From positions 1 to 64,000 of the forward strand of contig DASYSS010000047.1 in NCBI GenBank assembly GCA_036003045.1: 64,000 nucleotides of DNA, read 5' to 3'. Below the pieces are notes generated by a model. The model saw nothing but the letters and a program-made list of their open reading frames with translations. It ran no database searches and was not told where the DNA came from. Each line of letters starts with the position of its first letter. Positions within the stretch are counted from its first letter, which is position 1. The DNA comes from Gemmatimonadaceae bacterium (lineage in GTDB: Bacteria > Gemmatimonadota > Gemmatimonadetes > Gemmatimonadales > Gemmatimonadaceae). The position numbers and the translations under genes are program-made. Shown in pieces: positions 1 through 64,000 of the stretch.

Positions 1-417
1 GCCGTGTCCGTCCGCGTCCCAAGGTCCGAGACCTTCGAGTGCCGCGGAGTCCACGACGTACGCGTCACCGCGGCGTAGCCGCCCCAACAGCGCCCACACG
101 ACGCGTGTACGAAGCGCAGGGTCGGCGTCGAGGCGCGGGTCGTCCAACGCCTGATCCACGAGGCGGAACGGGCTGCCGAGGCCCAGCCGGAGACGCTCCA
201 GGTAGTTGAGGCCAATCGTGAGCGCGTCGCCGCGAGCCCCGCGCGGGCTCGCGTTTCGCGCGAGCACGATCGTGGAATCGAAGTACGACGTCGACCTCAT
301 GAGTTGCGAGGCGGCGTCGGCGTCGATGGAGGGCCGCTGATGCATCGCGCCGAGGATGAGGGCGGCGACGAACAGAGCAGCCGTGACGAGGAGGGAAAAG
401 CGGCGAACTACGTCCAT
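1..417 (-). CDS. Secreted or membrane-anchored hypothetical protein, C-terminus off the window
   Basis: An open frame runs from an ATG at 417 to the left edge without a stop (139 codons seen). The N-terminus begins MDVVRRFSLLVTAALF and has one hydrophobic stretch (about residues 7-25) typical of a signal peptide or signal anchor, followed by a charged, helix-rich region. I do not recognise a family. It is divergent from the M23 peptidase gene, with about 80 bp between them. Codon use and GC content match the neighbours, so I believe the frame is real. The function is unknown. Confidence 0.6.
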   Translation of the reverse strand, partial: MDVVRRFSLLVTAALFVAALILGAMHQRPSIDADAASQLMRSTSYFDSTIVLARNASPRGARGDALTIGLNYLERLRLGLGSPFRLVDQALDDPRLDADPALRTRVVWALLGRLRRGDAYVVDSAALEGLGPWDADGHG

Positions 418-500
418 CGTTGGTTCGTACCCATGGCGGGCTGTCGGGTTGCCGAACCGCTCGGCGCCCCGTCTATGCTAGTACCGTGCAATTCTACACG

Positions 501-1562
501 ATGACAACACTTAACATGTGGACTGGTGGACTGGTGGACCGGTGGACCGGTCCGCTGATCAACCGGCTTGTTGCGTTGGTACTGGCGGCGACGGCCTTGG
601 TGGGAACTCGCGGGGTTGCGCAAACGCCGCGTCTTTCGATGACGCCGAGCCGACCCGGCGGTGGGACGCTTACTCGTTTGACGATCGACCGACTCGACGG
701 GCACGCCGACTCGGTCGTGTCCGTCGTGGGAGAGATGGCCGGCGAGCCCCTGCATTTCCTGGACGCCGGAAAGGAAAAGCTCCAGGCGCTGGGGGCCATT
801 CCTGTCGAGGTGTCGGACTCCGTCGTCGCAAATGTGGTGATCGCGCGAGCGTCGGGGAAGTCGGATACTCTCCGACTCAAGCTCCCGTATCCGCACCATG
901 CGCCACCGCCGCCGCCGATGGGGTCGAGAGGACGCGCGCCGGGCGCGCGTCGCCTGCGCGTGGACCCGCGCTTCACTGCCCGTCCCGACTCTGCCACCGA
1001 GGCGCGCGTCGAGCACGAGAACGAGCTGGCGCGCGATGTCGGTCGCAAGGCGCAGGACACGCCGGCGCTCTGGGAGGCAGCGTTCGCTCGCCCCCGCAGC
1101 GCCAAGGTGACGAGCAAGTTCGGCAGCGGCCGGGTCTTCAACGGTCGCGTATCGAGCAGCCACTTGGGCGTGGACTATCGCGGGGCGCTCGGCGATCCGA
1201 TCTACGCGGCGAACCGCGGCGTGGTCGCGCTGGTGGACACGTTCTTCCTCGCCGGGAACGTCGTGTACATCAACCACGGCAACGGCCTCGTCACGGGCTA
1301 CTTCCATATGAGCCAGCCGGAGGTGGCGATCGGCGACACGGTCGAGAAGGGACAGGAGATCGGGAAGGTTGGCGCGACAGGGCGTGTGACCGGACCGCAT
1401 CTGCACTGGAGCGCGCGCTTTGGAGCTTTGACAATCGATCCGGCCGATCTGTTGTCTCTCGGTCCACCGTTTGTAACGGCGCCGGCGACATCGAAGGCCA
1501 GCGGGCGCTCGACTGCGACGGCGCGTAAGAGTTCCGCGAGGTCGGTCGCCAAGCGTGAGTGA
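501..1562 (+). CDS. M23-family (LytM/lysostaphin-type) metallopeptidase
   Basis: This is a predicted periplasmic zinc endopeptidase acting on peptidoglycan cross-links, 353 aa from the ATG at 501. An N-terminal hydrophobic stretch (about residues 22-40, ending GVAQ) looks like a signal peptide. A linker of about 170 residues with a Pro-rich patch follows. The C-terminal M23 domain (about 195-330) carries the family motifs HLGVD (His221, Asp225) and HLH (300-302), the usual zinc and catalytic residues, and the core motifs VYINHGNG and GATGRVTGPHLHW. An ATG at 516 is an alternative start. The first codons lie in a GTGGAC tandem repeat, so the mature N-terminus is uncertain. A -10-like TATGCT lies at 474-479. 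The family is secure; the exact substrate is not. Confidence 0.88.
   Translation: MTTLNMWTGGLVDRWTGPLINRLVALVLAATALVGTRGVAQTPRLSMTPSRPGGGTLTRLTIDRLDGHADSVVSVVGEMAGEPLHFLDAGKEKLQALGAIPVEVSDSVVANVVIARASGKSDTLRLKLPYPHHAPPPPPMGSRGRAPGARRLRVDPRFTARPDSATEARVEHENELARDVGRKAQDTPALWEAAFARPRSAKVTSKFGSGRVFNGRVSSSHLGVDYRGALGDPIYAANRGVVALVDTFFLAGNVVYINHGNGLVTGYFHMSQPEVAIGDTVEKGQEIGKVGATGRVTGPHLHWSARFGALTIDPADLLSLGPPFVTAPATSKASGRSTATARKSSARSVAKRE
518..553. repeat. GTGGAC(N)G tandem repeat, copy 1
   Basis: About four degenerate 8-9 bp units of GTGGACYG lie end to end. They overlap the first codons of the M23 peptidase, where they encode a Trp-Thr-Gly-rich stretch. The same unit recurs at 19341-19449 and 41681-41719, so it is a dispersed family in this window. 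Confidence 0.75.
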
Positions 1563-1570
1563 GTCCCGTA

Positions 1571-1742
1571 AGCAGTCACGCGCCGAGCCGCCCTCATAGC
1601 AGGCCCCGGCGACCAGCCCGGCCGTCCCTACGACGATGGCGAAGTATGGCCAGTGCGTGTGCCGGGTGGTTTCCTGGTTCACAGGCGCGGTCCGGGGTCC
1701 GTGGATGGGCGTGCCTGCCCTTAAAGGTTTGAGATCACTCAA
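1571..1742 (-). pseudogene. Possible remnant duplicate of the downstream-reading glycine-zipper protein
   Basis: A minus-strand frame starts at a TTG (1742) that overlaps the stop of the 1739-2188 gene (TTGA). It encodes a segment around WPYF followed by a Gly/Ala-rich hydrophobic stretch and a Cys. This matches the neighbouring protein's WPYF plus glycine-zipper region. At the DNA level, 1637-1654 and 1928-1946 are nearly identical. The frame then runs on antisense through the M23 gene without a natural stop, so only the first 55 or so codons can be meaningful. It may be a decayed partial duplication or a coincidence. Confidence 0.3.
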
Positions 1743-2188
1743 GGCCCGGGTGATCTACTGGCGTCGACGATCAGGCCGATCACAGTGCCGACGGCCGCTC
1801 CCACGGCGGCACCCGCGGCGATGTAGCCCGGCAGGAAAGACAGCGATCCATCGTCCTGGCAATCCTGGTGGCAGTTCGCGACGGCGAGGCCCGCGACCGC
1901 TCCGCCGCCGATCAGCGCGCCACCGAGGGTGAAATATGGCCAGTAGCGCTTCTGATCCTCGGCCTGTCGCTTCAGCGATGACGTCAGGTGCGGCGCGGTC
2001 GCGGGCCGGCTCGATGGATCCGCCCGGGGTGCGTACGCCGCATAGAGCATCAGACGCGAATCGGACGACAGCGTTCGTGGATCGAATGCTGGCGGCGCAC
2101 TTGAAGTATCCGACAGCTGCGCGACCGCCGCGCGCGACAAGAACAGCGTACTCCCCCATGCAACGACGATGGACCGAAATCTCGACAT
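1739..2188 (-). CDS. Small exported protein with glycine-zipper-like membrane segment
   Basis: The 149-aa protein has an N-terminal signal-like segment ending near VAQ (about residue 23), a polar Ser/Pro/Ala-rich middle, and a C-terminal part with two Gly/Ala-rich hydrophobic stretches (about 87-104 and 119-140, the latter AAGAAVGAAVGTVIGLIV) separated by a loop with the cysteines CHQDC. Glycine-zipper segments are common in envelope proteins. The ATG at 2188 has a purine-rich GGGAAGG a few bases upstream. The next gene downstream on this strand is at best a remnant. The family is not recognised and the function is unknown. Confidence 0.6.
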   Translation of the reverse strand: MSRFRSIVVAWGSTLFLSRAAVAQLSDTSSAPPAFDPRTLSSDSRLMLYAAYAPRADPSSRPATAPHLTSSLKRQAEDQKRYWPYFTLGGALIGGGAVAGLAVANCHQDCQDDGSLSFLPGYIAAGAAVGAAVGTVIGLIVDASRSPGP

Positions 2189-2305
2189 TCGGCCTTCCCA
2201 GATCGGCTCGCTTTATTCGACTCGAGCTCGACCGGCTTCGGCCAGGCCCAAACCAGCTTCTCGTATCACTATTTCAGCGATCTAGATCTCGCAAGCTCGG
2301 AGACG

Positions 2306-2338
2306 AAAACGGGGGGAGCGCCGGTTGGCACTCCCCCC
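2306..2338 (-). terminator. Rho-independent terminator of the first susC-susD operon
   Basis: On the minus strand a 12-bp stem (2327-2338 with 2311-2322, one mismatch) closes a 4-nt loop and is followed by TTTT (2309-2306). It lies 24 bp past the susD stop at 2362. Confidence 0.85.
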
Positions 2339-2361
2339 GAAGTCATTGAGCCCCGCGACGC

Positions 2362-3759
2362 CTACGCCTTCGTGTCGAGGCAGCCGTGGAAGTTCGGGTT
2401 GTTCAACTCGTGATCCGGAACCGGGAACGCGACCTGCGATCCGTACGTGCCGGACGGCGTGCCGTTGCGAATGAACGTTCCCGTCGGGAAGACCTTGTCC
2501 TGCGTGCGGCCGTACTGACGAACCAGGCGGCGCAGGTCGCCCATGCGGAAGCCACGCTCGAACTGCCAGAGCGCCTTCTCGCGGAAGAACAGATCCGTCG
2601 CCGTGTTCTTGTCCGCCGGCGTGGCGAGGGCCGACATCGCCGCGACCTTGAACAGACCGAGCGTCTGAGGGGAAGTGCGAAGTGCGTTCAGGATCGTCAT
2701 CATGCCCGCGATGTCGTTGGCATTGAGCTTCGCCTCCGCCTCGACGAGACGCGCGTCGATGCCCGAGAGCACCGGAATCGGATCGTCGCGACCCCAATTC
2801 CCCTGATCGATGAAGATCGTGACATTGTCCTCGCCCGGCGCGCCCGAGTTGACGACCTTGACGCGTGGGTCGTTGAGCCGCGCGAAGGGAATCGCGTTGT
2901 TGATCGGCCCCGAGATGCTGACGCTGTCGCCGAGCGTGTACCGCTTTACGCTCGTCCCCATGATCCACCACTCATTGTCGAACGTGGTCTGGGAGTAATC
3001 GAAGTTGTACTGGAAGCTCGTCGGAACGGCGGTCGACGATACCTCGCTGGCGGCACCGGTGAAATCGCCGAGGTCCACCTTGATGCGACCGCGGGTGACC
3101 AACACGGCCTGCTTGATGGCGACCGTCGCGGCATCCGTCGCCGTGAGGAACGTGAGCGCCGTGTCGGTGCGAGCCAACGCCGTCTTGAAGACGTCGGCAT
3201 CGGTGAGCGGCTGCGTGTACTGCGGTACGCCGCCCACGGTCTCGCCGAGCGGAATGCCGTTGCAGAACGACTCGCCGAGCTCCATCTCGATGTAGCCCAT
3301 CATCAGATACATCTCGCCGACGTGCTGCTTGCCGGCGGCCGACTGGTCGAACGCGACGAGCCCATTGATGGCGTCGCGCGCGCGGCCGCGAGCCTGCTGC
3401 GCCGCCTGGTAGATCGGCGTGAGCACGCCGTCGTTCGTCGCCAGATTGCGCGAGTCCGCGTCGTTGCGCTGCGAGAACGTGTCGCCCGACTGGAGCTCGT
3501 CGGTGAACAGCGCCTGCCAGTTCCAGAGCGCTTCGGTGTTGTTGCCGCCGCCGTTCATTGAGGCTTTCCAACGGCCCAGCGCGCCGACAAACAGGGCGTC
3601 GGCCGCCGCCGTGTTGGCCACGGCTCCTGGGTCGATGACGCCGGGGTTCTGCGGCGCCAGCAATTCTTGCTTCACGCTGCACGCGCCGAGGAGCATGCTC
3701 CCGGCGACCACCGCGATCGCGGTAGTCGCCCGCCCGGCACGATCTCTAAGTCTCTTCAT
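2362..3759 (-). CDS. SusD/RagB-family nutrient-binding outer-membrane lipoprotein (pair 1)
   Basis: This 465-aa lipoprotein is the substrate-binding lid of the adjacent SusC channel. The signal peptide ends in a lipobox, LLGAC with Cys27. The early motif APQNPGVIDPGAV and a helix-rich body with TPR-like repeats fit the SusD/RagB fold, as do ALRTSP in the middle and the C-terminal EKALWQFERGFRMGDLRRL, a strongly conserved segment of the family. It lies 24 bp downstream of susC on the same strand, so the two are co-transcribed. The ATG at 3759 has GAGGAC about 10 bases upstream. The substrate cannot be read from sequence; family members bind glycans, peptides or other polymers. It is paralogous to 7723-9090. 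Confidence 0.93.
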   Translation of the reverse strand: MKRLRDRAGRATTAIAVVAGSMLLGACSVKQELLAPQNPGVIDPGAVANTAAADALFVGALGRWKASMNGGGNNTEALWNWQALFTDELQSGDTFSQRNDADSRNLATNDGVLTPIYQAAQQARGRARDAINGLVAFDQSAAGKQHVGEMYLMMGYIEMELGESFCNGIPLGETVGGVPQYTQPLTDADVFKTALARTDTALTFLTATDAATVAIKQAVLVTRGRIKVDLGDFTGAASEVSSTAVPTSFQYNFDYSQTTFDNEWWIMGTSVKRYTLGDSVSISGPINNAIPFARLNDPRVKVVNSGAPGEDNVTIFIDQGNWGRDDPIPVLSGIDARLVEAEAKLNANDIAGMMTILNALRTSPQTLGLFKVAAMSALATPADKNTATDLFFREKALWQFERGFRMGDLRRLVRQYGRTQDKVFPTGTFIRNGTPSGTYGSQVAFPVPDHELNNPNFHGCLDTKA

Positions 3760-3783
3760 ATCAGAATCGTCCTCGGACTCGGT

Positions 3784-6700
3784 TTAGTAGTGGAGGTTCG
3801 CGCGCACCAGGAAGTACGTGCGCGGCGCCGTCGTGGAGAAGTCGGTCTGTGTATCACCGCCGCTGTAGTTCGCTTCGGGATCCGTGCCGGTGTAGCTCGT
3901 CCACGTGTGGAGGTTGCGCGCCGAGAAAACCAGTTGCGCATCACGCGCGCGGATCTTGGAGGCGACGGAGTTCGGCAGCGTCAACGCCGCCGAGACTTCA
4001 CGCAGCTTCCAATACTGACCGTTCTCGAGGTAGCCGAGCACCGAGGCGTTCGGGTTCTTGGCGCTCGAGTTGGCGACCGCGCGGGCCTGCTGCGAGAGCG
4101 GCGTGCTCTTGAGGTTGTTCTCGTACCACGTCGCGAAGTTCTGCGAGTAGAACTGGCCAGACTGGTTGTAGAGGCTGGCGCCGCCCTTGTAGTCCGCGAG
4201 CGCCGTGAGGCGCAGCTTGCGGTTGAACAGGTCGATGCCGTTCGTGATCGAGAAGATGTCGCGCGGAACCGAGTAGCCGACGTACACGAAGTTCGCCTGG
4301 TTGGTCACTTCGTTCGGCGTGATGATCCCGTCGCCGTTCGCGTCGGCGTACGTGTACGGGCGGGCGAAGAAGCCGTTGATCGACGCGCCGACCGAGTCGC
4401 GCGTCGTGCCCGTGCCGATCGTGGGCAGCGGGTTGCCCGCCGCGTCCTTACCGATGTCGTTGATCTTGTTCGAATTGTGCGACGCCGCGAGCGTCACGTC
4501 CCAGCCGAGCGCCCGGCGATCGAGCAGCGTGGCGTTGACCGAGAGCTCGAGACCGCTGTTCGACACGGAGCCCAGGTTCTTCACGACCGAGAGGGTCGAG
4601 GCACCCGACGAAGCGGCGATCGGCTGCGACACGAGGGCGTCGCTCGTCGACTTCGTGTAGTACGTGACGTCAAAGTGCGCGCGGTTGTTCAACACGCTCG
4701 TCTCGAAGCCAAGCTCCGTCTCTTTCGACTGCTCGGGCTTGAGGTTCGGGTTGCCCAGCGCCGCGGCGAGAAGGCCCGGCGAGTCGGCGCCGGCGGTGCC
4801 GCCCGCCGTGCCGATGTTCGCGACGCTCGCGTTGAAGGTCTGGAGGGCGACCGTGCTGCCAGGCTGGTTGCCCGACTTGCCGAACGCCGCGCGGAGGCGC
4901 AGCTGGTTCATCCAGTCGAAGTGCGGGAAGAAGCTCTCGTCCGAGATGATGTACGAGAGGCTCGCCTTCGGATAGACGACGCGCTGGAACTTCGTACCGA
5001 ACGCGCTGTTCTGGTCCGTGCGGGCCGCGACGACGAGGAAGAGGCGGTCGCGGATCGAGGCCTGCTCCTGCCCGTAGTAGCCGAGGATCTTCGTCGTGGT
5101 CTGGAGCGTGTTGCCGCCCGTGACGACCGCGCCCGCGCCGACCGTCTGCGCGCCTGGCGGAAGGTTCGTTCCGGTGTCGTTCACGCCGTCCTGCTCGTTC
5201 TGGCCGTACTCCGTGCCGAGGGTCGTCTTGAAGTTGACCGTCGAGGAGAACTGCCACGTCATGTTGCTCGTGATCTTCGCGCTGAAGTTGCGAAGGTTCG
5301 TCTGCGTGTCGCTGATGCGGCCCTGGCGCGTGGCACCGGAGTTCGGGCACTCGGCGAAGCGGCAGATGCCGACGAAGACGTTGTCGGCGAGGTCGAGGCC
5401 CGTCGTCGCCTGGTTGGTCATCCAGGGGAGCGGGCGCCACGTGGCGTCGGCCGACCCGAGGAAGCGCTGCGTGCCGTTCGTATTGAAGACCTGGAACGTC
5501 TGCGCCGGGCTAAAGCCGCCGTAGCCGTTGCGGTATTCCTTGAGCGTACCGAGCTCGTTGTAACCCAGACCGGCGCTGCCCGTCGGGCCGTTGTGGTTGA
5601 AGCCCGGGTTGTTCAACGCGCTGTAGATGAAGCTGAACGTGTTGTTGTCGGTCTGCGGAATGCGCTGGTTCAGGTTCGAGAAGCCGGCGTTCGCGTTGAA
5701 GTCGAACTTCGGCGAGAACGCGGCGCTCAGGTTCGCGCGCATGCTGTACTGCTGGTACTGCTCCGGGTTAATCCACTCATCGCGAGCCGGCGTGCCGAGC
5801 GAGTCGAGCGTGCGGCGCGCGAACTGCGGCATGAAGATCGGGCCCATCTCGTTCGTCATGTCACCGCTGACGAAGAAGCGAACCTGGTCCGAACCGCCGC
5901 TCGCGTTCATGCCGTAGCCGTCGTGGTGACCGAGGTGAATCGGCGACGTCAACGGATTCATGAGTACGTTGTACGACGTGAGACTGTCGAGGAGGCACGA
6001 GCCCTGGCTCTCGCTCACGAGCGTGCAGCGCGTGAGCTTGCCGGTCGAGTCGTGGCCCCACGAGGCGTACGTGGTCGGATACGTGTTGCGGTCGCTGACC
6101 GCGCCGCCTTCACCGTACCACGTCCAGCGCGTCGAGCCGGCCTTTCCCTTCTTCGTCGTGATGACGATGACGCCGTTCGACGCGTTCGTGCCGTAGAGCG
6201 TCGCCGCCGACGGGCCCTTCACGATCTCGATGTCCTCGATCTCGTTCGGATCGAGGTCGTTGAGGAAGCTCGCGGTGGTTCCGCCGGTACCGAGGTTGAT
6301 CGTGCCGGCCGAGATGTGGACGCCGTCGACGATGTAGATCGGGGCGTTGCTGATGCCGCTGCCGTTCGTGGCGAGCGAGTTGAGGCCGCGGATGCGCACG
6401 ACCGGCGCCGCGCCCGTCATGGCGCCGGGCAACACGACGACGCCCGGAGCCTTCGCGACGAGGAGGTCGCCGATGTTCGTGATCGGCGTCGTCTCGACTT
6501 TCTGATTGACGTCGCCGAGGGTCGACACCGCATTGCCGATTTCGACGCGGCGCTGGTCACCCGTCGCCGTCGTCACGATTTCTTGAAGTTGGACGACCGC
6601 CGGCTTCATTTGGAAGTCGACCGTCACCGAAGCGCCGGCGCTCACCGCCACCGCTTTTTTCTGCTCTTGGTAGCCGACGCGAAGCACGCGGACTTCAACG

Positions 6701-6936
6701 TTGCCGGTCGGCGCATTCCGGATCGTATAGCGTCCGTCGGCACCGGTCGGCACGATCACGCTGGTGTTGACCACCATGACGCGAGCGTCACTGAGCGGCT
6801 CGTTCGTTTCCGCAGTCGTCACCCGCCCCGTGATGGTTCCCTGAGCCCGCAGCACCGCGGGCATCACGAGGAGTGTGGCGGCGGCGAGGATCGGAACGAG
6901 TCCGGATCCTGCGCGCTTCGAGGGAGTAAATCGCAT
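3784..6936 (-). CDS. SusC/RagA-family TonB-linked outer-membrane protein (pair 1)
   Basis: This is the TonB-dependent outer-membrane channel partner of the SusD lipoprotein. From the ATG at 6936 it is 1050 aa with a signal peptide ending near LRAQG. An N-terminal carboxypeptidase-regulatory-like beta-sandwich (about 25-115) is followed by a plug domain (about 125-245) with GDLLVAKAPGVVV, RIRGLNSL and IEDIEIVKGPSAATLYG, all SusC/RagA signatures. The remainder is a 22-strand barrel ending in the aromatic strand FLVRANLHY. The open frame extends upstream to 7065, but 6936 is preferred because it gives a clean signal peptide and has AAGGGG just upstream. Confidence 0.94.
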   Translation of the reverse strand: MRFTPSKRAGSGLVPILAAATLLVMPAVLRAQGTITGRVTTAETNEPLSDARVMVVNTSVIVPTGADGRYTIRNAPTGNVEVRVLRVGYQEQKKAVAVSAGASVTVDFQMKPAVVQLQEIVTTATGDQRRVEIGNAVSTLGDVNQKVETTPITNIGDLLVAKAPGVVVLPGAMTGAAPVVRIRGLNSLATNGSGISNAPIYIVDGVHISAGTINLGTGGTTASFLNDLDPNEIEDIEIVKGPSAATLYGTNASNGVIVITTKKGKAGSTRWTWYGEGGAVSDRNTYPTTYASWGHDSTGKLTRCTLVSESQGSCLLDSLTSYNVLMNPLTSPIHLGHHDGYGMNASGGSDQVRFFVSGDMTNEMGPIFMPQFARRTLDSLGTPARDEWINPEQYQQYSMRANLSAAFSPKFDFNANAGFSNLNQRIPQTDNNTFSFIYSALNNPGFNHNGPTGSAGLGYNELGTLKEYRNGYGGFSPAQTFQVFNTNGTQRFLGSADATWRPLPWMTNQATTGLDLADNVFVGICRFAECPNSGATRQGRISDTQTNLRNFSAKITSNMTWQFSSTVNFKTTLGTEYGQNEQDGVNDTGTNLPPGAQTVGAGAVVTGGNTLQTTTKILGYYGQEQASIRDRLFLVVAARTDQNSAFGTKFQRVVYPKASLSYIISDESFFPHFDWMNQLRLRAAFGKSGNQPGSTVALQTFNASVANIGTAGGTAGADSPGLLAAALGNPNLKPEQSKETELGFETSVLNNRAHFDVTYYTKSTSDALVSQPIAASSGASTLSVVKNLGSVSNSGLELSVNATLLDRRALGWDVTLAASHNSNKINDIGKDAAGNPLPTIGTGTTRDSVGASINGFFARPYTYADANGDGIITPNEVTNQANFVYVGYSVPRDIFSITNGIDLFNRKLRLTALADYKGGASLYNQSGQFYSQNFATWYENNLKSTPLSQQARAVANSSAKNPNASVLGYLENGQYWKLREVSAALTLPNSVASKIRARDAQLVFSARNLHTWTSYTGTDPEANYSGGDTQTDFSTTAPRTYFLVRANLHY

Positions 6937-7131
6937 TGGTTCGCCCCTTAGGGAGTTTGAACTACGAGCGTCCACGACTTCCATGAACGGACTGCGAGCA
7001 GAACTTCGCCCAACGGTGGGTGGTGCGTCCTTCGGCACCTGAAGCGGTGCGTCCTGCGCGTCCAACGAATTGCGCCCTGCGACGACCGGGATCGGCGCAG
7101 GGAGGAACGTGCTCGACGATCTAACCCATGG

Positions 7132-7164
7132 TGCCGCCGAGACGTCACATGTGACTCGGCGGCA
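7132..7164. promoter_or_regulatory. Inverted repeat with a TCACATGTGA core, possible operator
   Basis: Perfect 10-bp arms (TGCCGCCGAG and CTCGGCGGCA) flank a separate 10-bp palindrome TCACATGTGA at 7145-7154. It lies about 200 bp upstream of the susC1 start. There is no T-run, so it is not a usual terminator. It could be an operator or an RNA hairpin in the leader. Confidence 0.45.
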
Positions 7165-7456
7165 AACGCTTGTTTGTGAAGCGCGCTAAGACCCTGTGCC
7201 CACTCGCCCTGCGGGGGACTGTATACGATATCCCTAAGGGACCGACCGTACTTCGCGCTGAGACAAACCATGAATTGTTCGTCCGCGTTCCCCGAACCGC
7301 GGGATGGGACGAAACAGCTGCCTGACTAGGCTCGCCTGAGCGCCGCTCGGGTGGGAAAAATCCTGCGGCTCAGCCTGCGATTTTACGCCCCGGGAAGCAC
7401 GCACGCAAGGCGGCGGTTCCCGGACGGGACGCGGATCTGCCGGGCCGAAAAGGGCC

Positions 7457-7720
7457 TGACTCCGAGACTGCCGGACCCCAAAGACTGCCGGAGTCCGAAA
7501 CTGCCATACCCGAGACTTCGAAACGACCAGACTCCAAAACTGCCAAACTCCGAAAACTGCTGTACTCCGAAGCATCCCGAGGCGGGGCGAGCGTCAGTTC
7601 GGAGTTCGGAAGTTCTCGTATGGCAGCCCTCGGGTTTATGGTGGTTTCGCAGTCTCGGAGTACGGCAGTTTCGGACTCCGGCAGTCTCGGACTTGGGCAG
7701 TCTCGGAGCTCGGCAGTTCT
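7457..7720. repeat. Inverted clusters of a degenerate ~16-bp unit (CCGAAACTGCC type)
   Basis: The left half (7457-7572) repeats units like GACTCCGAAACTGCC. The right half (about 7595-7720) repeats the reverse complement, GGCAGTTTCGGACTCC. The two halves flank a core of about 25 bp, so a single strand could fold into a long imperfect hairpin. The cluster ends 2-3 bp from the susD2 stop codon on the minus strand. I see no coding sense in it. Confidence 0.8.
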
Positions 7721-7722
7721 CT

Positions 7723-9090
7723 CTAGGCCTTCCGATCGAGACATCCCTTGAATTCAGGGTTCGTCTTCTCGTTGTCCGTCACCGGGAAGTTCACGTCCGT
7801 GCCGTACGACGCTCCCTTGAAGAACGATCCGACCGGGAACACCTGGTCCTGCGTGCGGCCATACTGTCTCACCTGACGCCGCTCGTCCTGGAGCCGCTGG
7901 CCACGACCGAACGTCCAGAACGCCTTCTCACGGAAGAAGAGCGTGACCGCGGCGTCCTTCGTCGCCGGCGTCGTCGCGATCGCCGCCATCGCCGCGACGT
8001 TCAAGTTCCCGAGCTTCTGGGCGCTCGTGCGCAGCGCGTTGAGGATCGTCATCATCCCAGCGATGTCGTTGGCGTTGAGCTTCGCCTCCGCCTCCATCAG
8101 CCGCGCGTCGATGCCCGAGACGAGTGGAACGGGATCGGTGCGCTGGGCAAACACGCCTTGGTTGAACAAGCTGGTCGTGCCGTCGAAGCCGACCTTCTTC
8201 GGGTTCGCGACCGCGACGCGCGGATCGCCCGAGGACGCGAAGGGCAGCGCGTTCTTGACGACTCCCGTCAAATCGACGCTGTCACCCACCGTATATCGAC
8301 CCGCGCTGATGTTGAGACTCCACAGCTGGTTGTCGCCGGTCGCCTGGTCGAACGTGAGCAGGTACTGAAAGTTGGTCGGCACGGCGGTGGCCGGCACGAG
8401 CGCCGCCGCCTGGGCGAATTGCCCCTGATCAACGAGCACGCGCGCACGCATGACGAGCAGCGCCTGCTTCTGCGCCACCGACAGCGCGTCGCTTCCTTGG
8501 CTCCGCACCAGCGCGCTGTCGAAGAAGAACGCCGCGCGCTTGAAGATCGAGTCGGTGGTGAGCTGCGGACCGTACACGTACACACCGTTCGTCGTGTACG
8601 TCTCCGGGACGCCGCTGCAGAAGTTCTCGGCGATCGTCAGCTCGGCGAACCCCGCCGCCAGGTACATCTGGCCGATGTTGCGCGTCGAGTCGGGCGTGTA
8701 CTTGTTGAGCAGGTCGATCGCCGTTCGAATGAACCCGCGCGACTGCTGAACGGTCGTGTACGCGGTCTGAACGTTCGCATTGTTGGTCTGTACCGAGCGT
8801 TGGTCCGTCTCGTTGCGCTGCGAGAAGGTGTCGCTCGACTTCCATTCGTCCGTCAGCAATCCGCCGTAGAGCCACATGCTCTCGCTGCCGGCCGTGATCG
8901 ACTTGAGGCGGCCGAACGCGCCGACGCGCACCGCTTCGGCGGCCGCCGGCGAGTTGACCGACGCGGGGTCGATGACGCTTGGATTCTGCGGCGCCAGCAG
9001 TTCCTCTTTCCAGTCGCAGCCGGCCGTCGCGACCAACGCGGCGGCTGCCGCGACCCAAGCCCAGCGAGGGCGATTCATGCGATTCATCAT
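7723..9090 (-). CDS. SusD/RagB-family nutrient-binding outer-membrane lipoprotein (pair 2)
   Basis: This 455-aa lipoprotein is paralogous to 2362-3759. The lipobox is ATAGC with Cys25, followed by the same EELLAPQNPSVIDP start to the mature protein. The central helical repeats and the segments EAEAKLNANDIAGMMTIL and FFREKAFWTFGRGQRL are nearly shared with pair 1. It lies 18 bp downstream of its susC and is followed at once by the inverted repeat cluster. Two adjacent ATGs (9090, 9087) are possible starts, with GGGGAC upstream. The ligand is unknown. Divergence in the middle third suggests a different ligand from pair 1. Confidence 0.93.
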   Translation of the reverse strand: MMNRMNRPRWAWVAAAAALVATAGCDWKEELLAPQNPSVIDPASVNSPAAAEAVRVGAFGRLKSITAGSESMWLYGGLLTDEWKSSDTFSQRNETDQRSVQTNNANVQTAYTTVQQSRGFIRTAIDLLNKYTPDSTRNIGQMYLAAGFAELTIAENFCSGVPETYTTNGVYVYGPQLTTDSIFKRAAFFFDSALVRSQGSDALSVAQKQALLVMRARVLVDQGQFAQAAALVPATAVPTNFQYLLTFDQATGDNQLWSLNISAGRYTVGDSVDLTGVVKNALPFASSGDPRVAVANPKKVGFDGTTSLFNQGVFAQRTDPVPLVSGIDARLMEAEAKLNANDIAGMMTILNALRTSAQKLGNLNVAAMAAIATTPATKDAAVTLFFREKAFWTFGRGQRLQDERRQVRQYGRTQDQVFPVGSFFKGASYGTDVNFPVTDNEKTNPEFKGCLDRKA

Positions 9091-9108
9091 GTGAGTCGTC
9101 CCCGTCGG

Positions 9109-12100
9109 TTAGTAGTGGAGGTTGAGTCGGAACTCGAAGTACGTCGGCGGTCCCGTGGTGATGAAATCGGTCTGCACGTCGCCGGTGGAGTAGTTCGCTT
9201 CCGGATCGATGTCGGTGTACTTGGTCCACACGTGCAGGTTGCGGCCGGCGAACACGACGCTCGCGTCGCGCGCGCGCAAACGGCTCGCCCACTTGTTGGG
9301 CAGCGTGAACGAGGCCGAGACCTCGCGAAGGCGCCAGAACTGCCCGTTCTCCCAATAGCCGCCGGGGGATGTGAACTTCGTGCCGTTCACCGTCGTGCCG
9401 TACAGGTTCGCGACCGCGCGCGCCTGTCTCCACAGCGGCGTCGACGCGATCTCGTTTTCTTCGCACGCCTGCGGCGCCTGCTGGCAGAAGAACTGCCACG
9501 TGTTGTTCAACAGGTTGAAGCCGCCTTTGTAATCGACCATCGCCTGCACGCGCAGCTTGCGCGAGAACAGGTCGATGCCGTTCTGGATCGACAGCAGATC
9601 GCGAGGGAAGGAGTACCCGCGGTACACGACGCCTGTATCGACGGTGAGCTCGGTCGTCTGGATGATCCCGTCGCCGTTCGCGTCGGTGAACTTGTACGGC
9701 CGCAGGAAAACACCGTTCACCGGGAAGCCGACCGAGTCGCGCGTGCTGCCGGTGCCGATGGTCTTGTTGGGATTTCCGGCCGGGTCGACGCCGAGCGAGA
9801 GCACCTTGTTGCTGTTGTGCGACGCGGAGATCGTGACGTCCCAGCCGAAGCGGCGCGTGTCCATGAGCGTCGCGTTGATCTGCGCTTCCATTCCCGAGTT
9901 CTGCACGCCGCCGAGGTTCGTGCGAACGCTCGTCGCCGAGGGCGACGCCGAGGGCGCGATCGGCAGCGAGATCAGCGCGTCCTTCGTCTTCTTGTTGTAG
10001 TACGTGAAGTCGATGTTCGCACGATTGCCCCACACGCGCGTCTCGAAGCCACCCTCGAACTCACCGGAGGTTTCCGGCTTGAGATTGGGATTGCCAAGCG
10101 CGTTCTCGATGAGTCCGGGCGTATCGATGTTCGCGATCGCGACCGTGGTCGTCGTGAAGCGGCGCAGCCCATCGGTCGCTCCCGGCTGCACACCCGACTG
10201 GCCATACGCCGAGCGCAGACGGAATTGGTTGACGAAGTTCCACTTCGGGAAGAACGACTCGTCGGAGAGGATCCACGAGAGGCTCACTTTCGGATAGACC
10301 ACGTTGGAGAATTTCGTTCCGAACGCGCTGTTCTGGTCCGACCGGACGGCCGCTGTGATGTACATCCGATCGCGCAACGATGCCTGCTCCTGGATGTAGA
10401 ATCCGAGCGTCTTGACCACACTCTGCTGGCCGTCGCGCGCGGTCTGAACTGCGCCAGCCGACGTCGTCTGCGCGGCCGGCGGTAGAGTGCTTCCAGTTGC
10501 GCGGGAGAAATCGTTCTCGTTGTTGAGGTAATCCGCGCCGCCGGTCGTCTTGAGGTTGAGCCAGGATTTGGCGCTCCACGACGCGTTGCTCACCAGCTTC
10601 ACAGTGAACAGCCGATCGTTGTCGTGTTCGTCTTGCACAAATCCGGCGCGGTTGGAACCGAACGCGGGACATTCGGTGAAGCGGCAGATGCTGAAGTAGA
10701 TCTCGTCCGCGAGGTCCATGCCGACGACCGCCTGATTCTGCAACCAATTGAACGGCCGCCATTGCGCGTCGGCGCTGCCGGTGATGCGCTGAATGCCCGT
10801 TTCGTTCACATATTGGAACGCTGATGCCGGGGTCCAACGCGCGTAGCCGTGCAGATCTTCGCCGAGCGACCCGACCGGGTTGTAGTCCAAGCCCGCGTGG
10901 TTGGTGCCGTACGTTAAGTACATCATGCCGCCGATGCCGTTGACGTTGTTGTCGACCTGCGGCAGCCGTTGGTCGGACTTCGAGAATCCGGTCGCGACGT
11001 TGACGTCGAATTTGGGCGACACGCTCGCGTTGAGGTTGGCGCGAATGTTCTGGCGCTGGAATGCTTCCGGGTGGATCCACTCGTCGCGCACGCTCGCCTT
11101 GGCGGTGTCCGCAAGCCACTGCTGCGCAAATCCCGGCATCTTGTACGGTCCGACTTCGTTGAACAGGTCAGCGGCCACGAAGAACCGCATGGCGTCGCTG
11201 CCACCCGATACCTGTCCACCGTAGTTCGTGTTCAGCCCGTTCGTGATCGGCGTGATGCCCGGCGTCGCCGACAGATCGAACGACGTCGTGCTGTCGACGA
11301 CGCAGGTGGTCGGCGTCATCGTCGCGAGCTCGCAGCGGGCGATCTTGCCGGTGGCGGGGTTGTGGCCCCACAGCGCGTAGGTCGCCGGGTAGTTGTTTCG
11401 GTCTTCGACCCGCTGGGTGGACGCGAACCAATTCCAGCGCGATGCCCCGGCACGCCCCTTTTTTGTCGTCACGACGATGACGCCGTTGGCGGCGTCCGTT
11501 CCGTACAGAGTCGCTGCCGACGGACCCTTCACGATCTCGATGTCCTCGATCTCTTCCGGGGAGAGCGAGTTCATGAAACTCTGTCGCGTCCCGCCGACGC
11601 CGGGGTCGAACGAGCCGGAAGAGAACCGCACGCCGTCGACGATCATGATCGGCGCGTTGCTCAGGCTGAGCGAGTTCAACCCGCGAATTCGAATGACTGG
11701 GGCGGAGCCGCTCATGTTGGGCGGCGCCATGATGACGCCGGGGGCCTTTGCAACGAGGAGATCGGCAAGGTTCGAGACGGCGGTCTGCTCGACGTTCTGT
11801 GGCGCGCTGATGGTCGACAGCGCGTTGCCGATCTCGACCTTGCGCTGATCGCCCGTGGCTGTCGTGACGACTTCCTGCAGCTGCACGATCGCCGACTTCA
11901 TCGAGAAGTCGAGCGTCACCGACGCCCCGGGCGCGACCGTGACCGATTTCTTCTGCTCCTGATATCCGACGCGAATCACGCGGACTTCGATCGTTCCCGT
12001 CGGCACGTTGCGGAATGTGTAGCGCCCTTCGGAGTTCGTGAGCGTGATCGTGCTCGAGTTCACGATCATCACCCGCGAATCGGCGAGGTTTTCATTCGAC

Positions 12101-12228
12101 TCGGCGGCCGACACTCTGCCGGTGATGACGGCCTGCTGCGCGCGAGCGGCGTACGGCGCGACGAGCAGCGAGAGGCCGAGGGCCCGTGATAGCCAACGAC
12201 CGGAACGATTCCGTGCGACTGTTCTCAT
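9109..12228 (-). CDS. SusC/RagA-family TonB-linked outer-membrane protein (pair 2)
   Basis: This 1039-aa TonB-dependent transporter pairs with the lipoprotein at 7723-9090. The signal peptide ends around YAARAQQ (residue 30). A carboxypeptidase-regulatory-like domain (VITGRVSAAESNENLADSR onward) precedes the plug (RIRGLNSLSLSNAPIMIVDG, IEDIEIVKGPSAATLYG), and the barrel ends EFRLNLHY. The ATG at 12228 has AGGAGAG at good spacing. It is clearly homologous to 3784-6936 along its whole length, so the two pairs arose by duplication and then diverged. A terminator-like hairpin lies only 36 bp upstream. Confidence 0.94.
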   Translation of the reverse strand: MRTVARNRSGRWLSRALGLSLLVAPYAARAQQAVITGRVSAAESNENLADSRVMIVNSSTITLTNSEGRYTFRNVPTGTIEVRVIRVGYQEQKKSVTVAPGASVTLDFSMKSAIVQLQEVVTTATGDQRKVEIGNALSTISAPQNVEQTAVSNLADLLVAKAPGVIMAPPNMSGSAPVIRIRGLNSLSLSNAPIMIVDGVRFSSGSFDPGVGGTRQSFMNSLSPEEIEDIEIVKGPSAATLYGTDAANGVIVVTTKKGRAGASRWNWFASTQRVEDRNNYPATYALWGHNPATGKIARCELATMTPTTCVVDSTTSFDLSATPGITPITNGLNTNYGGQVSGGSDAMRFFVAADLFNEVGPYKMPGFAQQWLADTAKASVRDEWIHPEAFQRQNIRANLNASVSPKFDVNVATGFSKSDQRLPQVDNNVNGIGGMMYLTYGTNHAGLDYNPVGSLGEDLHGYARWTPASAFQYVNETGIQRITGSADAQWRPFNWLQNQAVVGMDLADEIYFSICRFTECPAFGSNRAGFVQDEHDNDRLFTVKLVSNASWSAKSWLNLKTTGGADYLNNENDFSRATGSTLPPAAQTTSAGAVQTARDGQQSVVKTLGFYIQEQASLRDRMYITAAVRSDQNSAFGTKFSNVVYPKVSLSWILSDESFFPKWNFVNQFRLRSAYGQSGVQPGATDGLRRFTTTTVAIANIDTPGLIENALGNPNLKPETSGEFEGGFETRVWGNRANIDFTYYNKKTKDALISLPIAPSASPSATSVRTNLGGVQNSGMEAQINATLMDTRRFGWDVTISASHNSNKVLSLGVDPAGNPNKTIGTGSTRDSVGFPVNGVFLRPYKFTDANGDGIIQTTELTVDTGVVYRGYSFPRDLLSIQNGIDLFSRKLRVQAMVDYKGGFNLLNNTWQFFCQQAPQACEENEIASTPLWRQARAVANLYGTTVNGTKFTSPGGYWENGQFWRLREVSASFTLPNKWASRLRARDASVVFAGRNLHVWTKYTDIDPEANYSTGDVQTDFITTGPPTYFEFRLNLHY

Positions 12229-12605
12229 GACAACGCTCTCCTGGTGGTGGACAGGGTGTGCGTCAAAAAGCGCCCCCCCGCGGGGTGGTGCGGGGCGCGC
12301 AAAACAGCTATGGGGCTTGGAGCATCGAGCCCTCGATGGAGATTGAAATGTCCCGTGGTCGACGACGATCTAGCGTGCAGCTGAACCGACAAGTCGAGAT
12401 CAGCTCATCCCGGCGTCACTGACTCATCACGGCGAGACACGGCCGCTGCGGGGGCTCGAGGCGGCGAAAAGACGGGAGCCCGGTGGGGAGTGGGATTCGG
12501 GAGAGCGCGAGGCGATTGTACGCGTCGCTCGCGGGAGGCGCAAGAAGGAGCCACCTCAACCGTCGCCTCGTGCCGCGCGAGAAACTCCTCGCTGCGACGG
12601 CGGAT
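12229..12605. other. Non-coding region between rnhB and susC2
   Basis: This 377-bp gap on the minus strand holds the 3' end of the rnhB transcript, a terminator-like hairpin at 12264-12298, and the presumed susC2 promoter. No gene-like frame or tRNA is visible. A yraN gene, often found after rnhB, is not present here. Confidence 0.6.
12264..12298 (-). terminator. Terminator-like hairpin just upstream of susC2
   Basis: On the minus strand GCGCCCC (12298-12292) pairs with GGGGCGC (12276-12270), with extra pairing inside the loop, and is followed by TTTTT (12269-12265). It would end transcripts arriving from rnhB. Because it is 36 bp before the susC2 ATG, it could also act as an attenuator if transcription starts above it. 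Confidence 0.65.
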
Positions 12606-13337
12606 CTATTGCAGTTCGACCGCCGAGTCGAGTTCGGCTTGGACGAGCATCGTCAGCGCCGCGACGTCGACCTCGACGCGCTCGTTCTCCGCGCCAGTGA
12701 CGTCGGCGAGCGCGCCGCTGAAGTCGAGCGACAGCTGTCGAACCGGCACGAACGAGCGGCGATGGTGCGGCGTGAGTCCGGCGGCGCCAAGGCCGTCCAG
12801 ATGCGCCGCGGTCGCGTAGCCGACGTTGGTTTCCCAGCTGTATCCGGGATAGCGCGACGCGAGCGAATGCATGACGCGGTCGCGCGTGACCTTGGCGACG
12901 ATCGACGCGCACGCGATCGAGTAGCACTTGTCGTCGCCGCCCACGATCGCCGTGTGCTCGATGCCGAGCGTTCGAATCGCCTTGCCGTCGATGAGGACGT
13001 GATTCGGGCGTTGCGACAGTCGGGTGAGCGCGCGCCGCATCGCCAACACCGTCGCATGATAGATGTTCAGCCGATCAATTTCGCGCACCGACGCGGCGCC
13101 GACCGAAATGCAGATCGCGCGCTCCCGAATCTTGACGAGTACCTTCTCGCGTTCGGCGGCGGTCAGTTGCTTGGAGTCGTCGACGCCGCGGATCGCGCGT
13201 TCGCCGGGCGGCATGATGCACGCGCACGCGACGACGGGGCCCGCGAGGGGGCCCCGTCCAACTTCGTCCACGCCGGCGATCAGCGGGCCGGCGGTCTGTC
13301 GGAGATCACGTTCGATCGGCTTCCACCGATCACCCAT
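12606..13337 (-). CDS. rnhB: Ribonuclease HII
   Basis: This enzyme removes RNA from RNA-DNA hybrids and excises single ribonucleotides from DNA. The 243-aa protein has the RNase HII signature AGVDEVGRGPLAG (Asp24-Glu25), the second acidic motif LIDGKA, and the conserved SIACASIVAKVTRDR. Near the C-terminus GYATAAHLDGLGAAGLTPHHRRSF is typical of the family. It lies 12 bp after rplS in the same direction, a conserved order in many bacteria. The ATG at 13337 is the natural start. Confidence 0.96.
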   Translation of the reverse strand: MGDRWKPIERDLRQTAGPLIAGVDEVGRGPLAGPVVACACIMPPGERAIRGVDDSKQLTAAEREKVLVKIRERAICISVGAASVREIDRLNIYHATVLAMRRALTRLSQRPNHVLIDGKAIRTLGIEHTAIVGGDDKCYSIACASIVAKVTRDRVMHSLASRYPGYSWETNVGYATAAHLDGLGAAGLTPHHRRSFVPVRQLSLDFSGALADVTGAENERVEVDVAALTMLVQAELDSAVELQ

Positions 13338-13349
13338 GATGCGCGGCGC

Positions 13350-13727
13350 CTACTCTGCTGTGGTGCTGGTTTCCGGAACGGAGATGTGCGTCTTCTTCTC
13401 GCGAATTCTCGTCGCCTTGCCGGTGACGTTGCGCAAATAGTAGAGCTTGGCGCGACGGACGCGGCCGCGGCGAACGACGTTCACTTCGGCGAGCATGGGG
13501 CTGTGCACCGGGAAGATGCGCTCGACGCCGACGCCGTTCGAGATTTTGCGGACCGTGAAGGTCTCGCTCACGCCGCTGCCGCGACGAGCGATGCAGATGC
13601 CCTCGAAGGCCTGAATGCGCTCCTTCTCCCCTTCCTTTACACGAACGTTGACGCGAAGGGTGTCACCGGGACGGAACGGCGGCACGTCGCGGAGCCACTC
13701 TTTTTGGGTTTCGATGAATGCATGCAT
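13350..13727 (-). CDS. rplS: 50S ribosomal protein L19
   Basis: L19 sits at the interface of the 30S and 50S subunits. From the ATG at 13727 the protein is 125 aa, the usual size, starting [40 protein letters not shown] and [12 protein letters not shown] (a variant of the family's FEGVVI) are family signatures, as is RRAKLYYLR near the end. The frame extends to 13796 upstream, but GGAG lies at fitting distance from 13727 and homologues begin there. It belongs to the rpsP-rimM-trmD-rplS-rnhB cluster, separated from trmD here by an inserted membrane-protein gene. Confidence 0.96.
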
Positions 13728-13847
13728 ATGACGCTCCGCTGGCGGTACGCGGGAAGGCGGGATCGAAGTCGGATACAGACCTTTAAGGTTAGGCAAACAG
13801 GCGGTCGAAGTCTAGGGAGGGGTTGGGGTTTCGCCCTCGCCACCAAT

Positions 13848-16091
13848 CTACTTAGCGCCCGCCTTGGTCAAGGCTTGGAGCGCCGGAGGGTAACCCGGCG
13901 AGACGGCCAGTGCCCGCTTGAACAGCTCGACGGCAGCCCGCATGTCGCCTCGAGCGGCCCGAAGTAGGCCCAATCGGGTGATGCCTTCGGGGTTGTTTGG
14001 CGCGGCCCGGGTCGCCTGGGTCAAGTAAGTCTCCGCCTCGTCCAGCCGCCCGATGTCCATCATCGCCCGGCCAATCGTGAGATCGACCTGTGCGTTGGAA
14101 CCGCCCAGCGTCGCAGCCTGGCTCGCGGCCTTCACGGACTCCTCGACTCGGTGCTGTTGGGCGTAGCCGAGGCTGAGCAGAGCGAACGTCATCGGGTTGC
14201 GGTCTCCGTTGTCCACCGCGCTCGCCAAATATGGAAGCGCGTCGGCCATCGTCCCCTGCTCCGCCAGCAGTCCGCCGAGGAGCGCCGCCGCATCGGCGCG
14301 GCGCGGATTCATCGCGAGCGCGCGCCCGAGCGCGGCGGCCGCGTCGTCGAGGCGATTGGCGTCGACGTAGGCCTGGCCGAGCGCGACAAAAAGCTCGTCG
14401 GTCGTGTCGGGCAAGCTCGCCATGCGCTCGAGATACTCGATCGACTTCGTGTCGCGTTGTGATGCGAGCAGGCCGCCGAGGCGCCGTGTGGCGTCGACGT
14501 AGTCGGGATTGATCCGTAGAGCGTGCTCGAGCAGCGCGCGCGCGTCGTCGATGCGCCCCTCGTCGAGGCGGACCTGGGCGAGATTCGACCACGACGGCAT
14601 GTACGTCGAATCCATCGCGATCGCGCGCCCCCACCACGTCTCCGCCTCGGCTGTGCGCCGGTGGTCCTTTTTGTAGATGACGGCGGCGAGGTTGTCGTAT
14701 GCGCGCGGGTTTTCGGGTTGCTTGGCGATCGCGTCGCGCCACAGCGCTTCCGGATCGGCGTAGAGCGCGCTCCGACGCAGGGTCATGACGAGCAACGTCG
14801 CCGCGACCGCAGCCGACGCGCCGACGAACCAGCGCGGACGCGCGCGCAGCAAATAGCCCGCGGCCGCGACGGCGCCGACGATGGCCGCGGCGCTCGCCAG
14901 ATACACGCGCCGCTCTGCCGCGATCTCGGTCTGAATCGGTACGATGCTGGAAGACGGCGCGAGGATCGCGAGAAACCAGAACGCGAGAAAGGCGAGCCAC
15001 CATCGCTTTTGCCTGACCGCGACCACGACGATGGCACTCGCCGCCGCGAGGACCAACAATCCACCGACGAGCGGCGCGGGTCCGTGAATCGGCGCCGAGC
15101 CATAGTCGAAACGAAGGTCCACCGGCCAGACGAGCAATTGCAGATAGTGCGCGATCGCCCAACCCTGGCTGTAGAGATATCGGTACCACGGGAGGCCGAG
15201 GCCGAATCCAACCGAGTCAGCGCGCCCTCCGCCGGCGACGAGCACCGCGAGGAGCGCGAGCGACGCGAAGAGTCCGACATAGAACCGCCGGCGCGCGCGG
15301 TCGTTCCAGAGCTCGCGCCACGAGGAAACGCGAAAGACGCGGTCGTAGGCGGCGACGACGAACGGCGCGGTGACCATCACCTCTTTGCTCGCCATGCCGA
15401 CGACGCACGCCGCGACGCCGCCGATCAGCCACGCGGTGCGGCGATCCCAGGCGGACGCGTCCCACGCGCGAATCGACGCGTACAGCGTCGCGAGATAGCA
15501 CGCCGATACGAGGAGCTCCGTGCGCTGGATCGCGTAGTCGACCGCTTCGCTCTGGATCGGATGGAGCAACCAGAGTCCCGCGGAAACGAGCGCCACGATG
15601 CCGGCGCTCTGGTTGGCCCACGTGCCCAGCAAGGCGAGCGACATGGTCCGCCGCATGACGCCGAAGAGCAGAAGACCGCAGAGCAGGTGCAGCATCACGT
15701 TCGTGATGCGATAGACGATGGTGGCGGAGTCGCCGTCCGCGTCGATGCCGAACGCGGCGCTCACCGCGTGATCGACGGCGAGCGACGCGTTGACGGCGGG
15801 TCGACCGGACACGGCGAGCCGCGGCGGCGGATGCAGCGACGTCGCGAGCGGGAAGACGTGCTCGATCGTCGAGTTGGCCGAGATGCTCCCGACGTCGTCG
15901 AACGCGAAGGGCGCGCGGATCGCCGGCGCGAACGCGGCAAGCGTCGCGAGTATCACGCCAAGGAGGCCGACCCACACCCGCCGCGGGAGCGGTGCCAGCA
16001 CGGCTTGCTCCGGCCACACGACTGTCGGCGCGACGGGCGGCGCCTTCACCCTTTTGCGCGACCGACGCGCCGGGCCCTTGCGCCCTCCCAT
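13848..16091 (-). CDS. Polytopic membrane protein with C-terminal TPR repeats (TMTC/GT-C-like)
   Basis: The 747-aa protein has a basic cytoplasmic N-terminus, then about ten hydrophobic segments (about 37-430). The first periplasmic loop contains FAFDDVG, resembling the acidic motif of GT-C sugar transferases. From about 445 the rest is a run of TPR units (for example PRAYDNLAAVIYKK, WSNLAQVRLDEGRIDDA, GQAYVDANRLDDAAAALG). This layout is that of TMTC/O-mannosyltransferase-like proteins, which use lipid-linked sugars, but I see no proof of activity. It lies between trmD (4 bp upstream) and rplS, an unusual place. It may be only a TPR scaffold. Confidence 0.8.
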   Translation of the reverse strand: MGGRKGPARRSRKRVKAPPVAPTVVWPEQAVLAPLPRRVWVGLLGVILATLAAFAPAIRAPFAFDDVGSISANSTIEHVFPLATSLHPPPRLAVSGRPAVNASLAVDHAVSAAFGIDADGDSATIVYRITNVMLHLLCGLLLFGVMRRTMSLALLGTWANQSAGIVALVSAGLWLLHPIQSEAVDYAIQRTELLVSACYLATLYASIRAWDASAWDRRTAWLIGGVAACVVGMASKEVMVTAPFVVAAYDRVFRVSSWRELWNDRARRRFYVGLFASLALLAVLVAGGGRADSVGFGLGLPWYRYLYSQGWAIAHYLQLLVWPVDLRFDYGSAPIHGPAPLVGGLLVLAAASAIVVVAVRQKRWWLAFLAFWFLAILAPSSSIVPIQTEIAAERRVYLASAAAIVGAVAAAGYLLRARPRWFVGASAAVAATLLVMTLRRSALYADPEALWRDAIAKQPENPRAYDNLAAVIYKKDHRRTAEAETWWGRAIAMDSTYMPSWSNLAQVRLDEGRIDDARALLEHALRINPDYVDATRRLGGLLASQRDTKSIEYLERMASLPDTTDELFVALGQAYVDANRLDDAAAALGRALAMNPRRADAAALLGGLLAEQGTMADALPYLASAVDNGDRNPMTFALLSLGYAQQHRVEESVKAASQAATLGGSNAQVDLTIGRAMMDIGRLDEAETYLTQATRAAPNNPEGITRLGLLRAARGDMRAAVELFKRALAVSPGYPPALQALTKAGAK

Positions 16092-16095
16092 CGGA

Positions 16096-16797
16096 TTACC
16101 GCTCGCGGCGCAGGCGAGAGAGCCGCTCGGCCTCGGCGCGTCGCCACGCCTCGATCTTCTTGTGGTCGCCGGAAAGAAGAATCTCAGGCACCAAGTGACC
16201 GCGAAAATCCGGAGGTCTAGTGTAACTCGGCGCGCTCACGTCGCGGTCGAAGAACGAATCGCTGCGCGCACTGTCCAAGTCGGACATCGCGCCCGGCAGG
16301 AGCCGCACCGTCGCGTCGATCACGGCGAGGGCGGCCGGTTCCCCGCCGCTCAACACGAACTCGCCGACCGACAGTTCCTCGGTGGCGAGAAAGTCGGCGA
16401 CGCGCTGATCCACGTCCTTGTAGTGGCCGCAGAGGATGGTCAGCTCCGCGCCGCCGGCAAAGCGGATCGCATCGGCCTGCGCGAACTGGCGACCGCGCGC
16501 CGACATGAGGACGACGGGTCCCGATACGGCGAGCGATTCCACCGCCTCGAAGAACGGCTCGGGCTTCATCACCATCCCCGCGCCGCCGCCGTACGGATAG
16601 TCGTCGACAGTGCGGTGCCGGTCGTGCGTGAAGTCGCGCAGATCGACGACGCGATATTCGACGCCGCCCGCGGCGCGCGCGCGGGCCGGAATGCTGAGGG
16701 CGAGCGGACCGGCGAAGAACTCTGGGAAGATCGTGACGACGTTGATCCGAAGCGGGGTCTCTCGCGCGCCGGCATCGACGGTGCGCGGTTCAGTCAT
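16096..16797 (-). CDS. trmD: tRNA (guanine-N1)-methyltransferase
   Basis: TrmD methylates G37 next to the anticodon of tRNAs reading CNN codons, using S-adenosylmethionine, and prevents +1 frameshifting. The 233-aa protein shows the deep-trefoil-knot signatures LTILCGHYKDVDQRV and EFVLSGGEPAALAVIDA, plus PYGGGAGMVMKPEPFFEA. It overlaps the end of rimM by 8 bp, so the two are coupled. The C-terminal part after RDVSAPSYTRPPDFRG is of normal length. Confidence 0.97.
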   Translation of the reverse strand: MTEPRTVDAGARETPLRINVVTIFPEFFAGPLALSIPARARAAGGVEYRVVDLRDFTHDRHRTVDDYPYGGGAGMVMKPEPFFEAVESLAVSGPVVLMSARGRQFAQADAIRFAGGAELTILCGHYKDVDQRVADFLATEELSVGEFVLSGGEPAALAVIDATVRLLPGAMSDLDSARSDSFFDRDVSAPSYTRPPDFRGHLVPEILLSGDHKKIEAWRRAEAERLSRLRRER

Positions 16798-17347
16798 CGA
16801 GCAACCCGGCCGGCGGATCGATGCGAATCACGCGCCGCTCCCGATCCACGCTCGTCACCACGCGGTCGTAGGGAATCATCACCGAGCCGCGCCCCTCGCG
16901 AGCGACATCGAGCGCGAGTCCCTGCGGCAAGTCGTACGTCTCGGCGACCGATCCGACCGCCGTGCCTGACGCGAGCTCCACACGCATGCCGATGAGGTCG
17001 TGCACATACACCTCGCCATCGGCCAATTCCGAGAGCTCGTCGGCGGGCGCGAGCAGAAAGCGCTTGAGCCACGTCTCGGCGACACTACGATCGCCGATTT
17101 CGGCGAAGTGGACGATGAAACCGCCCTTGAACGGATACGCCGAGTCGATGTGCAACTCGGCGGCGTCGCGCGCCGGCTCGCCGGTTGCGGTCCCGGCCAG
17201 AAGCCGCCGACCCGGCGAGAAAACCGCGTCGGGATCGTCGGTCAGCGGCTCGACGACGAGGTCCCCACGCACGCCGTGCGCCTTGCGAACTCTTCCGACG
17301 ATGATCGGAGAAGGCGCCGTTTCGCGCGGCGCGCGCGGCGTGCCCAC
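16790..17347 (-). CDS. rimM: Ribosome maturation factor RimM
   Basis: RimM binds S19 and helps mature the 3' domain of the 30S subunit. The 185-aa protein has the N-terminal motif VGRVRKAHGVRGDLVVEPLT (about 18-37) and the C-terminal PRC-barrel with YVHDLIGMRVEL and MIPYDRVVTSVDRERRVI. It stands between rpsP and trmD as in most bacteria and overlaps trmD by 8 bp. Confidence 0.95.
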   Translation of the reverse strand: MGTPRAPRETAPSPIIVGRVRKAHGVRGDLVVEPLTDDPDAVFSPGRRLLAGTATGEPARDAAELHIDSAYPFKGGFIVHFAEIGDRSVAETWLKRFLLAPADELSELADGEVYVHDLIGMRVELASGTAVGSVAETYDLPQGLALDVAREGRGSVMIPYDRVVTSVDRERRVIRIDPPAGLLDD

Positions 17348-17368
17348 GAACCAGCCAGCCGGAGGCCG

Positions 17369-17695
17369 TTACGCCGTGCCGGATTCCGACTGTTCCGCCA
17401 GCGGCACCGCGGCGGCGGCCCGTGTGCGTCCGAGCCGGGTCTCGTGGCGCGTCTTGAGAACGCCGGCCCGGCGAAGGAGCGAGCGCACGGTGTCGGTCGG
17501 CTGCGCGCCGTTGTCGAGCCAGTGGTTCACACGCTCGGTCTTGAGGTTGAGCGCGTTGTCACCCTGACGCGGCGAATACTGCCCGACGACCTCGATGAAC
17601 TTCCCGTCGCGCGGGCTGCGCGAGTCGGCGATGACGATGCGGAAGAGCGGCTGCTTTTTGCGGCCGGTTCGGCGGAGACGGATCTTGACGGACAT
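17369..17695 (-). CDS. rpsP: 30S ribosomal protein S16
   Basis: S16 is an early 30S assembly protein. From the ATG at 17695 it is 108 aa, starting MSVKIRLRRTGRKKQP with the family's FRIVIADSRSPRDGKFIE and VGQYSPRQG. GAGGAA lies upstream at proper spacing, so the longer frame to 17737 is rejected. The C-terminus is Ala/Arg-rich and slightly longer than in E. coli. It is the first gene of the rpsP-rimM-trmD group. Confidence 0.96.
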   Translation of the reverse strand: MSVKIRLRRTGRKKQPLFRIVIADSRSPRDGKFIEVVGQYSPRQGDNALNLKTERVNHWLDNGAQPTDTVRSLLRRAGVLKTRHETRLGRTRAAAAVPLAEQSESGTA

Positions 17696-17772
17696 TTCTG
17701 ATTCCTCATCAGGGTTTGTAAACCACTCCGGGCTCATCGCGCACTAGTCAACCGACTAGCCGCACCCGGTAC

Positions 17773-17842
17773 TGCGGGTCACCGGTCACCGATCTCCGGC
17801 CACCGGTCACCGGTCGCCGGTCGCCGGTCACCGGTCACCGGA
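17773..17842. repeat. CCGGTCAC/CCGGTCGC tandem repeat between ffh and rpsP
   Basis: At least seven degenerate 8-bp units (GGTCACCG, GGTCGCCG) run head to tail. A GGTGACC-type unit in the opposite sense follows near 17878-17886. It lies between the ffh stop (17911) and the rpsP start (17695). Confidence 0.75.
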
Positions 17843-17910
17843 ACGACTCAGGTCAGAGTCCTCGGCATTCCGGATATCGGTGACCTGAGACCGGACACCG
17901 ACAGAGCCAG

Positions 17911-19251
17911 TTACCTCATCCCAAACATATTAGACCGAAATTTCCCGCCGCCGCCAGGAAGGTTCCGAGCTTTTTTCATCATCTTCTGCATCTCGCGGAA
18001 CTGCTCGAGCAGCCGGTTCACTTCACTGATCGGGCGTCCGCAGCCCTTCGCGACCCGCGCGCGCCGCGAGCCGTTCATGATCTCGGGATGCCTGCGCTCC
18101 TCGAGCGTCATCGACAGCACGATCGCTTCGAGGTGACGCATGCGCTTCGGGTCGGCGGCCTTGATTTGCTTGAGCATCTTGCCGTTCACGCCGGGAAGCA
18201 TCTTGAGCAGGCCCTCGAGAGGCCCGAGGCGCTCGATCTGCTTCATGGCGGTGAGGAAGTCGCCCAAGTCCATCCCTTCCTTGCGGACCTTTTTCTCGAG
18301 GCGTTTGGCCTCGTCGGCATCGAAGGCGGTCTGCGCTTTCTCGACGAGCGACACGATGTCGCCCTGCTGGAGAATGCGTCCGGCCATTCGGTCCGGATGG
18401 AACTCCTCGAGCGCGTCCGGCTTTTCGCCGACGCCAATGTACTTGATCGGCTTCTTGGTGACGCCGTAGATCGAGAGCGCGGCGCCGCCCCTGGCGTCGC
18501 CGTCGAGCTTCGTGAGGATGACGCCGGTGATGTGGAGCCGCTGATCGAATCCCTGCGCGATCTTGACGGCGTCCTGGCCGGTCATGCCGTCGGCGACGAG
18601 CAGAATCTCGTCCGGATGGATCGCCGCTTTGAGCTTCTCCAACTCGGCCATCATGTCGTCGTCGATCTGCAGGCGTCCCGCGGTGTCGATGATGACGACG
18701 CGGTCGCGCCCGCGGCGCGCGGCGTCGATGCCCGCCTTGGCGATCTTCACGACGTCCTGCGTCGATCGATCGGCGTAGACCGGAACGTCGAGCTGTGTGC
18801 CGAGCGTCTCGAGCTGATCGATGGCGGCCGGGCGGTAGACGTCGCAAGCGACCAGACGCGTCGGCCGCGCTTCGGCCTTCAGTCGGCGGGCAAGTTTGGC
18901 GGCGGTCGTCGTCTTTCCCGATCCCTGAAGTCCGACCATCATCACGATGGTGGGCGGAACGGAGCTGAGCTTGAGTCCCTCGCGCGTCTCGCCGAGCATC
19001 GCGGCGAGCTCGTCGTAGACGACCTTGACGAGCTGTTGGCCGGGGGAAACGGTGCGAAGCTGCGCGACGCCGACGGCTTTCTTCTCGACGCGCTCGAGGA
19101 ATTCGCGCGTGAGCTGGAAGTTGACGTCCGCCTCGAGCAGGACGCGGCGGACCTCGCGAAGCCCTTCTTTGATGTCGGCTTCGGTGAGGACGCCCCGGCC
19201 GCGCAGCCGGGCAAACGTGGCCTCCAGTTTTTCGGAAAGCTCGTCGAACAT
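17911..19251 (-). CDS. ffh: Signal recognition particle GTPase Ffh
   Basis: Ffh binds signal sequences on the ribosome and targets nascent proteins to SecYEG through FtsY. From the ATG at 19251 it is 446 aa. The N domain (LEATFARLRGRGVLTEADI) is followed by the G domain with GLQGSGKTTTAAKLA (P loop), CDVYRPAAIDQL, DTAGR and TKLDGDARGGAAL. The M domain is Met-rich (MKQIERLGPLEGLLKMLPG) and ends GGKFRSNMFGMR. An extension to 19293 is open, but homologues start at MFDELSEKL. It is divergent from lon1. Confidence 0.96.
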   Translation of the reverse strand: MFDELSEKLEATFARLRGRGVLTEADIKEGLREVRRVLLEADVNFQLTREFLERVEKKAVGVAQLRTVSPGQQLVKVVYDELAAMLGETREGLKLSSVPPTIVMMVGLQGSGKTTTAAKLARRLKAEARPTRLVACDVYRPAAIDQLETLGTQLDVPVYADRSTQDVVKIAKAGIDAARRGRDRVVIIDTAGRLQIDDDMMAELEKLKAAIHPDEILLVADGMTGQDAVKIAQGFDQRLHITGVILTKLDGDARGGAALSIYGVTKKPIKYIGVGEKPDALEEFHPDRMAGRILQQGDIVSLVEKAQTAFDADEAKRLEKKVRKEGMDLGDFLTAMKQIERLGPLEGLLKMLPGVNGKMLKQIKAADPKRMRHLEAIVLSMTLEERRHPEIMNGSRRARVAKGCGRPISEVNRLLEQFREMQKMMKKARNLPGGGGKFRSNMFGMR

Positions 19252-19322
19252 AGACTGGGAAAGGTAGCGGAGAGGCGGGGTTCGTTCAAGCAAACGCCTG
19301 TGCGCTATTGGCTTTGCCCCGT

Positions 19323-19328
19323 TATACT
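19323..19328 (+). promoter_or_regulatory. Candidate -10 box of lon1
   Basis: TATACT lies 124 bp upstream of the lon1 ATG and 13 bp before the first GTGGAC repeat arm. If transcription starts near 19335, the whole inverted repeat would be in the leader. I see no clear -35 box. Confidence 0.35.
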
Positions 19329-19340
19329 TAGGCCGCGAAT

Positions 19341-19449
19341 GGGTGGACCGGTGGACGGTGGACAGGTGGACGGGGAACTACCGAGCCGTCAGCCGCCAAT
19401 CGTCAGGCATGAGTGCCCGTCCACCCGTCCGCCTGTCCACCCGTCCACC
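19341..19449. repeat. Inverted GTGGAC repeat arms in front of lon1, copy 2
   Basis: The left arm (19341-19375) is four GGTGGAC(N) units. The right arm (19416-19449) is four GTCCACC(N) units. They are nearly complementary over about 33 nt with a loop of about 40 nt, so the leader RNA could form a long hairpin. The right arm ends 2 nt before the lon1 ATG and takes the place of a Shine-Dalgarno sequence. Confidence 0.85.
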
Positions 19450-19451
19450 TC

Positions 19452-21935
19452 ATGGCCAAGACCCAACGCAAGGACGATATCCTCAAATCGGAGCTGCCGC
19501 CCTCACTTCCGCTGATGGCGCTTCGGTCAACGATCGTCTACCCCCTGGGCACGATCGCCGTGCAGATGGGCGCACCGGAGAACCTGGCGCTCCTTCGCGC
19601 CAACGAGCACTCGGGGTTGATCGTGGCGCTGGTCGTTGCGAGCGGTGACCACGACGAACCGATAGACAATGAGCGTTTCCGCGGCCGAGTGGGCGTGGCG
19701 GCCCGGGTGCACGAGCGAATCAATCTGCCGGGCGACACCGTCCAGATCACGCTCCAAGGCCTGCGACGAATCGTCATCGACGACATGGCGCAGCTGGAGC
19801 CGTACCCGATCGCCAACGTCCGCGCGGCGCGCGAGACGCCCGCCGATCCGAACGAGATCGACGATCTCGTGACGCGAGTCGTGTCGTCGGCCGAGACGTT
19901 GGCCGAGCTCGTCGAGCGCATTCCCGACGAAGTGCCGGCGATCCTGAAGATGAACGTCTCCGATCCGGGTCGCTTTGCCGACCTCGCGGCGACGAACATG
20001 AACTTGCGCATCGCCGACAAGGACGAAGTGCTGCAGCGGCTCGACGTGGGCCAGCGGCTCCGCTTCATCCTCGGGCGGCTCGAGCGCGAAGTCGCGCGCG
20101 CGCGCGTGATGGAGGACGTCAAGAAGCAGACGGAGATCAAGATCGAGCAGCACCAGCGCGAGTTCTATCTCCGCCAGCAACTGCGCGCGATCCAGGCCGA
20201 GCTGGGCGAGGCCGATCCCGGCGAGAAGGAAGCGATCGACCTGCTCAAGAAGATCGACGACGCGAAGCTCCCGGAAAAAGTCGGGCAGGAAGCGCGGCGC
20301 GAGACGGAGCGCATGCGCATGCTCTCGCCGGCGTCGAGCGAGTATCACGTCGTTCGCACGTACCTCGACTGGATTCTGTCGCTTCCCTGGAACAAGCGCA
20401 CGGGCGAAGAGCTGATCGACTTGAAGAAAGTCGAAGAGGCGCTCGACCAGCGGCACTACGGGCTCGACGAGGCGAAGGAGCGCATCATCGAGTACCTCGC
20501 CGTGCGAAAGCTGCGCGGCGGCGATCCGCACGGACCGATCCTCTGCTTCGTCGGCCCGCCGGGTACCGGCAAGACCTCGCTCGGCGAGGCGATCGGCAAG
20601 TCGATCGGCAGAGAGTTCTACCGGATTTCAGTCGGCGGCGTGCGCGACGAGGCCGAGATTCGCGGCCATCGTCGTACCTACGTCGGCGCGATGCCGGGGC
20701 TCGTCATCCAAGCGCTGCGCCGCGTGGCGGTGAAGGATCCGGTGTTGATGATCGACGAGATTGATAAAATGTCCGGCGGGGGACCCTCCGGAGACCCGAC
20801 GGCGGCGATGCTCGAGGTGCTCGACCCGAGCCAGAACAACACGTTCGTCGATCACTATTTGAATTTGCCGTTCGACCTCTCGCAGTGCTTGTTCATTTGC
20901 ACGGCGAACAATCTGTTCGACATCCCGGCGCCGCTGCGCGACCGGCTCGAGATCATCAAGATCGCGGGCTACACCGTCGAGGAAAAAGTCGAGATCGCGT
21001 GGCGCTATCTCTTGCCGCGTCTGCTCGACGAGCACGGCATCACCGACAAGGATCTCCAGTTCACCGACGAGTCGCTGTCGTTCATCTCGAACCGGTACTC
21101 GCGCGAGGCCGGGCTTCGCAACTTCGAGCGCAACCTGGCGGCGATCATGCGCAAGCGCGCTCGCGCCAAGGCCGAAGGCGAAGAGGGCGCGTGGATCGTC
21201 GACGTCGAGAAGGTCGAGGAAGTGCTGGGCGTCCCGCGCTTCGCCGCCGAGGAAGCGGAGAAGGTGCCGGAGGTCGGGGTGGTCACGGGCTTGGCGTGGA
21301 CGTCGACCGGCGGCGACATCATGCTGATCGAGGCGCTGCGCATGCCGGGCAGCGGCCGGCTCACGGTGACCGGCCAGCTCGGCGACGTGATGCGCGAGTC
21401 GGTCGACGCCGCGTACTCCTACGTCCGCTCGCGCGCCGCCCACCTCGGCATTGAAGATTCAGTATTTAGAGAGAGTGATCTCCACATCCACCTGCCGGCG
21501 GGCGCCATCCCGAAGGACGGTCCGAGCGCGGGCATCACGCTCTCCTTGGCGATCGCCAGCGCGCTGAGCGGCCGCCCCGTGCGCCGCGACCTCGCCATGA
21601 CCGGCGAAGTGACCCTGCGCGGCAAGGTGCTGGAGATCGGCGGCGTGAAGGAAAAGGTGCTCGCCGCGTACCGGTCCGGGCTCCGTCAGGTGATCATGCC
21701 CAAGTCGAACGAAAAAGACCTGCGCGAGGTGCCCGACGAGGTCCGAAAGAACATGGTCTTCTTCTTCGTCGAGCGGATGGACGAGGTTCTCCACCTCGCG
21801 CTCCTGCACCCGGTCGGCAGCGAGCTGGCCGATCATGTCGAGCCCCCGCCGGACGCCGCGACGGTGATCACACCGAGCATCGCGCCGGCTGATCGCGTGG
21901 CGCCGGAAACGGAGACGGTGATCGGGTCGGACTAA
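19452..21935 (+). CDS. lon: ATP-dependent protease Lon (first copy)
   Basis: Lon unfolds and degrades damaged and regulatory proteins in the cytosol. From the ATG at 19452 it is 827 aa. The N-terminal substrate-binding domain (about 10-215) is followed by a coiled region (EQHQREFYLRQQLRAIQAEL), the AAA+ module (GPPGTGKTS Walker A, MIDEIDKM Walker B) and the S16 protease domain with KDGPSAG and GGVKEK. By position these give the Ser692/Lys735 dyad. An upstream start at 19413 would be translated repeat. No Shine-Dalgarno is seen. A second Lon lies at 57045-59504. The two are homologous throughout but not recent copies. Confidence 0.96.
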   Translation: MAKTQRKDDILKSELPPSLPLMALRSTIVYPLGTIAVQMGAPENLALLRANEHSGLIVALVVASGDHDEPIDNERFRGRVGVAARVHERINLPGDTVQITLQGLRRIVIDDMAQLEPYPIANVRAARETPADPNEIDDLVTRVVSSAETLAELVERIPDEVPAILKMNVSDPGRFADLAATNMNLRIADKDEVLQRLDVGQRLRFILGRLEREVARARVMEDVKKQTEIKIEQHQREFYLRQQLRAIQAELGEADPGEKEAIDLLKKIDDAKLPEKVGQEARRETERMRMLSPASSEYHVVRTYLDWILSLPWNKRTGEELIDLKKVEEALDQRHYGLDEAKERIIEYLAVRKLRGGDPHGPILCFVGPPGTGKTSLGEAIGKSIGREFYRISVGGVRDEAEIRGHRRTYVGAMPGLVIQALRRVAVKDPVLMIDEIDKMSGGGPSGDPTAAMLEVLDPSQNNTFVDHYLNLPFDLSQCLFICTANNLFDIPAPLRDRLEIIKIAGYTVEEKVEIAWRYLLPRLLDEHGITDKDLQFTDESLSFISNRYSREAGLRNFERNLAAIMRKRARAKAEGEEGAWIVDVEKVEEVLGVPRFAAEEAEKVPEVGVVTGLAWTSTGGDIMLIEALRMPGSGRLTVTGQLGDVMRESVDAAYSYVRSRAAHLGIEDSVFRESDLHIHLPAGAIPKDGPSAGITLSLAIASALSGRPVRRDLAMTGEVTLRGKVLEIGGVKEKVLAAYRSGLRQVIMPKSNEKDLREVPDEVRKNMVFFFVERMDEVLHLALLHPVGSELADHVEPPPDAATVITPSIAPADRVAPETETVIGSD

Positions 21936-21990
21936 AGGAACGGCACCGGGGCCGGGCTGGGGAAACCAGCTCTACCGCAGTGCTCTTCAA

Positions 21991-23394
21991 CTATTTGAAG
22001 AACGACGAGATCACGTAGATCAGTAGCCCGGCCAATCCGCCGACGATCGTGCCGTTGATGCGGATGAACTGGAGGTCGCGGCCGATTGCCAGCTCGACGC
22101 GGCGGGACGTGAGCTCGGGGTCCCAGGACGCAACCGTCGACGCGATCAGTTCGCCGACCTCGTCCTGGTAGCGCGCGACGAGGTAGACGGCGACGTTCAC
22201 CGCCAATTCGTCGAGCTTCGCCAAGAGCTCGTCGTCGTTGACGGCCTTCTGCCCGAACGTCGTCAGCCCATGCTCGATCGCGCCGGGAGCGGAGGATTCC
22301 GGATTGTCGACGTAACGCGCCAGCGCGTCCTTCGCTTCCTGCCAAAGCGAGAGCGAGAAGCGTCGGGCCGCTTCGTTGTCGAGGAACTCCTCCTTCCACG
22401 CGTCGACGCGCTGGGCGAGCTCGGGCGAGTTGTTGAGCCGGTCGACGAAGCGGCGCAGCCCGTCGTCGAAGCGCGCGCGGAGCGGATGATCCGGATCCTG
22501 ACTCAGCTCACTCAGCAGCCGCTGGATCGCGCGCAGCACCCGCTTGAAGATCTTCTCGTCGACCGCCGACGGAATCCACCAGGGCGTTTCCTGCTCGATG
22601 CGCTGGCGAATCAGCTCGCTGTTGTCGTTCACCGTGCGCGCCGCGAGCACGATCACCTCGTCGAGCAGCTCCTGGTGCCGGTCGCCCTCCGTGATCACGC
22701 CCAGCACTTTGCCGAGCAGCGGCGCGAGGTGCATCGACCGGACGCGTTGCGCAAGACTCCGGTCGATCACGTCCTGCACGTCTTCGTCGCGCAGCATCTG
22801 CGCGGCGGAGCTCATCGCCTCGGCGGCGCTCCGCGCGATCGTCCGCGCGTTCTCCGGCTCGGCGAGCCACTCCGCGATGCGCCGCCCGACCTCGAGCGTC
22901 CGCATGCGGTGCTCGATCACCTCGCGCGAGAGGAAGTTGCGCTGGACGAACGCGCCGAGCGTGCGCCCGACACGATCCTTGCGCGCCGGCACGATCGCCG
23001 TGTGCGGAATCGGAATGCCGAGCGGATGCCGGAAGAGCGCCGTCACGGCGAACCAATCGGCGAGGCCGCCGATCATTCCCGCTTCCATCGTTGCGCGAAC
23101 GTAACCGAGCCAGGCCCAACGTGTCTCGAGCGCGCGCGTCACGATGAAGAGCACCGTGGCGCCGACGAGCAACAACGTCGCGCGGCGCTTCATCGCATCG
23201 AGCTGCGCCTGTCGTGTCGCCTCGTCGTGCAGGATCTGCATGGCGCGCGGTCCGCCGTTCGCGGCCGACGGCGCAAGCGGTCCGACGCCGACGGGCGCCG
23301 GAGCCGGGCCTGACAGACGCGGCGTCGCCGGCGGCGGCGTTTCGGCCGTGGACTGCACGGGCGGGGGCGCGTTCTTCTGCGCCGGGCTCGTCAC
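21991..23394 (-). CDS. DUF445 family membrane protein
   Basis: The 467-aa protein belongs to the DUF445 (YjiN-like) family, whose role is unknown. A Pro-rich N-terminus (1-50) is followed by two membrane segments (about 70-85 and 97-118) around the family motif AGMIGGLADWFAVTALFRHP and IPHTAIVPARKDRVG. A long helical region follows, and a final membrane helix (GLAGLLIYVISSFF) ends the protein. It overlaps the stop of the upstream peptidase-like gene by 4 bp (ATGA), so it is the third gene of a coupled operon. It converges with lon1. Confidence 0.88.
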   Translation of the reverse strand: MTSPAQKNAPPPVQSTAETPPPATPRLSGPAPAPVGVGPLAPSAANGGPRAMQILHDEATRQAQLDAMKRRATLLLVGATVLFIVTRALETRWAWLGYVRATMEAGMIGGLADWFAVTALFRHPLGIPIPHTAIVPARKDRVGRTLGAFVQRNFLSREVIEHRMRTLEVGRRIAEWLAEPENARTIARSAAEAMSSAAQMLRDEDVQDVIDRSLAQRVRSMHLAPLLGKVLGVITEGDRHQELLDEVIVLAARTVNDNSELIRQRIEQETPWWIPSAVDEKIFKRVLRAIQRLLSELSQDPDHPLRARFDDGLRRFVDRLNNSPELAQRVDAWKEEFLDNEAARRFSLSLWQEAKDALARYVDNPESSAPGAIEHGLTTFGQKAVNDDELLAKLDELAVNVAVYLVARYQDEVGELIASTVASWDPELTSRRVELAIGRDLQFIRINGTIVGGLAGLLIYVISSFFK

Positions 23395-24671
23395 CGCGGA
23401 ACCACCTTGACCTTGCCGAGATCGACGAGGTCGGTGGGCGACCCGTTCGGAACGTCTACATAGAGCACGACGGGGCGCCCGGCGATTTCGCGGACGTCCA
23501 TCTCGATCGTCCGTGCCGGCGTGTCGAAGTGGCGGCGTTCACCGGTGACGCGAGGTCGCACGTTGAAGCGCTCTCGCATGACCTGATCCATCGCCGACAC
23601 GAACTCGGCCGCGTCGCCGGCGTGATCCCACACGGTGACCCAGGCCAGCGAGTAGCCGGCAGGCGTCTTCACGAGCGCGTAGCGATCCCCGTCCCATCCG
23701 TTCGAGGCGCGGATCGACGCGTCCTGGTCGTGCGTGTGCGCGAACACGAGGAGTCGCGTGCCGAATTCGCCGAAGTCGTTTACGTCGACGGTGCCCGGAA
23801 TCTTGGGCAGCGTCACTTCGCTCGGCACGTCGCGCGGCTGCACGAAGTACGCCGAGTCGTGCATGAGCTGTTCGCTCGATGCGGGGAGGTCGGAGAGCGG
23901 AAGCTCGCCGATCTTCCCGCGCGCGTTGAACCGGCGAACGAAATCCGAGCCGTTGATATACGGAAAGAGCAGCGTCTCCTGAATCACCATCGGCGCGGAC
24001 GCGAAGACCGGCTGCGTCTTTTGCGCGTCGCGGATCGTCTGGCGGATCGACTCCCAGCCGCCGGGCAGTTGGGCAGCGATGTTCCCGCCGCCGCCGGCCA
24101 TGATGTACATCTGGTCGTACGTCGCCTGTCCTTCGACGACGGCCTGCGCGGCAAGCTGTCGGTCGTCGTCGCCCTCGATGTGCTCGAGCGAATCCAGATT
24201 CGCGTATTGATCCTGGAGCGCGTGAATCAGTTCGTGCATGATCGTGATGCCCACGTACTCCTCGGGCGCTCCGTTCACGACGTACAGCACCTTCGTCTTG
24301 GGATCGTAGAATCCCATGATCTGTTCGGTGAGCACCTTCACGTAGAAGTCGGCGAGGCGCATCGTGTCGCGAACGAGGCCGAGCATCTTGTAGATCGCTT
24401 CCTGGTTCGCGAGCTGCTTTTGCACGCCAGGCTCTTCCAGCTTGGCGACGAGGAACTTGCGGACTTCATCGCGCGAGCGGATCTCGAGCTTGGGCGGCGT
24501 CTTGAATTTGACGCCGAGCGCGGCTTCGATCTTCGGAACGTCGGCGGCGACCTTGTCCGCGTACGGACCGTCGCCGGCCGCTTCGCCGCGGCGGCACGCG
24601 GCCAACGAGAGCGCGGAAAGCCCGCCGATCAGAAGAGACGCAAAACGGTGTCGCATCGCGGAGGTGATCAT
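23391..24671 (-). CDS. Lipoprotein with HExxH zinc-peptidase motif
   Basis: From the ATG at 24671 it is 426 aa. The signal peptide carries a lipobox LAAC (about residue 26), so it should be a membrane-anchored lipoprotein. TIMHELIHALQDQYANL contains HELIH, and an acidic residue about 35 residues on (VVEGQATYDQMY) could be the third zinc ligand, a gluzincin-like layout. I do not recognise a named family. The start forms ATGA with the stop of the upstream Clp-like ATPase gene, and its end overlaps the DUF445 gene. The motif supports zinc binding; peptidase activity is inference. Confidence 0.75.
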   Translation of the reverse strand: MITSAMRHRFASLLIGGLSALSLAACRRGEAAGDGPYADKVAADVPKIEAALGVKFKTPPKLEIRSRDEVRKFLVAKLEEPGVQKQLANQEAIYKMLGLVRDTMRLADFYVKVLTEQIMGFYDPKTKVLYVVNGAPEEYVGITIMHELIHALQDQYANLDSLEHIEGDDDRQLAAQAVVEGQATYDQMYIMAGGGGNIAAQLPGGWESIRQTIRDAQKTQPVFASAPMVIQETLLFPYINGSDFVRRFNARGKIGELPLSDLPASSEQLMHDSAYFVQPRDVPSEVTLPKIPGTVDVNDFGEFGTRLLVFAHTHDQDASIRASNGWDGDRYALVKTPAGYSLAWVTVWDHAGDAAEFVSAMDQVMRERFNVRPRVTGERRHFDTPARTIEMDVREIAGRPVVLYVDVPNGSPTDLVDLGKVKVVPR

Positions 24672-25825
24672 GGAATCGGCGCGCTCTCGTCCCACTTCAC
24701 GTCGACGCCGGCCATCAAGCCGACGACGCGCGCAACGTCGTGGCCGCGGATGACGATGCCCTCTTCCATCAATTGATGCGCGAGCTCCGCTTCGATCGGA
24801 GCGAGCGGCGGCACGACGGACGGCCTCGCGGCGCCGTTGGCCTCGCGGTCGCCGGGTCCGGTGGCGACGGGCGCGCCGACGAAGAGCGCCTCCAGCTCGG
24901 CGCCGAACCGTTCGAACGCGTTACTCGGTGGCCGCGTCGCCGCCTCGTTGTCGCGGCGCTCTTCTTCCTGCTCCTTGTCGGTGCGCGCCTGCTCCTTCAG
25001 CGCGGCGATACGCCGCTCGATGAGCTGCTCGGTGCGCGGCGAGTACTTAATGATCGCCTGCATGTGCGCGCAGGCCTCGTCGACCGCGTCGATCGCCTTG
25101 TCGGGACGCATCCGGTCCGTCACATATTGATCGGTGAGCTTGACCGCGGCGCGCATCGCGTCGTCGGAGATGAGCACGTTATGATGGCGCTCGAGACGCT
25201 CCTTCCGGGCCTGGAGGATCTCGAGCGTTTCCGCTTCGCCGAGCTCGCGGACGACGACCTTCTGGAATCGGCGCTCGAGCGCGGGGTCGCCACCGACCCA
25301 CTTCTCGTATTCGTCGCTCGTGGTCGCGCCGATGACGCGGAAGTCGCCGCGCACGAGCGCTGGCTTGAGCATGTTGGCCGCGTCCATCGCGACGCCGATC
25401 GCCGTGCCCTGCCCGATCAGGTTGTGCAGCTCGTCGATGAACAGGATCACGTCGCTCGCCGCGGTCGTCTCGGCGACGATGCCGCGGATGCGCTCCTCGT
25501 ACTGGCCGCGGTACGTCGTGCCGGCGAGCAGCGCCACGTGGTCGAGCGAGAGCAAACGCACCGGTTTGAGGACGAGCGGCACGCGCTCCTGCGCGATCCG
25601 CTGCGCGAGTCCTTCGGCGATCGCCGTCTTGCCGACGCCCGCCGGCCCGACGAGCGTCGGGTTGTTCTTGCCGTGGCGGAGCAGGATGTCGATGACCCGC
25701 GAAACCTCGTCGTCGCGGCAGCGCACGGGCTCGAGCCGGCCCGCTCGCGCGGCGGCCGTCAGGTCCGTGGTGAATCGCGCCAGCGCACCGCCAGCGGCCT
25801 CGTTTCTCAGGTATTCGCCGATCAT
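24668..25825 (-). CDS. Clp/Hsp100-type AAA+ ATPase with a single (D1) AAA domain
   Basis: The 385-aa protein matches the first ATPase module of ClpA/ClpB/ClpC. CRDDEVSRVIDILLRHGKNN and GPAGVGKT (60-67, Walker A) are followed by TTYRGQYEERIRGI (pore loop region), FIDELHN (Walker B, Asp131-Glu132) and IGATTSDEYEKW. PALERRFQ carries the arginine finger. A coiled stretch (about 278-310) and a tail of about 75 residues end it. There is no N domain, no D2 domain and no ClpP loop, so it is half the length of a usual Clp ATPase. It is the first gene of a coupled operon with a Zn-peptidase-like lipoprotein. TAGCTT lies exactly 6 nt before the ATG. Confidence 0.85.
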   Translation of the reverse strand: MIGEYLRNEAAGGALARFTTDLTAAARAGRLEPVRCRDDEVSRVIDILLRHGKNNPTLVGPAGVGKTAIAEGLAQRIAQERVPLVLKPVRLLSLDHVALLAGTTYRGQYEERIRGIVAETTAASDVILFIDELHNLIGQGTAIGVAMDAANMLKPALVRGDFRVIGATTSDEYEKWVGGDPALERRFQKVVVRELGEAETLEILQARKERLERHHNVLISDDAMRAAVKLTDQYVTDRMRPDKAIDAVDEACAHMQAIIKYSPRTEQLIERRIAALKEQARTDKEQEEERRDNEAATRPPSNAFERFGAELEALFVGAPVATGPGDREANGAARPSVVPPLAPIEAELAHQLMEEGIVIRGHDVARVVGLMAGVDVKWDESAPIP

Positions 25826-25831
25826 TGGCGA

Positions 25832-25837
25832 AAGCTA
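25832..25837 (-). promoter_or_regulatory. TAGCTT box 6 nt before the Clp-like ATPase start
   Basis: On the minus strand TAGCTT is followed by TCGCCA and ATG. With no Shine-Dalgarno, this fits a -10 element of a leaderless transcript. The same arrangement precedes the genes at 32463 and 53634. Confidence 0.45.
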
Positions 25838-25848
25838 CTTTGCCGCGC

Positions 25849-26051
25849 AGGCCACTGGCGGCGGCTGGCATGGCGAGCCGGCCATTGGCGACGGCAGGAG
25901 GAATTCAACGCAGACACAGACTTGAAAGGCAACAGCCGCGGATCGTGAGAACGGGGCCGCATAACGGGCACCTTCAGTCTTCATCTGCGGCATTGTTGTT
26001 GAATCCGCGGCATCTGTGTTCCCATTTGCCCGGCTAGGCCAGTGGCCAGCC
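25849..26051. repeat. GGCCACTGGC-type units at both ends of an intergenic region
   Basis: Units such as GGCCACTGGC, GGCTGGC and GGCCATTGGC fill 25849-25895. The reverse complement GCCAGTGGCCAGCC lies at 26038-26051. The two sets flank a different, CCGCGG-containing core, giving the same inverted design as the other intergenic clusters. Confidence 0.55.
25905..26025. repeat. Core with CCGCGG/TGCGGCAT words, related to 63801-63961
   Basis: The segment is locally lower in GC and rich in words such as AGCCGCGGATC, ATCTGCGGCATT and AATCCGCGGCATCTG. The region at 63801-63961 has the same words (CGCGGATCTG, TTCCGCGGATGAA, CATCCGCG). It is non-coding and looks like a dispersed intergenic element. 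Confidence 0.5.
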
Positions 26052-26062
26052 CTTGCATCGAT

Positions 26063-26905
26063 CTACCGTACGAGCCAGGACAGAAGAGCGTCGCCCCAAA
26101 ACAACGTGAGCACCGCCGCGGGCGCAAGAAAAACTCCGAACGGCACGAGCGGCGTTTCCAGCGGCATGCTGCCGAGCGCCAGCTCCGTCTGCTCGCGGGT
26201 CTGACCGCGCCGCAGCATCGCGACTGGAATCACGACGACACCGAACGCCAGAGCACCGAGCGTCGCTCCGAGAAAGATCGTAATGAGCGCGCGCGTCGGT
26301 CCCAGCGCGGCGCCGATGAAGGCCATGAGCGTCACGTCACCGAGGCCCATCGCCTCGCGTCTGGTCACGACTTCACCGAGCCAGCCGACGATGGCGATCA
26401 TGCCGGCGCCGGTGCACGCGCCGATCAATGCGTCGTACGGCCCGGCAAAGATGCCGGTTTCGTTCTGAAAAAAGCCGATCAGCGCCGTGAGCAGCGCGAA
26501 CACCATTCCGAAAAGCGTGAAGCCGTCGGGGATCAGATAGTGGCGGGCGTCGGTCATCGCCACGCCGAGCAGCACGGTGCCGAACACCGCCACGCGAAAC
26601 GCGGTGAACGTCGCTCCATAATGACGTATCGCGAGTAACCAGCCGAGCGCCACCGCCAGCTCGATCGCCGGGTACATCGCCGAAATCGGTTCGTCGCAGC
26701 AACGGCAACGTCCGCGCAACGCGAGCCAACTCACGATCGGCACGTTCTCGAACCACGCCAGCTGGTTGCCGCACTTGGGACAACGGGAGCGAGGACGCAC
26801 GATCGACCGCTCGTTGGGCCAGCGGACGATGCAGACGTTCAGAAACGATCCAACGCACGCGCCGACCATGAACGCGTACGCCTGAACTATTAGGGACGGC
26901 GTCAC
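26063..26905 (-). CDS. pilD: Prepilin peptidase (type IV leader peptidase and N-methyltransferase)
   Basis: This inner-membrane aspartic protease cleaves and methylates prepilins for type IV pili or type II secretion. From the GTG at 26905 it is 280 aa. It has VGSFLNVCIVRWP, the zinc-type cysteines CPKCGN and CRCC, and about seven membrane segments. The catalytic Asp motifs are TDARHYLIPD and MGLGDVTLM. The GTG forms a GTGA overlap with the stop of the upstream methyltransferase gene, which argues against the longer frame to 27109. The PilB-type ATPase at the far end of the window may be its functional partner. Confidence 0.94.
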   Translation of the reverse strand: MTPSLIVQAYAFMVGACVGSFLNVCIVRWPNERSIVRPRSRCPKCGNQLAWFENVPIVSWLALRGRCRCCDEPISAMYPAIELAVALGWLLAIRHYGATFTAFRVAVFGTVLLGVAMTDARHYLIPDGFTLFGMVFALLTALIGFFQNETGIFAGPYDALIGACTGAGMIAIVGWLGEVVTRREAMGLGDVTLMAFIGAALGPTRALITIFLGATLGALAFGVVVIPVAMLRRGQTREQTELALGSMPLETPLVPFGVFLAPAAVLTLFWGDALLSWLVR

Positions 26906-27660
26906 CGCGAGAGCTCGTGTAGGAGAATGCCGGCGGCCACCGCGACGTTGAGCGACTCTATCGGCCGGACGATCGGAATGGCAACGAGTTTGTCGGCGCG
27001 TTCGCGCGCTGCCGGCGACAGGCCGCCCCCCTCGTTCCCCACGACGATGGCGACGCGCGCCGGCGGCACCGTGGCCGACAGGACCTCGCCCGCCGCATCC
27101 GCGGCCCAAACGTCCAGAGGGCCCCGGCGGCGGAACGCCTCCAGGTCGTCCCAGGTACCAGCAAGACAGAGATGATGAAAGTGTGCCCCCATCCCGCTAC
27201 GGACGACTTTGGCATTCCAGAGGTCAACGGTCCCCGGCAAGGCCACCGTTGCGTCCGCGCCGAGGGCGGCGGCGGTGCGAACTATCGTGCCGACGTTGCC
27301 CGGGTCCTGGACCGCGTCCAGGACCAGGAGACGAAGCGAGGCGCGACTCGTCAGGGACGCCAAAGAACGGTCCGGCACCTCGGCGACGGCGAGAATGCCC
27401 TGCGGCGACTCCGTTTCGGCCGCGCTGGCGAACTCGTGGTGGTCCACGCGTTCCGTGGCAATCCCTCGAGCACCGAGCTCGGCGAGGAGGGACCCTCCGC
27501 GGGGTGTCTCATCCAATTGAGGGGCAGTGAGCACGCCTCGAACTACCAAGGGCGAGCGCGCCAGTTCCTCCACCGCGCGAACGCCTTCGGCGACGAAAAG
27601 TTGGTGTCGTTCGCGAGCCTTCCGTCGCCGGAGGTCGCGCGCGAGGGTCAGGAGACGCAC
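26902..27660 (-). CDS. SpoU/TrmH-family RNA 2'-O-methyltransferase
   Basis: The 252-aa protein has an N-terminal substrate-binding domain (RHQLFVAEGVRAVEELARS) and a C-terminal SPOUT knot with the three SpoU motifs: LDAVQDPGNVGTIVRTAAA, VVGNEGGGLS and IPIVRPIESLNVAVAAGILL. These enzymes methylate a ribose 2'-OH in rRNA or tRNA using S-adenosylmethionine. Which RNA is modified cannot be read here; RlmB- or TsnR-like are options. The start is GTG at 27660, without a clear Shine-Dalgarno. It overlaps pilD by 4 bp and is divergent from the M48 protease gene. Confidence 0.92.
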   Translation of the reverse strand: MRLLTLARDLRRRKARERHQLFVAEGVRAVEELARSPLVVRGVLTAPQLDETPRGGSLLAELGARGIATERVDHHEFASAAETESPQGILAVAEVPDRSLASLTSRASLRLLVLDAVQDPGNVGTIVRTAAALGADATVALPGTVDLWNAKVVRSGMGAHFHHLCLAGTWDDLEAFRRRGPLDVWAADAAGEVLSATVPPARVAIVVGNEGGGLSPAARERADKLVAIPIVRPIESLNVAVAAGILLHELSR

Positions 27661-27776
27661 GTTTTTACGGTGTAATCGCTGGACGAAAATGCAACAGGTC
27701 GCCTACAAGACGAGGGCGGGCTCGGCGGGTAGTCGGAATATGTCTTGCCCTACGGCGATGTGAACTCTTCAGCCTG

Positions 27777-28604
27777 ATGGAAACGCAAACAATGAGACGA
27801 TTTGGTGCGGCCGCGGCGGCCGCCGTGGTAGCCGGACTTTCCGCGTGCGCGATCTCGCAGCAGCAGGAAATCCAGATCGGCGCCGAGCAGTCCCAGCAAG
27901 TGAACTCGCAGCTGCCGATCGTCCAGGACCGGGCCATCAACCAGTACCTGAACAATCTCGGAGATTCGATCGCGCGCGTCACGAATCGCTCCGATCTGGT
28001 GTGGCATTTCTTCCTGGTGAACACGAACGACTTCAACGCCTTCGCTCTTCCGGGCGGCTACGTCTACATCAATCGCGGCGTCGCCGAGCGGTCCGACCGG
28101 ATGGACCAGTTCGCGTCGGTCTTGGCGCACGAGATCGGACACGTCGCGCTGCGTCACTCGGTGAAGCAGATGCAGCAGATGCAGGGAGCCAACGTCGGCG
28201 CGGCGGTGCTGTGCACCCTCACGAGCGTTTGCAACGGCATCGGCGGCGCCGGCGTCCAGGTCGGCGGAGGGTTGCTGTTCGCCAAGTTCAGTCGCGGTGA
28301 CGAGGCCGAGGCCGACGCCGCCGGGATCAGCGAGTTGGTCCGAGCTGGCATCGACCCGACGGGCATGCCGCAGATGTTCGACAAGCTGATTGCCGAGCGG
28401 CAGGCGCGACCCACGGCGGTCGACCAGTGGTTCACCGACCACCCGCTCGAGGAAGACCGCGTCCACGACACGCAGACCCAGATCGCGCAGATCAATCCGG
28501 CGATCATCCGGTCGCTGACGAAAGATTCGCCGGCGTTCCAGGATTTCAGGGCCCGCGTTCGCGCGCTTCCGCCTCCGCCCGCCCAGCGAACGGGTCGGCG
28601 GTAG
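27777..28604 (+). CDS. M48-family metalloprotease lipoprotein (BepA/LoiP-like)
   Basis: This is a zinc endopeptidase, probably anchored as a lipoprotein in the envelope and acting in outer-membrane protein quality control. The 275-aa protein has a lipobox LSAC near residue 22-25. The catalytic motif is LAHEIGHVALRHS (His118, Glu119, His122), and the third ligand motif follows in DEAEADAAGI. It has the family's FALPGGYVYINRG. An ATG at 27792 is an alternative start. There is no TPR tail, so it is the short YcaL/LoiP type, not full BepA. Its 3' end overlaps the convergent pnp gene by 59 bp. Confidence 0.93.
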   Translation: METQTMRRFGAAAAAAVVAGLSACAISQQQEIQIGAEQSQQVNSQLPIVQDRAINQYLNNLGDSIARVTNRSDLVWHFFLVNTNDFNAFALPGGYVYINRGVAERSDRMDQFASVLAHEIGHVALRHSVKQMQQMQGANVGAAVLCTLTSVCNGIGGAGVQVGGGLLFAKFSRGDEAEADAAGISELVRAGIDPTGMPQMFDKLIAERQARPTAVDQWFTDHPLEEDRVHDTQTQIAQINPAIIRSLTKDSPAFQDFRARVRALPPPPAQRTGRR

Positions 28605-29439
28605 GCCCGCGTCCCTTTAACCGCTCGACGACGCCGGACACGAGCCGAACGAAAGCATCCGCGGCACGCGCCGTCGTCGCGAGGACGTCGGCGTGCGTCA
28701 GCGGCGACGTCGTGAGCCCGGTGCCGAGGTTGGTCACGCAGCTGAAACCGAGCACGCGCATGCCGATCGCGCGCGCGACGATCACCTCCGGTACCGTCGA
28801 CATTCCCACCGCATCGGCTCCAAGCACGGAGAGCATGCGCACCTCGGCGGCGGTTTCGTACTGCGGCCCGAGGAGCCCGGCGTAGACGCCCTCGCGCAAC
28901 ACGATGCCCTGCTCGCGGGCCACGTCGAGCGCGATTTGGGCGAGGCGTGGGTCGTAGGGCGACGACATGTCCGGAAACCGGAGGTCGCCTTGCTCGAGCG
29001 GCCCGACGAGAGGATTGCGAAACATCAGATTGATGTGATCGCGAATCAGCATCAGGTCGCCCGGGGCGAAGCTCGCGTTGACTCCGCCGGCGGCGTTGGA
29101 GACGATGAGCGTCCGCGCACCGAGCGCGTGAACCACGCGCACCGGATAGCCCGCGAGCGCGGCGTCGTGCCCCTCATACAGATGGAAGCGCCCCGACAAC
29201 GCGAGGACCGGAACGCCTCGCAATGAGCCGGCGATCAGTTTCCCGGCGTGCCCGGCGACGGTCGCCGCTGGAAACCCCGGAACGTCTCGATAGTTGATCG
29301 ACGTCGAGTCTTCGATCTCGTCGGCGAGACCGCCCAACCCCGAGCCGAGGACGATTGCCACGGCAGGCGAGAACGCGCCGAGGCGATCCCGAACTTCTTT
29401 CGCCGCGGCCAGCGCTTCGGCCGAACCGTGCCGGCTCAC
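28546..29439 (-). CDS. punA: Purine nucleoside phosphorylase
   Basis: This enzyme cleaves inosine or guanosine with phosphate to free base and ribose-1-phosphate. The 297-aa protein is of the trimeric PNP/MTAP family, with VLGSGLGGLADEIE at the phosphate site, FPAATVAGHAGKL, GRFHLYEGHD and SNAAGGVN. In the base-binding region it has LLGPQYETAAEVRML, GADAVGMSTVPEVI and FSCVTNLGTG. Its ATG forms ATGA with the adenosine deaminase stop, so inosine made by that enzyme is the likely substrate. The 3' end runs into the convergent M48 gene. Confidence 0.95.
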   Translation of the reverse strand: MSRHGSAEALAAAKEVRDRLGAFSPAVAIVLGSGLGGLADEIEDSTSINYRDVPGFPAATVAGHAGKLIAGSLRGVPVLALSGRFHLYEGHDAALAGYPVRVVHALGARTLIVSNAAGGVNASFAPGDLMLIRDHINLMFRNPLVGPLEQGDLRFPDMSSPYDPRLAQIALDVAREQGIVLREGVYAGLLGPQYETAAEVRMLSVLGADAVGMSTVPEVIVARAIGMRVLGFSCVTNLGTGLTTSPLTHADVLATTARAADAFVRLVSGVVERLKGRGPTADPFAGRAEAEARERGP

Positions 29440-30491
29440 GCCGCCGCTCCCGAGCGGAGACGCGCGAGCTCGGCGTCGAAGTCAGCGAGAAGTTTCGAGC
29501 GCTCCTCCCAGGGCAGAAAGGCGCTCGCGAATCCGTTCCGCGCGACGCGGGCGAGCTCGTCGAAGGAGAAGTCGAGCGAGCGTGCCGCGTGGAGGTACTC
29601 GTCGGTGAGCGTCGTGCCGCTCATGAGACGATTGTCGGTGTTGAGCACGACGCTCAGCCCGCGGTCGAAGTAGCGGCGCAACGGATGCGCCTCGTACGAG
29701 ACGACGGCGCGCGTCTGCACGTTGCTCGTGAGGCAGATCTCGAGCGGAATGCGGCGGTCGTTCACGTACTGGGTGAGCGCCTCGTCCTCGATGAGCCGCG
29801 TCGCGTGGCCGATACGATGCGCGCCGCACTGATGAATGGCCTCGCGCACGGACGACGCGTCGGCGCCTTCACCGGCGTGGCACGTGCACGCGAGGTCGTG
29901 CTCCTGCGCGAACGCGAACGCCGCCGCGTGTGGCGACGCGGGATTCCCGAGCTCGCCGCCGGCGAGATCGAAGCCGACGACGCCGCGCGTGCGGTAGGCG
30001 ACCGCGAGGCGCGCGAGCTCGAGCGAGACGTCGGGCGACAAGTGGCGAAGCCCGCAGATGATGATCCGTCCGTGCGCGCCGCCATCGCGCGCCGCGCGCT
30101 CGAGTCCGCGCAGCGGAGCCTCGACCGTTTCACCGAGCGAGAGACCGCCGCGCACGTTCAGCACCGGCGCGAACCGCACCTCGATATAGCGTACGCCGTC
30201 GCGCCCCGCGTCGATCGCCAGCTCGTAGGCCACCCGCTCGAGCGCCTCCGCCGTCTGCAGAACGGCCAGGGTGACGTCGAACTTGGCGAGATAATCTTCG
30301 AGGCTCTGGGCGTCGTCCACGCGCATGAATTCGCGCAGCGCGTCGGCGTCGTCGCGCGGAATCGGCTGCTTGTACTCGTGCGCAAGCTCGAGCAGCGTCT
30401 CGGGGCGAAGCGAACCGTCGAGGTGGCAGTGCAGCTCGGCTTTCGGCAAACGGCGGAGCAGCTCCGACGTGATCGGAGGAACCGTGGTCAC
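29436..30491 (-). CDS. add: Adenosine deaminase
   Basis: This enzyme converts adenosine (and deoxyadenosine) to inosine. The 351-aa protein has the metal-binding HCHLDGS near the N-terminus (His21, His23), CHAGEGADA (third His and Glu), HRIGHATRL, and SVVLNTDNRLMSGTTLTDEY with the catalytic Asp. It overlaps both neighbours by 4 bp (ATGA), between a small beta-grasp-like gene and purine nucleoside phosphorylase, which forms a direct salvage route. Confidence 0.95.
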   Translation of the reverse strand: MTTVPPITSELLRRLPKAELHCHLDGSLRPETLLELAHEYKQPIPRDDADALREFMRVDDAQSLEDYLAKFDVTLAVLQTAEALERVAYELAIDAGRDGVRYIEVRFAPVLNVRGGLSLGETVEAPLRGLERAARDGGAHGRIIICGLRHLSPDVSLELARLAVAYRTRGVVGFDLAGGELGNPASPHAAAFAFAQEHDLACTCHAGEGADASSVREAIHQCGAHRIGHATRLIEDEALTQYVNDRRIPLEICLTSNVQTRAVVSYEAHPLRRYFDRGLSVVLNTDNRLMSGTTLTDEYLHAARSLDFSFDELARVARNGFASAFLPWEERSKLLADFDAELARLRSGAAA

Positions 30492-30709
30492 GGCTCGTCC
30501 GCCGAACGCGCGCGAGCCGAGACGATGCGCAGGATCGAGCCCGCGCTCATCACGGTCGCGGGCGCGAGCGGCAGTCCGCGGCTGTCGGTGATGACGCGAA
30601 CACCGGAGCTCACTCCGGCCGCTTCTTGCTGGTCGAAGGCGCGAACGGCGTCGAGGGCACTCGAGCCGGACGGAAGATCGAGGGGACGAGAATTGACGAA
30701 AACGCGCAA
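30488..30709 (-). CDS. Small protein, possible ThiS/MoaD-like beta-grasp fold
   Basis: This 73-aa frame starts at TTG 30709 and ends in an ATGA overlap with the adenosine deaminase start. Its opening RVFVNSRPLDLPSGSSALDAV looks like the first hairpin and helix of ThiS/MoaD-type beta-grasp proteins. The C-terminus lacks the GG tail used for sulfur transfer, so a sulfur-carrier role is unlikely. The 4-bp coupling supports a real gene, although no Shine-Dalgarno is seen. The function is unknown. Confidence 0.5.
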   Translation of the reverse strand: MRVFVNSRPLDLPSGSSALDAVRAFDQQEAAGVSSGVRVITDSRGLPLAPATVMSAGSILRIVSARARSADEP

Positions 30710-30712
30710 AGT

Positions 30713-30780
30713 CTGAAGGGCGAAGGAGCCGAAGTGGAAGAGCCGAAGAGCGATGGAGCCCGGGCGTGACGGAGCCTCGG
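30713..30780. repeat. GGAGCCGAAG-type tandem units
   Basis: Degenerate units of 9-11 bp (AAGGAGCCGAAG, AAGAGCCGAAGAG, ATGGAGCC, CGGAGCCTCGGAG) run between the 5'-nucleotidase stop side and the small beta-grasp gene. It is non-coding on both strands. Confidence 0.6.
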
Positions 30781-30822
30781 AGCGAAACTAACGAACGGTG
30801 AGAAGGGGCCCCAGGCTCGTGT

Positions 30823-32463
30823 CTATTTCGCGCCCGCTCGGCTGTTCACGACTCTGAACTGCGTTCCGGCGAACTGCTCCGGCCGAATCGTTCCTCGCTT
30901 CTTCACTTCGTCGATGAGCAGGTCTCGGATTTCTCGCTGCTGATCGTACACGACCGGGGCGTCGTGGAGCATCGAGAACCCTCCGCCTCCCGCTTGGCGA
31001 TAGTTGTTCACCGCCATCGTGAATGAATCGGACGGCATCACCGCCTTCCCCTGGAATTCCAGTCGCGTGACGCGCTGGCCGATCGGCTTCGCCACGTCGA
31101 TCTCGTAGTCGACCCCTCCGACGACGTCGTAGTTATAGCCGGGGATCGACGGGTCGGCTGTGATGCCGTTGGCGCCGGCGCGGAAGTACCGGGCGCTGTA
31201 CTCGAGGTAGTCGCGCAGTTGCGCGCCGGTGACGCGCACGGCGCGGAGTGTGTTCTCGTACGGGTAGAGCGCGGCGACGCGGGCGATCGTGATCGGGCCG
31301 GCATCGAGCGACGCATCGAGCGAAAAGACGGCGGTCGACGCGAGCTGGGCGCCGGACGCGCGGCGCTCCACGTCGAGCACGAAGTCGGTCAGCGGGGTCG
31401 CGATGACGCGCCCGGAGTCGGCGCGCCACGCGACCGGCGTGCTGCCGATGGGCGTCGCCGCATACCGGACGGCGAGACGATGGCCCTCGGCCGCGACCGC
31501 GAGCACCTGAGAGTCTTCGCGATGGTGCGCGGCCGGGATCAGACGCCCTCGCTTGTAGACCACGGCCCAACGACCGTTGCGGCGCTCGAGCCGAAGCTGC
31601 GCCACGGCGAGACTCGTCGCCCAGTTCTTCGGCTGCATGAGCAGCGTCCCGGCGATGACCGTGTCGGCCATCTCCTTGTGCGTATGGCCGTACACGATCA
31701 CGTCGATCCCCGGCACCTCGTGCGCGAGACGCGCCGCGACGTTCTCGCTCGCCACGCCCGTGCCGATCGTGTCGTACGACGACGGCTCGTCGAGTCCGGA
31801 GTGAACGACGGCGATCACGACCGCCGCCCCGGCGTTTCGCGCGTCACGAACCGAGCTGCGCACGTCGGGGATGATGTCGCGCACCTGCAGGCGGCCGGCG
31901 AGGTTGTCGCGGTCCCATACCATCGATCCCGGCGTCGTGGCGCCGACGATTCCCACTTTCACGCCGCGCCGAATCTCGACCGTCCATGCGCCGAACCGGC
32001 GCTGCCCGTTCGGTCCGTACACGTTGCACGCGAGGAGCGGGAATTCGGCTTGACGCAGCGCGCGGTCGAGCGTGGGAAGGCCGTAGTTGAATTCGTGGTT
32101 ACCGATCGCGGCGGCGTCGTACTGCATCGCGTTCATCGCGGCGATCACCGGGTGCCGCGCGGTCGTGTCGACGCGCGCGGCGACGTACGTCAGCGGCGTT
32201 CCTTGCAGCATGTCGCCGGCGTCCACCAGGATGGGCATCGTGCCCGTCGTCCGCCGAATCGAATCGACGATCGTGGCGATCCGGGCGAGGCCGCGAAGCG
32301 TGTCCGGCCGGCCGGTCAGGTAATTCCAGCCCTCGACGTACCCGTGCACGTCGGTCGTCGCGGCGACAACGAGATCGACAGGGCCATTGGCGCCCAACGT
32401 CATGCTCGTATAGCACGCCGCGGCCGACAACAGCGCGAGCAGCAGCAATCCACGCATACGCAT
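30823..32463 (-). CDS. 5'-nucleotidase / UshA-type metallophosphatase lipoprotein
   Basis: This predicted envelope enzyme hydrolyses extracellular nucleotides to nucleosides and phosphate. The 546-aa protein has a lipobox AAAC (Cys17). The calcineurin-like domain shows TTDVHGYVEGW, LVDAGDMLQGTPLTY, AIGNHEFNYG, and VYGHTHKE with the metal-binding His. The C-terminal nucleotidase domain has RVAALYPYENTL, which contacts the base. It heads the purine salvage group and may link it to the phosphate locus next door. TAGCTT precedes the ATG by 6 nt. Confidence 0.92.
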   Translation of the reverse strand: MRMRGLLLLALLSAAACYTSMTLGANGPVDLVVAATTDVHGYVEGWNYLTGRPDTLRGLARIATIVDSIRRTTGTMPILVDAGDMLQGTPLTYVAARVDTTARHPVIAAMNAMQYDAAAIGNHEFNYGLPTLDRALRQAEFPLLACNVYGPNGQRRFGAWTVEIRRGVKVGIVGATTPGSMVWDRDNLAGRLQVRDIIPDVRSSVRDARNAGAAVVIAVVHSGLDEPSSYDTIGTGVASENVAARLAHEVPGIDVIVYGHTHKEMADTVIAGTLLMQPKNWATSLAVAQLRLERRNGRWAVVYKRGRLIPAAHHREDSQVLAVAAEGHRLAVRYAATPIGSTPVAWRADSGRVIATPLTDFVLDVERRASGAQLASTAVFSLDASLDAGPITIARVAALYPYENTLRAVRVTGAQLRDYLEYSARYFRAGANGITADPSIPGYNYDVVGGVDYEIDVAKPIGQRVTRLEFQGKAVMPSDSFTMAVNNYRQAGGGGFSMLHDAPVVYDQQREIRDLLIDEVKKRGTIRPEQFAGTQFRVVNSRAGAK

Positions 32464-32469
32464 CGTCTG

Positions 32470-32475
32470 AAGCTA
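32470..32475 (-). promoter_or_regulatory. TAGCTT box 6 nt before the 5'-nucleotidase start
   Basis: On the minus strand TAGCTT, CAGACG and ATG follow each other directly. There is no Shine-Dalgarno. It fits a -10 element of a leaderless mRNA and matches the boxes at 25832 and 53622. Confidence 0.45.
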
Positions 32476-32502
32476 GCGATCGTGCCGGCGCCGATACCAG
32501 AT

Positions 32503-32530
32503 TGTGACAGTGTGACGACTTTTTTTATCC
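32503..32530 (+). promoter_or_regulatory. Candidate promoter of udk-phoB-phoR
   Basis: TTGTGA (32503-32508) and TTATCC (32525-32530) are spaced like -35 and -10 boxes, about 50 bp before the udk start. TGTGAC occurs twice at 32504-32515 and could be part of an operator. The match to consensus is moderate. Confidence 0.3.
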
Positions 32531-32579
32531 GGTTGGCGCCGCCAATCTTCGCGGCGAATGAGCGCGTCGCGCGGCCTCA

Positions 32580-33209
32580 ATGAACCCCTTCATCGTCGGA
32601 ATCGCCGGGGGTTCGGGGTCCGGCAAATCGACCGTGGCGCGACACGTCGCGCAGGCCCTCCGCGCCGAGTCGGTCGCGTTCATCGACATGGACGCGTATT
32701 ACATGAACTTCTCGCGGCTTTCGCTCGACGAGCGGCGGAAGGTCAACTGGGATCATCCGGACGCGTTCGATTGGCCCCTGCTGGTTGCACATCTGGAGCG
32801 GCTCGCCGGCGGCGAGTCGATCGAGAAACCCGTCTACGACTTCGTCACGCACTCGCGCACCGACAGCACGGTCCACATCCCGGCGGCCCGCGTGATCGTC
32901 GTCGACGGCATCCTGCTCTTCAATGACCCGCGCATCCGCGAACTCTGCGACGTGAAGATCTTCGTCGACGCAGACGCAGACCTCCGCCTCATCCGGCGCA
33001 TCCGCCGCGACACGACAAAACGCGGCCGCCCGCTCGACGAAATCATCGAGCAGTACCTCACCACCGTCCATCCGATGCATCTCGAATTCGTCGAGCCGAC
33101 GAAGCGCTACGCCGACGTGATCGTGCCGCGCGGAGGCCACAACGCGGTCGCGGTCGACATGATCGTCTCCAACATCCAGCGCCGGCTCGACGCGGCGGTC
33201 GCCACGTGA
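32580..33209 (+). CDS. udk: Uridine kinase
   Basis: This enzyme phosphorylates uridine and cytidine to UMP and CMP in pyrimidine salvage. The 209-aa protein has the P loop GGSGSGKST (10-18), FIDMDAYYMN, NWDHPDAFDWPLL, the substrate motif YDFVTHSRT, and VVDGILLF. RRIRRDTTKRGR is the lid. Its stop overlaps the GTG of the response regulator gene (GTGA), so it is coupled to phoB-phoR. Confidence 0.95.
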   Translation: MNPFIVGIAGGSGSGKSTVARHVAQALRAESVAFIDMDAYYMNFSRLSLDERRKVNWDHPDAFDWPLLVAHLERLAGGESIEKPVYDFVTHSRTDSTVHIPAARVIVVDGILLFNDPRIRELCDVKIFVDADADLRLIRRIRRDTTKRGRPLDEIIEQYLTTVHPMHLEFVEPTKRYADVIVPRGGHNAVAVDMIVSNIQRRLDAAVAT

Positions 33210-33934
33210 CAGCCCCCAATGCCCGCCCCGTAACCGGCGAGCGAGTGCTCGTCGTCGACGACGAAGCGGACATCGTCGCCCTCGTCGCGTACCACTTGGT
33301 GAAGGCGGGGTACCGCGTGTCCACGGCCGCCACCGGCCCGGAGGCGCTGACGGCCGCGCGACAGGAACGCCCCGCGCTGATCGTGCTCGACCTCATGCTC
33401 CCCGGCGCGTCGGGCTACGACGTGCTCGAGCAGCTGCGAGCGCATGAAGCGACACGCGACGTCGCCGTCTTGATGCTCACGGCGCGCCGCGAAGAGCAGG
33501 ATCGCATTCGCGGCCTCGCGCTCGGCGCCGACGACTATCTCACCAAGCCGTTCAGCCCTCAGGAGCTCGTCCTCCGCGTCGGCGCCATCCTGCGCCGCAT
33601 GAGCGCCGGCGGTGTCGGGCCGTCGGACGTCGTTTCCATCGGTCCGGTCACCATCGACCGCGCCGAGCACCGGGTCGCGGTGGACGGACGGGCGATCGAG
33701 CTGACGCCGACCGAATACAAGCTCCTCTTGACGCTCGCCGAGCGGCGCGGTCGTGTTCAGGGACGCGCGCACCTGCTCGAGACCGTCTGGGAGGCCGCGC
33801 CCGACATTCAAACGCGCACGGTCGACATGCACGTACAGCGGCTGCGCACGAAGCTCGGCGAGGCCGGCGACCTGATCGAAACAGTTCGCGGATTCGGCTA
33901 CCGACTCAAGAGCATACAGGCACGTCGCACGTGA
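33206..33934 (+). CDS. phoB: OmpR/PhoB-family response regulator
   Basis: This two-component transcription factor is 242 aa from the GTG at 33206. The receiver domain (about 13-128) has the acidic pair VVDDE, phospho-acceptor Asp62 in [17 protein letters not shown] and LTKPFSP. The C-terminal winged helix (about 145-240) has [20 protein letters not shown] and [17 protein letters not shown]. It overlaps the kinase gene by 4 bp. The PhoB name rests on the ppx, ppk and pit genes next to it and on the sequence type; the subfamily is not proved. Confidence 0.88.
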
Positions 33935-35655
33935 GTCTCACCAAGCGGTTGTTGGTGGGATCGCTCGTCATCGTCGTTCTTCTCGTCGCGGTCGTCGTCG
34001 TGATCGCCGGCAACCGCCTGGACAACCGCCTCGCCGCCGAAACGCAGCACGAGCTCGAGCGCGAGGCGCGGCTCGTCGGCAGCGAATGGCACGCCGGCAT
34101 GAACGACGACTCGCTCGCCGACGCAGCGGGTGCCGCGCTCGGCCGCCGCGTGACTCTCATTCGTTCGGACGGCAAAGTCGTCGGCGACTCCGAGTTCAGC
34201 GGCGACGATCTGGAACAACTTCAGAACCACTTTGGCCGCCCGGAAGTCGCCGACGCGCGTGAACGCGGCATCGGCTGGTCGCGCCGCCGCAGCCCGTCCG
34301 CCGGCGACGACGAGATCTACCTCGCCATCAAACATCCGCTCGGCACCGTGCGCGTGTCGGTCGGAACCGCGAAGTTCCGCGAGATCGTCAACGGAGCGCG
34401 CGACGACGTGATCGCGGCCGGGTTGCTCGCGCTCGCCGGTACGCTGATCGTGGCGTTCGGCTTCTCGCGCGCCGTGTCGCAGCCGATCATCGAGCTGCGC
34501 GACGTCGCGACCGCGATCGCGGCCGGGGATCTCGAGCGCCGGCCTGCTCTTTCGGCGCCGGGCGAAGTCGGCGACCTCGCGTCGGCGCTTCAACGGATGA
34601 CCGAGCAGCTCTCCTCTCGACTGTCGGCGCTCCAGGCGGAAGACGCGCTGTTGTCGGCGGTGATCGATTCGCTCGACGAGGGCATCGTCGCCGTCAGCGC
34701 GCGCGGCAGCGTCGTGCGTCTGAACGAGAGCGCGCGCCGGCTCCTCGACCTGCGCGCCAACGTGCCCTTCTCGACCGACATGCTCCCGCAACACCGGCTC
34801 ATGCGCGACGCGCTGCGCGGCGCGATGGCCGGCGTCGCCACCGGCCCCCTCGAGATCGGCGTCGCCGACCGGACGTTGCTCGTTTCGGCGCGCCCGCTTC
34901 CCCCCCCCGACGGCGGCGCGGTGGTCGCCGTGCAGGATCTCACGACGCGGCGGAGACTCGAAACGATCCGCCGCGACTTCGTCGCCAACGTGTCGCACGA
35001 GCTCAAGACGCCGCTCACGGTCATCGCCGGCTTCGCCGAGACGCTTCGCGACCGCGAGTTGCCGTCGGACAACCGCGAGCGGTTTCTCGACACCATCGAG
35101 GCGAACACGCGGCGCATGCAGCGAATCGTCGACGATTTGCTCGACCTGTCACGGTACGAGTCGGGCAGCTGGCGGCCGAACGTGGTATCGAACGATCTGG
35201 CCGGCGTCGTGAGCGACGTGTTCACCGGCATCGCCCGCGCCGCCGACGCAAAGGGGCTCACGCTCGGATTCCAAGCGTCGCCCGACGCGCAGCACGTTGA
35301 GGCGGATCCGACCGCGCTGCGTCAGGTCCTCGGGAACCTGATCGAGAACGCGGTGCGGCACACCGCGCGCGGCAGCGTCACGGTGAGCGCCGAAGCGCCG
35401 CCGCGCGGCGGCACGACGCTCCGCGTGCGCGACACGGGGAGCGGCATCCCGACGGAGCACCTCGGCCGCATCTTCGAGCGTTTTTATCGCGTCGACGCGG
35501 GACGCGCGCGCGACGAAGGCGGAACCGGCCTCGGCCTCGCGATCGTGCGGCACCTCGTCGAAGCACACGGCGGATCGGTGCGAGCGGAGAGCGTCGTCGG
35601 CCAAGGCACGACGATCACCGCGCATTTTCCGGCTGCCGCCGTTACCCACGTGTGA
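33931..35655 (+). CDS. phoR: Sensor histidine kinase, PhoR type (HAMP-PAS-HisKA-HATPase)
   Basis: The 574-aa inner-membrane kinase starts at GTG 33931. It has a first membrane helix (about 6-30), a periplasmic domain of about 125 residues, a second helix (about 158-178), HAMP and PAS domains, and HisKA with [14 protein letters not shown] (His356). The ATPase domain has [10 protein letters not shown] (N box), VRDTGSGIP (G1), FERFYR (F box) and GGTGLGLAI (G2). It should phosphorylate the coupled regulator. A phosphate-sensing role is inferred from the neighbours. Confidence 0.9.
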
Positions 35656-35771
35656 CGCCGGGCACGGCGCGCGTCGAACTCGCGCGCGGCATCCAACATA
35701 TATTCGTATCCGTGTAGCGTCCGCGACGACGCGCGGTCGACGACAGTTCGCCCAAGCGCAGGAGGCCACGC

Positions 35772-37418
35772 TTGTCCGTAACTATCCCGGTCGGGCGCAG
35801 TGATCGCCCACAACGACGTGCGGTGGCGCCGGGACACCGGCGTGTCGCCGCGATCGACATCGGCTCGAATTCGATCCGCCAGATCGTCGCCGACGTTTCC
35901 ACCGACGGCACCATTCAAGTCGTCGACGAGATGAAGGCGGCGCCGAGACTCGCGACGGGGCTCGCCGCGAACGGACGGCTCTCGGACATCGCGATCCGCG
36001 CGGCGATCGAAGCCGTCGAGCGTATGGCGACGCTGGCCAAAGAGCTCGGCGCGGCGCGCATCGACGTCGTCGCGACGAGCGCGGTCCGCGACGCGAGCAA
36101 CGCCGCCGCCTTCATCACCGAAGTGCAGCGCGTGACCGGTCTTCGCGTGCGCGTGCTGGACGGCGCCGAAGAGGCGCGACTCAGCTTCCGCAGCGCGGTC
36201 GCGCACTTCGACATGGGAGTCGGCCGCACGGTGGTGCTCGACATCGGCGGCGGCTCGGCCGAATTGGCGCTGAGCGCCGAGGGCGTGATCGAACGTCTCG
36301 TGTCGCTGCCGTTCGGCGCGATCCGGTTGACGGAAGAATTCTTCGAGCACGGCGTAACGCCCCGCGGCGTGCGCAAGCTTCGCAAAGCGGTGAGCAACGC
36401 GATCCGCGCCAACGTGCCTCGCCGCGACTGGCGCGGCGCCCAACTCATCGGCTCGGGCGGGACGTTCACCAACCTCGCCGGTGTCTACCTGGCGCGGCAG
36501 GGAATCCTCACGGCCGCGCGGTCGGTCCACGCGGCGCACATTCCGCGCGCGGATCTCGAGCACATCCTCGACATGCTCGCCGACATGACGTCGGACGAGC
36601 GACGCGAGGTGCCGGGGCTCAATCCCGAGCGAGCCGACATCATCGTCGCCGGCGTCGCGGTCGCGGCCGAAGTGCTGCGACGCCTCGAATCTCGCGAGCT
36701 CGTGGTGTCGCGTTACGGAATTCGCGAGGGGTTGCTCCTCGAGGCGGCGCGGGTCGTTCCGACGATCGCCGACCCCGGCGACGCTCGCGCGCGCTCGGTG
36801 ACCGACCTCGCCCAGCGCTGCCACGCCGAAGAGCCGCACTCGTCGCGCGTTCAGGTGCTCGCGCTCGCGCTGTTCGACGCGCTCGGCGAGCGGCTCGGCT
36901 GCACGCGCGACGACCGGGCGGCGCTGGCCGACGCCGCGTTGCTGCACGACGCGGGCTACCACATCAGCTATGAACGGCACCACAAGCACTCGTACCATCT
37001 GGTGCTCCACGCCGATCTGCTCGGCATGCCGCCGTCGGAGCAGGTCGTGATCGCGAACGTCTCGCGCTACCACCGCGGATCCGAGCCGCGGCGCCGTCAT
37101 CGCAACTTCGGCATGCTCGACAAAACGCTGCGACGCCGCATTCGCCGGCTGTCGGCGATTCTGCGCATCGCGGATGGACTTGACCGTGGCCACGTAAGCG
37201 CGGTCGCGGGCGTGAAGGTCCGCTGGACGCAGCGCGCGATTCGCATCACTCCCGTCCCCGCGTCACCGCGGCCGCGCGGAGCGATGAGGCTCGAGATGTG
37301 GGGCGCTCACCGAAAATCGGGGCTGTTGGCGACCGTCGCGGGGACGGCGGTGGAGATCGTGGCGCCGGACGGGCATGTACTATCGTCCGACAGCTTGGGG
37401 GGGGAGGAGTTGGAGTAA
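35772..37418 (+). CDS. ppx: Ppx/GppA-family phosphatase (exopolyphosphatase)
   Basis: This enzyme hydrolyses polyphosphate or pppGpp. The 548-aa protein starts at TTG 35772, chosen because GGAGG (35761-35765) lies 6 nt upstream. The actin-like ATPase fold shows AAIDIGSNSIR (phosphate 1), VVATSAVRDASNA, LDIGGGSAEL (phosphate 2) and LIGSGGTFTNLAG. A C-terminal HD-type helical domain has ADAALLHDAGYHI. It converges with ppk, the gene for polyphosphate synthesis. Polyphosphate as substrate is the more likely reading. Confidence 0.9.
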   Translation: MSVTIPVGRSDRPQRRAVAPGHRRVAAIDIGSNSIRQIVADVSTDGTIQVVDEMKAAPRLATGLAANGRLSDIAIRAAIEAVERMATLAKELGAARIDVVATSAVRDASNAAAFITEVQRVTGLRVRVLDGAEEARLSFRSAVAHFDMGVGRTVVLDIGGGSAELALSAEGVIERLVSLPFGAIRLTEEFFEHGVTPRGVRKLRKAVSNAIRANVPRRDWRGAQLIGSGGTFTNLAGVYLARQGILTAARSVHAAHIPRADLEHILDMLADMTSDERREVPGLNPERADIIVAGVAVAAEVLRRLESRELVVSRYGIREGLLLEAARVVPTIADPGDARARSVTDLAQRCHAEEPHSSRVQVLALALFDALGERLGCTRDDRAALADAALLHDAGYHISYERHHKHSYHLVLHADLLGMPPSEQVVIANVSRYHRGSEPRRRHRNFGMLDKTLRRRIRRLSAILRIADGLDRGHVSAVAGVKVRWTQRAIRITPVPASPRPRGAMRLEMWGAHRKSGLLATVAGTAVEIVAPDGHVLSSDSLGGEELE

Positions 37419-37462
37419 CTCAGGAGTCAGGTCTGAGGCAGTCCTGAGATCTGAGTGTGCAC
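37419..37462. repeat. TCAGGAGTC/TCTGAG units directly after the ppx stop
   Basis: Immediately past the ppx stop, short units TCAGGAGTCAG, TCTGAGGCAG, TCCTGAGA and TCTGAG occur in both senses. They could fold back on themselves. It is a small version of the other intergenic clusters. Confidence 0.5.
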
Positions 37463-37598
37463 CCCAAGCCATTCGGAGCGCACGGAGTTCAACGCGGCTC
37501 TCAGCACTCGCCCTCGATGCTCACCCTCGATCCGGTCTGGCTTCCACGGATGAGCGCCCGCCAATTGGTGCGAAACCAGCCCCGGGGTTTCCGCGCCG

Positions 37599-39743
37599 TC
37601 AGTCTCCGAGAACCGGCGTCCTCTCCCCTGATCTCTCGGCAGCCGGAATCTCTCTCGCCGGCGAGGTCTCGCGTGGCGTCCCCCACGGCTGCTTGATCAG
37701 CACCTCGTGCGACGGCCGTGCGGTGCTTGCCGGGTTGCGTTGCGTCCACGTGCCGTCGGGTCCGAGATCCCACGCCATCCGCTCGTCCGACAGATACGTG
37801 CGCAGTAGCATGCGCACGCGTTCGTGCAGCGCCGGCGTCTCGATCGGCGCCACTGCCTCGACGCGGCGGTCGAAGTTGCGCGGCATCCAGTCGGCGGAGC
37901 CGAGGTAAAACTCTTCGTCGCCGCCGTTCGTGAACTGCCAGAGGCGCGAGTGCTCGAGGAAGCGGCCGACGATGCTCACGACGCGGATGTTCTCGCTCAC
38001 GCCGGGAAGACCCGGGCGCAGACAGCAAATGCCTCGCACGATGAGGTCGATCTCGACCCCGGCCTGCGACGCTCGATAAAGCGCGTCGATCGTCTCCTCG
38101 TCCACGAGCGCGTTCATCTTGCCGACGATCCGCGCCGGCCGGCCCGCCGCCGCGTGCTCGGCTTCACGGGCGATGAGCTCGAGGAACCGCGCGCGCATGT
38201 TCACCGGCGCGACGAGCAGCTTGCGATAGAGGCGCTGGCGCGAATAGCCCGTCAGCGAATTGAACAGATCGCTCACGTCGGCGCCGATCGACGGACTGCA
38301 CGTGAGCAGACCGACGTCGGTGTACAGCCTGGCCGTGCGCGAGTTGTAGTTGCCCGTGCCAAGATGGATGTAGCGGCGGATGCCGTCCACCTCGCGGCGG
38401 ACGACGAGCGCCGTCTTGGCGTGCGTCTTGAGCGTCGCCGATCCGAACGCGACGTGCACGCCCGCGTCCTCGAGCTGCCGCGCCCACGTGATGTTGTTCG
38501 CTTCGTCGAAGCGCGCCTTGAGCTCGACGATCACGGCCACCTGCTTGCCGCGCTGCGCCGCTTCGACGAGCGCCGCCACGACGGCCGTGTCGCCCGACGT
38601 GCGATACAACGTGAGCTTGATCGCGAGCACCTGGTCGTCTCGCGCCGCTTCCTTCAGCAGGCGTTCGACCGACGCGCCGAACGAGTCGAACGGATGATGG
38701 ACGAGGAGGTCGCCCTCGCGGATGACGTCGAAGATGTTCCGTTCGGCGTCGCGCAGCTCGGCCGGCGTCGCCGCCACGAACGGCGGGTCGCGCAGCGCGG
38801 GAATGTCGAGCGCCGCGAGCCCGCTCAGATCGCTGAGGTCGAGCAGTCTGCCCGCGTCGACGATGTCGCGCTCGCTGAGACGGCCGCTCTCGGCGACGTC
38901 GTCCTCGCGCAATTCCTCGAGGAGCAGGGCGCGCAGATGCGCCGGCATGTCGTCCTGCACTTCGACGCGAACGACCTCGCCGAAGCGGCGCTGGAAGACC
39001 TGCTCTTCAATCGTCGCGAGCAGGTCCTCCGGCTCTTCGACCGGAATGTCGAGGTCCGAATAGCGCGTGATGCGGAAGACGTACGACGCCACGACTTCCA
39101 TGCCCGAAAAGAGCGCCGTCAGATTCGCGCCGATCACCTGCTCCAGCGGAACGAAGTGATTGGGGCGCGCGCGGACGGGAATCCAACGCGGGAGGCTCTT
39201 CGGGACCTTCACCCGCGCGAAGCGAATCTCGCCCGTGTCCGGGTCGCGAATCTCGACGGCGAGCGAAATCGAAAGGTTCGAGATGTACGGGAACGGATGA
39301 CCCGGGTCGACCGCGAGCGGCGTCAACACCGGGAAAATCTGCGACTCGAAGTATTCGTCGATTTCGCCCCACTCGGCCGCCGTCAGATCGCGCACGCCGA
39401 GAAGACGGATGTCGTGGCGAGCGGCCTCGTCGAGAAGCGACGTGAGGCATCCGCGCTGCATCGCGCTCAGGCGTGCGACCTCGGCGTCGATCGCGTCGAG
39501 CTGCTCCTGCGGCGTCAGACCGTCGGCCGGCTTCTGGACGACGCCTGCCGCCACCTGGCGGCGGAGGCCGGCGACGCGAACCATGTAGAACTCGTCGAGG
39601 TTCGCGCTGAAGATCGCGAGGAACTTGACGCGCTCGAGCAGCGGAACGCGCGCGTCGAGTGCCTGCTGCAGCACTCGCGCGTTGAACGCCAGCCAGCTGA
39701 GTTCTCGATTGAGGAACAGCGAGGAGGGACGAACGTCGATCAT
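37599..39743 (-). CDS. ppk1: Polyphosphate kinase 1
   Basis: Ppk makes polyphosphate from ATP reversibly. The 714-aa protein has the N domain (SLFLNRELSWLAFNARVLQQA), the head domain (KFLAIFSANLDEFYMVRVAG) and two PLD-like catalytic domains. RYIHLGTGNYNS carries the autophosphorylated histidine (about His460). KARFDEANNITWARQLE, and DWMPRNFDRRVEAV near the end, are also family segments. The ATG at 39743 has no Shine-Dalgarno and follows the pit terminator by only 15 nt. It is convergent with ppx. Confidence 0.95.
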   Translation of the reverse strand: MIDVRPSSLFLNRELSWLAFNARVLQQALDARVPLLERVKFLAIFSANLDEFYMVRVAGLRRQVAAGVVQKPADGLTPQEQLDAIDAEVARLSAMQRGCLTSLLDEAARHDIRLLGVRDLTAAEWGEIDEYFESQIFPVLTPLAVDPGHPFPYISNLSISLAVEIRDPDTGEIRFARVKVPKSLPRWIPVRARPNHFVPLEQVIGANLTALFSGMEVVASYVFRITRYSDLDIPVEEPEDLLATIEEQVFQRRFGEVVRVEVQDDMPAHLRALLLEELREDDVAESGRLSERDIVDAGRLLDLSDLSGLAALDIPALRDPPFVAATPAELRDAERNIFDVIREGDLLVHHPFDSFGASVERLLKEAARDDQVLAIKLTLYRTSGDTAVVAALVEAAQRGKQVAVIVELKARFDEANNITWARQLEDAGVHVAFGSATLKTHAKTALVVRREVDGIRRYIHLGTGNYNSRTARLYTDVGLLTCSPSIGADVSDLFNSLTGYSRQRLYRKLLVAPVNMRARFLELIAREAEHAAAGRPARIVGKMNALVDEETIDALYRASQAGVEIDLIVRGICCLRPGLPGVSENIRVVSIVGRFLEHSRLWQFTNGGDEEFYLGSADWMPRNFDRRVEAVAPIETPALHERVRMLLRTYLSDERMAWDLGPDGTWTQRNPASTARPSHEVLIKQPWGTPRETSPAREIPAAERSGERTPVLGD

Positions 39744-39757
39744 GGGTTCAGCTTGGG

Positions 39758-39793
39758 AAAAAAAAGGGGGGCGCTGGGCTGCCGCCCCCCTTT
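39758..39793 (-). terminator. Rho-independent terminator of the DUF47-pit operon
   Basis: On the minus strand CGCCCCCC/GGGGGGCG arms (39766-39773, 39783-39790), extended by AAA/TTT pairs, are followed by a run of eight T (39765-39758). It is strong and lies 15 nt before the ppk start codon. Confidence 0.85.
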
Positions 39794-39835
39794 GTACTTA
39801 CCCCGCTCCGGCCAGGGGTGGCCAGAGGAATCTGT

Positions 39836-39877
39836 GATGTTGAACGTCACGTTGGAGTCACGTTTCCGGATGTTGAA
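39836..39877. promoter_or_regulatory. 11-bp-periodic direct repeats upstream of ppk, possible PhoB box
   Basis: GATGTTGAA occurs at 39836-39844 and again at 39869-39877 (33 bp apart). GTCACG occurs at 39846 and 39857 (11 bp apart). The result is four half-sites about one helical turn apart, as in Pho boxes of other bacteria. It is about 95-135 bp upstream of the ppk ATG, between pit and ppk. The regulator is inferred from the location only. Confidence 0.4.
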
Positions 39878-39999
39878 AAGGTACTGGCAACATTCGGACC
39901 GAGCAGCGTGAGCAGTCACCGTGTGCGCCCCGGCGCCGGACTCAGTGGCATAATTCATTGCCTGCAAGCCACTTAAGCGGCAGCTTTGGCCCCAAACGG

Positions 40000-41037
40000 C
40001 TACAGTTTCACGAACTCGGCGAGGAGTAGATAGAGGACCGACGCCATCCCCGCTGAGGCCGGTATCGTGAGCACCCAGGCCCATACGATCCGGCCGGCGA
40101 TTCCCCACCGTACCGCCGACGCGCGCTGAGTCGCGCCGACTCCGACGATCGATCCCGTGATCGTGTGCGTAGTGCTCACCGGGATTCCAAAGTGGGTCGC
40201 GATCAGGATCGCGGTAGCGCCTCCGGTCTCGGCGCAGAAGCCGCTCACCGGACGGAGCTTGGTGATCCGCTGCCCCATCGTGTGCACGATGCGCCAGCCG
40301 CCGAAGAGCGTGCCGAGCGAGATCGCCGTGTAGGCACCGAGCTCGAGCCAGTGCGGGATCGTATTGTTGTTCGGCAGATAGAGCGCATGGAGCCAACCCG
40401 TCTGCGTGGCGAAGCTCGCGTGGACCGAGACGAGGAGCCCGACGACGACTCCCATCGTCTTCTGCGCGTCGTTCCCGCCGTGCGAGTACGACAGCAGCGC
40501 CGAGCTGGCGAGCTGCGCCGCGCGAAAGAACCGATCGACGCGCGACGCCGACACGCGATGGAAAATCCAGAATATGAGTACCATGAACACGTAGCCGGCG
40601 AGCATGCCGAGCAGCGGGGACACGACGATGAACGACAGCGTCTGCACCCACTTCGTGCCCCAGGTGATCGCCCCCGCGCCGGCGCGTGCCACCGCGGCTC
40701 CGGCGTAACCGCCGATGAGCGCGTGCGACGAGCTCGATGGAATCCCGAAGTACCAGGTGATGAGGTTCCAGGCGATCGCGCCGAGCAGCCCGGCGAGAAT
40801 CACGTTCGGGTTGACGATGCTCTGCTCGATCATTCCGCCGCCGACCGCTTTGGCGACGGCGAGCGATCCCGTGAACGCGGCGGCGAAATTGAAGATGGCC
40901 GCCCAGACGACGGCGGCGAGCGGGCTGAGGACTCGCGTCCCGACGATCGTGGCGATCGAGTTCGCCGAGTCGTGGAAGCCGTTGCTGAAATCGAAAATGA
41001 ACGCGATCAAAATGATCGCGACGACGTAGGCGATCAC
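40000..41037 (-). CDS. pit: Low-affinity inorganic phosphate transporter (PiT family)
   Basis: This inner-membrane phosphate symporter has 345 aa and about ten membrane helices. The duplicated PiT signature is seen in the N-terminal half (DFSNGFHDSANSIATIV, GIPSSSSHALIGG) and in the C-terminal half (SHGGNDAQKTMGVV, GIPVSTTHTITGSIVGVG). It lies 25 bp downstream of the DUF47 gene, its common partner. No high-affinity pstSCAB genes are seen in the window. Confidence 0.95.
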   Translation of the reverse strand: MIAYVVAIILIAFIFDFSNGFHDSANSIATIVGTRVLSPLAAVVWAAIFNFAAAFTGSLAVAKAVGGGMIEQSIVNPNVILAGLLGAIAWNLITWYFGIPSSSSHALIGGYAGAAVARAGAGAITWGTKWVQTLSFIVVSPLLGMLAGYVFMVLIFWIFHRVSASRVDRFFRAAQLASSALLSYSHGGNDAQKTMGVVVGLLVSVHASFATQTGWLHALYLPNNNTIPHWLELGAYTAISLGTLFGGWRIVHTMGQRITKLRPVSGFCAETGGATAILIATHFGIPVSTTHTITGSIVGVGATQRASAVRWGIAGRIVWAWVLTIPASAGMASVLYLLLAEFVKL

Positions 41038-41062
41038 GGGGTCTCGCGGGGAGAGCGGCGCG

Positions 41063-41680
41063 TCATCCGTTTTTCAGCGAGATGCTCTGAAGCACCTGCG
41101 CCACGCCCATGCAGCTGTCGATGGCACCCTCGAGCGTGTCGTACATGTCCTTCCACTTGAGTACGTCGAGCGGATTCGGTTCTCCCGAGAACAACGCGCC
41201 CATCGCCTCGTGGTACACGGAGTCACCTTCCTCCTCGAGGTGCTTGATCAGGGCGACGTGCTGATTCACCGTCGGCGGACGACGCATCTCGGCGACTGCC
41301 GCTTGGATTTCAGTGGTGGCGCGGACGAGCACGCCGCTCAGCTGGCGGGCCGGCGGCAACACGTCGGCGATGTGGAGCATCTCGAATCGCCGCGCGGTTC
41401 CGTCGATCAGGTCGATTACGTCGTCCAGCCGGGTCGCCAGCATATGAATGTCTTCGCGGTCGATCGGCGTAATGAAGCTCTTGTCGATCCGCTGATTCAC
41501 CGTCGCGGTCAGGAGGTCGGCCTTATGCTCGACGTCTTTGATCGCCCTCACGTGGTCGTGCACGTGAACCACGTCGCCGAACAACGTGTCGAGCATGCGC
41601 GCCGTCGTAACGAGGTGAGCAGCGAGTTGATCGAACAGCTCGAAGAACTCGTCGTCTCGCGGAAGCAGCCGGCCGAGCAT
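41063..41680 (-). CDS. DUF47 (PhoU-like) protein, Pit accessory regulator
   Basis: The 205-aa all-helical protein belongs to the DUF47/PhoU-like family that sits beside PiT transporters and is thought to control them. It has EFFELFDQLAAHLV at the start, VRAIKDVEHKADLLTATV, and TPIDREDIHMLATRLDDVID, a family signature. The ATG at 41680 is directly preceded by the GTCCACC repeat, with no Shine-Dalgarno. It is the first gene of the operon with pit. Confidence 0.9.
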   Translation of the reverse strand: MLGRLLPRDDEFFELFDQLAAHLVTTARMLDTLFGDVVHVHDHVRAIKDVEHKADLLTATVNQRIDKSFITPIDREDIHMLATRLDDVIDLIDGTARRFEMLHIADVLPPARQLSGVLVRATTEIQAAVAEMRRPPTVNQHVALIKHLEEEGDSVYHEAMGALFSGEPNPLDVLKWKDMYDTLEGAIDSCMGVAQVLQSISLKNG

Positions 41681-41719
41681 GGGTGGACGGGTGGACGGGG
41701 TGGATGGGTGGACCGGTGA
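41681..41719. repeat. GTGGAC(N)GG tandem repeat, copy 3
   Basis: About five units of GGTGGAC(N) end exactly at the DUF47 start codon. Read on the minus strand it gives GTCCACCCGTCCACCC directly before ATG, almost the same as the right arm before lon1. Confidence 0.8.
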
Positions 41720-41829
41720 GAAGCGGCCGGCCCAGGCGGACGTGTAGCGGACGCGTCACGCCGAGTCTGTTCCGCCCCGAACTTACCGCGGCCGGGAAAC
41801 CCCGGAAACCCATGCCGGGGTCGGCCGCG

Positions 41830-42612
41830 TCAAGCGCTCCGCAGGGTCCACTGTTCCTCGCTCCGGATGCGATTCCGCTCGGCCACGAGGTCCGGGTTCT
41901 CGAAGAGCTTGATCAGGAGCATCCCTGCAATGAAGCCGCCGATGTGAGCCCAAACCGCCACTCCGCCCGACACGTCCGGCTGGAGCGGCGTCATGTACGC
42001 GGTCGCGACCTGGATACCGAACCAGTACAGCAGGACGATCCAGGCAGGAATCCGGAAGACTTTGAAGAAGATGATGAAGATGAACAGCATGTGGACACGA
42101 ACGCGGGGATAGAGGAGCAGGTACGCTCCCAGCACGCCGGAGATCGCGCCCGACGCGCCCACGGTCGGCGCGGCCGAGGTCGGGTTCAAGAGAACTTGAG
42201 TCGCGGCGGCGACCAAACCACAGATCAGGTAGAACGCCAGAAATCGGCCGGGGCCCATGCTGTCTTCGACGTTGTTGCCGAAGACCCAAAAGAAGATCGC
42301 GTTGCCGAGGATGTGGCCCCAGCCGCCGTGCAGGAACATCGACGTGAGAGGCGTGAGAATGTTGATGCGGTCGTTGTCGACCACGCACGAGAGTTGGCCG
42401 GGAATGATCCAGAATCCGGTGCCCACGGGCACACGGTGAGTCAGCTCCCCGGGGACCATTCCGTAGTTGCAAACGCTCTTCGCCAGGGCAAGCTCGTTCC
42501 CCGGAAGTCCCCCTCCCTGCACCAGGAACCAGACCGCGAACATGGTGCCCAGGATGAGCCAGGTCATCACCGGCGTTCGGAGGGTCGGGTTGTCGTCTGA
42601 GATCGGGATCAT
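41830..42612 (-). CDS. Rhomboid-family intramembrane serine protease
   Basis: This membrane protease cleaves transmembrane helices. From the ATG at 42612 it is 260 aa. It has six or seven membrane segments, SMFLHGGWGHILGNAIFFWVFG (the conserved HxxxN region), the active-site serine in VGASGAISGVLG, and the partner histidine in WAHIGGFIAG. A large loop precedes the second helix. An upstream ATG at 42645 is possible but adds a polar stretch. It is divergent from dnaK. Confidence 0.93.
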   Translation of the reverse strand: MIPISDDNPTLRTPVMTWLILGTMFAVWFLVQGGGLPGNELALAKSVCNYGMVPGELTHRVPVGTGFWIIPGQLSCVVDNDRINILTPLTSMFLHGGWGHILGNAIFFWVFGNNVEDSMGPGRFLAFYLICGLVAAATQVLLNPTSAAPTVGASGAISGVLGAYLLLYPRVRVHMLFIFIIFFKVFRIPAWIVLLYWFGIQVATAYMTPLQPDVSGGVAVWAHIGGFIAGMLLIKLFENPDLVAERNRIRSEEQWTLRSA

Positions 42613-42800
42613 GTGCCTGAGTTGAGTCGCGAAGCGAGATGGCACGACGCTCTGACAGCCCGCTGCCCTCCCCGCTCAATCGCTATTGCCAGAGACCTGC
42701 CAAGTTGGCGTAGGAACTGGGTCCCGCATTTGCCTTCAACCACGGCGTTCACGGCAGGCGAAATCTGGTCTGCCACAACCCGGTACTCGAAGAGGAAGCA

Positions 42801-44756
42801 ATGGCCGACAAAGTCATTGGAATCGATCTCGGTACGACGAACTCCGTCGTCGCGGTCATGGAAGGCGGAGATCCGATCGTGATTCCGAACGCCGAAGGCG
42901 GTCGGACCACGCCATCGGTCGTCGGCTTCACGAAGGACGGCGAACGTCTCGTCGGCCAGGTCGCCAAGCGTCAGGCGGTTACCAACCCGCAGAACACCGT
43001 TTTTTCGATCAAGCGCTTCATGGGCCGCAGGATGGCCGAGGTCCCCGACGAGATCAAGCGTGTCCCGTACAAAGTGGTATCGGGTCCCGGTGATCTCGCC
43101 GTCGTCGAAGTCCAGGGCAAGCGATACACGCCGCCCGAGATCTCCGCCATGATTCTGCAAAAGATGAAGCAGACCGCCGAGGACTACCTTGGACACTCGG
43201 TCTCCAAGGCTGTCGTGACGGTCCCCGCGTACTTCAATGACGCGCAGCGGCAGGCGACGAAGGACGCCGGCAAGATCGCCGGTCTCGACGTCCTTCGCAT
43301 CATCAACGAGCCGACGGCGGCCGCGCTTGCCTACGGCCTCGACAAAAAGAAAGACGAGAAGGTCGCCGTGTTCGATTTGGGCGGCGGCACGTACGACATC
43401 TCCGTTCTCGAGCTCTACGACGTCGAGGGCTCCCGCCAATTCGAGGTGAAATCCACGAACGGCGACACGCACCTCGGCGGCGACGACTTCGACCAGCGCG
43501 TGATCGACTGGATCGTCGGCGAGTTCAAGCGTGATCAGGGGATCGACCTCTCGAAGGACCCGATGGCGCTCCAGCGCCTGAAGGAGGCCGCCGAGAAGGC
43601 CAAGATGGAGCTTTCCTCCACGATGTCGACCGACATCAATCTGCCCTTCATAACGGCGGATCAGTCGGGACCTAAGCATCTCAACTATACGCTCACCCGC
43701 GCCAAGCTCGAGCAGCTGGTCGACGACCTCGTCCAGCGCACGATCGAGCCGATGAAGAAGGCGCTCAAGGACGCCGGCCTCGAGCCCAAGGACATCGACG
43801 AGGTCATTCTCGTCGGCGGTTCGACGCGCATGCCCAAAATCCAGCAGGTCGTCAAGGACTATTTCGGCAAGGAGCCGAACCGTTCGGTGAACCCGGACGA
43901 AGTCGTGGCGATCGGCGCGGCGATTCAGGGCGCGGTGCTCACCGGCGAGCAGAAGGACGTGCTGCTGCTCGACGTCACGCCGCTTTCGCTCGGCATCGAA
44001 ACGCTGGGCGGCGTCACGACCGTGCTCATTCCGCGCAACACGACGATCCCGACGAAAAAGTCGGAGACGTTCTCCACCGCCGACGACAACCAGACGACGG
44101 TCGAGATCCACGTGCTGCAGGGCGAGCGCGACATGGCGCGGGACAACCGCACCATCGGCAAGTTCCAGCTCACCGGTATTCCACCCGCTCCGCGCGGCAT
44201 GCCGCAGATCGAGGTCACGTTCGACATCGACGCGAACGGCATCTTGCACGTGTCGGCCAAGGACAAAGCGACGAGCAAGGAGCAGAAGATTCGCATCGAG
44301 GCGTCGAGCGGTCTCTCCGACAACGACATCGATCGCATGGTGAAGGACGCCGAAAAGAACGCGACCGAGGACAAGAAGCGCCGCGAGGAGATCGACGCCC
44401 GCAATCGTCTCGACAGCATGACGTACGAAGTCGAGAAGAACGCCAAGGAGTGGTCGGAGCGGCTGCCGGCCGAGCTCAAAACGAAGCTCGACGCGGCGGT
44501 CGAGCGGGCGCGCAAGGCGATCCGCGGGGATGATGCGAACGAGATCCGCGCGGCGCAGGAGGAGTTGAGCCGCGCGTACAGCGAGGCTGGCCAGTCGTTC
44601 TATGCTCAGAACCAGGCGCCCCCGGGGGGCCCACCGGGCGGCGAAGGCGGTCAGGGTGGCGAGCCGGGACCGACCGGCTCAACTTCGACAGGTGGGAAAC
44701 CGCAGGAAGACGTCGTCGAAGCGGACTACGAGATCGTGGACGAGAGCAAAAAGTAG
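42801..44756 (+). CDS. dnaK: Chaperone DnaK (Hsp70)
   Basis: This is an ATP-dependent protein-folding chaperone, 651 aa. [18 protein letters not shown] opens the ATPase domain, followed by [45 protein letters not shown] and [13 protein letters not shown]. The substrate-binding domain has [15 protein letters not shown] and [10 protein letters not shown]-like residues ([16 protein letters not shown]). A Gly/Pro-rich tail ends [23 protein letters not shown] lies before the ATG. dnaJ and grpE are not adjacent, and no CIRCE element was found upstream. Confidence 0.97.
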
Positions 44757-44783
44757 CTTTCATCCGTAAAGTTTTTGTGGTGA

Positions 44784-44812
44784 ACCGGCTCGCGGAGAAA
44801 CCGCGAGCCGGT
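44784..44812. other. 12-bp perfect hairpin after dnaK
   Basis: ACCGGCTCGCGG (44784-44795) pairs with CCGCGAGCCGGT (44801-44812) around AGAAA. No T-run follows on either strand, so it is a 3'-end hairpin or processing site more than a textbook terminator. Confidence 0.6.
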
Positions 44813-44927
44813 CACGCGTGTCATTAGGACGAAGGGCCGACCAGAGCAGCCGAGGGCGCTCGAAACTTGCACGACCTCGGCGGGTAGGACCCATATCACA
44901 CTCTTTTCTCGCAGGTAGATCTGACTT

Positions 44928-46541
44928 ATGACAAGTCGCGTCTCTCGCGCACGCTTCAGTGCCGCCGTCGTGGTGGCGTTTTTCTGCGGGCTGATCTTTG
45001 CGTCGGGTTTCGACCTCACGCACTTCAGTTGGGCGCAGGGGCGCGCCGGTTCGTCGGGCGCGGCTGCGAAGCCGAGTGCGTCGCAGGTCGCCCCCGCCGT
45101 CGACCTCGAGTCGGCGTTCGAGGCGGTCGCCGACCACGCGCGACCGGCGGTGGTTTCGATCGACATAGAGAAGTTCGCGAAAGCGAAGCCCGCGGTTCGC
45201 CAAACGCGGCCGCGCGGACAGGGACAGCTCCCGCCGGGCATGGAGCAGTTCTTCCGTCAGTTCAGCGACCCGAACGCGCCGCCGGATGACACGCCGGAAG
45301 AGGCGAGCGGTTCCGGCTTCATCGTTTCGGAAGACGGATACATCCTCACCAACAACCACGTCGTCGCCGACGCGGACCGCGTGAACGTCACGCTGTTCGA
45401 CAAGCGCGTATTCCCGGCCAAGGTGATCGGCCGCGACTCGACGACCGACGTCGCGGTGATCAAGATCGACGCGGGCAACAGCCTTCCGTATGTGTCGCTC
45501 GGCGACGATTCGAAGGCGCGCGTCGGACAGTGGGTGCTGGCGATCGGCAATCCGTTGACGCTCGACTTCACCGTCACCGCGGGCATCGTGAGCGCCAAGG
45601 GCCGCAAGGCGACCGGTTTGCTCAACCCGAACGGACAGAATCCGTACGCGATCACCGACTACATCCAGACTGACGCGGCGATCAACCCCGGCAACTCCGG
45701 CGGTCCGCTGCTCAACATCCGCGGCGAAGTGATCGGCATCAACAGCGCGATCGCGAGCGGAACGGGCCGCTACGAGGGCTACGGCTTCGCGATTCCGATC
45801 ACGCTGGCCAAGCAGGTGATGGATGACCTCGTGAAGTTCGGCAAAGTGCGCCGCGCGGTCGTCGGCGTCGTGCTCGGCGAAGTGAGCCCGGCCGACGCGA
45901 AGGCGGCCCGCCTGACCCAGGTCGGTGGCGCGCTCGTCGGCGATTTCAACCCGGCGAAGGACAGCCCCGCCGAGAAAGCCGGCATCCAGATCGGTGACGT
46001 CATCATCGCCGCCGACGGCAAGTTGGTCGATCAGGTGAGCACGCTTCAGCGCATCATCCGCGGCCACAAGCCCGGCGACGTGGTCGATCTGGAAGTCGTT
46101 CGTTACGGCGAAAAGAAGGACTTCAAGGTCAAGCTCGCCGAGCCGCCTTCTGACACGAAGGTCGCGGCCGACGAGGAAGAGAACTCGGCCCCCGTTCGCC
46201 CAACCGGAAACACTGGTCGGTCGAACGACAAGCTCGGCGTCACCGTGGACGCGATTCCGCAGGACTTCCTTCAGGAGAGCAAGCTGCAGCAGCAGTATCG
46301 CAGCGGCCTATTCGTGGCGGCGGTCAGCGGCCGCGGCCCCGCGTTCCGCAGCCTGTTCCCGAACGACATCATCCTCAAAGAAATGGCGCCGGCGCAGCGC
46401 GACATTCACACGGCCGAGGACCTTCAGGCGGCCGTCGGCTCGCTCAAGCCCGGCGAGGTCGTGCAGTTCAAGGTGTGCGCGAACCCTGACCCGCGCACCG
46501 GGTCCTGCCAAACCCGCATCGTCAGCATTCAGATCCAGTAA
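44928..46541 (+). CDS. HtrA/DegP-family periplasmic serine protease
   Basis: The 537-aa protein degrades or refolds damaged envelope proteins. It has an N-terminal hydrophobic anchor or signal (about 10-27), then the trypsin-like domain with TNNHVV (His144), TTDVAVIK (Asp174) and NPGNSGGPL (Ser257). PDZ1 is at about 290-385. A Pro/Asp-rich linker leads to PDZ2 (about 420-535). The pair CANPDPRTGSC near the end could form a disulfide. It is followed by a strong bidirectional terminator. The DegP, DegQ or DegS type cannot be told apart with certainty. Confidence 0.94.
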   Translation: MTSRVSRARFSAAVVVAFFCGLIFASGFDLTHFSWAQGRAGSSGAAAKPSASQVAPAVDLESAFEAVADHARPAVVSIDIEKFAKAKPAVRQTRPRGQGQLPPGMEQFFRQFSDPNAPPDDTPEEASGSGFIVSEDGYILTNNHVVADADRVNVTLFDKRVFPAKVIGRDSTTDVAVIKIDAGNSLPYVSLGDDSKARVGQWVLAIGNPLTLDFTVTAGIVSAKGRKATGLLNPNGQNPYAITDYIQTDAAINPGNSGGPLLNIRGEVIGINSAIASGTGRYEGYGFAIPITLAKQVMDDLVKFGKVRRAVVGVVLGEVSPADAKAARLTQVGGALVGDFNPAKDSPAEKAGIQIGDVIIAADGKLVDQVSTLQRIIRGHKPGDVVDLEVVRYGEKKDFKVKLAEPPSDTKVAADEEENSAPVRPTGNTGRSNDKLGVTVDAIPQDFLQESKLQQQYRSGLFVAAVSGRGPAFRSLFPNDIILKEMAPAQRDIHTAEDLQAAVGSLKPGEVVQFKVCANPDPRTGSCQTRIVSIQIQ

Positions 46542-46558
46542 GAGACTTTGGACGAACG

Positions 46559-46594
46559 AAAAAAGAGGAGCCGCGAAAAGCGGCTCCTCTTTTT
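46559..46594. terminator. Bidirectional terminator between htrA and the pilin cassette
   Basis: GAGGAGCCGC (46565-46574) pairs with GCGGCTCCTC (46580-46589) with loop GAAAA. T5 follows on the plus strand, and six A (46559-46564) give T6 on the minus strand. It serves htrA (plus) and the cassette ending at 46701 (minus). Confidence 0.9.
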
Positions 46595-46604
46595 CATTCG
46601 TTCG

Positions 46605-46697
46605 GGATACCGGGAAACCGGGATACCGCGACTGCGGAAAAATAGTCGTCGCGTCGCGCCGTTCCGGTATCTCGGTGCCCGGTCATCCGGTAACCCG
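46605..46697. repeat. Inverted GGGATACCGGG-type clusters after the pilin cassette
   Basis: GGGATACCGGGAAACCGGGATACC (46605-46627) is answered by reverse-sense units CCGGTATC, CGGTGCCCGGTCATCCGG and TAACCCG (46663-46697). A core of about 35 bp separates them. It ends 3 bp from the stop of the last cassette gene. Confidence 0.7.
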
Positions 46698-46700
46698 TTT

Positions 46701-47282
46701 TTACGGGGTCGTCATGGTGAACGTTACGGTGATCGAGTAGTTCCCCGGCTTGTCGGTCAGCCAGTGAGCGACAGGACGAATGTAGATCGGTACGGTCGGT
46801 GAACCGGGGCCCGCGGAACCCGTTGTGAGCGTCGTGGCGGTCGTGGTGACCGACGTCGTCGGCCCGGCCGGCGTGAGACTCCAGATCAAGTCACTCGCCG
46901 GCTTGCTGCCCCACGCGCCGGCGCTTGCCGTCCAGAACGCGAAGTTGGCGTTCACTTGAAGCGTCCAGGAGCGATTCGCCATTACGCTGAGCGAAACCGG
47001 CGTGAAGGTCGCGACGCCCGTGGCCTGGTCCATGTCGGTCGTGGCTGCGGTGTACGTCGAGGAAGTGGGCGAGACGGAAAGCTGCAGCAGCGCCGGATTC
47101 ACCATCGTCGCCGGCTGGTCGAGCGTCACCGTGGGCGAACACTTCCCCGATTGGCCCGAGACGCTGCAGGTCAGAACGGTCTGCGCGGCGACGGCTGGCG
47201 TCGACAGCGCGAGCGCCGCCCAGATCGCGAGCGAAGCGATCACGAAACGCACCAGCCCCGAGAGGCGGCCACCGGCGCTCAT
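46701..47282 (-). CDS. Secreted pilin-like protein (cassette gene 5)
   Basis: The 193-aa protein has a signal peptide ending near VAAQ (about residue 34). The mature part starts with two Cys (TCSVSGQSGKC, likely a disulfide) and is a beta-rich, Ser/Thr-rich domain ending DKPGNYSITVTFTMTTP. Its length, early disulfide and final beta strand resemble chaperone-usher pilins or spore-coat-U domains. It shares WTLQVNA, KPASDLIWS and the PGxYxIxVxFT ending with 51442-51996, so they are paralogues. Its ATG overlaps the barrel gene's stop (ATGA). Pilus formation is inference. Confidence 0.7.
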   Translation of the reverse strand: MSAGGRLSGLVRFVIASLAIWAALALSTPAVAAQTVLTCSVSGQSGKCSPTVTLDQPATMVNPALLQLSVSPTSSTYTAATTDMDQATGVATFTPVSLSVMANRSWTLQVNANFAFWTASAGAWGSKPASDLIWSLTPAGPTTSVTTTATTLTTGSAGPGSPTVPIYIRPVAHWLTDKPGNYSITVTFTMTTP

Positions 47283-50074
47283 GGAATCCCCCGATCTTTG
47301 TCGCGCTGTTCCGTTTGCTGTTTCGTCTTGAAGATCCGAATCGGTCGCGTCCTGACCGTCACGACGAAACGCTGGCGTCCCGGGGTCGCTCCGATCTCGA
47401 CCGGCGGGATGTCGTCGATCAGCAGCGGCTCACTCGAGCCCTCGAGCTCCATCGTGAGCGTGTAGCGGCCGGCGGGCAGCGCGTCGAAGGACGCGTGTTG
47501 CGAGCCGTCGGCGCGCGCGATCCACTCGCGGCCCGTCGAGTCGCGCAGTGAGAACGTCGCCACTCCGACGCGCACCGACGGCACCGTGCCGTCGGCCAGC
47601 TTCGCGACGTCGATGCGTACGTCGAGCGCGGTGATCGGAACGACCCCGAGAACGAGCGGGTCGCTCTCGCGGTCGAGAAGCCGGGGACTTTGCTCCCAGG
47701 CTTTCGGCAGCGATCGCTCGTCCACCTCGGCGCGCGTCGAAGTCCCGCTCGTCATACGGAAGACGCCGTTGGCGTCGGTGACGGCCGTCTCGGAGCCACG
47801 ATGCACGACGATGCCGGGCACGCCCGGTTCGCCCGGATCGCGGACGCCGTTCGCGTTGCGGTCCTGGTAGACCACGCCGGTTTCCTGACGCCGGTCGAAG
47901 GCACTGATGTTCGACGAGCGCTCGACCTTGAGCGTGATAATGGTGTGCAGCGCGCCGAACTGGTCGCGCGCCGTGCCGCGCTCCGCGCCGAGCGCGATTC
48001 GCAGTGAGCTGAAGACGTCGACGTCGAGCTCCGCGCGCGACGTCATCGTGGTCGCTGGGCCGAACTGTAGATGCTGCGCGGCGGCACTCATCGTCCACCG
48101 CGGAAACCGCGGCCAGAACTGAAATCGCTCGACGTGCGCGCTCCAACTCGACTGCGGCGGACTCGACATCGTGCCGAAGCTCGCCGTCTCGATCGAACCG
48201 CCGACGCCGACGACGCCCCGCGCTCCGACATGGTCGATGCGCAGCCTGTTGACCACGCGGTTCGAGCGGCCGTCTTCGACCGAGACGACCGAGTCGGCGA
48301 TGCTCTGCGACACGTTCGTCAGTCGCGTGTCGGCGGCGATGTCGAAGCCGGCCGCCAGGAAACGCGCTCGTAGACCGTAGTCGAGCTGGGTCGACCCGAA
48401 CCCGCCGAGCGAATCGCGCGACGTGATGCCGGAGCGCATTACGTCGGCGCCCAGCGAAAACATCGAGAAGAGGTCGTACGTCGGCGAGAGCGACCAACCC
48501 GTCGAACCGATCGACGTACGCCCCGATTCGCCGTCATGCGTCGACCAGTACGTGACGTTCGTGCGCACGCGTCCCAGCGCGCGGTCCGCTCCGAGCGAGA
48601 TCGCGTCGCGCGCCGGGGCGAACGCGAGCGTTCCACCCGGCGCGTGCACGGCTCGAAACGCGAAATCGCCTCCCGCCATCGGTCCCCTGAAATCCGCTTC
48701 GGCGCCGATGCCGCTTCCCTCGCTGTACGAGCGGCTCGCAACCGCTCCCGACGCGAACGCGTTCGTCCACGGCTGCGTCTCGAGCATGACGCCGCCGGCG
48801 TCGACGCTGCGAACGAGGTACGTCGAATCGCGAAGATGCGAGAAGAACGCCGTGAACATGCTGGAACCGAGTTGCTGGTGCGCTCCCGCGGCGAAGAGCG
48901 TGGGCTTGTTCCACGTGCCTTGCGAGACGAGAGGCCCCGCGGCCAGGAAGTCCAGCCGCTCCTCGGCGGCGCCAAGCCGAAGCGAGGCGCCGCGCCCGAA
49001 CACATTCTGACCGGCGAGGTCGCTGAGACTCAGGCCGGTCGTTCCGATCGTCGTTCCCCAGCCCGGGGTGCCGACGGTCAGGAAATTCGATTGTGAGTTG
49101 TAGCCGAGCGACGACAGAGCGCGGCCGTTCACCAGATCGTTCGGCGTGGGCGTCGAAAAGCGACCGGTGACACTGAGCTCGTCCGTCAACGGACCGTCGA
49201 TCGCGACCGATTCGACGGACCGGCTCGGAAGACCGGCGCTCATCACCGAACCCGCGCCGAGCGTGACGACCGGACCGGGGCGCCGGCCGCTTCTCAGAGG
49301 GTCGGTCACCTCGACGATCGCCGACGCGACGGCGCGCTGGCCGGAGCGGGTGCGCGCGATCATCGTCACCGCGACGTCGCCGAGATCGGCGAGCAGCGGG
49401 ATGGTGGCGGTCACCGACCGTTCGATTGATTCGCCGCGCGCCAACACGAGAGCCGGTGCGCCTTCCAATCGCGCGTTCCACGTGCGCGGCGCGTCGATCT
49501 CGAGGTCGAGCGTGTCCTGAAGATTGCCGGCGTTGAGAATCGTGAACGAGAGCTCCAGCCGATCGCCGGCGTGGGCGCCGCGCATCGGACGAGTGGGCGT
49601 GACGTCGATGCGCGCGATGCGCGCGATGGCGACGTCGATCGGCGCGCGCACGACTGCTCCGCCGGCGGCGACGAAGCGAACGTATCCGGCTCGCGTCAGC
49701 CCCGCGTTGGCCGACGTGGGCACGCCGACGGTGAGCACGACCGCCGCCCCGCGCGCGAGGGAGCCGGTGCGCGTGCCGAGCAGCGGAACGTTGCCGCTGG
49801 CGACGACTTCGTAGCTGACCTTTCCCGCGCCCGCCAGCTCCGCGGGCACCGGCACGTTCACGATTCGGTACGATCGCGGCGCCGCGGCGGCGACGACGAC
49901 CGCGCTCACTTCGCGTTCGTCGCCCGGATCGCGAGGCGTCGAGTCGACGCGCATCACGGTTCTTCGGTCGACGCTCGCGGCGAGCGTCGCGCGCGGCTGT
50001 TGCGCGTTCGCCGTACCGGCTCCGAGAGCCGCCACCGCGAGAGCGATCTGCACGAAACGCGGACGCCGGCTCAT
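47279..50074 (-). CDS. Large outer-membrane barrel-like protein, usher-like position (cassette gene 4)
   Basis: From the ATG at 50074 it is 931 aa. The signal peptide ends around TANAQQ (residue 23). Residues of about 25-245 are beta-sandwich-like, with a NEW3/CARDB-type segment (LSFTILNAGNLQDTLDLEI). About 265-760 is a run of alternating strands with frequent aromatics and Gly, typical of an outer-membrane barrel. About 765-840 holds an SdrD-B-like segment, YQDRNANGVRDPGEPGVPGI, and a beta-sandwich domain ends it. It lies where an usher would in a chaperone-usher operon, but I see no clear usher signature. It overlaps its neighbours by 4 bp on each side. It may secrete or anchor the pilin-like proteins. 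Confidence 0.7.
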   Translation of the reverse strand: MSRRPRFVQIALAVAALGAGTANAQQPRATLAASVDRRTVMRVDSTPRDPGDEREVSAVVVAAAAPRSYRIVNVPVPAELAGAGKVSYEVVASGNVPLLGTRTGSLARGAAVVLTVGVPTSANAGLTRAGYVRFVAAGGAVVRAPIDVAIARIARIDVTPTRPMRGAHAGDRLELSFTILNAGNLQDTLDLEIDAPRTWNARLEGAPALVLARGESIERSVTATIPLLADLGDVAVTMIARTRSGQRAVASAIVEVTDPLRSGRRPGPVVTLGAGSVMSAGLPSRSVESVAIDGPLTDELSVTGRFSTPTPNDLVNGRALSSLGYNSQSNFLTVGTPGWGTTIGTTGLSLSDLAGQNVFGRGASLRLGAAEERLDFLAAGPLVSQGTWNKPTLFAAGAHQQLGSSMFTAFFSHLRDSTYLVRSVDAGGVMLETQPWTNAFASGAVASRSYSEGSGIGAEADFRGPMAGGDFAFRAVHAPGGTLAFAPARDAISLGADRALGRVRTNVTYWSTHDGESGRTSIGSTGWSLSPTYDLFSMFSLGADVMRSGITSRDSLGGFGSTQLDYGLRARFLAAGFDIAADTRLTNVSQSIADSVVSVEDGRSNRVVNRLRIDHVGARGVVGVGGSIETASFGTMSSPPQSSWSAHVERFQFWPRFPRWTMSAAAQHLQFGPATTMTSRAELDVDVFSSLRIALGAERGTARDQFGALHTIITLKVERSSNISAFDRRQETGVVYQDRNANGVRDPGEPGVPGIVVHRGSETAVTDANGVFRMTSGTSTRAEVDERSLPKAWEQSPRLLDRESDPLVLGVVPITALDVRIDVAKLADGTVPSVRVGVATFSLRDSTGREWIARADGSQHASFDALPAGRYTLTMELEGSSEPLLIDDIPPVEIGATPGRQRFVVTVRTRPIRIFKTKQQTEQRDKDRGIP

Positions 50075-50586
50075 GGCGTGCTCACGTTGACCGTCATCGC
50101 GATCGTCGTCCCGTACGACGGCGCGGTGTCGGTCCAGTCGAGGATCATGCGGAGCTTGACGCCGGACGAGAACGAGTCGCCCCTGTTCATCGTCGCCGCG
50201 ACGATGGTGCGCGCCGGATCCACCGCGCCCGCACAACTGCTGGTCATCGACTGCCAGGGCTTCGACGCGTCGCTCGGCTGCCACATCAATTTCGAGATCG
50301 CCTTCGCACCGCCGAGCGTCGCGGTCGCGGCGCAAATCTCGACCGTGACCGTGTGACTCTTGCCCGACGGCCCATTCGCGAGCGACACGTTGAACGAGAT
50401 CGTCGGACCATCGATGTAGCCCGCGATATAGTCAGCGAAGCCGGGCTGGGCGAACGTCGTGGTCGAGCCGCCAGTGACGCTGAGGGTCGTCGTCTGTGTC
50501 TGCGCGCGAAGCGCCGGCGCTTGAACGCCGATCGCGGCCAGAAGTCCAAGGCCGAGGACCGCCGCGCGTGCGGCGCTCCGGGTCAC
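50071..50586 (-). CDS. Secreted pilin-like protein (cassette gene 3)
   Basis: From GTG 50586 it is 171 aa. The signal peptide ends around LRAQT (residue 29). The mature part is beta-rich with two Cys (EICAATATLG and SSCAGAVD) and ends in the strand YGTTIAMTVNVSTP. The fold looks like the other two pilin-like proteins, but direct similarity is weaker. The GTG overlaps the chaperone stop (GTGA), and its own stop overlaps the barrel gene's ATG. A much longer frame to 51207 exists but only covers the chaperone gene in another frame. Confidence 0.65.
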   Translation of the reverse strand: MTRSAARAAVLGLGLLAAIGVQAPALRAQTQTTTLSVTGGSTTTFAQPGFADYIAGYIDGPTISFNVSLANGPSGKSHTVTVEICAATATLGGAKAISKLMWQPSDASKPWQSMTSSCAGAVDPARTIVAATMNRGDSFSSGVKLRMILDWTDTAPSYGTTIAMTVNVSTP

Positions 50587-51422
50587 GGGATATCCAGTTC
50601 CACCTGCCCAGCGGCGATCTCGGCCCCCTCGTAATCGAGGAGTGCAAGTAGCACGTATCTCCCCGAAGGAAGACTTGGAAGTGCGACGCCGAGGCGCCTC
50701 GTCGCGCCGGGAAGCGTGGGGAATTCGGGAATGTCGATCTTCGAGACGACCGAATTGTCCGGCCGTCGAATCTCGACGGCGCCGTGGGCCATCGTCTGCC
50801 GTGCGCCGGTGTTCTTGTACGTGATGTCGAGCTGGCGAGACCGCACGTTGGACCGCGCGCTCAATTTGCCGCTCGAGATCGCGGGCTTCGCATCGACGAC
50901 CCCGACGTCCGTCACCTCCGCGATGAGCGGAGTTTCCGGCTCGACGTACACCTTCACGCCGTACCGCACGCTGTATTGCACGGCGGACGACTGCGCGGTC
51001 CGCGGCGGTGGAGGATTGTCGATGAATAGAATGGCATAGCAGCCATGACCGATCGCGGCCGCGCTGTCCACGGAAACGCGAAGCGTTTGAACCGAGCGCG
51101 GCGCGAGCTGCAGCACCGACGGGAACACCGTCACATGCGCGCCGCACGACGTCGGGAGCGTTCCTGTGGGATAATACCGATTCTCGCCGACCTCGCTGCG
51201 GTCCCAATCCTGGATGGTGACCGTCGCGTTGGCCGGCGTGATGCCGCGGTTCGCCGCGTGAAAGGTCGTGGTGACTGACCCGCCGGGCTTGAGCGGTACG
51301 TGCAGCTCGAGCTCGTCGACGGCGATCTGCGCGCCGGCGACGTTGGAGAGCGCAACGAGCGCGCCGGCGAGGGCGATGAACCGCCCAGGCCGGCGCGCTA
51401 TGCGTGACATGCGAGAATCCAT
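50583..51422 (-). CDS. PapD-like periplasmic pilus chaperone (cassette gene 2)
   Basis: From the ATG at 51422 (AGGAG upstream) it is 279 aa. The signal peptide ends around VAGAQ. The N-terminal domain reads like a PapD-type Ig domain: LHVPLKPGGSVTTTFHAANRG, VTIQDWDRSEVGENRYYPTG, and FPSVLQLAPRSVQTLRVSV with the conserved P, L and Arg pattern. A second Ig-like domain ends QVELDIP. Such chaperones hold secreted pilin subunits by donor-strand complementation. It lies between two pilin-like genes. Confidence 0.75.
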   Translation of the reverse strand: MDSRMSRIARRPGRFIALAGALVALSNVAGAQIAVDELELHVPLKPGGSVTTTFHAANRGITPANATVTIQDWDRSEVGENRYYPTGTLPTSCGAHVTVFPSVLQLAPRSVQTLRVSVDSAAAIGHGCYAILFIDNPPPPRTAQSSAVQYSVRYGVKVYVEPETPLIAEVTDVGVVDAKPAISSGKLSARSNVRSRQLDITYKNTGARQTMAHGAVEIRRPDNSVVSKIDIPEFPTLPGATRRLGVALPSLPSGRYVLLALLDYEGAEIAAGQVELDIP

Positions 51423-51441
51423 TCCCGCGCTCCTGAACTGA

Positions 51442-51996
51442 TTACGGAGCGACGAGCGTGAACTTGACGTCGATCTGATACGAGCCGGGGACGTCAGTCG
51501 CGATGTTGTACGACGTCTTGTAGAACACACCGACCGGCGCGCTGGCCGTGGTCGGGCCGCCCGAGGTCATGTCGGTCGGCGTCGTCGTGAGCCCCACGTA
51601 ACCGCTACCGTTCGTGTTCGACCAAAGCAGGTCGCTCGCCGGCTTGGCGTACGGGCCGGTGAACGCGGCGGTCGCCGCGCTGATCTGCACCTTGTAATTG
51701 CGGTTCGCCGAAACGGTGTACGTCGGACCGTTCGTCGGCATCTGAATCGTGCTCGACGTGTAGTCCGCCATCGTCGTCGGCGCGTTCAAGCTCATGGCCG
51801 TTCCCGCGCCCGTGAAGCCGCTCATGTTCAGCGTGAGCAACGACGGAATCGTGAACGAGTGCGTCGAGGTCACGACGCAAGGCGCCGGGGAGGCCGCCGT
51901 CGAATTGATCGAGCAGCTACCCGTCTGGGCCGCCGCGATCTGTGCACTGATGGCAACTGCGCAGGCAGCAGCGCCTGCAAAGGCCAACTTCCGCAT
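51442..51996 (-). CDS. Secreted pilin-like protein (cassette gene 1)
   Basis: From the ATG at 51996 (GGAG upstream) it is 184 aa. The signal peptide ends around IAAAQT (residue 25). It has an early Cys pair (SCSINSTAASPAPC), a Ser/Thr/Gly-rich beta domain with YKVQISAATAAF and KPASDLLWSN, and the ending VPGSYQIDVKFTLVAP. It is a paralogue of 46701-47282, and the first gene of the cassette suggests the main subunit. It is 19 bp from the chaperone start. Confidence 0.7.
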   Translation of the reverse strand: MRKLAFAGAAACAVAISAQIAAAQTGSCSINSTAASPAPCVVTSTHSFTIPSLLTLNMSGFTGAGTAMSLNAPTTMADYTSSTIQMPTNGPTYTVSANRNYKVQISAATAAFTGPYAKPASDLLWSNTNGSGYVGLTTTPTDMTSGGPTTASAPVGVFYKTSYNIATDVPGSYQIDVKFTLVAP

Positions 51997-52002
51997 GTTC
52001 AA

Positions 52003-52227
52003 CTCCGGTGAAGTGTTTAGCTGCGTCGCTAACCTGCGGCCTCGCTGCGGTTGCCCCCGCGCTACTTGCCGCTTCTCGACCAGGTTTTCGTGATGTGGCC
52101 TAGGGGCAAAACACTGACCACCGGGCTCGCTAGTGGACGCGCGCGCACCAAGCGGAGATACTCAAAATCTTACAGTTCTGTATGTCGTTGCCCTCCAGGG
52201 GGTTCTACGACGGGAATCGGCGAGAAG
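52003..52227 (-). promoter_or_regulatory. Promoter and leader region of the pilin cassette
   Basis: These 225 bp have no gene. Two small hairpins lie just before the first start codon: TTAGC/GCTAA arms at 52017-52032 and AACC/GGTT-closed arms at 52030-52051. Farther up it is locally AT-richer (52150-52190). I do not see a known riboswitch or a clear -35/-10 pair. Confidence 0.4.
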
Positions 52228-52262
52228 AAAAAAACGGGAGCCTATGTCTCGGCTCCCGTTTC
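52228..52262 (-). terminator. Rho-independent terminator after the 52340-52777 lipoprotein gene
   Basis: On the minus strand AACGGGAGCC (52260-52251) pairs with GGCTCCCGTT (52242-52233) and seven T follow (52234-52228). It also separates this gene from the pilin cassette promoter. Confidence 0.85.
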
Positions 52263-52339
52263 GTTCATGATCGGTTGCTGACCCGCGCAATCTGCGGCGA
52301 ACCTAGCAGAATACCGGGACCGCCGGGCCCCGAGAACCG

Positions 52340-52777
52340 CTACGTGGAGCGGTTGTATATGAACTGGCTGCCCCCGAACACGACCGTCAGGCGCGTTCCC
52401 TTTACAGATCCGGCGAAGGAGACCGTCCCGCCGCCGGTCGTCTGGACGAAGTTGATCTGCTGCTGCGCGATCGTGTACGTGCCGGCGATCGTGGTCACGG
52501 TCGTGGACTTCGTGCCGTCGGCGAGCAGAGTGACCGTGTAGACGCTGATCTCTGACCACGTGCCGTCCGATCCGATGGCAATGGTGTCCGAGGCCAGGTC
52601 GAACTCCTGCGTCGTCGTGACCGTCGCGATCACCGGCAGGGGCCCGCCGTTGATCGTCGACAGCGCGAAGGATCCGGCGACGTTCGTGTCCGTCGGATCG
52701 AGGCTCAGGGAAGAGTCTTCCGTCGAGAGGCACGCAGCCACCAACAGGGGGACCAGCAGCATCGCAATGCGCCGCAC
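52340..52777 (-). CDS. Small lipoprotein, beta-rich, lipocalin-like layout
   Basis: From GTG 52777 (GGAG upstream) it is 145 aa. The signal peptide ends in a lipobox LVAAC (about residue 16). The mature part alternates short strands with Thr/Val (FALSTINGGPLPV, TWSEISVYTVTLLADG, GTYTIAQQQINFVQTTGG), like small lipocalin-type domains in this phylum. A frame reaching 52876 exists, but its first 30 residues are translated tRNA. The function is unknown. Confidence 0.65.
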   Translation of the reverse strand: MRRIAMLLVPLLVAACLSTEDSSLSLDPTDTNVAGSFALSTINGGPLPVIATVTTTQEFDLASDTIAIGSDGTWSEISVYTVTLLADGTKSTTVTTIAGTYTIAQQQINFVQTTGGGTVSFAGSVKGTRLTVVFGGSQFIYNRST

Positions 52778-52800
52778 GAACCGCTCCGCGTAGAGGTGGA

Positions 52801-52882
52801 TGCGAAGGGGGGGACTCGAACCCCCAAGCCTTTCGGCGCCAGATCCTAAGTCTGGTGCGTCTGCCAGTTCCGCCACCCTCGC
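52801..52882 (-). tRNA. tRNA-Leu, anticodon UAG
   Basis: On the minus strand a 7-bp acceptor stem opens GCGAGGG and closes before discriminator A at 52801. The anticodon stem CCAGA/TCTGG holds loop CTTAGGA with anticodon TAG. A variable arm follows, and the T arm is GGGGG-TTCGAGT-CCCCC. The length is 82 nt and CCA is not encoded. It decodes CUA and probably other CUN codons. Confidence 0.96.
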
Positions 52883-52892
52883 CGACGAGTGG

Positions 52893-52898
52893 AAGATA
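52893..52898 (-). promoter_or_regulatory. Candidate -10 box of tRNA-Leu
   Basis: TATCTT (minus strand) lies 10 nt before the tRNA 5' end. No good -35 box is visible. Confidence 0.35.
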
Positions 52899-52911
52899 AT
52901 TGACCCGGACT

Positions 52912-53463
52912 CTAGAACGCGAAACCGAGGATCAGGCGTGTGGTCACCGTTGCATAATCCACGCGAACGCGCTGGCGTTCGCTCTCCGAGGCGAGAATCC
53001 GCTTGGCGCCGATCCCGGTGCCGACGAGGAACCGTTCGCTTCGTCCCAGCAGCCAGTTGTAGTCGAGCAGGATTCCGGCGGTCGGGGCGGAGAGTGATTG
53101 CCGAGTGGCGGTCACCACCTTCGAGTATCGAGTGGCCCCGGCGCTGATCCCAATCGCGAAGCCGCGCAGCACCGCTTCACTCGGATAGTATCGCACTTTG
53201 AAGTCGGCCGTCGTGAAACGCTTGTCATCGAAGTCTATGTACGACCCCACCGCCCCGACGGTGATTCCGGACGACACGGCGTTTTCGAGCTCGAGGGTGA
53301 ACACGTTCGCGGGAAGCCCGAGCGGATTGAACCCGATGTACGTCTGTGTCGGAATCGGCACGCGGACGCGCGAAGCCGGAGCCTGGGCGCCCAGACGGGC
53401 GGTCGCGAAAGGAGCGGCGAGGGCAGCGGCGAGCGCGGCGGCGACGACGGCGGTGAATCGCAT
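52912..53463 (-). CDS. Small outer-membrane beta-barrel-like protein
   Basis: From the ATG at 53463 it is 183 aa. The signal peptide ends around RLGAQ. The rest has amphipathic strands with alternating residues (TLELENAVSSGITVGAVGSY, FKVRYYP, FAIGISAGATRY, TAGILLDYNWLLG) and ends in aromatic FAF, as in eight-stranded outer-membrane proteins. It resembles DUF3575-like proteins but I cannot assign the family. It is divergent from tig. Confidence 0.65.
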   Translation of the reverse strand: MRFTAVVAAALAAALAAPFATARLGAQAPASRVRVPIPTQTYIGFNPLGLPANVFTLELENAVSSGITVGAVGSYIDFDDKRFTTADFKVRYYPSEAVLRGFAIGISAGATRYSKVVTATRQSLSAPTAGILLDYNWLLGRSERFLVGTGIGAKRILASESERQRVRVDYATVTTRLILGFAF

Positions 53464-53621
53464 CAAACGAGTCGCATCAGAGATGGGAGTTGAAGACGAA
53501 GCGTCGTGCTGACCTCAACGGTAACGAGTTGGACGGCGCAATCGGTACCGCTTGCACGGGGCGGGTTCCGTGTCGCGCATCACGCGTGTCAACCGCCTCC
53601 CATCTCGCGGCACGCCCCCGC

Positions 53622-53627
53622 TAGCTT
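53622..53627 (+). promoter_or_regulatory. TAGCTT box 6 nt before the tig start
   Basis: TAGCTT, then TCGCGC, then ATG at 53634. There is no Shine-Dalgarno. It is the same arrangement as at 25832 (minus) and 32470 (minus), fitting a -10 element for a leaderless mRNA. Confidence 0.45.
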
Positions 53628-53633
53628 TCGCGC

Positions 53634-54872
53634 ATGAACATCGAGATCACCCCGAAAAAGACCGATGGCCTGGAGCGGCTGATCGAGGTTCGGGTGCCGA
53701 TCGAAACCGTCCGCGATGCCGAAGACCAGGCGGCGCGTCGCTACGCGTCGAGCGCACGGCTCCCCGGGTTCCGCCCCGGAAAGGCGCCCCCCGCGATGAT
53801 CAAGAAGCGTTTCAAGGACGCAATCCGGCAGCAGGTGATCGAGTCGCTCGTCCAGGAAGCGTTCCAGGAAGTGCTCGACCGCGAGAAGTTCAAGGTCGCG
53901 TCGCAGCCGCACGTGCACGACCTCAAGTTCGAGGACGGGCAGCCGCTCAGCTTCGAGCTTCACGTCGAAGTGCGGCCCGAGGTTTCGCTCGCGCGCACGC
54001 AAGGTTTCCGCGTGACGCGCACACGCCCCGAGGTCGGCGACGACGCGGTGCGCGATCAAGTCGAGCAGATTCGCGAGCAGAAGGCCACGTGGAGTCCGGT
54101 CGAAGGGCGCCCCGCGCCCGGGGACATGGTCCGCGTAGAGCTCAGCACCGCCGATGAAACGGGCGCCTTCCCCGAGCCGCGCGAATACCCCCTCGTGCTC
54201 GGCGCAGGTCAGGCGATCCCCGGCGTCGAAGAGGTGATCATGGAGCTCAACGCCGGCGAGACGCTCGAGAAGTCCGTGCGGTGGCCCGATGACTTCCCCG
54301 ACGAAGCGCAGCGCGGCAAGACGAAGCCGGTGCGCCTGCACCTGCTCGAGGTCAAGCGAAAGACGCTGCCGCCGCTCGACGACTCGTTCGCCCGCGGAGT
54401 CGGCGATTTCGAGTCGCTCGCCGCGCTTCAGAGCACCGTGCGCAAGGATCTCGAGGATCACGCAAATCGCGACGCCGACGCCGGCGTGCGCCAGCAGCTC
54501 GTCGACCAGCTGTCGGCCGCGAACCCGTTCGACGTGCCTCCCAGCTGGGTGGCGCAGCTCATCGACGGCTACGCCCAGGCGTACCAGGTGCCGGAGTCGG
54601 ACCGCGACAAGTTCCGTTCCGAATTCCGCCCCGTGGCCGAGCGTCAGGTGCGGCGCGACCTGATCATCGACGCGATCGCCGAGACGGAAGGGCTCAAGGC
54701 GACCGAAGCCGACATCGACGAACGCGTCGCGGACGTGGCGTCCAAGCGCGGCGCCGATCCGGGACAGGTGTACGCGTCGCTGCAGAAGGCCGGCCGGCTG
54801 CGCGAGATCGAGCAGAGCATCACGGAAGACAAAGTGTTCGCGTGGCTCCTGGAACGAAACGAAGTCGCCTAG
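53634..54872 (+). CDS. tig: Trigger factor
   Basis: This is a ribosome-bound chaperone that meets nascent chains. The 412-aa protein has the ribosome-binding domain with LPGFRPGKAPPAMIKKRF (the GFRxGxxP signature), a PPIase-like FKBP domain (about 150-240: GDMVRVELST, LVLGAGQAIPGVEE) and a C-terminal arm domain (NPFDVPPSWVAQLIDGYAQ). It is shorter than E. coli Tig (432 aa). It leads the tig-clpP-clpX-lon series. Confidence 0.95.
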   Translation: MNIEITPKKTDGLERLIEVRVPIETVRDAEDQAARRYASSARLPGFRPGKAPPAMIKKRFKDAIRQQVIESLVQEAFQEVLDREKFKVASQPHVHDLKFEDGQPLSFELHVEVRPEVSLARTQGFRVTRTRPEVGDDAVRDQVEQIREQKATWSPVEGRPAPGDMVRVELSTADETGAFPEPREYPLVLGAGQAIPGVEEVIMELNAGETLEKSVRWPDDFPDEAQRGKTKPVRLHLLEVKRKTLPPLDDSFARGVGDFESLAALQSTVRKDLEDHANRDADAGVRQQLVDQLSAANPFDVPPSWVAQLIDGYAQAYQVPESDRDKFRSEFRPVAERQVRRDLIIDAIAETEGLKATEADIDERVADVASKRGADPGQVYASLQKAGRLREIEQSITEDKVFAWLLERNEVA

Positions 54873-54899
54873 TCCTCACCCGATACCAAACATCGCCTC

Positions 54900-55532
54900 A
54901 TGGCCACCATCTATCCGCCGTATGTGATCGAGCGCTCGCCGCGCGGCGAGCGGAGCTACGACATCTTCAGCCGTCTGCTGATGGATCGCATCATCTTCCT
55001 CGGCACGCCGGTCAACGACGACGTCGCGAACATCGTCATCGCCCAGATGCTGTTCCTCGAGGCCGACAATCCGGACCGCGACATCTTCCTGTACATCAAC
55101 TCCCCGGGCGGCAGCGTGTCGGCGGGCCTCGCGATCTACGACACGATGCAGTTCATGAAGTCGCCGGTGAATACGATCTGCATGGGCCTCGCCGCGAGCA
55201 TGGGCGCGTTTCTGCTCGCCGGAGGCCGCAAGGGCAAACGGTCGACGCTGCCGCATTCGCGAATCATGATTCACCAACCCTCACAGCAGGGCGGCGGCGG
55301 GTCGGCGTCGGACATCGAGATCCAGGCGAAGGAGATCCTCTACCTCCGCGGCAAGCTGAACCAGCTCTGGACGAAGCACACGGGACAGTCGCTCGAGCGC
55401 ATCGAACGGGACACGGACCGCGACCGGTACCTCTCGGCCGAAGAGGCCAAGGACTACGGCATCGTGGACCACGTCATCACGCAGCGCGGCGAGGTGGTGG
55501 AACCGAGCGCGCTGGCCGCCGTCACGAAGTAG
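54900..55532 (+). CDS. clpP: ATP-dependent Clp protease proteolytic subunit
   Basis: ClpP forms a double heptameric barrel that degrades proteins fed by ClpX. The 210-aa protein has the catalytic triad: GLAASMGAF (Ser100), MIHQPSQQG (His125) and an Asp in the DRDRYL segment (about 175). [16 protein letters not shown] and [19 protein letters not shown] are also signatures. It lies 27 bp after tig. No Shine-Dalgarno is obvious. Confidence 0.97.
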
Positions 55533-55535
55533 CCG

Positions 55536-55556
55536 CAGCCGCCGTGGCGGCGGCTG
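55536..55556. other. GC hairpin after clpP
   Basis: CAGCCGCC (55536-55543) and GGCGGCTG (55549-55556) close a 5-nt loop, 3 bp past the clpP stop. No T-run follows, so it may slow or process the transcript more than end it. Confidence 0.5.
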
Positions 55557-55710
55557 TCACAAAACGTTCGTCTCGCTGAGTCGTCTCTTGCTTGTCCCGT
55601 GTTCGGCCCTTAACTCTCAGCTAGACTTTCCGTTCATTCTCCCGCCGGTCGCGCGGCACCCTACCCCCGGGCCCCGCGACCACCTGAAGTCACCCGCTGA
55701 GTGAGATGTC

Positions 55711-56955
<1,245 letters not shown>

Positions 56956-57003
56956 CGCGCCGTTTGGACGGCGCCTAGACCCGGTGCCGCGAGGCGCTCG
57001 AAA

Positions 57004-57040
57004 AGTGTGAGGCGAAGCCAATCGCCTCACACTATTTTTT
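57004..57040 (+). terminator. Rho-independent terminator of clpX, ending 4 nt before lon2
   Basis: A perfect 12-bp stem (57004-57015 with 57022-57033), a 6-nt loop and T6 (57035-57040). The lon2 ATG follows at 57045. Confidence 0.9.
57033..57038 (+). promoter_or_regulatory. TATTTT box in the clpX terminator, 6 nt before lon2
   Basis: TATTTT, TTCGAC and ATG run on directly. It matches the TAGCTT-N6-ATG pattern seen before three other genes. If used, lon2 mRNA would be leaderless with its -10 box in the terminator's T-tract. Confidence 0.35.
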
Positions 57041-57044
57041 CGAC

Positions 57045-59504
57045 ATGGCTTTGCCCCCGCCTCCCTCTCCGACCGGCACGTCAGCGAAGCCGTCGTCGTC
57101 CTCCGCGAGCAATCCGACGGGTCCCGGAAATCCCGCCGAAGCACAGCGGGCCGCGGTGCTCCCGTTGCGCGACGTCGTCGTCTTTCCGTACGTCGCCATG
57201 CCGCTGCTCGTCGGCCGGCAGGCATCGCTCAACGCGATTGAGGCGGCGGCGGCCGACGGCGGGACGCTCTTCCTCGTGGCGCAGAAGAGCGCCGACACCG
57301 AGGAACCGGCGGCGAGCGATCTCCATCGCGTCGGCGTCGTCGCGCGCATCGTTCAGGCGACGCGACAGGCGAACGGCACCGCCCGCATTCTCGTCGAAGG
57401 CGTTCGCCGCGCCAGGGTGACGCGGTACATACCCGCGGCCGGCTACCTCCGCGCGGCGTTCGACGACGACGCCGGAGACGAAACGAACGACCCGGAGGCG
57501 CTTCAGGTCCTGTCGCGCCGCGTGCTGGCCCTCTTCGAGGAGTACGTCTCGCTCCACCGGCGAATTCCGAACGAAGTCGTTGCCCTCGTGCAGAGCGCGG
57601 ACACGCTCGCGCGTCAGGCGTACGGCATCGCCGCGCATCTCGCGGTGCGCGTCGAGGTCCGTCAAACGCTGCTCGAGGCGCCGACGGTTCCCGCGCTGCT
57701 CGACGCGTTGAACCAGCTTCTCGTGAGCGAGTCCGAGCTGCTCCGCCTCGAGCGCAAGCTCGACGAAGAGGTCCGCGGCTCGCTTTTCCAGAACCAGCGT
57801 GAGTTCTACCTGCAGGAGCAGCTCAAGGCAATTCACCGCGAGCTGGGCCAGGAAGATTCGGACGACGCCACGGAGCTCGAGCGCCAGATCGAAGCGCGCA
57901 AGCTGCCCGAAGGGGTCAAAACGCGCGCCATGCGCGAGATGCGCAAGCTGCGACGCATGTCGCCGCTCTCTCCGGAGTCCACGGTCGCCCGCAACTTCAT
58001 AGACTGGATCGTCGCGCTGCCATGGACCGAGCGCACCGACGACGTCCTCGACGTCGCGCACGCCCGGCGGATTCTCGACGAGGATCACTACGGGCTGCTC
58101 GAAGTGAAGGACCGCATCCTCGACTACATCGGCGTGCTGTCGTTGGTCGAGCGCATGGAAGGCCCGATTCTCTGTCTCGTCGGGCCGCCCGGCGTCGGCA
58201 AGACGTCGCTCGGCCGCTCGATCGCGCGCGCGCTCGGCCGGAAGTTCGTGCGCATGTCGCTCGGCGGCGTCCGCGACGAAGCCGAGATCCGCGGGCATCG
58301 GCGCACGTACATCGGCTCGATGCCGGGGCGCGTCGTACAGGCGATGCGCCGCGCCGAGGTGGTGAACCCGGTGATCTTGCTCGACGAGGTGGACAAGCTC
58401 GGCACCGACTACCGCGGCGATCCGTCGGCCGCGCTGCTCGAGGTGCTCGACCCGGAGCAGAACCGTGCGTTCAACGATCACTACTTGGAGATCGATTACG
58501 ACCTGTCACAGGTGCTGTTCCTGACGACGGCGAACTACCTGCCGCAGGTGCCCGAGCCGCTGCGCGATCGGATGGAGATCATCCGGCTGGCGGGCTATCT
58601 CGACCAGGAGAAGTACGCGATCGCCCGGCAATTCCTCGTGCCCAAGCAGCTCCGCGCCAACGGCCTCGATCCGGCCTCCGTCGAGTGGGACACCGACGTC
58701 ATCCCGGCGATCGTGCAGAACTACACGCGCGAGGCCGGCGTGCGCGAGCTCGAGCGCCGCATCGGACGGATCGCCCGCAAGCTCGCGCGGCGCGAAGCCG
58801 AGACGCGAGACCTCACCAAGGCCGCCTCGACGTCGGCGCCGAAGCCCGTCGTGCGCGCTTCCGAGCTCAAGGGTTTGCTCGGCGTCGCGCCGTTCGATCC
58901 GTCGAATCTCACGCTCGACCACAAGGTCGGCGTCGTGACGGGACTCGCCTACACCGCGGTCGGCGGCGACGTGCTGGAGATCGAGGTGAGCGTGATCTCG
59001 GGACGCGGCAAGCTGCAACTCACCGGAACGCTCGGCGACGTGATGAAAGAGTCGGCGAGCGCCGCGCTCAGCTACGCGCGCTCGCGCGCCAAGGTGCTCG
59101 GCATCGACAAGGACTTTCATCGCGCGCGCGACCTGCACATCCACATCCCGAGCGGCGGGACGCCGAAGGACGGTCCGTCGGCGGGAATCGCGATCGCGAC
59201 TGGAATCGTCAGCGCGCTCACCGGAATTCCGGTGCGCGGCGACGTGGCGATGACGGGGGAGATCACGTTGCGCGGGCGCGTGCTCGCCATCGGCGGTCTC
59301 AAGGAAAAGGCGGTCGCCGCCCACCGGAACGCGGTGCGCCACGTGCTCATCCCGCATCAGAATCTGCGCGACGTCGAGGAGCTGCCTGACGAGGTCAAGG
59401 CGGCGGTCACGTTCCACCCGGTGAAGACCATGGACGAAGTGCTCGCGCTGTCGCTCGTCCGCACGGGCCTCGAGGCCGACGCGCCGACAGTGGCGCCGAA
59501 CTAG
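57045..59504 (+). CDS. lon: ATP-dependent protease Lon (second copy)
   Basis: The 819-aa Lon has the N domain after a Pro/Ser-rich start (1-35), the coiled region ([18 protein letters not shown]), the AAA+ module ([17 protein letters not shown]) and the S16 protease domain. KDGPSAG and GGLKEK give Ser712/Lys755. It is next to tig-clpP-clpX, the usual place of lon in many bacteria, so this is the likely ancestral copy. There is no room for a Shine-Dalgarno between the terminator and the ATG. Confidence 0.96.
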
Positions 59505-59510
59505 TCGACG

Positions 59511-60143
59511 ATGCCCGCGCCGTCGCGCGAACCGTTGGTGATCCGATCGCTGGAGTTCATCGGCGGAATGGCGAGCGCGGGCGGCTGGCGGCCGGAGCCC
59601 ACGCTGCCCGAAGTGGCGTTCGCCGGACGGTCCAACGTCGGCAAGTCGTCGCTCCTCAACCGATTGGTGCACCGAAAGAAACTCGCCCGCGTGAGCAACA
59701 CACCGGGCCGCACGCGCGAAGTGAACTTCTTCAAGGTCAATGACAGCTTCGTGCTCGTCGACCTCCCGGGCTACGGCTATGCGCGCCTCTCGAAAGAACG
59801 GCGCGCCGAGTGGCGGCCTTTGATCGAAGGCTACCTGCGCACGAGCACTCAGCTCCGCGGGATCGTCGAGCTGCTCGACGCGCGACACGACCCCACGGCC
59901 GACGATCTCAAGATGCTCGATTTCTTGGGCGAGATCGGCGTCCCGACGATCGTCGCCCTGACGAAGATGGACAAGCTCACTCCGTCGGAACGCAAAGTCC
60001 GCGCACACGAGCGCGCCGCGCAGCTCGGACTCGACTCGGATCAAGTGATTCCATTCAGCGCGGTCACCGGCGAAGGGCGCGACGCGCTGGCCGAAGCGAT
60101 CGAGGCGCTGCTCGAGCAGCCGTCGTGGCGGGCGGCCTCGTGA
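59511..60143 (+). CDS. engB: Ribosome-biogenesis GTP-binding protein EngB/YsxC
   Basis: This essential GTPase helps assemble the 50S subunit. The 210-aa protein has the G1 motif AGRSNVGKSSLLN, the G2/G3 motifs TPGRTREVNFF and LVDLPGYGYA, and the G4 motif TKMDKL. It begins 6 bp after lon2, as in many genomes. Its stop overlaps the GTG of the next gene. Confidence 0.96.
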   Translation: MPAPSREPLVIRSLEFIGGMASAGGWRPEPTLPEVAFAGRSNVGKSSLLNRLVHRKKLARVSNTPGRTREVNFFKVNDSFVLVDLPGYGYARLSKERRAEWRPLIEGYLRTSTQLRGIVELLDARHDPTADDLKMLDFLGEIGVPTIVALTKMDKLTPSERKVRAHERAAQLGLDSDQVIPFSAVTGEGRDALAEAIEALLEQPSWRAAS

Positions 60144-60835
60144 AACGCCTCGCGTTGCTCGCCGTCGCGGTGGCGTGCGCCGGACAAACGGGTTCGGCGC
60201 CCTCGGCCAGCTCGACTACGCCGGCGCCGTCCGCGGCGGCACAAGGCGCGCGCGTTCAATCCGACACGAATACGATCCTCATTCCTCCGGGCCTCGGCAC
60301 GCTGAAGGAAGCCGACATCTCGATCACGCTCCAGCCGCCGACGGGCGTTCGCGTCACGACGTTCCCGCTCGATGAATCGGTGATTCGCACGCTCGCGCCA
60401 GATTCGTATCGCGCGATGCACGCGAATCTCGAGAGCCGCGCCGCGCAGATTCGGCAGCGGGCCTCGATGCACGGCGAGCGCGCGCCCTGCGTATGGTTTG
60501 TCCGGTTCTACGGACTGGCGCCGGATGCACGATACGACCCGACCGACGTCACGGTGAGCGTGAGCGGACGCGACTTCCGCCCCTTCGACGTCATTCCGGT
60601 CTCCGGCGACTTCGGCACGCACCAACTCCAACCGCGCGAAACGCAGACCGGCCTGTTGTTGTTCGAGGGCGGCGTGGACGTCTCGCAGCCGATCGTCGTG
60701 CGAATGGGCGCCGAGCAGAACACCGATTGGGGCGACGTCATCCTGCGGCGGGTCGACGCCGAACGCGCGGCGGTGCGCGCGCGCGCCGCCGCGAAGTCGA
60801 CGCCCGCCGCGAAACCGCCACAGCCGGCCCGCTGA
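60140..60835 (+). CDS. Lipoprotein of unknown function
   Basis: From GTG 60140, in a GTGA overlap with engB, it is 231 aa. The signal peptide ends in a lipobox AVAC near residue 13. After a Ser/Ala/Pro-rich linker (about 18-40) comes a beta-rich domain of about 165 residues (ITLQPPTGVRVTTFPLDE, VWFVRFYGLAPDARYDPTDV, VIPVSGDFGTHQLQPRETQ) and a Lys/Ala/Pro-rich tail. The family is not recognised. A frame from 59810 includes this gene, but its first 110 codons are out of frame with engB. Confidence 0.75.
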   Translation: MKRLALLAVAVACAGQTGSAPSASSTTPAPSAAAQGARVQSDTNTILIPPGLGTLKEADISITLQPPTGVRVTTFPLDESVIRTLAPDSYRAMHANLESRAAQIRQRASMHGERAPCVWFVRFYGLAPDARYDPTDVTVSVSGRDFRPFDVIPVSGDFGTHQLQPRETQTGLLLFEGGVDVSQPIVVRMGAEQNTDWGDVILRRVDAERAAVRARAAAKSTPAAKPPQPAR

Positions 60836-60874
60836 ACCGCGACGCCGTCATCACGAACCGTAAGCGAGGCAAGC

Positions 60875-61720
60875 ATGGCGTACCTTCCCCTGAAACAAGT
60901 GGCCGAATGCCCGACCCGATCGATCGCCACCGAGTGGCTCGAGGGTTTGAACGCCACGCTCGCGGACCCGAAGACGGACCGCCGGCTTCTTTGCCGGTCC
61001 GTGTTGACGGACCTGTTTCACCCGGAGTTCGCCCGGAATTGGGAAACGGCCGTCAATGATTCGGCCATTCCCGTTGCACGACGATTGGCGTTGACGAGCA
61101 TGGATCCGTGCAACATCACGCTCGAGCCTGAGTATTACGCCGACTGCGACCAGGAGCGATTTCAAAAAGTGAAACCGCTGCTCTGGCTCTGGTACTCGTT
61201 CGACCGCAGCCTCGCCGGCGGACAGAACGTATGGCTGGGCGTCGAGCTGCGGCGGATCCTCGCGAAATACATCTTCAAGCGGTGCGGCGAGAACTTCAAA
61301 GCATTCCAGAACGTCGAGTTCTCGTTCGGCTACAACATGGACGTCGGCGACAACGTGGTGGTGCACCGCCACGTGCTGCTCGACGATCGCGGTTGCATCG
61401 TGCTCGGCAACAACGTGTCGATCAGCGACTACGCGAACGTCTACAGCCACACGCACAGCATCGTCGACGCGAAGGAGGTCACCAACTCGACGACGGTGAT
61501 CGAAGACGGCGTCCGGATCACCTATCACGCCACCGTGCTCGCCGGCGTGCACGTCCACGAGCAGGGAATGGTGGGCGCGATGGCCGTCGCCACGAAGGAC
61601 GTGCGGCCCTATCACGTGTACGTCGGGATTCCGGCGAAGAGCGTGAGGGTCAAGCCCAACGCGCCGCAAGCGGCGACGGTTCTGCGGACGAGCAGCGACC
61701 GTCAAACCGACGGACGCTGA
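60875..61720 (+). CDS. Hexapeptide-repeat (left-handed beta-helix) acyltransferase
   Basis: The 281-aa protein has an N-terminal helical part of about 140 residues and a C-terminal left-handed beta-helix of the WbbJ/maltose-acetyltransferase type. NMDVGDNVVVHRHVLLDD and IVLGNNVSISDYANVYSHTHS have the hexapeptide rhythm, and ATKDVRPYHVYVGIPAKSVRV is the usual end. It should move an acetyl group from acetyl-CoA to a sugar or other acceptor. The acceptor is unknown. The ATG at 60875 has a GCGAGGC upstream. Confidence 0.85.
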   Translation: MAYLPLKQVAECPTRSIATEWLEGLNATLADPKTDRRLLCRSVLTDLFHPEFARNWETAVNDSAIPVARRLALTSMDPCNITLEPEYYADCDQERFQKVKPLLWLWYSFDRSLAGGQNVWLGVELRRILAKYIFKRCGENFKAFQNVEFSFGYNMDVGDNVVVHRHVLLDDRGCIVLGNNVSISDYANVYSHTHSIVDAKEVTNSTTVIEDGVRITYHATVLAGVHVHEQGMVGAMAVATKDVRPYHVYVGIPAKSVRVKPNAPQAATVLRTSSDRQTDGR

Positions 61721-61735
61721 CGGTCGCCCTTCGCG

Positions 61736-63739
61736 TCAGCGAACGCGCATCACGTCTTCGACGGCGCCGGCGTTGCCGGTGCCGAGCAGCTCGATGACCT
61801 CGCGCAGCGACGCGCGCTCGCCGGGAAACGCGAAACGCGAGAGCGCGTCGTCGACCGACAGCCACTCGAATCGCTGATGCTCGGCGCCGATCGCGACCGA
61901 CGCCGGTTCGGCGACGAACGCGGCGAAGACGACCGCCAGCTGCACCGTCTGCAAGCGACGCAGGTAGAACGGCTGCACTCGCACGACGTAGAGCCGCTCG
62001 GCAGTCAGCCCGGTCTCTTCGCGAAGCTCGCGCAACGCGGCGTCGTCGGGCTCCTCTCCCTCCTCGATGTGGCCGTGTACGGGCTCCCACGCCGAGGGAC
62101 AGCGGGTGTCGTTCCCGCGCTGCAGCGCGAGCACTCGCCAGCCCGACGCGAGCGGGCGCGCGACGTAGACGTCGACCGTGCCGACTTCGATGCGTGTCAT
62201 GGGCAGGAACCTACCCGGCTCCGGCGCGCGCGGGCGGTCGGCCTCGTCGGGCGTGGCCACGCGACGGATCTCGTCCGCCGTCGTGCGCCCGGCGTTCGCG
62301 TGGGCCATTCCCGACCCCCACAGCGAGCGCATGCCGTCGCTTCGCGCGGCCTCCGCGACGCGCTCGGTGGGTTCCCCGGCGGCTACGCACCGCTCGAACT
62401 CCGGCGTCGCGACGAGCACCTCGGCGATCGCCAGACGGCCGTGGAAGCCTGAGCCGCCGCACTCCCCACACGAGCTGGAGTCCACCCCGCGACACGACGC
62501 ACAGAGACGCCGCGCGAGTCGCTGCGCGAGCACGCCCTTTACCGCCGTGGCGATCTTGTAGCTCGCAACGCCGATGTCGATCAGTCGCGTGACGGCGCTC
62601 GGTGCGTCGTTCGTGTGGAGCGTGGACAGCACGAGGTGTCCGGTCAGCGAAGCCTGGATGGCGATCTCCGCGGTTTCGCGGTCGCGAATTTCACCGATCA
62701 GCACGACGTCGGGGTCCTGCCGCATGATCGAGCGGAGCGCGGTCGCGAACGTGAGCCCGGCCTTTTCGTTGACCTGCACCTGCACGATCCCCGGAAGCCG
62801 GTACTCGATCGGGTCTTCGACGGTGACGATGTTCACGCCTCGCTCTTTGATGCGGCGCAGCGCGGCGTAGAGTGTGGTCGTCTTGCCCGAACCTGTCGGA
62901 CCGGTCACGAGAATCAGCCCTTCGCGCGACTGAAGCAGGCGCTCGATGCGTTCCAGCTCCTCGCCGTGGAACCCCATACCGTCGAGCGTCGGGACGGTGG
63001 CGCGGCCGTCGAGCACGCGGATGACGACCTTTTCGCCGTGCGAAGCGGGGAGTGTCGAGACGCGCAGGTCCACCGCGGCGCCGTTGATCGCCACCCGCGC
63101 ACGCCCGTCCTGCGGTCGAAGACGGTCGGCGATGTCGAGGCCGGAGAGAATCTTGATTCGCGATACGAGCGCGGGGCCGAGTGTGCGCGGCAGGGTTCGC
63201 ACGACGGCGAGGACGCCGTCGACGCGGTGGCGCACGGCGATCCCCCGCTCTTCGGTCTCGATGTGAATGTCGCTCGCGCGGCTCGAGATGCCGGCCGCGA
63301 GCAGCTCGTCGACGAGCGCGCTCACGGTCGCCGCCGTGTCGTTCCCCGGGATCGGCGGCGCCGCGTCCGACTCGCCGCGCAGGTGCTCGACTTCGACGGA
63401 CGGCTCAGCGTTTCGCTCCATCGAGTCGCCCGCGTACACCTCATCGATGCGCCGAGCGATCGCCGCAGCGGCGGCCATCGCCAGACGAATGCGCCGTCCG
63501 CTGGCGAACCCGAGTGTGCGTTCGCAGTCCACATCGAGTGGATCCGCGGTCGCGATGACCAGCTCGTGCTCCGTCGCGGCCAGCGGCAGCACGTGGAACC
63601 GCCTCGCCCACTTCTCTGGGACGAGGGCGACAGCCTGGTCGCTGACGCGGTTCAGGTCCGCAATGGGAAGCCGAAAGCGCGATGCGAGGGTCTCGACATC
63701 CTGCGCAATCGGTGTCGGGAAGACGGATTGAATGTCCAC
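61736..63739 (-). CDS. PilB/GspE-type ATPase fused to a Nudix hydrolase domain
   Basis: The 667-aa protein starts at GTG 63739. About 1-110 is a MshEN/T2SSE-N domain. The secretion ATPase follows: GPTGSGKTTTLYAAL (Walker A), VEDPIEY (Asp box), DVVLIGEIRDRETAEIA (Walker B) and HTNDAPSAVTRL (His box), then the four-cysteine CASC/CGEC zinc motif. From about residue 514, after a Pro-rich linker, a Nudix domain has a perfect Nudix box GHIEEGEEPDDAALRELREE followed by TGL. PilB drives type IV pilus assembly. Fusion to a nucleotide-pyrophosphatase domain is unusual. An internal ATG at 62200 could start the Nudix part alone. The distance from pilD (26063) is large. Confidence 0.85.
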   Translation of the reverse strand: MDIQSVFPTPIAQDVETLASRFRLPIADLNRVSDQAVALVPEKWARRFHVLPLAATEHELVIATADPLDVDCERTLGFASGRRIRLAMAAAAAIARRIDEVYAGDSMERNAEPSVEVEHLRGESDAAPPIPGNDTAATVSALVDELLAAGISSRASDIHIETEERGIAVRHRVDGVLAVVRTLPRTLGPALVSRIKILSGLDIADRLRPQDGRARVAINGAAVDLRVSTLPASHGEKVVIRVLDGRATVPTLDGMGFHGEELERIERLLQSREGLILVTGPTGSGKTTTLYAALRRIKERGVNIVTVEDPIEYRLPGIVQVQVNEKAGLTFATALRSIMRQDPDVVLIGEIRDRETAEIAIQASLTGHLVLSTLHTNDAPSAVTRLIDIGVASYKIATAVKGVLAQRLARRLCASCRGVDSSSCGECGGSGFHGRLAIAEVLVATPEFERCVAAGEPTERVAEAARSDGMRSLWGSGMAHANAGRTTADEIRRVATPDEADRPRAPEPGRFLPMTRIEVGTVDVYVARPLASGWRVLALQRGNDTRCPSAWEPVHGHIEEGEEPDDAALRELREETGLTAERLYVVRVQPFYLRRLQTVQLAVVFAAFVAEPASVAIGAEHQRFEWLSVDDALSRFAFPGERASLREVIELLGTGNAGAVEDVMRVR

Positions 63740-63800
63740 GCCGACAACATCAGCCGTGCGCGGTCCCGTGCGTCACCCAATTCGCGCGGTGCCGATCGTG

Positions 63801-63961
63801 CTGTTGCAGGTGAGAGGGACGCAACACGAACGCGGAAACGCGCGGATCTGTACTGCCAATTCCGCGGATGAAGTTTTAAAAAGAACAAAGCCGCGAGCAT
63901 CGCTTCGAATCATTGAGCATCCGCGTTCGAGCTGTTCCTGGCGGTCAGCCGAACCGTCTGC
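63801..63961. repeat. CGCGGAT-word intergenic region, related to 25905-26025
   Basis: Words such as CGCGGATCTG, TTCCGCGGATGAA, CATCCGCG and GCCGCG, with an AT-rich TTTTAAAAAGAAC stretch in between, resemble the core at 25905-26025. It is non-coding. It separates the PilB fusion gene from the partial gene at the window's end. Confidence 0.5.
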
Positions 63962-64000
63962 TTAAAAGATGCTCCAGAACTCACGGCTCACGTCGATGTT
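63962..64000 (-). CDS. C-terminal end of a gene running off the right edge
   Basis: On the minus strand a frame enters from the right edge, reads NIDVSREFWSIF and stops at TAA (63962-63964). The word use is gene-like, and the stop is followed by repeat-type intergenic sequence, so it is plausibly the end of a protein. Twelve residues are too few for any family call. Confidence 0.35.
   Translation of the reverse strand, partial: NIDVSREFWSIF

Follow-up and report, generated by a model that had tools for sequence, protein, structure and literature searches.

A conserved operon of Gemmatimonadota that probably encodes a chaperone-usher-type pilus with a plugless barrel

The window (the whole 64,000-nucleotide stretch of DNA that we analyzed, from a Gemmatimonadaceae bacterium) carries five genes on the minus strand between positions 51996 and 46701. 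Reading along that strand, these are pilin-like A (51442..51996; 184 amino acids, with a signal peptide, an early pair of cysteines, and the ending PGSYQIDVKFT); a PapD-like periplasmic chaperone (50583..51422; 279 amino acids); pilin-like B (50071..50586; 171 amino acids, with a GTG start); a predicted outer-membrane barrel in the position of an usher (47279..50074; 931 amino acids); and pilin-like C (46701..47282; 193 amino acids). There are 19 bases between A and the chaperone, and the last four genes are coupled by four-base overlaps: the stop of the chaperone and the start of B share GTGA (50583-50586), B and the barrel share ATGA (50071-50074), and the barrel and C also share ATGA (47279-47282). 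The original prediction had reported both the common direction and the overlaps, and the coordinates bear out both. A terminator-like hairpin on the minus strand (52231..52262) separates the operon from an upstream lipoprotein gene; such sites are no commoner than in shuffled sequences, and what supports this one is its intergenic position. Also upstream is a tRNA-Leu gene (52801-52882). On the other side, an HtrA-like gene converges on the operon.

A profile of the barrel matched 69 of the 395 genomes of the phylum Gemmatimonadota, many of them via the SdrD_B part alone; long matches were found in roughly 38 to 40 of the 395. The barrel was found in none of the four genomes of the same genus that were listed in the phylum search, and a class-wide search found full-length homologs in other genera and families. 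(A search of named genomes with the single protein gave no match; the same kind of search with an alignment of three sequences gave 8 loci, 7 of them from Gemmatimonadetes or Gemmatimonadaceae.) After removing duplicates, we examined 43 barrel loci. The chaperone lies immediately upstream of the barrel at every one of the 33 loci with enough upstream DNA. A recognizable pilin lies between the two at 23 of these 33 loci; at 9 of the other 10, the two genes are 499-593 bases apart, which is space enough for one. Furthermore, a pilin lies ahead of the chaperone at 25 of 27 loci and downstream of the barrel at 30 of 33, and in one genome (locus L034) a second such operon lies in tandem with the first. 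A genome-wide search of the window's own genome found members of these pilin, chaperone, and barrel families in this operon only. A look for the same gene order in other genomes, which had been proposed as a check, thus found it in dozens of loci, and the arrangement is far beyond chance. We found no paper on such a system (most subscription journals lay outside the search).

An iterative HMM search places A, B, and C in one family. All three had been described as having early disulfides and a final PGxYxxxVxFT strand; this is correct for A and C, while B has two cysteines in the middle of the protein and a partial form of the ending. By sequence, none of the three has a meaningful match in Pfam or PDB. 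When we compared a structural model of A (pLDDT 81.8) to solved structures with Foldseek, the nearest included CfaB, PapA, FimA, and CsuA/B, and most of the list was chaperone-usher pilins, with every match at an E value above 1e-3. Because these are the nearest structures, the pilins likely have an incomplete immunoglobulin (Ig) fold, even with no match below 1e-3. In chaperone-usher pilins, such a fold is completed by an N-terminal extension from the following subunit. The best single match was TLP-1b, an environmental fibril protein whose relation is uncertain. A weak match of the pilins to the TLP-1/TLP-2 fibrils disappeared with a larger alignment, and we found no paper on such a link. 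A is probably the major subunit, because it is first in the operon, and gene order suggests that C is probably a tip or minor subunit.

By profile, the chaperone is a divergent member of the PapD family. The window's protein matches PapD_N below the cut-off (E = 0.008; 16.6 bits versus a cut-off of 23), and 10 of 13 relatives match it, the best at 2e-8. When a profile of 13 relatives was compared to PDB, most matches were to chaperones: PapD was first (7e-8), followed by CupB2, YadV, FaeE, CsuC, and EcpB. Because 5 of the 13 sequences belong to a sister type (described below), we repeated this with the window's subtype alone, and the matches were to CupB2 (4e-4), YadV (3e-3), FaeE (5e-3), and PapD (0.02). 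The subtype-only profile also matched one non-chaperone, a phage Hoc-like protein, at 7e-4, so we consider this test to be supportive and not overwhelming. Such chaperones have an invariant proline and a donor strand with an alternating pattern (PMC4654587). In the window's chaperone, P101, which is invariant in its family, aligns with the invariant strand D1 proline of ten chaperones from E. coli K-12. An alignment of 12 sequences shows a G1 donor strand that has hydrophobic residues at alternate positions (AVQYSVRYGVKVYV) and whose third position is broken in one relative (L037). Together with the profile kinship, this upholds the PapD-type features that the original prediction saw in this protein.

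Classical chaperones anchor the carboxylate of the subunit with Arg8 and Lys112 (PapD numbering). In Caf1M, this pair is Arg20 and Lys139 (PMC4654587). The Lys112-like residue (K157) is present in all 12 chaperones of the window's subtype, but Arg8 is absent: the alignment has E, D, or I at that position. (All of the residue equivalences are from sequence alignment, without structural superposition.) In archaic and alternative chaperones, the anchors of the pilin tail are Arg89, Tyr196, and Arg174 (PMC4654587). The hallmark Arg89 of strand F1 is absent from 12 of 12 subtype chaperones. In contrast, domain 2 has an invariant tyrosine (Y256) and an invariant arginine (R219), which may correspond to Tyr196 and Arg174 of CsuC and would be a likeness to the archaic and alternative systems (CsuC/D, EcpB/C, and CfaA/C; PMC4654587). 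There are also two extra invariant cysteines, at positions 93 and 128.

We modeled the 931-residue protein with AlphaFold, using 10 sequences (pLDDT 77.8, pTM 0.51). The model predicts a first N-terminal Ig-like domain at residues 58-152 (49619..49903, minus strand, as are all of the domains), identified from its strands and replacing the usher N-terminal domain; a second N-terminal Ig-like domain of the NEW3/NPCBM_assoc type at residues 156-257 (49304..49609); a beta-barrel of about 26 strands with no plug insert at residues 269-722 (47909..49270); an SdrD_B-like domain at residues 731-800 (47675..47884), in the place of the usher domain CTD1; and, from the model, a second C-terminal Ig-like domain at residues 807-909 (47348..47656), in the place of CTD2. 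Profiles also support two of these domains: NPCBM_assoc (which is NEW3-like) matches residues 169-241 (E = 1e-3) and SdrD_B matches residues 734-784 (E = 2e-6). Both matches are below the Pfam cut-offs, and the best matches in relatives are stronger (2e-8 and 1e-11, respectively), which agrees with the NEW3-like N-terminal part and SdrD-B-like C-terminal segment of the original prediction. We discarded NF041740 and Pfam matches to unrelated Ig-like families as fold-level noise.

Structure prediction had been suggested as a way to decide whether this protein is a known type of usher. When the model was compared to PDB with Foldseek, the seven best matches were all to FimD or PapC (E = 2e-11 to 1e-9), and they covered nearly the whole length, with low TM-scores (0.20-0.27); generic barrels (BtuB and LptD) also matched, at around 1e-7. 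As in ushers, the model has two C-terminal Ig-like domains (seen in the model only). DSSP counts about 26 strands in this model (pTM 0.51), versus 24 in ushers. By sequence, the usher profile PF00577 matched 0 of 10 members of the barrel's subtype and was not above the cut-off in any of 118 relatives; PapC_N did not match the window's barrel or its subtype members; direct profile comparisons of the barrel to FimD, EcpC, and seven K-12 ushers gave no match; and neither did the C-terminal Ig-like domains when compared to usher CTDs. Thus, the protein matches no described usher family in Pfam and has an abnormal domain order, so the result that would have refuted the original prediction, a clear match to such a family with the normal order, did not appear. 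Because the barrel part has no detectable sequence homology to ushers, we regard it as a candidate member of the usher family.

Genomes of the same class also contain a sister type of cassette, in which a PapD-type chaperone adjoins another barrel (loci L039, L041, L042, L043, L047, and L051). Both types have SdrD_B and Ig-like domains at the C-terminal end of the barrel protein, but the sister type differs in having a plug-like segment, another N-terminal domain, DUF4402 subunits (in the loci scanned, L039 and L043), and weak matches to the Usher family in Pfam. In the LGD motif, the plug, and the post-plug region, the sister barrel and the K-12 ushers align in register (P = 2e-4). As far as we found, these cassettes with DUF4402 pilins have not been described. 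Over its full length, the window's barrel protein matches the sister type by profile (E = 2e-19), and we considered this match as proof of descent from ushers. However, this match rests on the two C-terminal domains, which are homologous between the two types (E = 3e-25); the barrel part alone shows no homology to the sister barrel (P = 0.14), so we do not count the match as proof. The link to ushers is therefore via the C-terminal domains, the chaperone family, the position in the operon, and the likeness of fold.

Relatives of the chaperone and the barrel are also near each other on four Deinococcus plasmids (including NZ_CP034185.1 and NZ_CP026517.1). On the two plasmids that we read completely, the order is a subunit-like protein, the chaperone, another subunit-like protein, and the barrel. 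The Deinococcus chaperones are similar to the window's family (E = 2e-35 and 6e-32), through which they are linked to PapD (they do not match PapD_N themselves), and the barrel is similar at about 1e-27. The Deinococcus barrel likewise begins with NEW3-like Ig domains and contains SdrD_B. These cassettes differ in having a longer first subunit and an extra C-terminal Ig-like domain, and the pilins are weakly alike.

We propose that the five genes encode a new variety of chaperone-usher-type pilus, one with a plugless barrel, and we give this a probability of roughly 0.68. The chaperone profile, the weak fold likeness of the pilin, and the resemblance of the barrel model to FimD/PapC support the earlier suggestion that this is either an atypical chaperone-usher system or a distinct one for exporting surface fibers, and the system likely works like the chaperone-usher pathway. 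The pilin-like subunits would enter the periplasm via their signal peptides, and the chaperone would bind each subunit by its G1 donor strand. The Ig-like domains at both ends of the barrel protein would then receive the complexes of chaperone and subunit, and the subunits would exit through a barrel with no inserted plug and be joined by strand exchange. One of the N-terminal Ig-like domains, most likely the NEW3 domain beside the barrel, would take over the plug's role and keep the pore shut at rest. Compared to the classical systems (FimC/FimD and PapD/PapC), the window's system shares a PapD-family chaperone with a Lys112-like residue and a barrel with two C-terminal Ig-like domains whose best fold match is to their ushers, but it lacks Arg8, the plug, the usher N-terminal domain, and the match to the Usher family, and its barrel model has about 26 strands instead of 24.

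It is possible, but unlikely, that the barrel does not descend from ushers at all. A different barrel armed with Ig-like domains might have been recruited beside a PapD-like chaperone, so that the platform arose independently. PapD-chaperoned pili would then have a second platform, an unrelated NEW3-gated barrel that evolved or replaced the usher and that is found across Gemmatimonadota and on the Deinococcus plasmids. This would fit with the lack of a sequence link between the barrel part and either ushers or the sister type, with the count of about 26 strands, and with the different N-terminal half. Domain shuffling could also account for the C-terminal match to the sister type, because SdrD_B and Ig-like domains occur widely. 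On the other hand, the best fold matches are to ushers over nearly the whole length, and the Ig-barrel-Ig-Ig order and the position in the operon are those of an usher. Early in the barrel, a segment LG(D)...G...G.G is at the place of the ushers' LGD...RG, as judged by eye only.

We think it very improbable that this is an ordinary but highly divergent chaperone-usher system whose plug and N-terminal domain merely go unrecognized. The operon order does resemble that of CFA/I- and Ecp-type operons (the CFA/I order is chaperone-pilin-usher-pilin, as in the window), and the sister type retains a plug-like segment. However, the N-terminal half consists of two Ig-like domains, and neither the model nor the aligned homologs show a plug insert. 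In ushers, the plug is an insert between strands 6 and 7 (PMC4356140). In our model, the strands that we counted as 6 and 7 (residues 359-369 and 372-381) are joined by a turn of two residues (369 to 372), and the longest loop within the barrel is about 24 amino acids. An insert of at least 35 amino acids is present at the plug's place in 0 of 40 homologs, and the barrel lacks any plug-sized insert across the 40-41 or so homologs that we aligned; all of the long inserts cluster near the signal peptide. A hidden plug is thus largely refuted.

It is just as improbable that the barrel serves to export or anchor small surface proteins one by one and that the "pilins" are coat proteins which form no polymer. 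In favor of this, the polymer is a prediction, the pilin fold matches are weak, and the best of them is TLP-1b. Against it, a donor-strand chaperone is normally dedicated to strand-deficient subunits, the presence of three related subunits in each operon suits a multi-part fiber, and nearly all of the other top fold matches are pilins.

As far as we know, every usher is considered to be gated by its plug, and every subunit to be anchored by either Arg8 or Arg89. If the operon does encode a chaperone-usher-type pilus with a plugless barrel, then this widespread natural system, which does without the plug, the usual N-terminal domain, and both arginines, would reveal which components are indispensable to chaperone-usher assembly. 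It would also extend the pathway to phyla where the standard profiles detect almost nothing, and would explain the apparent absence of such pili from these genomes.

Most of the loci also include a sixth gene, for a small lipoprotein, which is either between the barrel and the last pilin or divergent and upstream. The window's operon does not include this gene; a lone copy lies in another part of the genome (C99:59642-60058, E = 1.4e-28).

Loci in other genomes of the same bacterial class (L039, L041, L042, L043, L047 and L051) carry a second type of cassette, in which a PapD-type chaperone is accompanied by an usher-like barrel that keeps a plug-like segment. At the loci that were scanned for subunits (L039 and L043), these are DUF4402 proteins. 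Like the operon type of the window, this second type is, as far as we found, undescribed.

Foldseek comparison of the predicted structure of the first pilin-like protein with solved structures gave the cryo-EM fibrils TLP-1b and TLP-1a as the best single matches (ranks 1 and 2); sequence comparison did not confirm a relation between these fibrils and the pilin.

Most homologous loci also encode a small lipoprotein, either between the barrel and the last pilin or divergently upstream. Operon-linked members of this family are found at L031 (3702-4145), L054 (4134-4583), L059, L052, L114 and others. The window's operon has no such gene, and a copy stands alone on another contig of the same genome (C99:59642-60058). 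Behind a tRNA-Leu, and in the same orientation as the operon, the gene directly upstream (52340-52876) encodes another lipoprotein, which is unrelated to the operon-linked family. Just past the operon, the intergenic region contains an 8-base tandem repeat, CCCGGTWT (46603-46629). A longer array lies on another contig of this genome (C101:28850-28914); the reversed control pattern gave no array.

Related four-gene cassettes, with every gene annotated as encoding hypothetical proteins, are present on non-mobilizable Deinococcus plasmids (L129, 2139-7885; L130, 2279-7852). The Deinococcus chaperone has weak relatives (H13-H17) in Streptomyces plasmids and one Nonomuraea record. Both genera lack this kind of outer membrane, and the relatives may be other Ig-like surface proteins.

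At another homologous locus (L034, G090:C1:2018000-2037500), the operon is present in two complete tandem copies with strongly diverged barrels, adjoined by a groEL-like gene.
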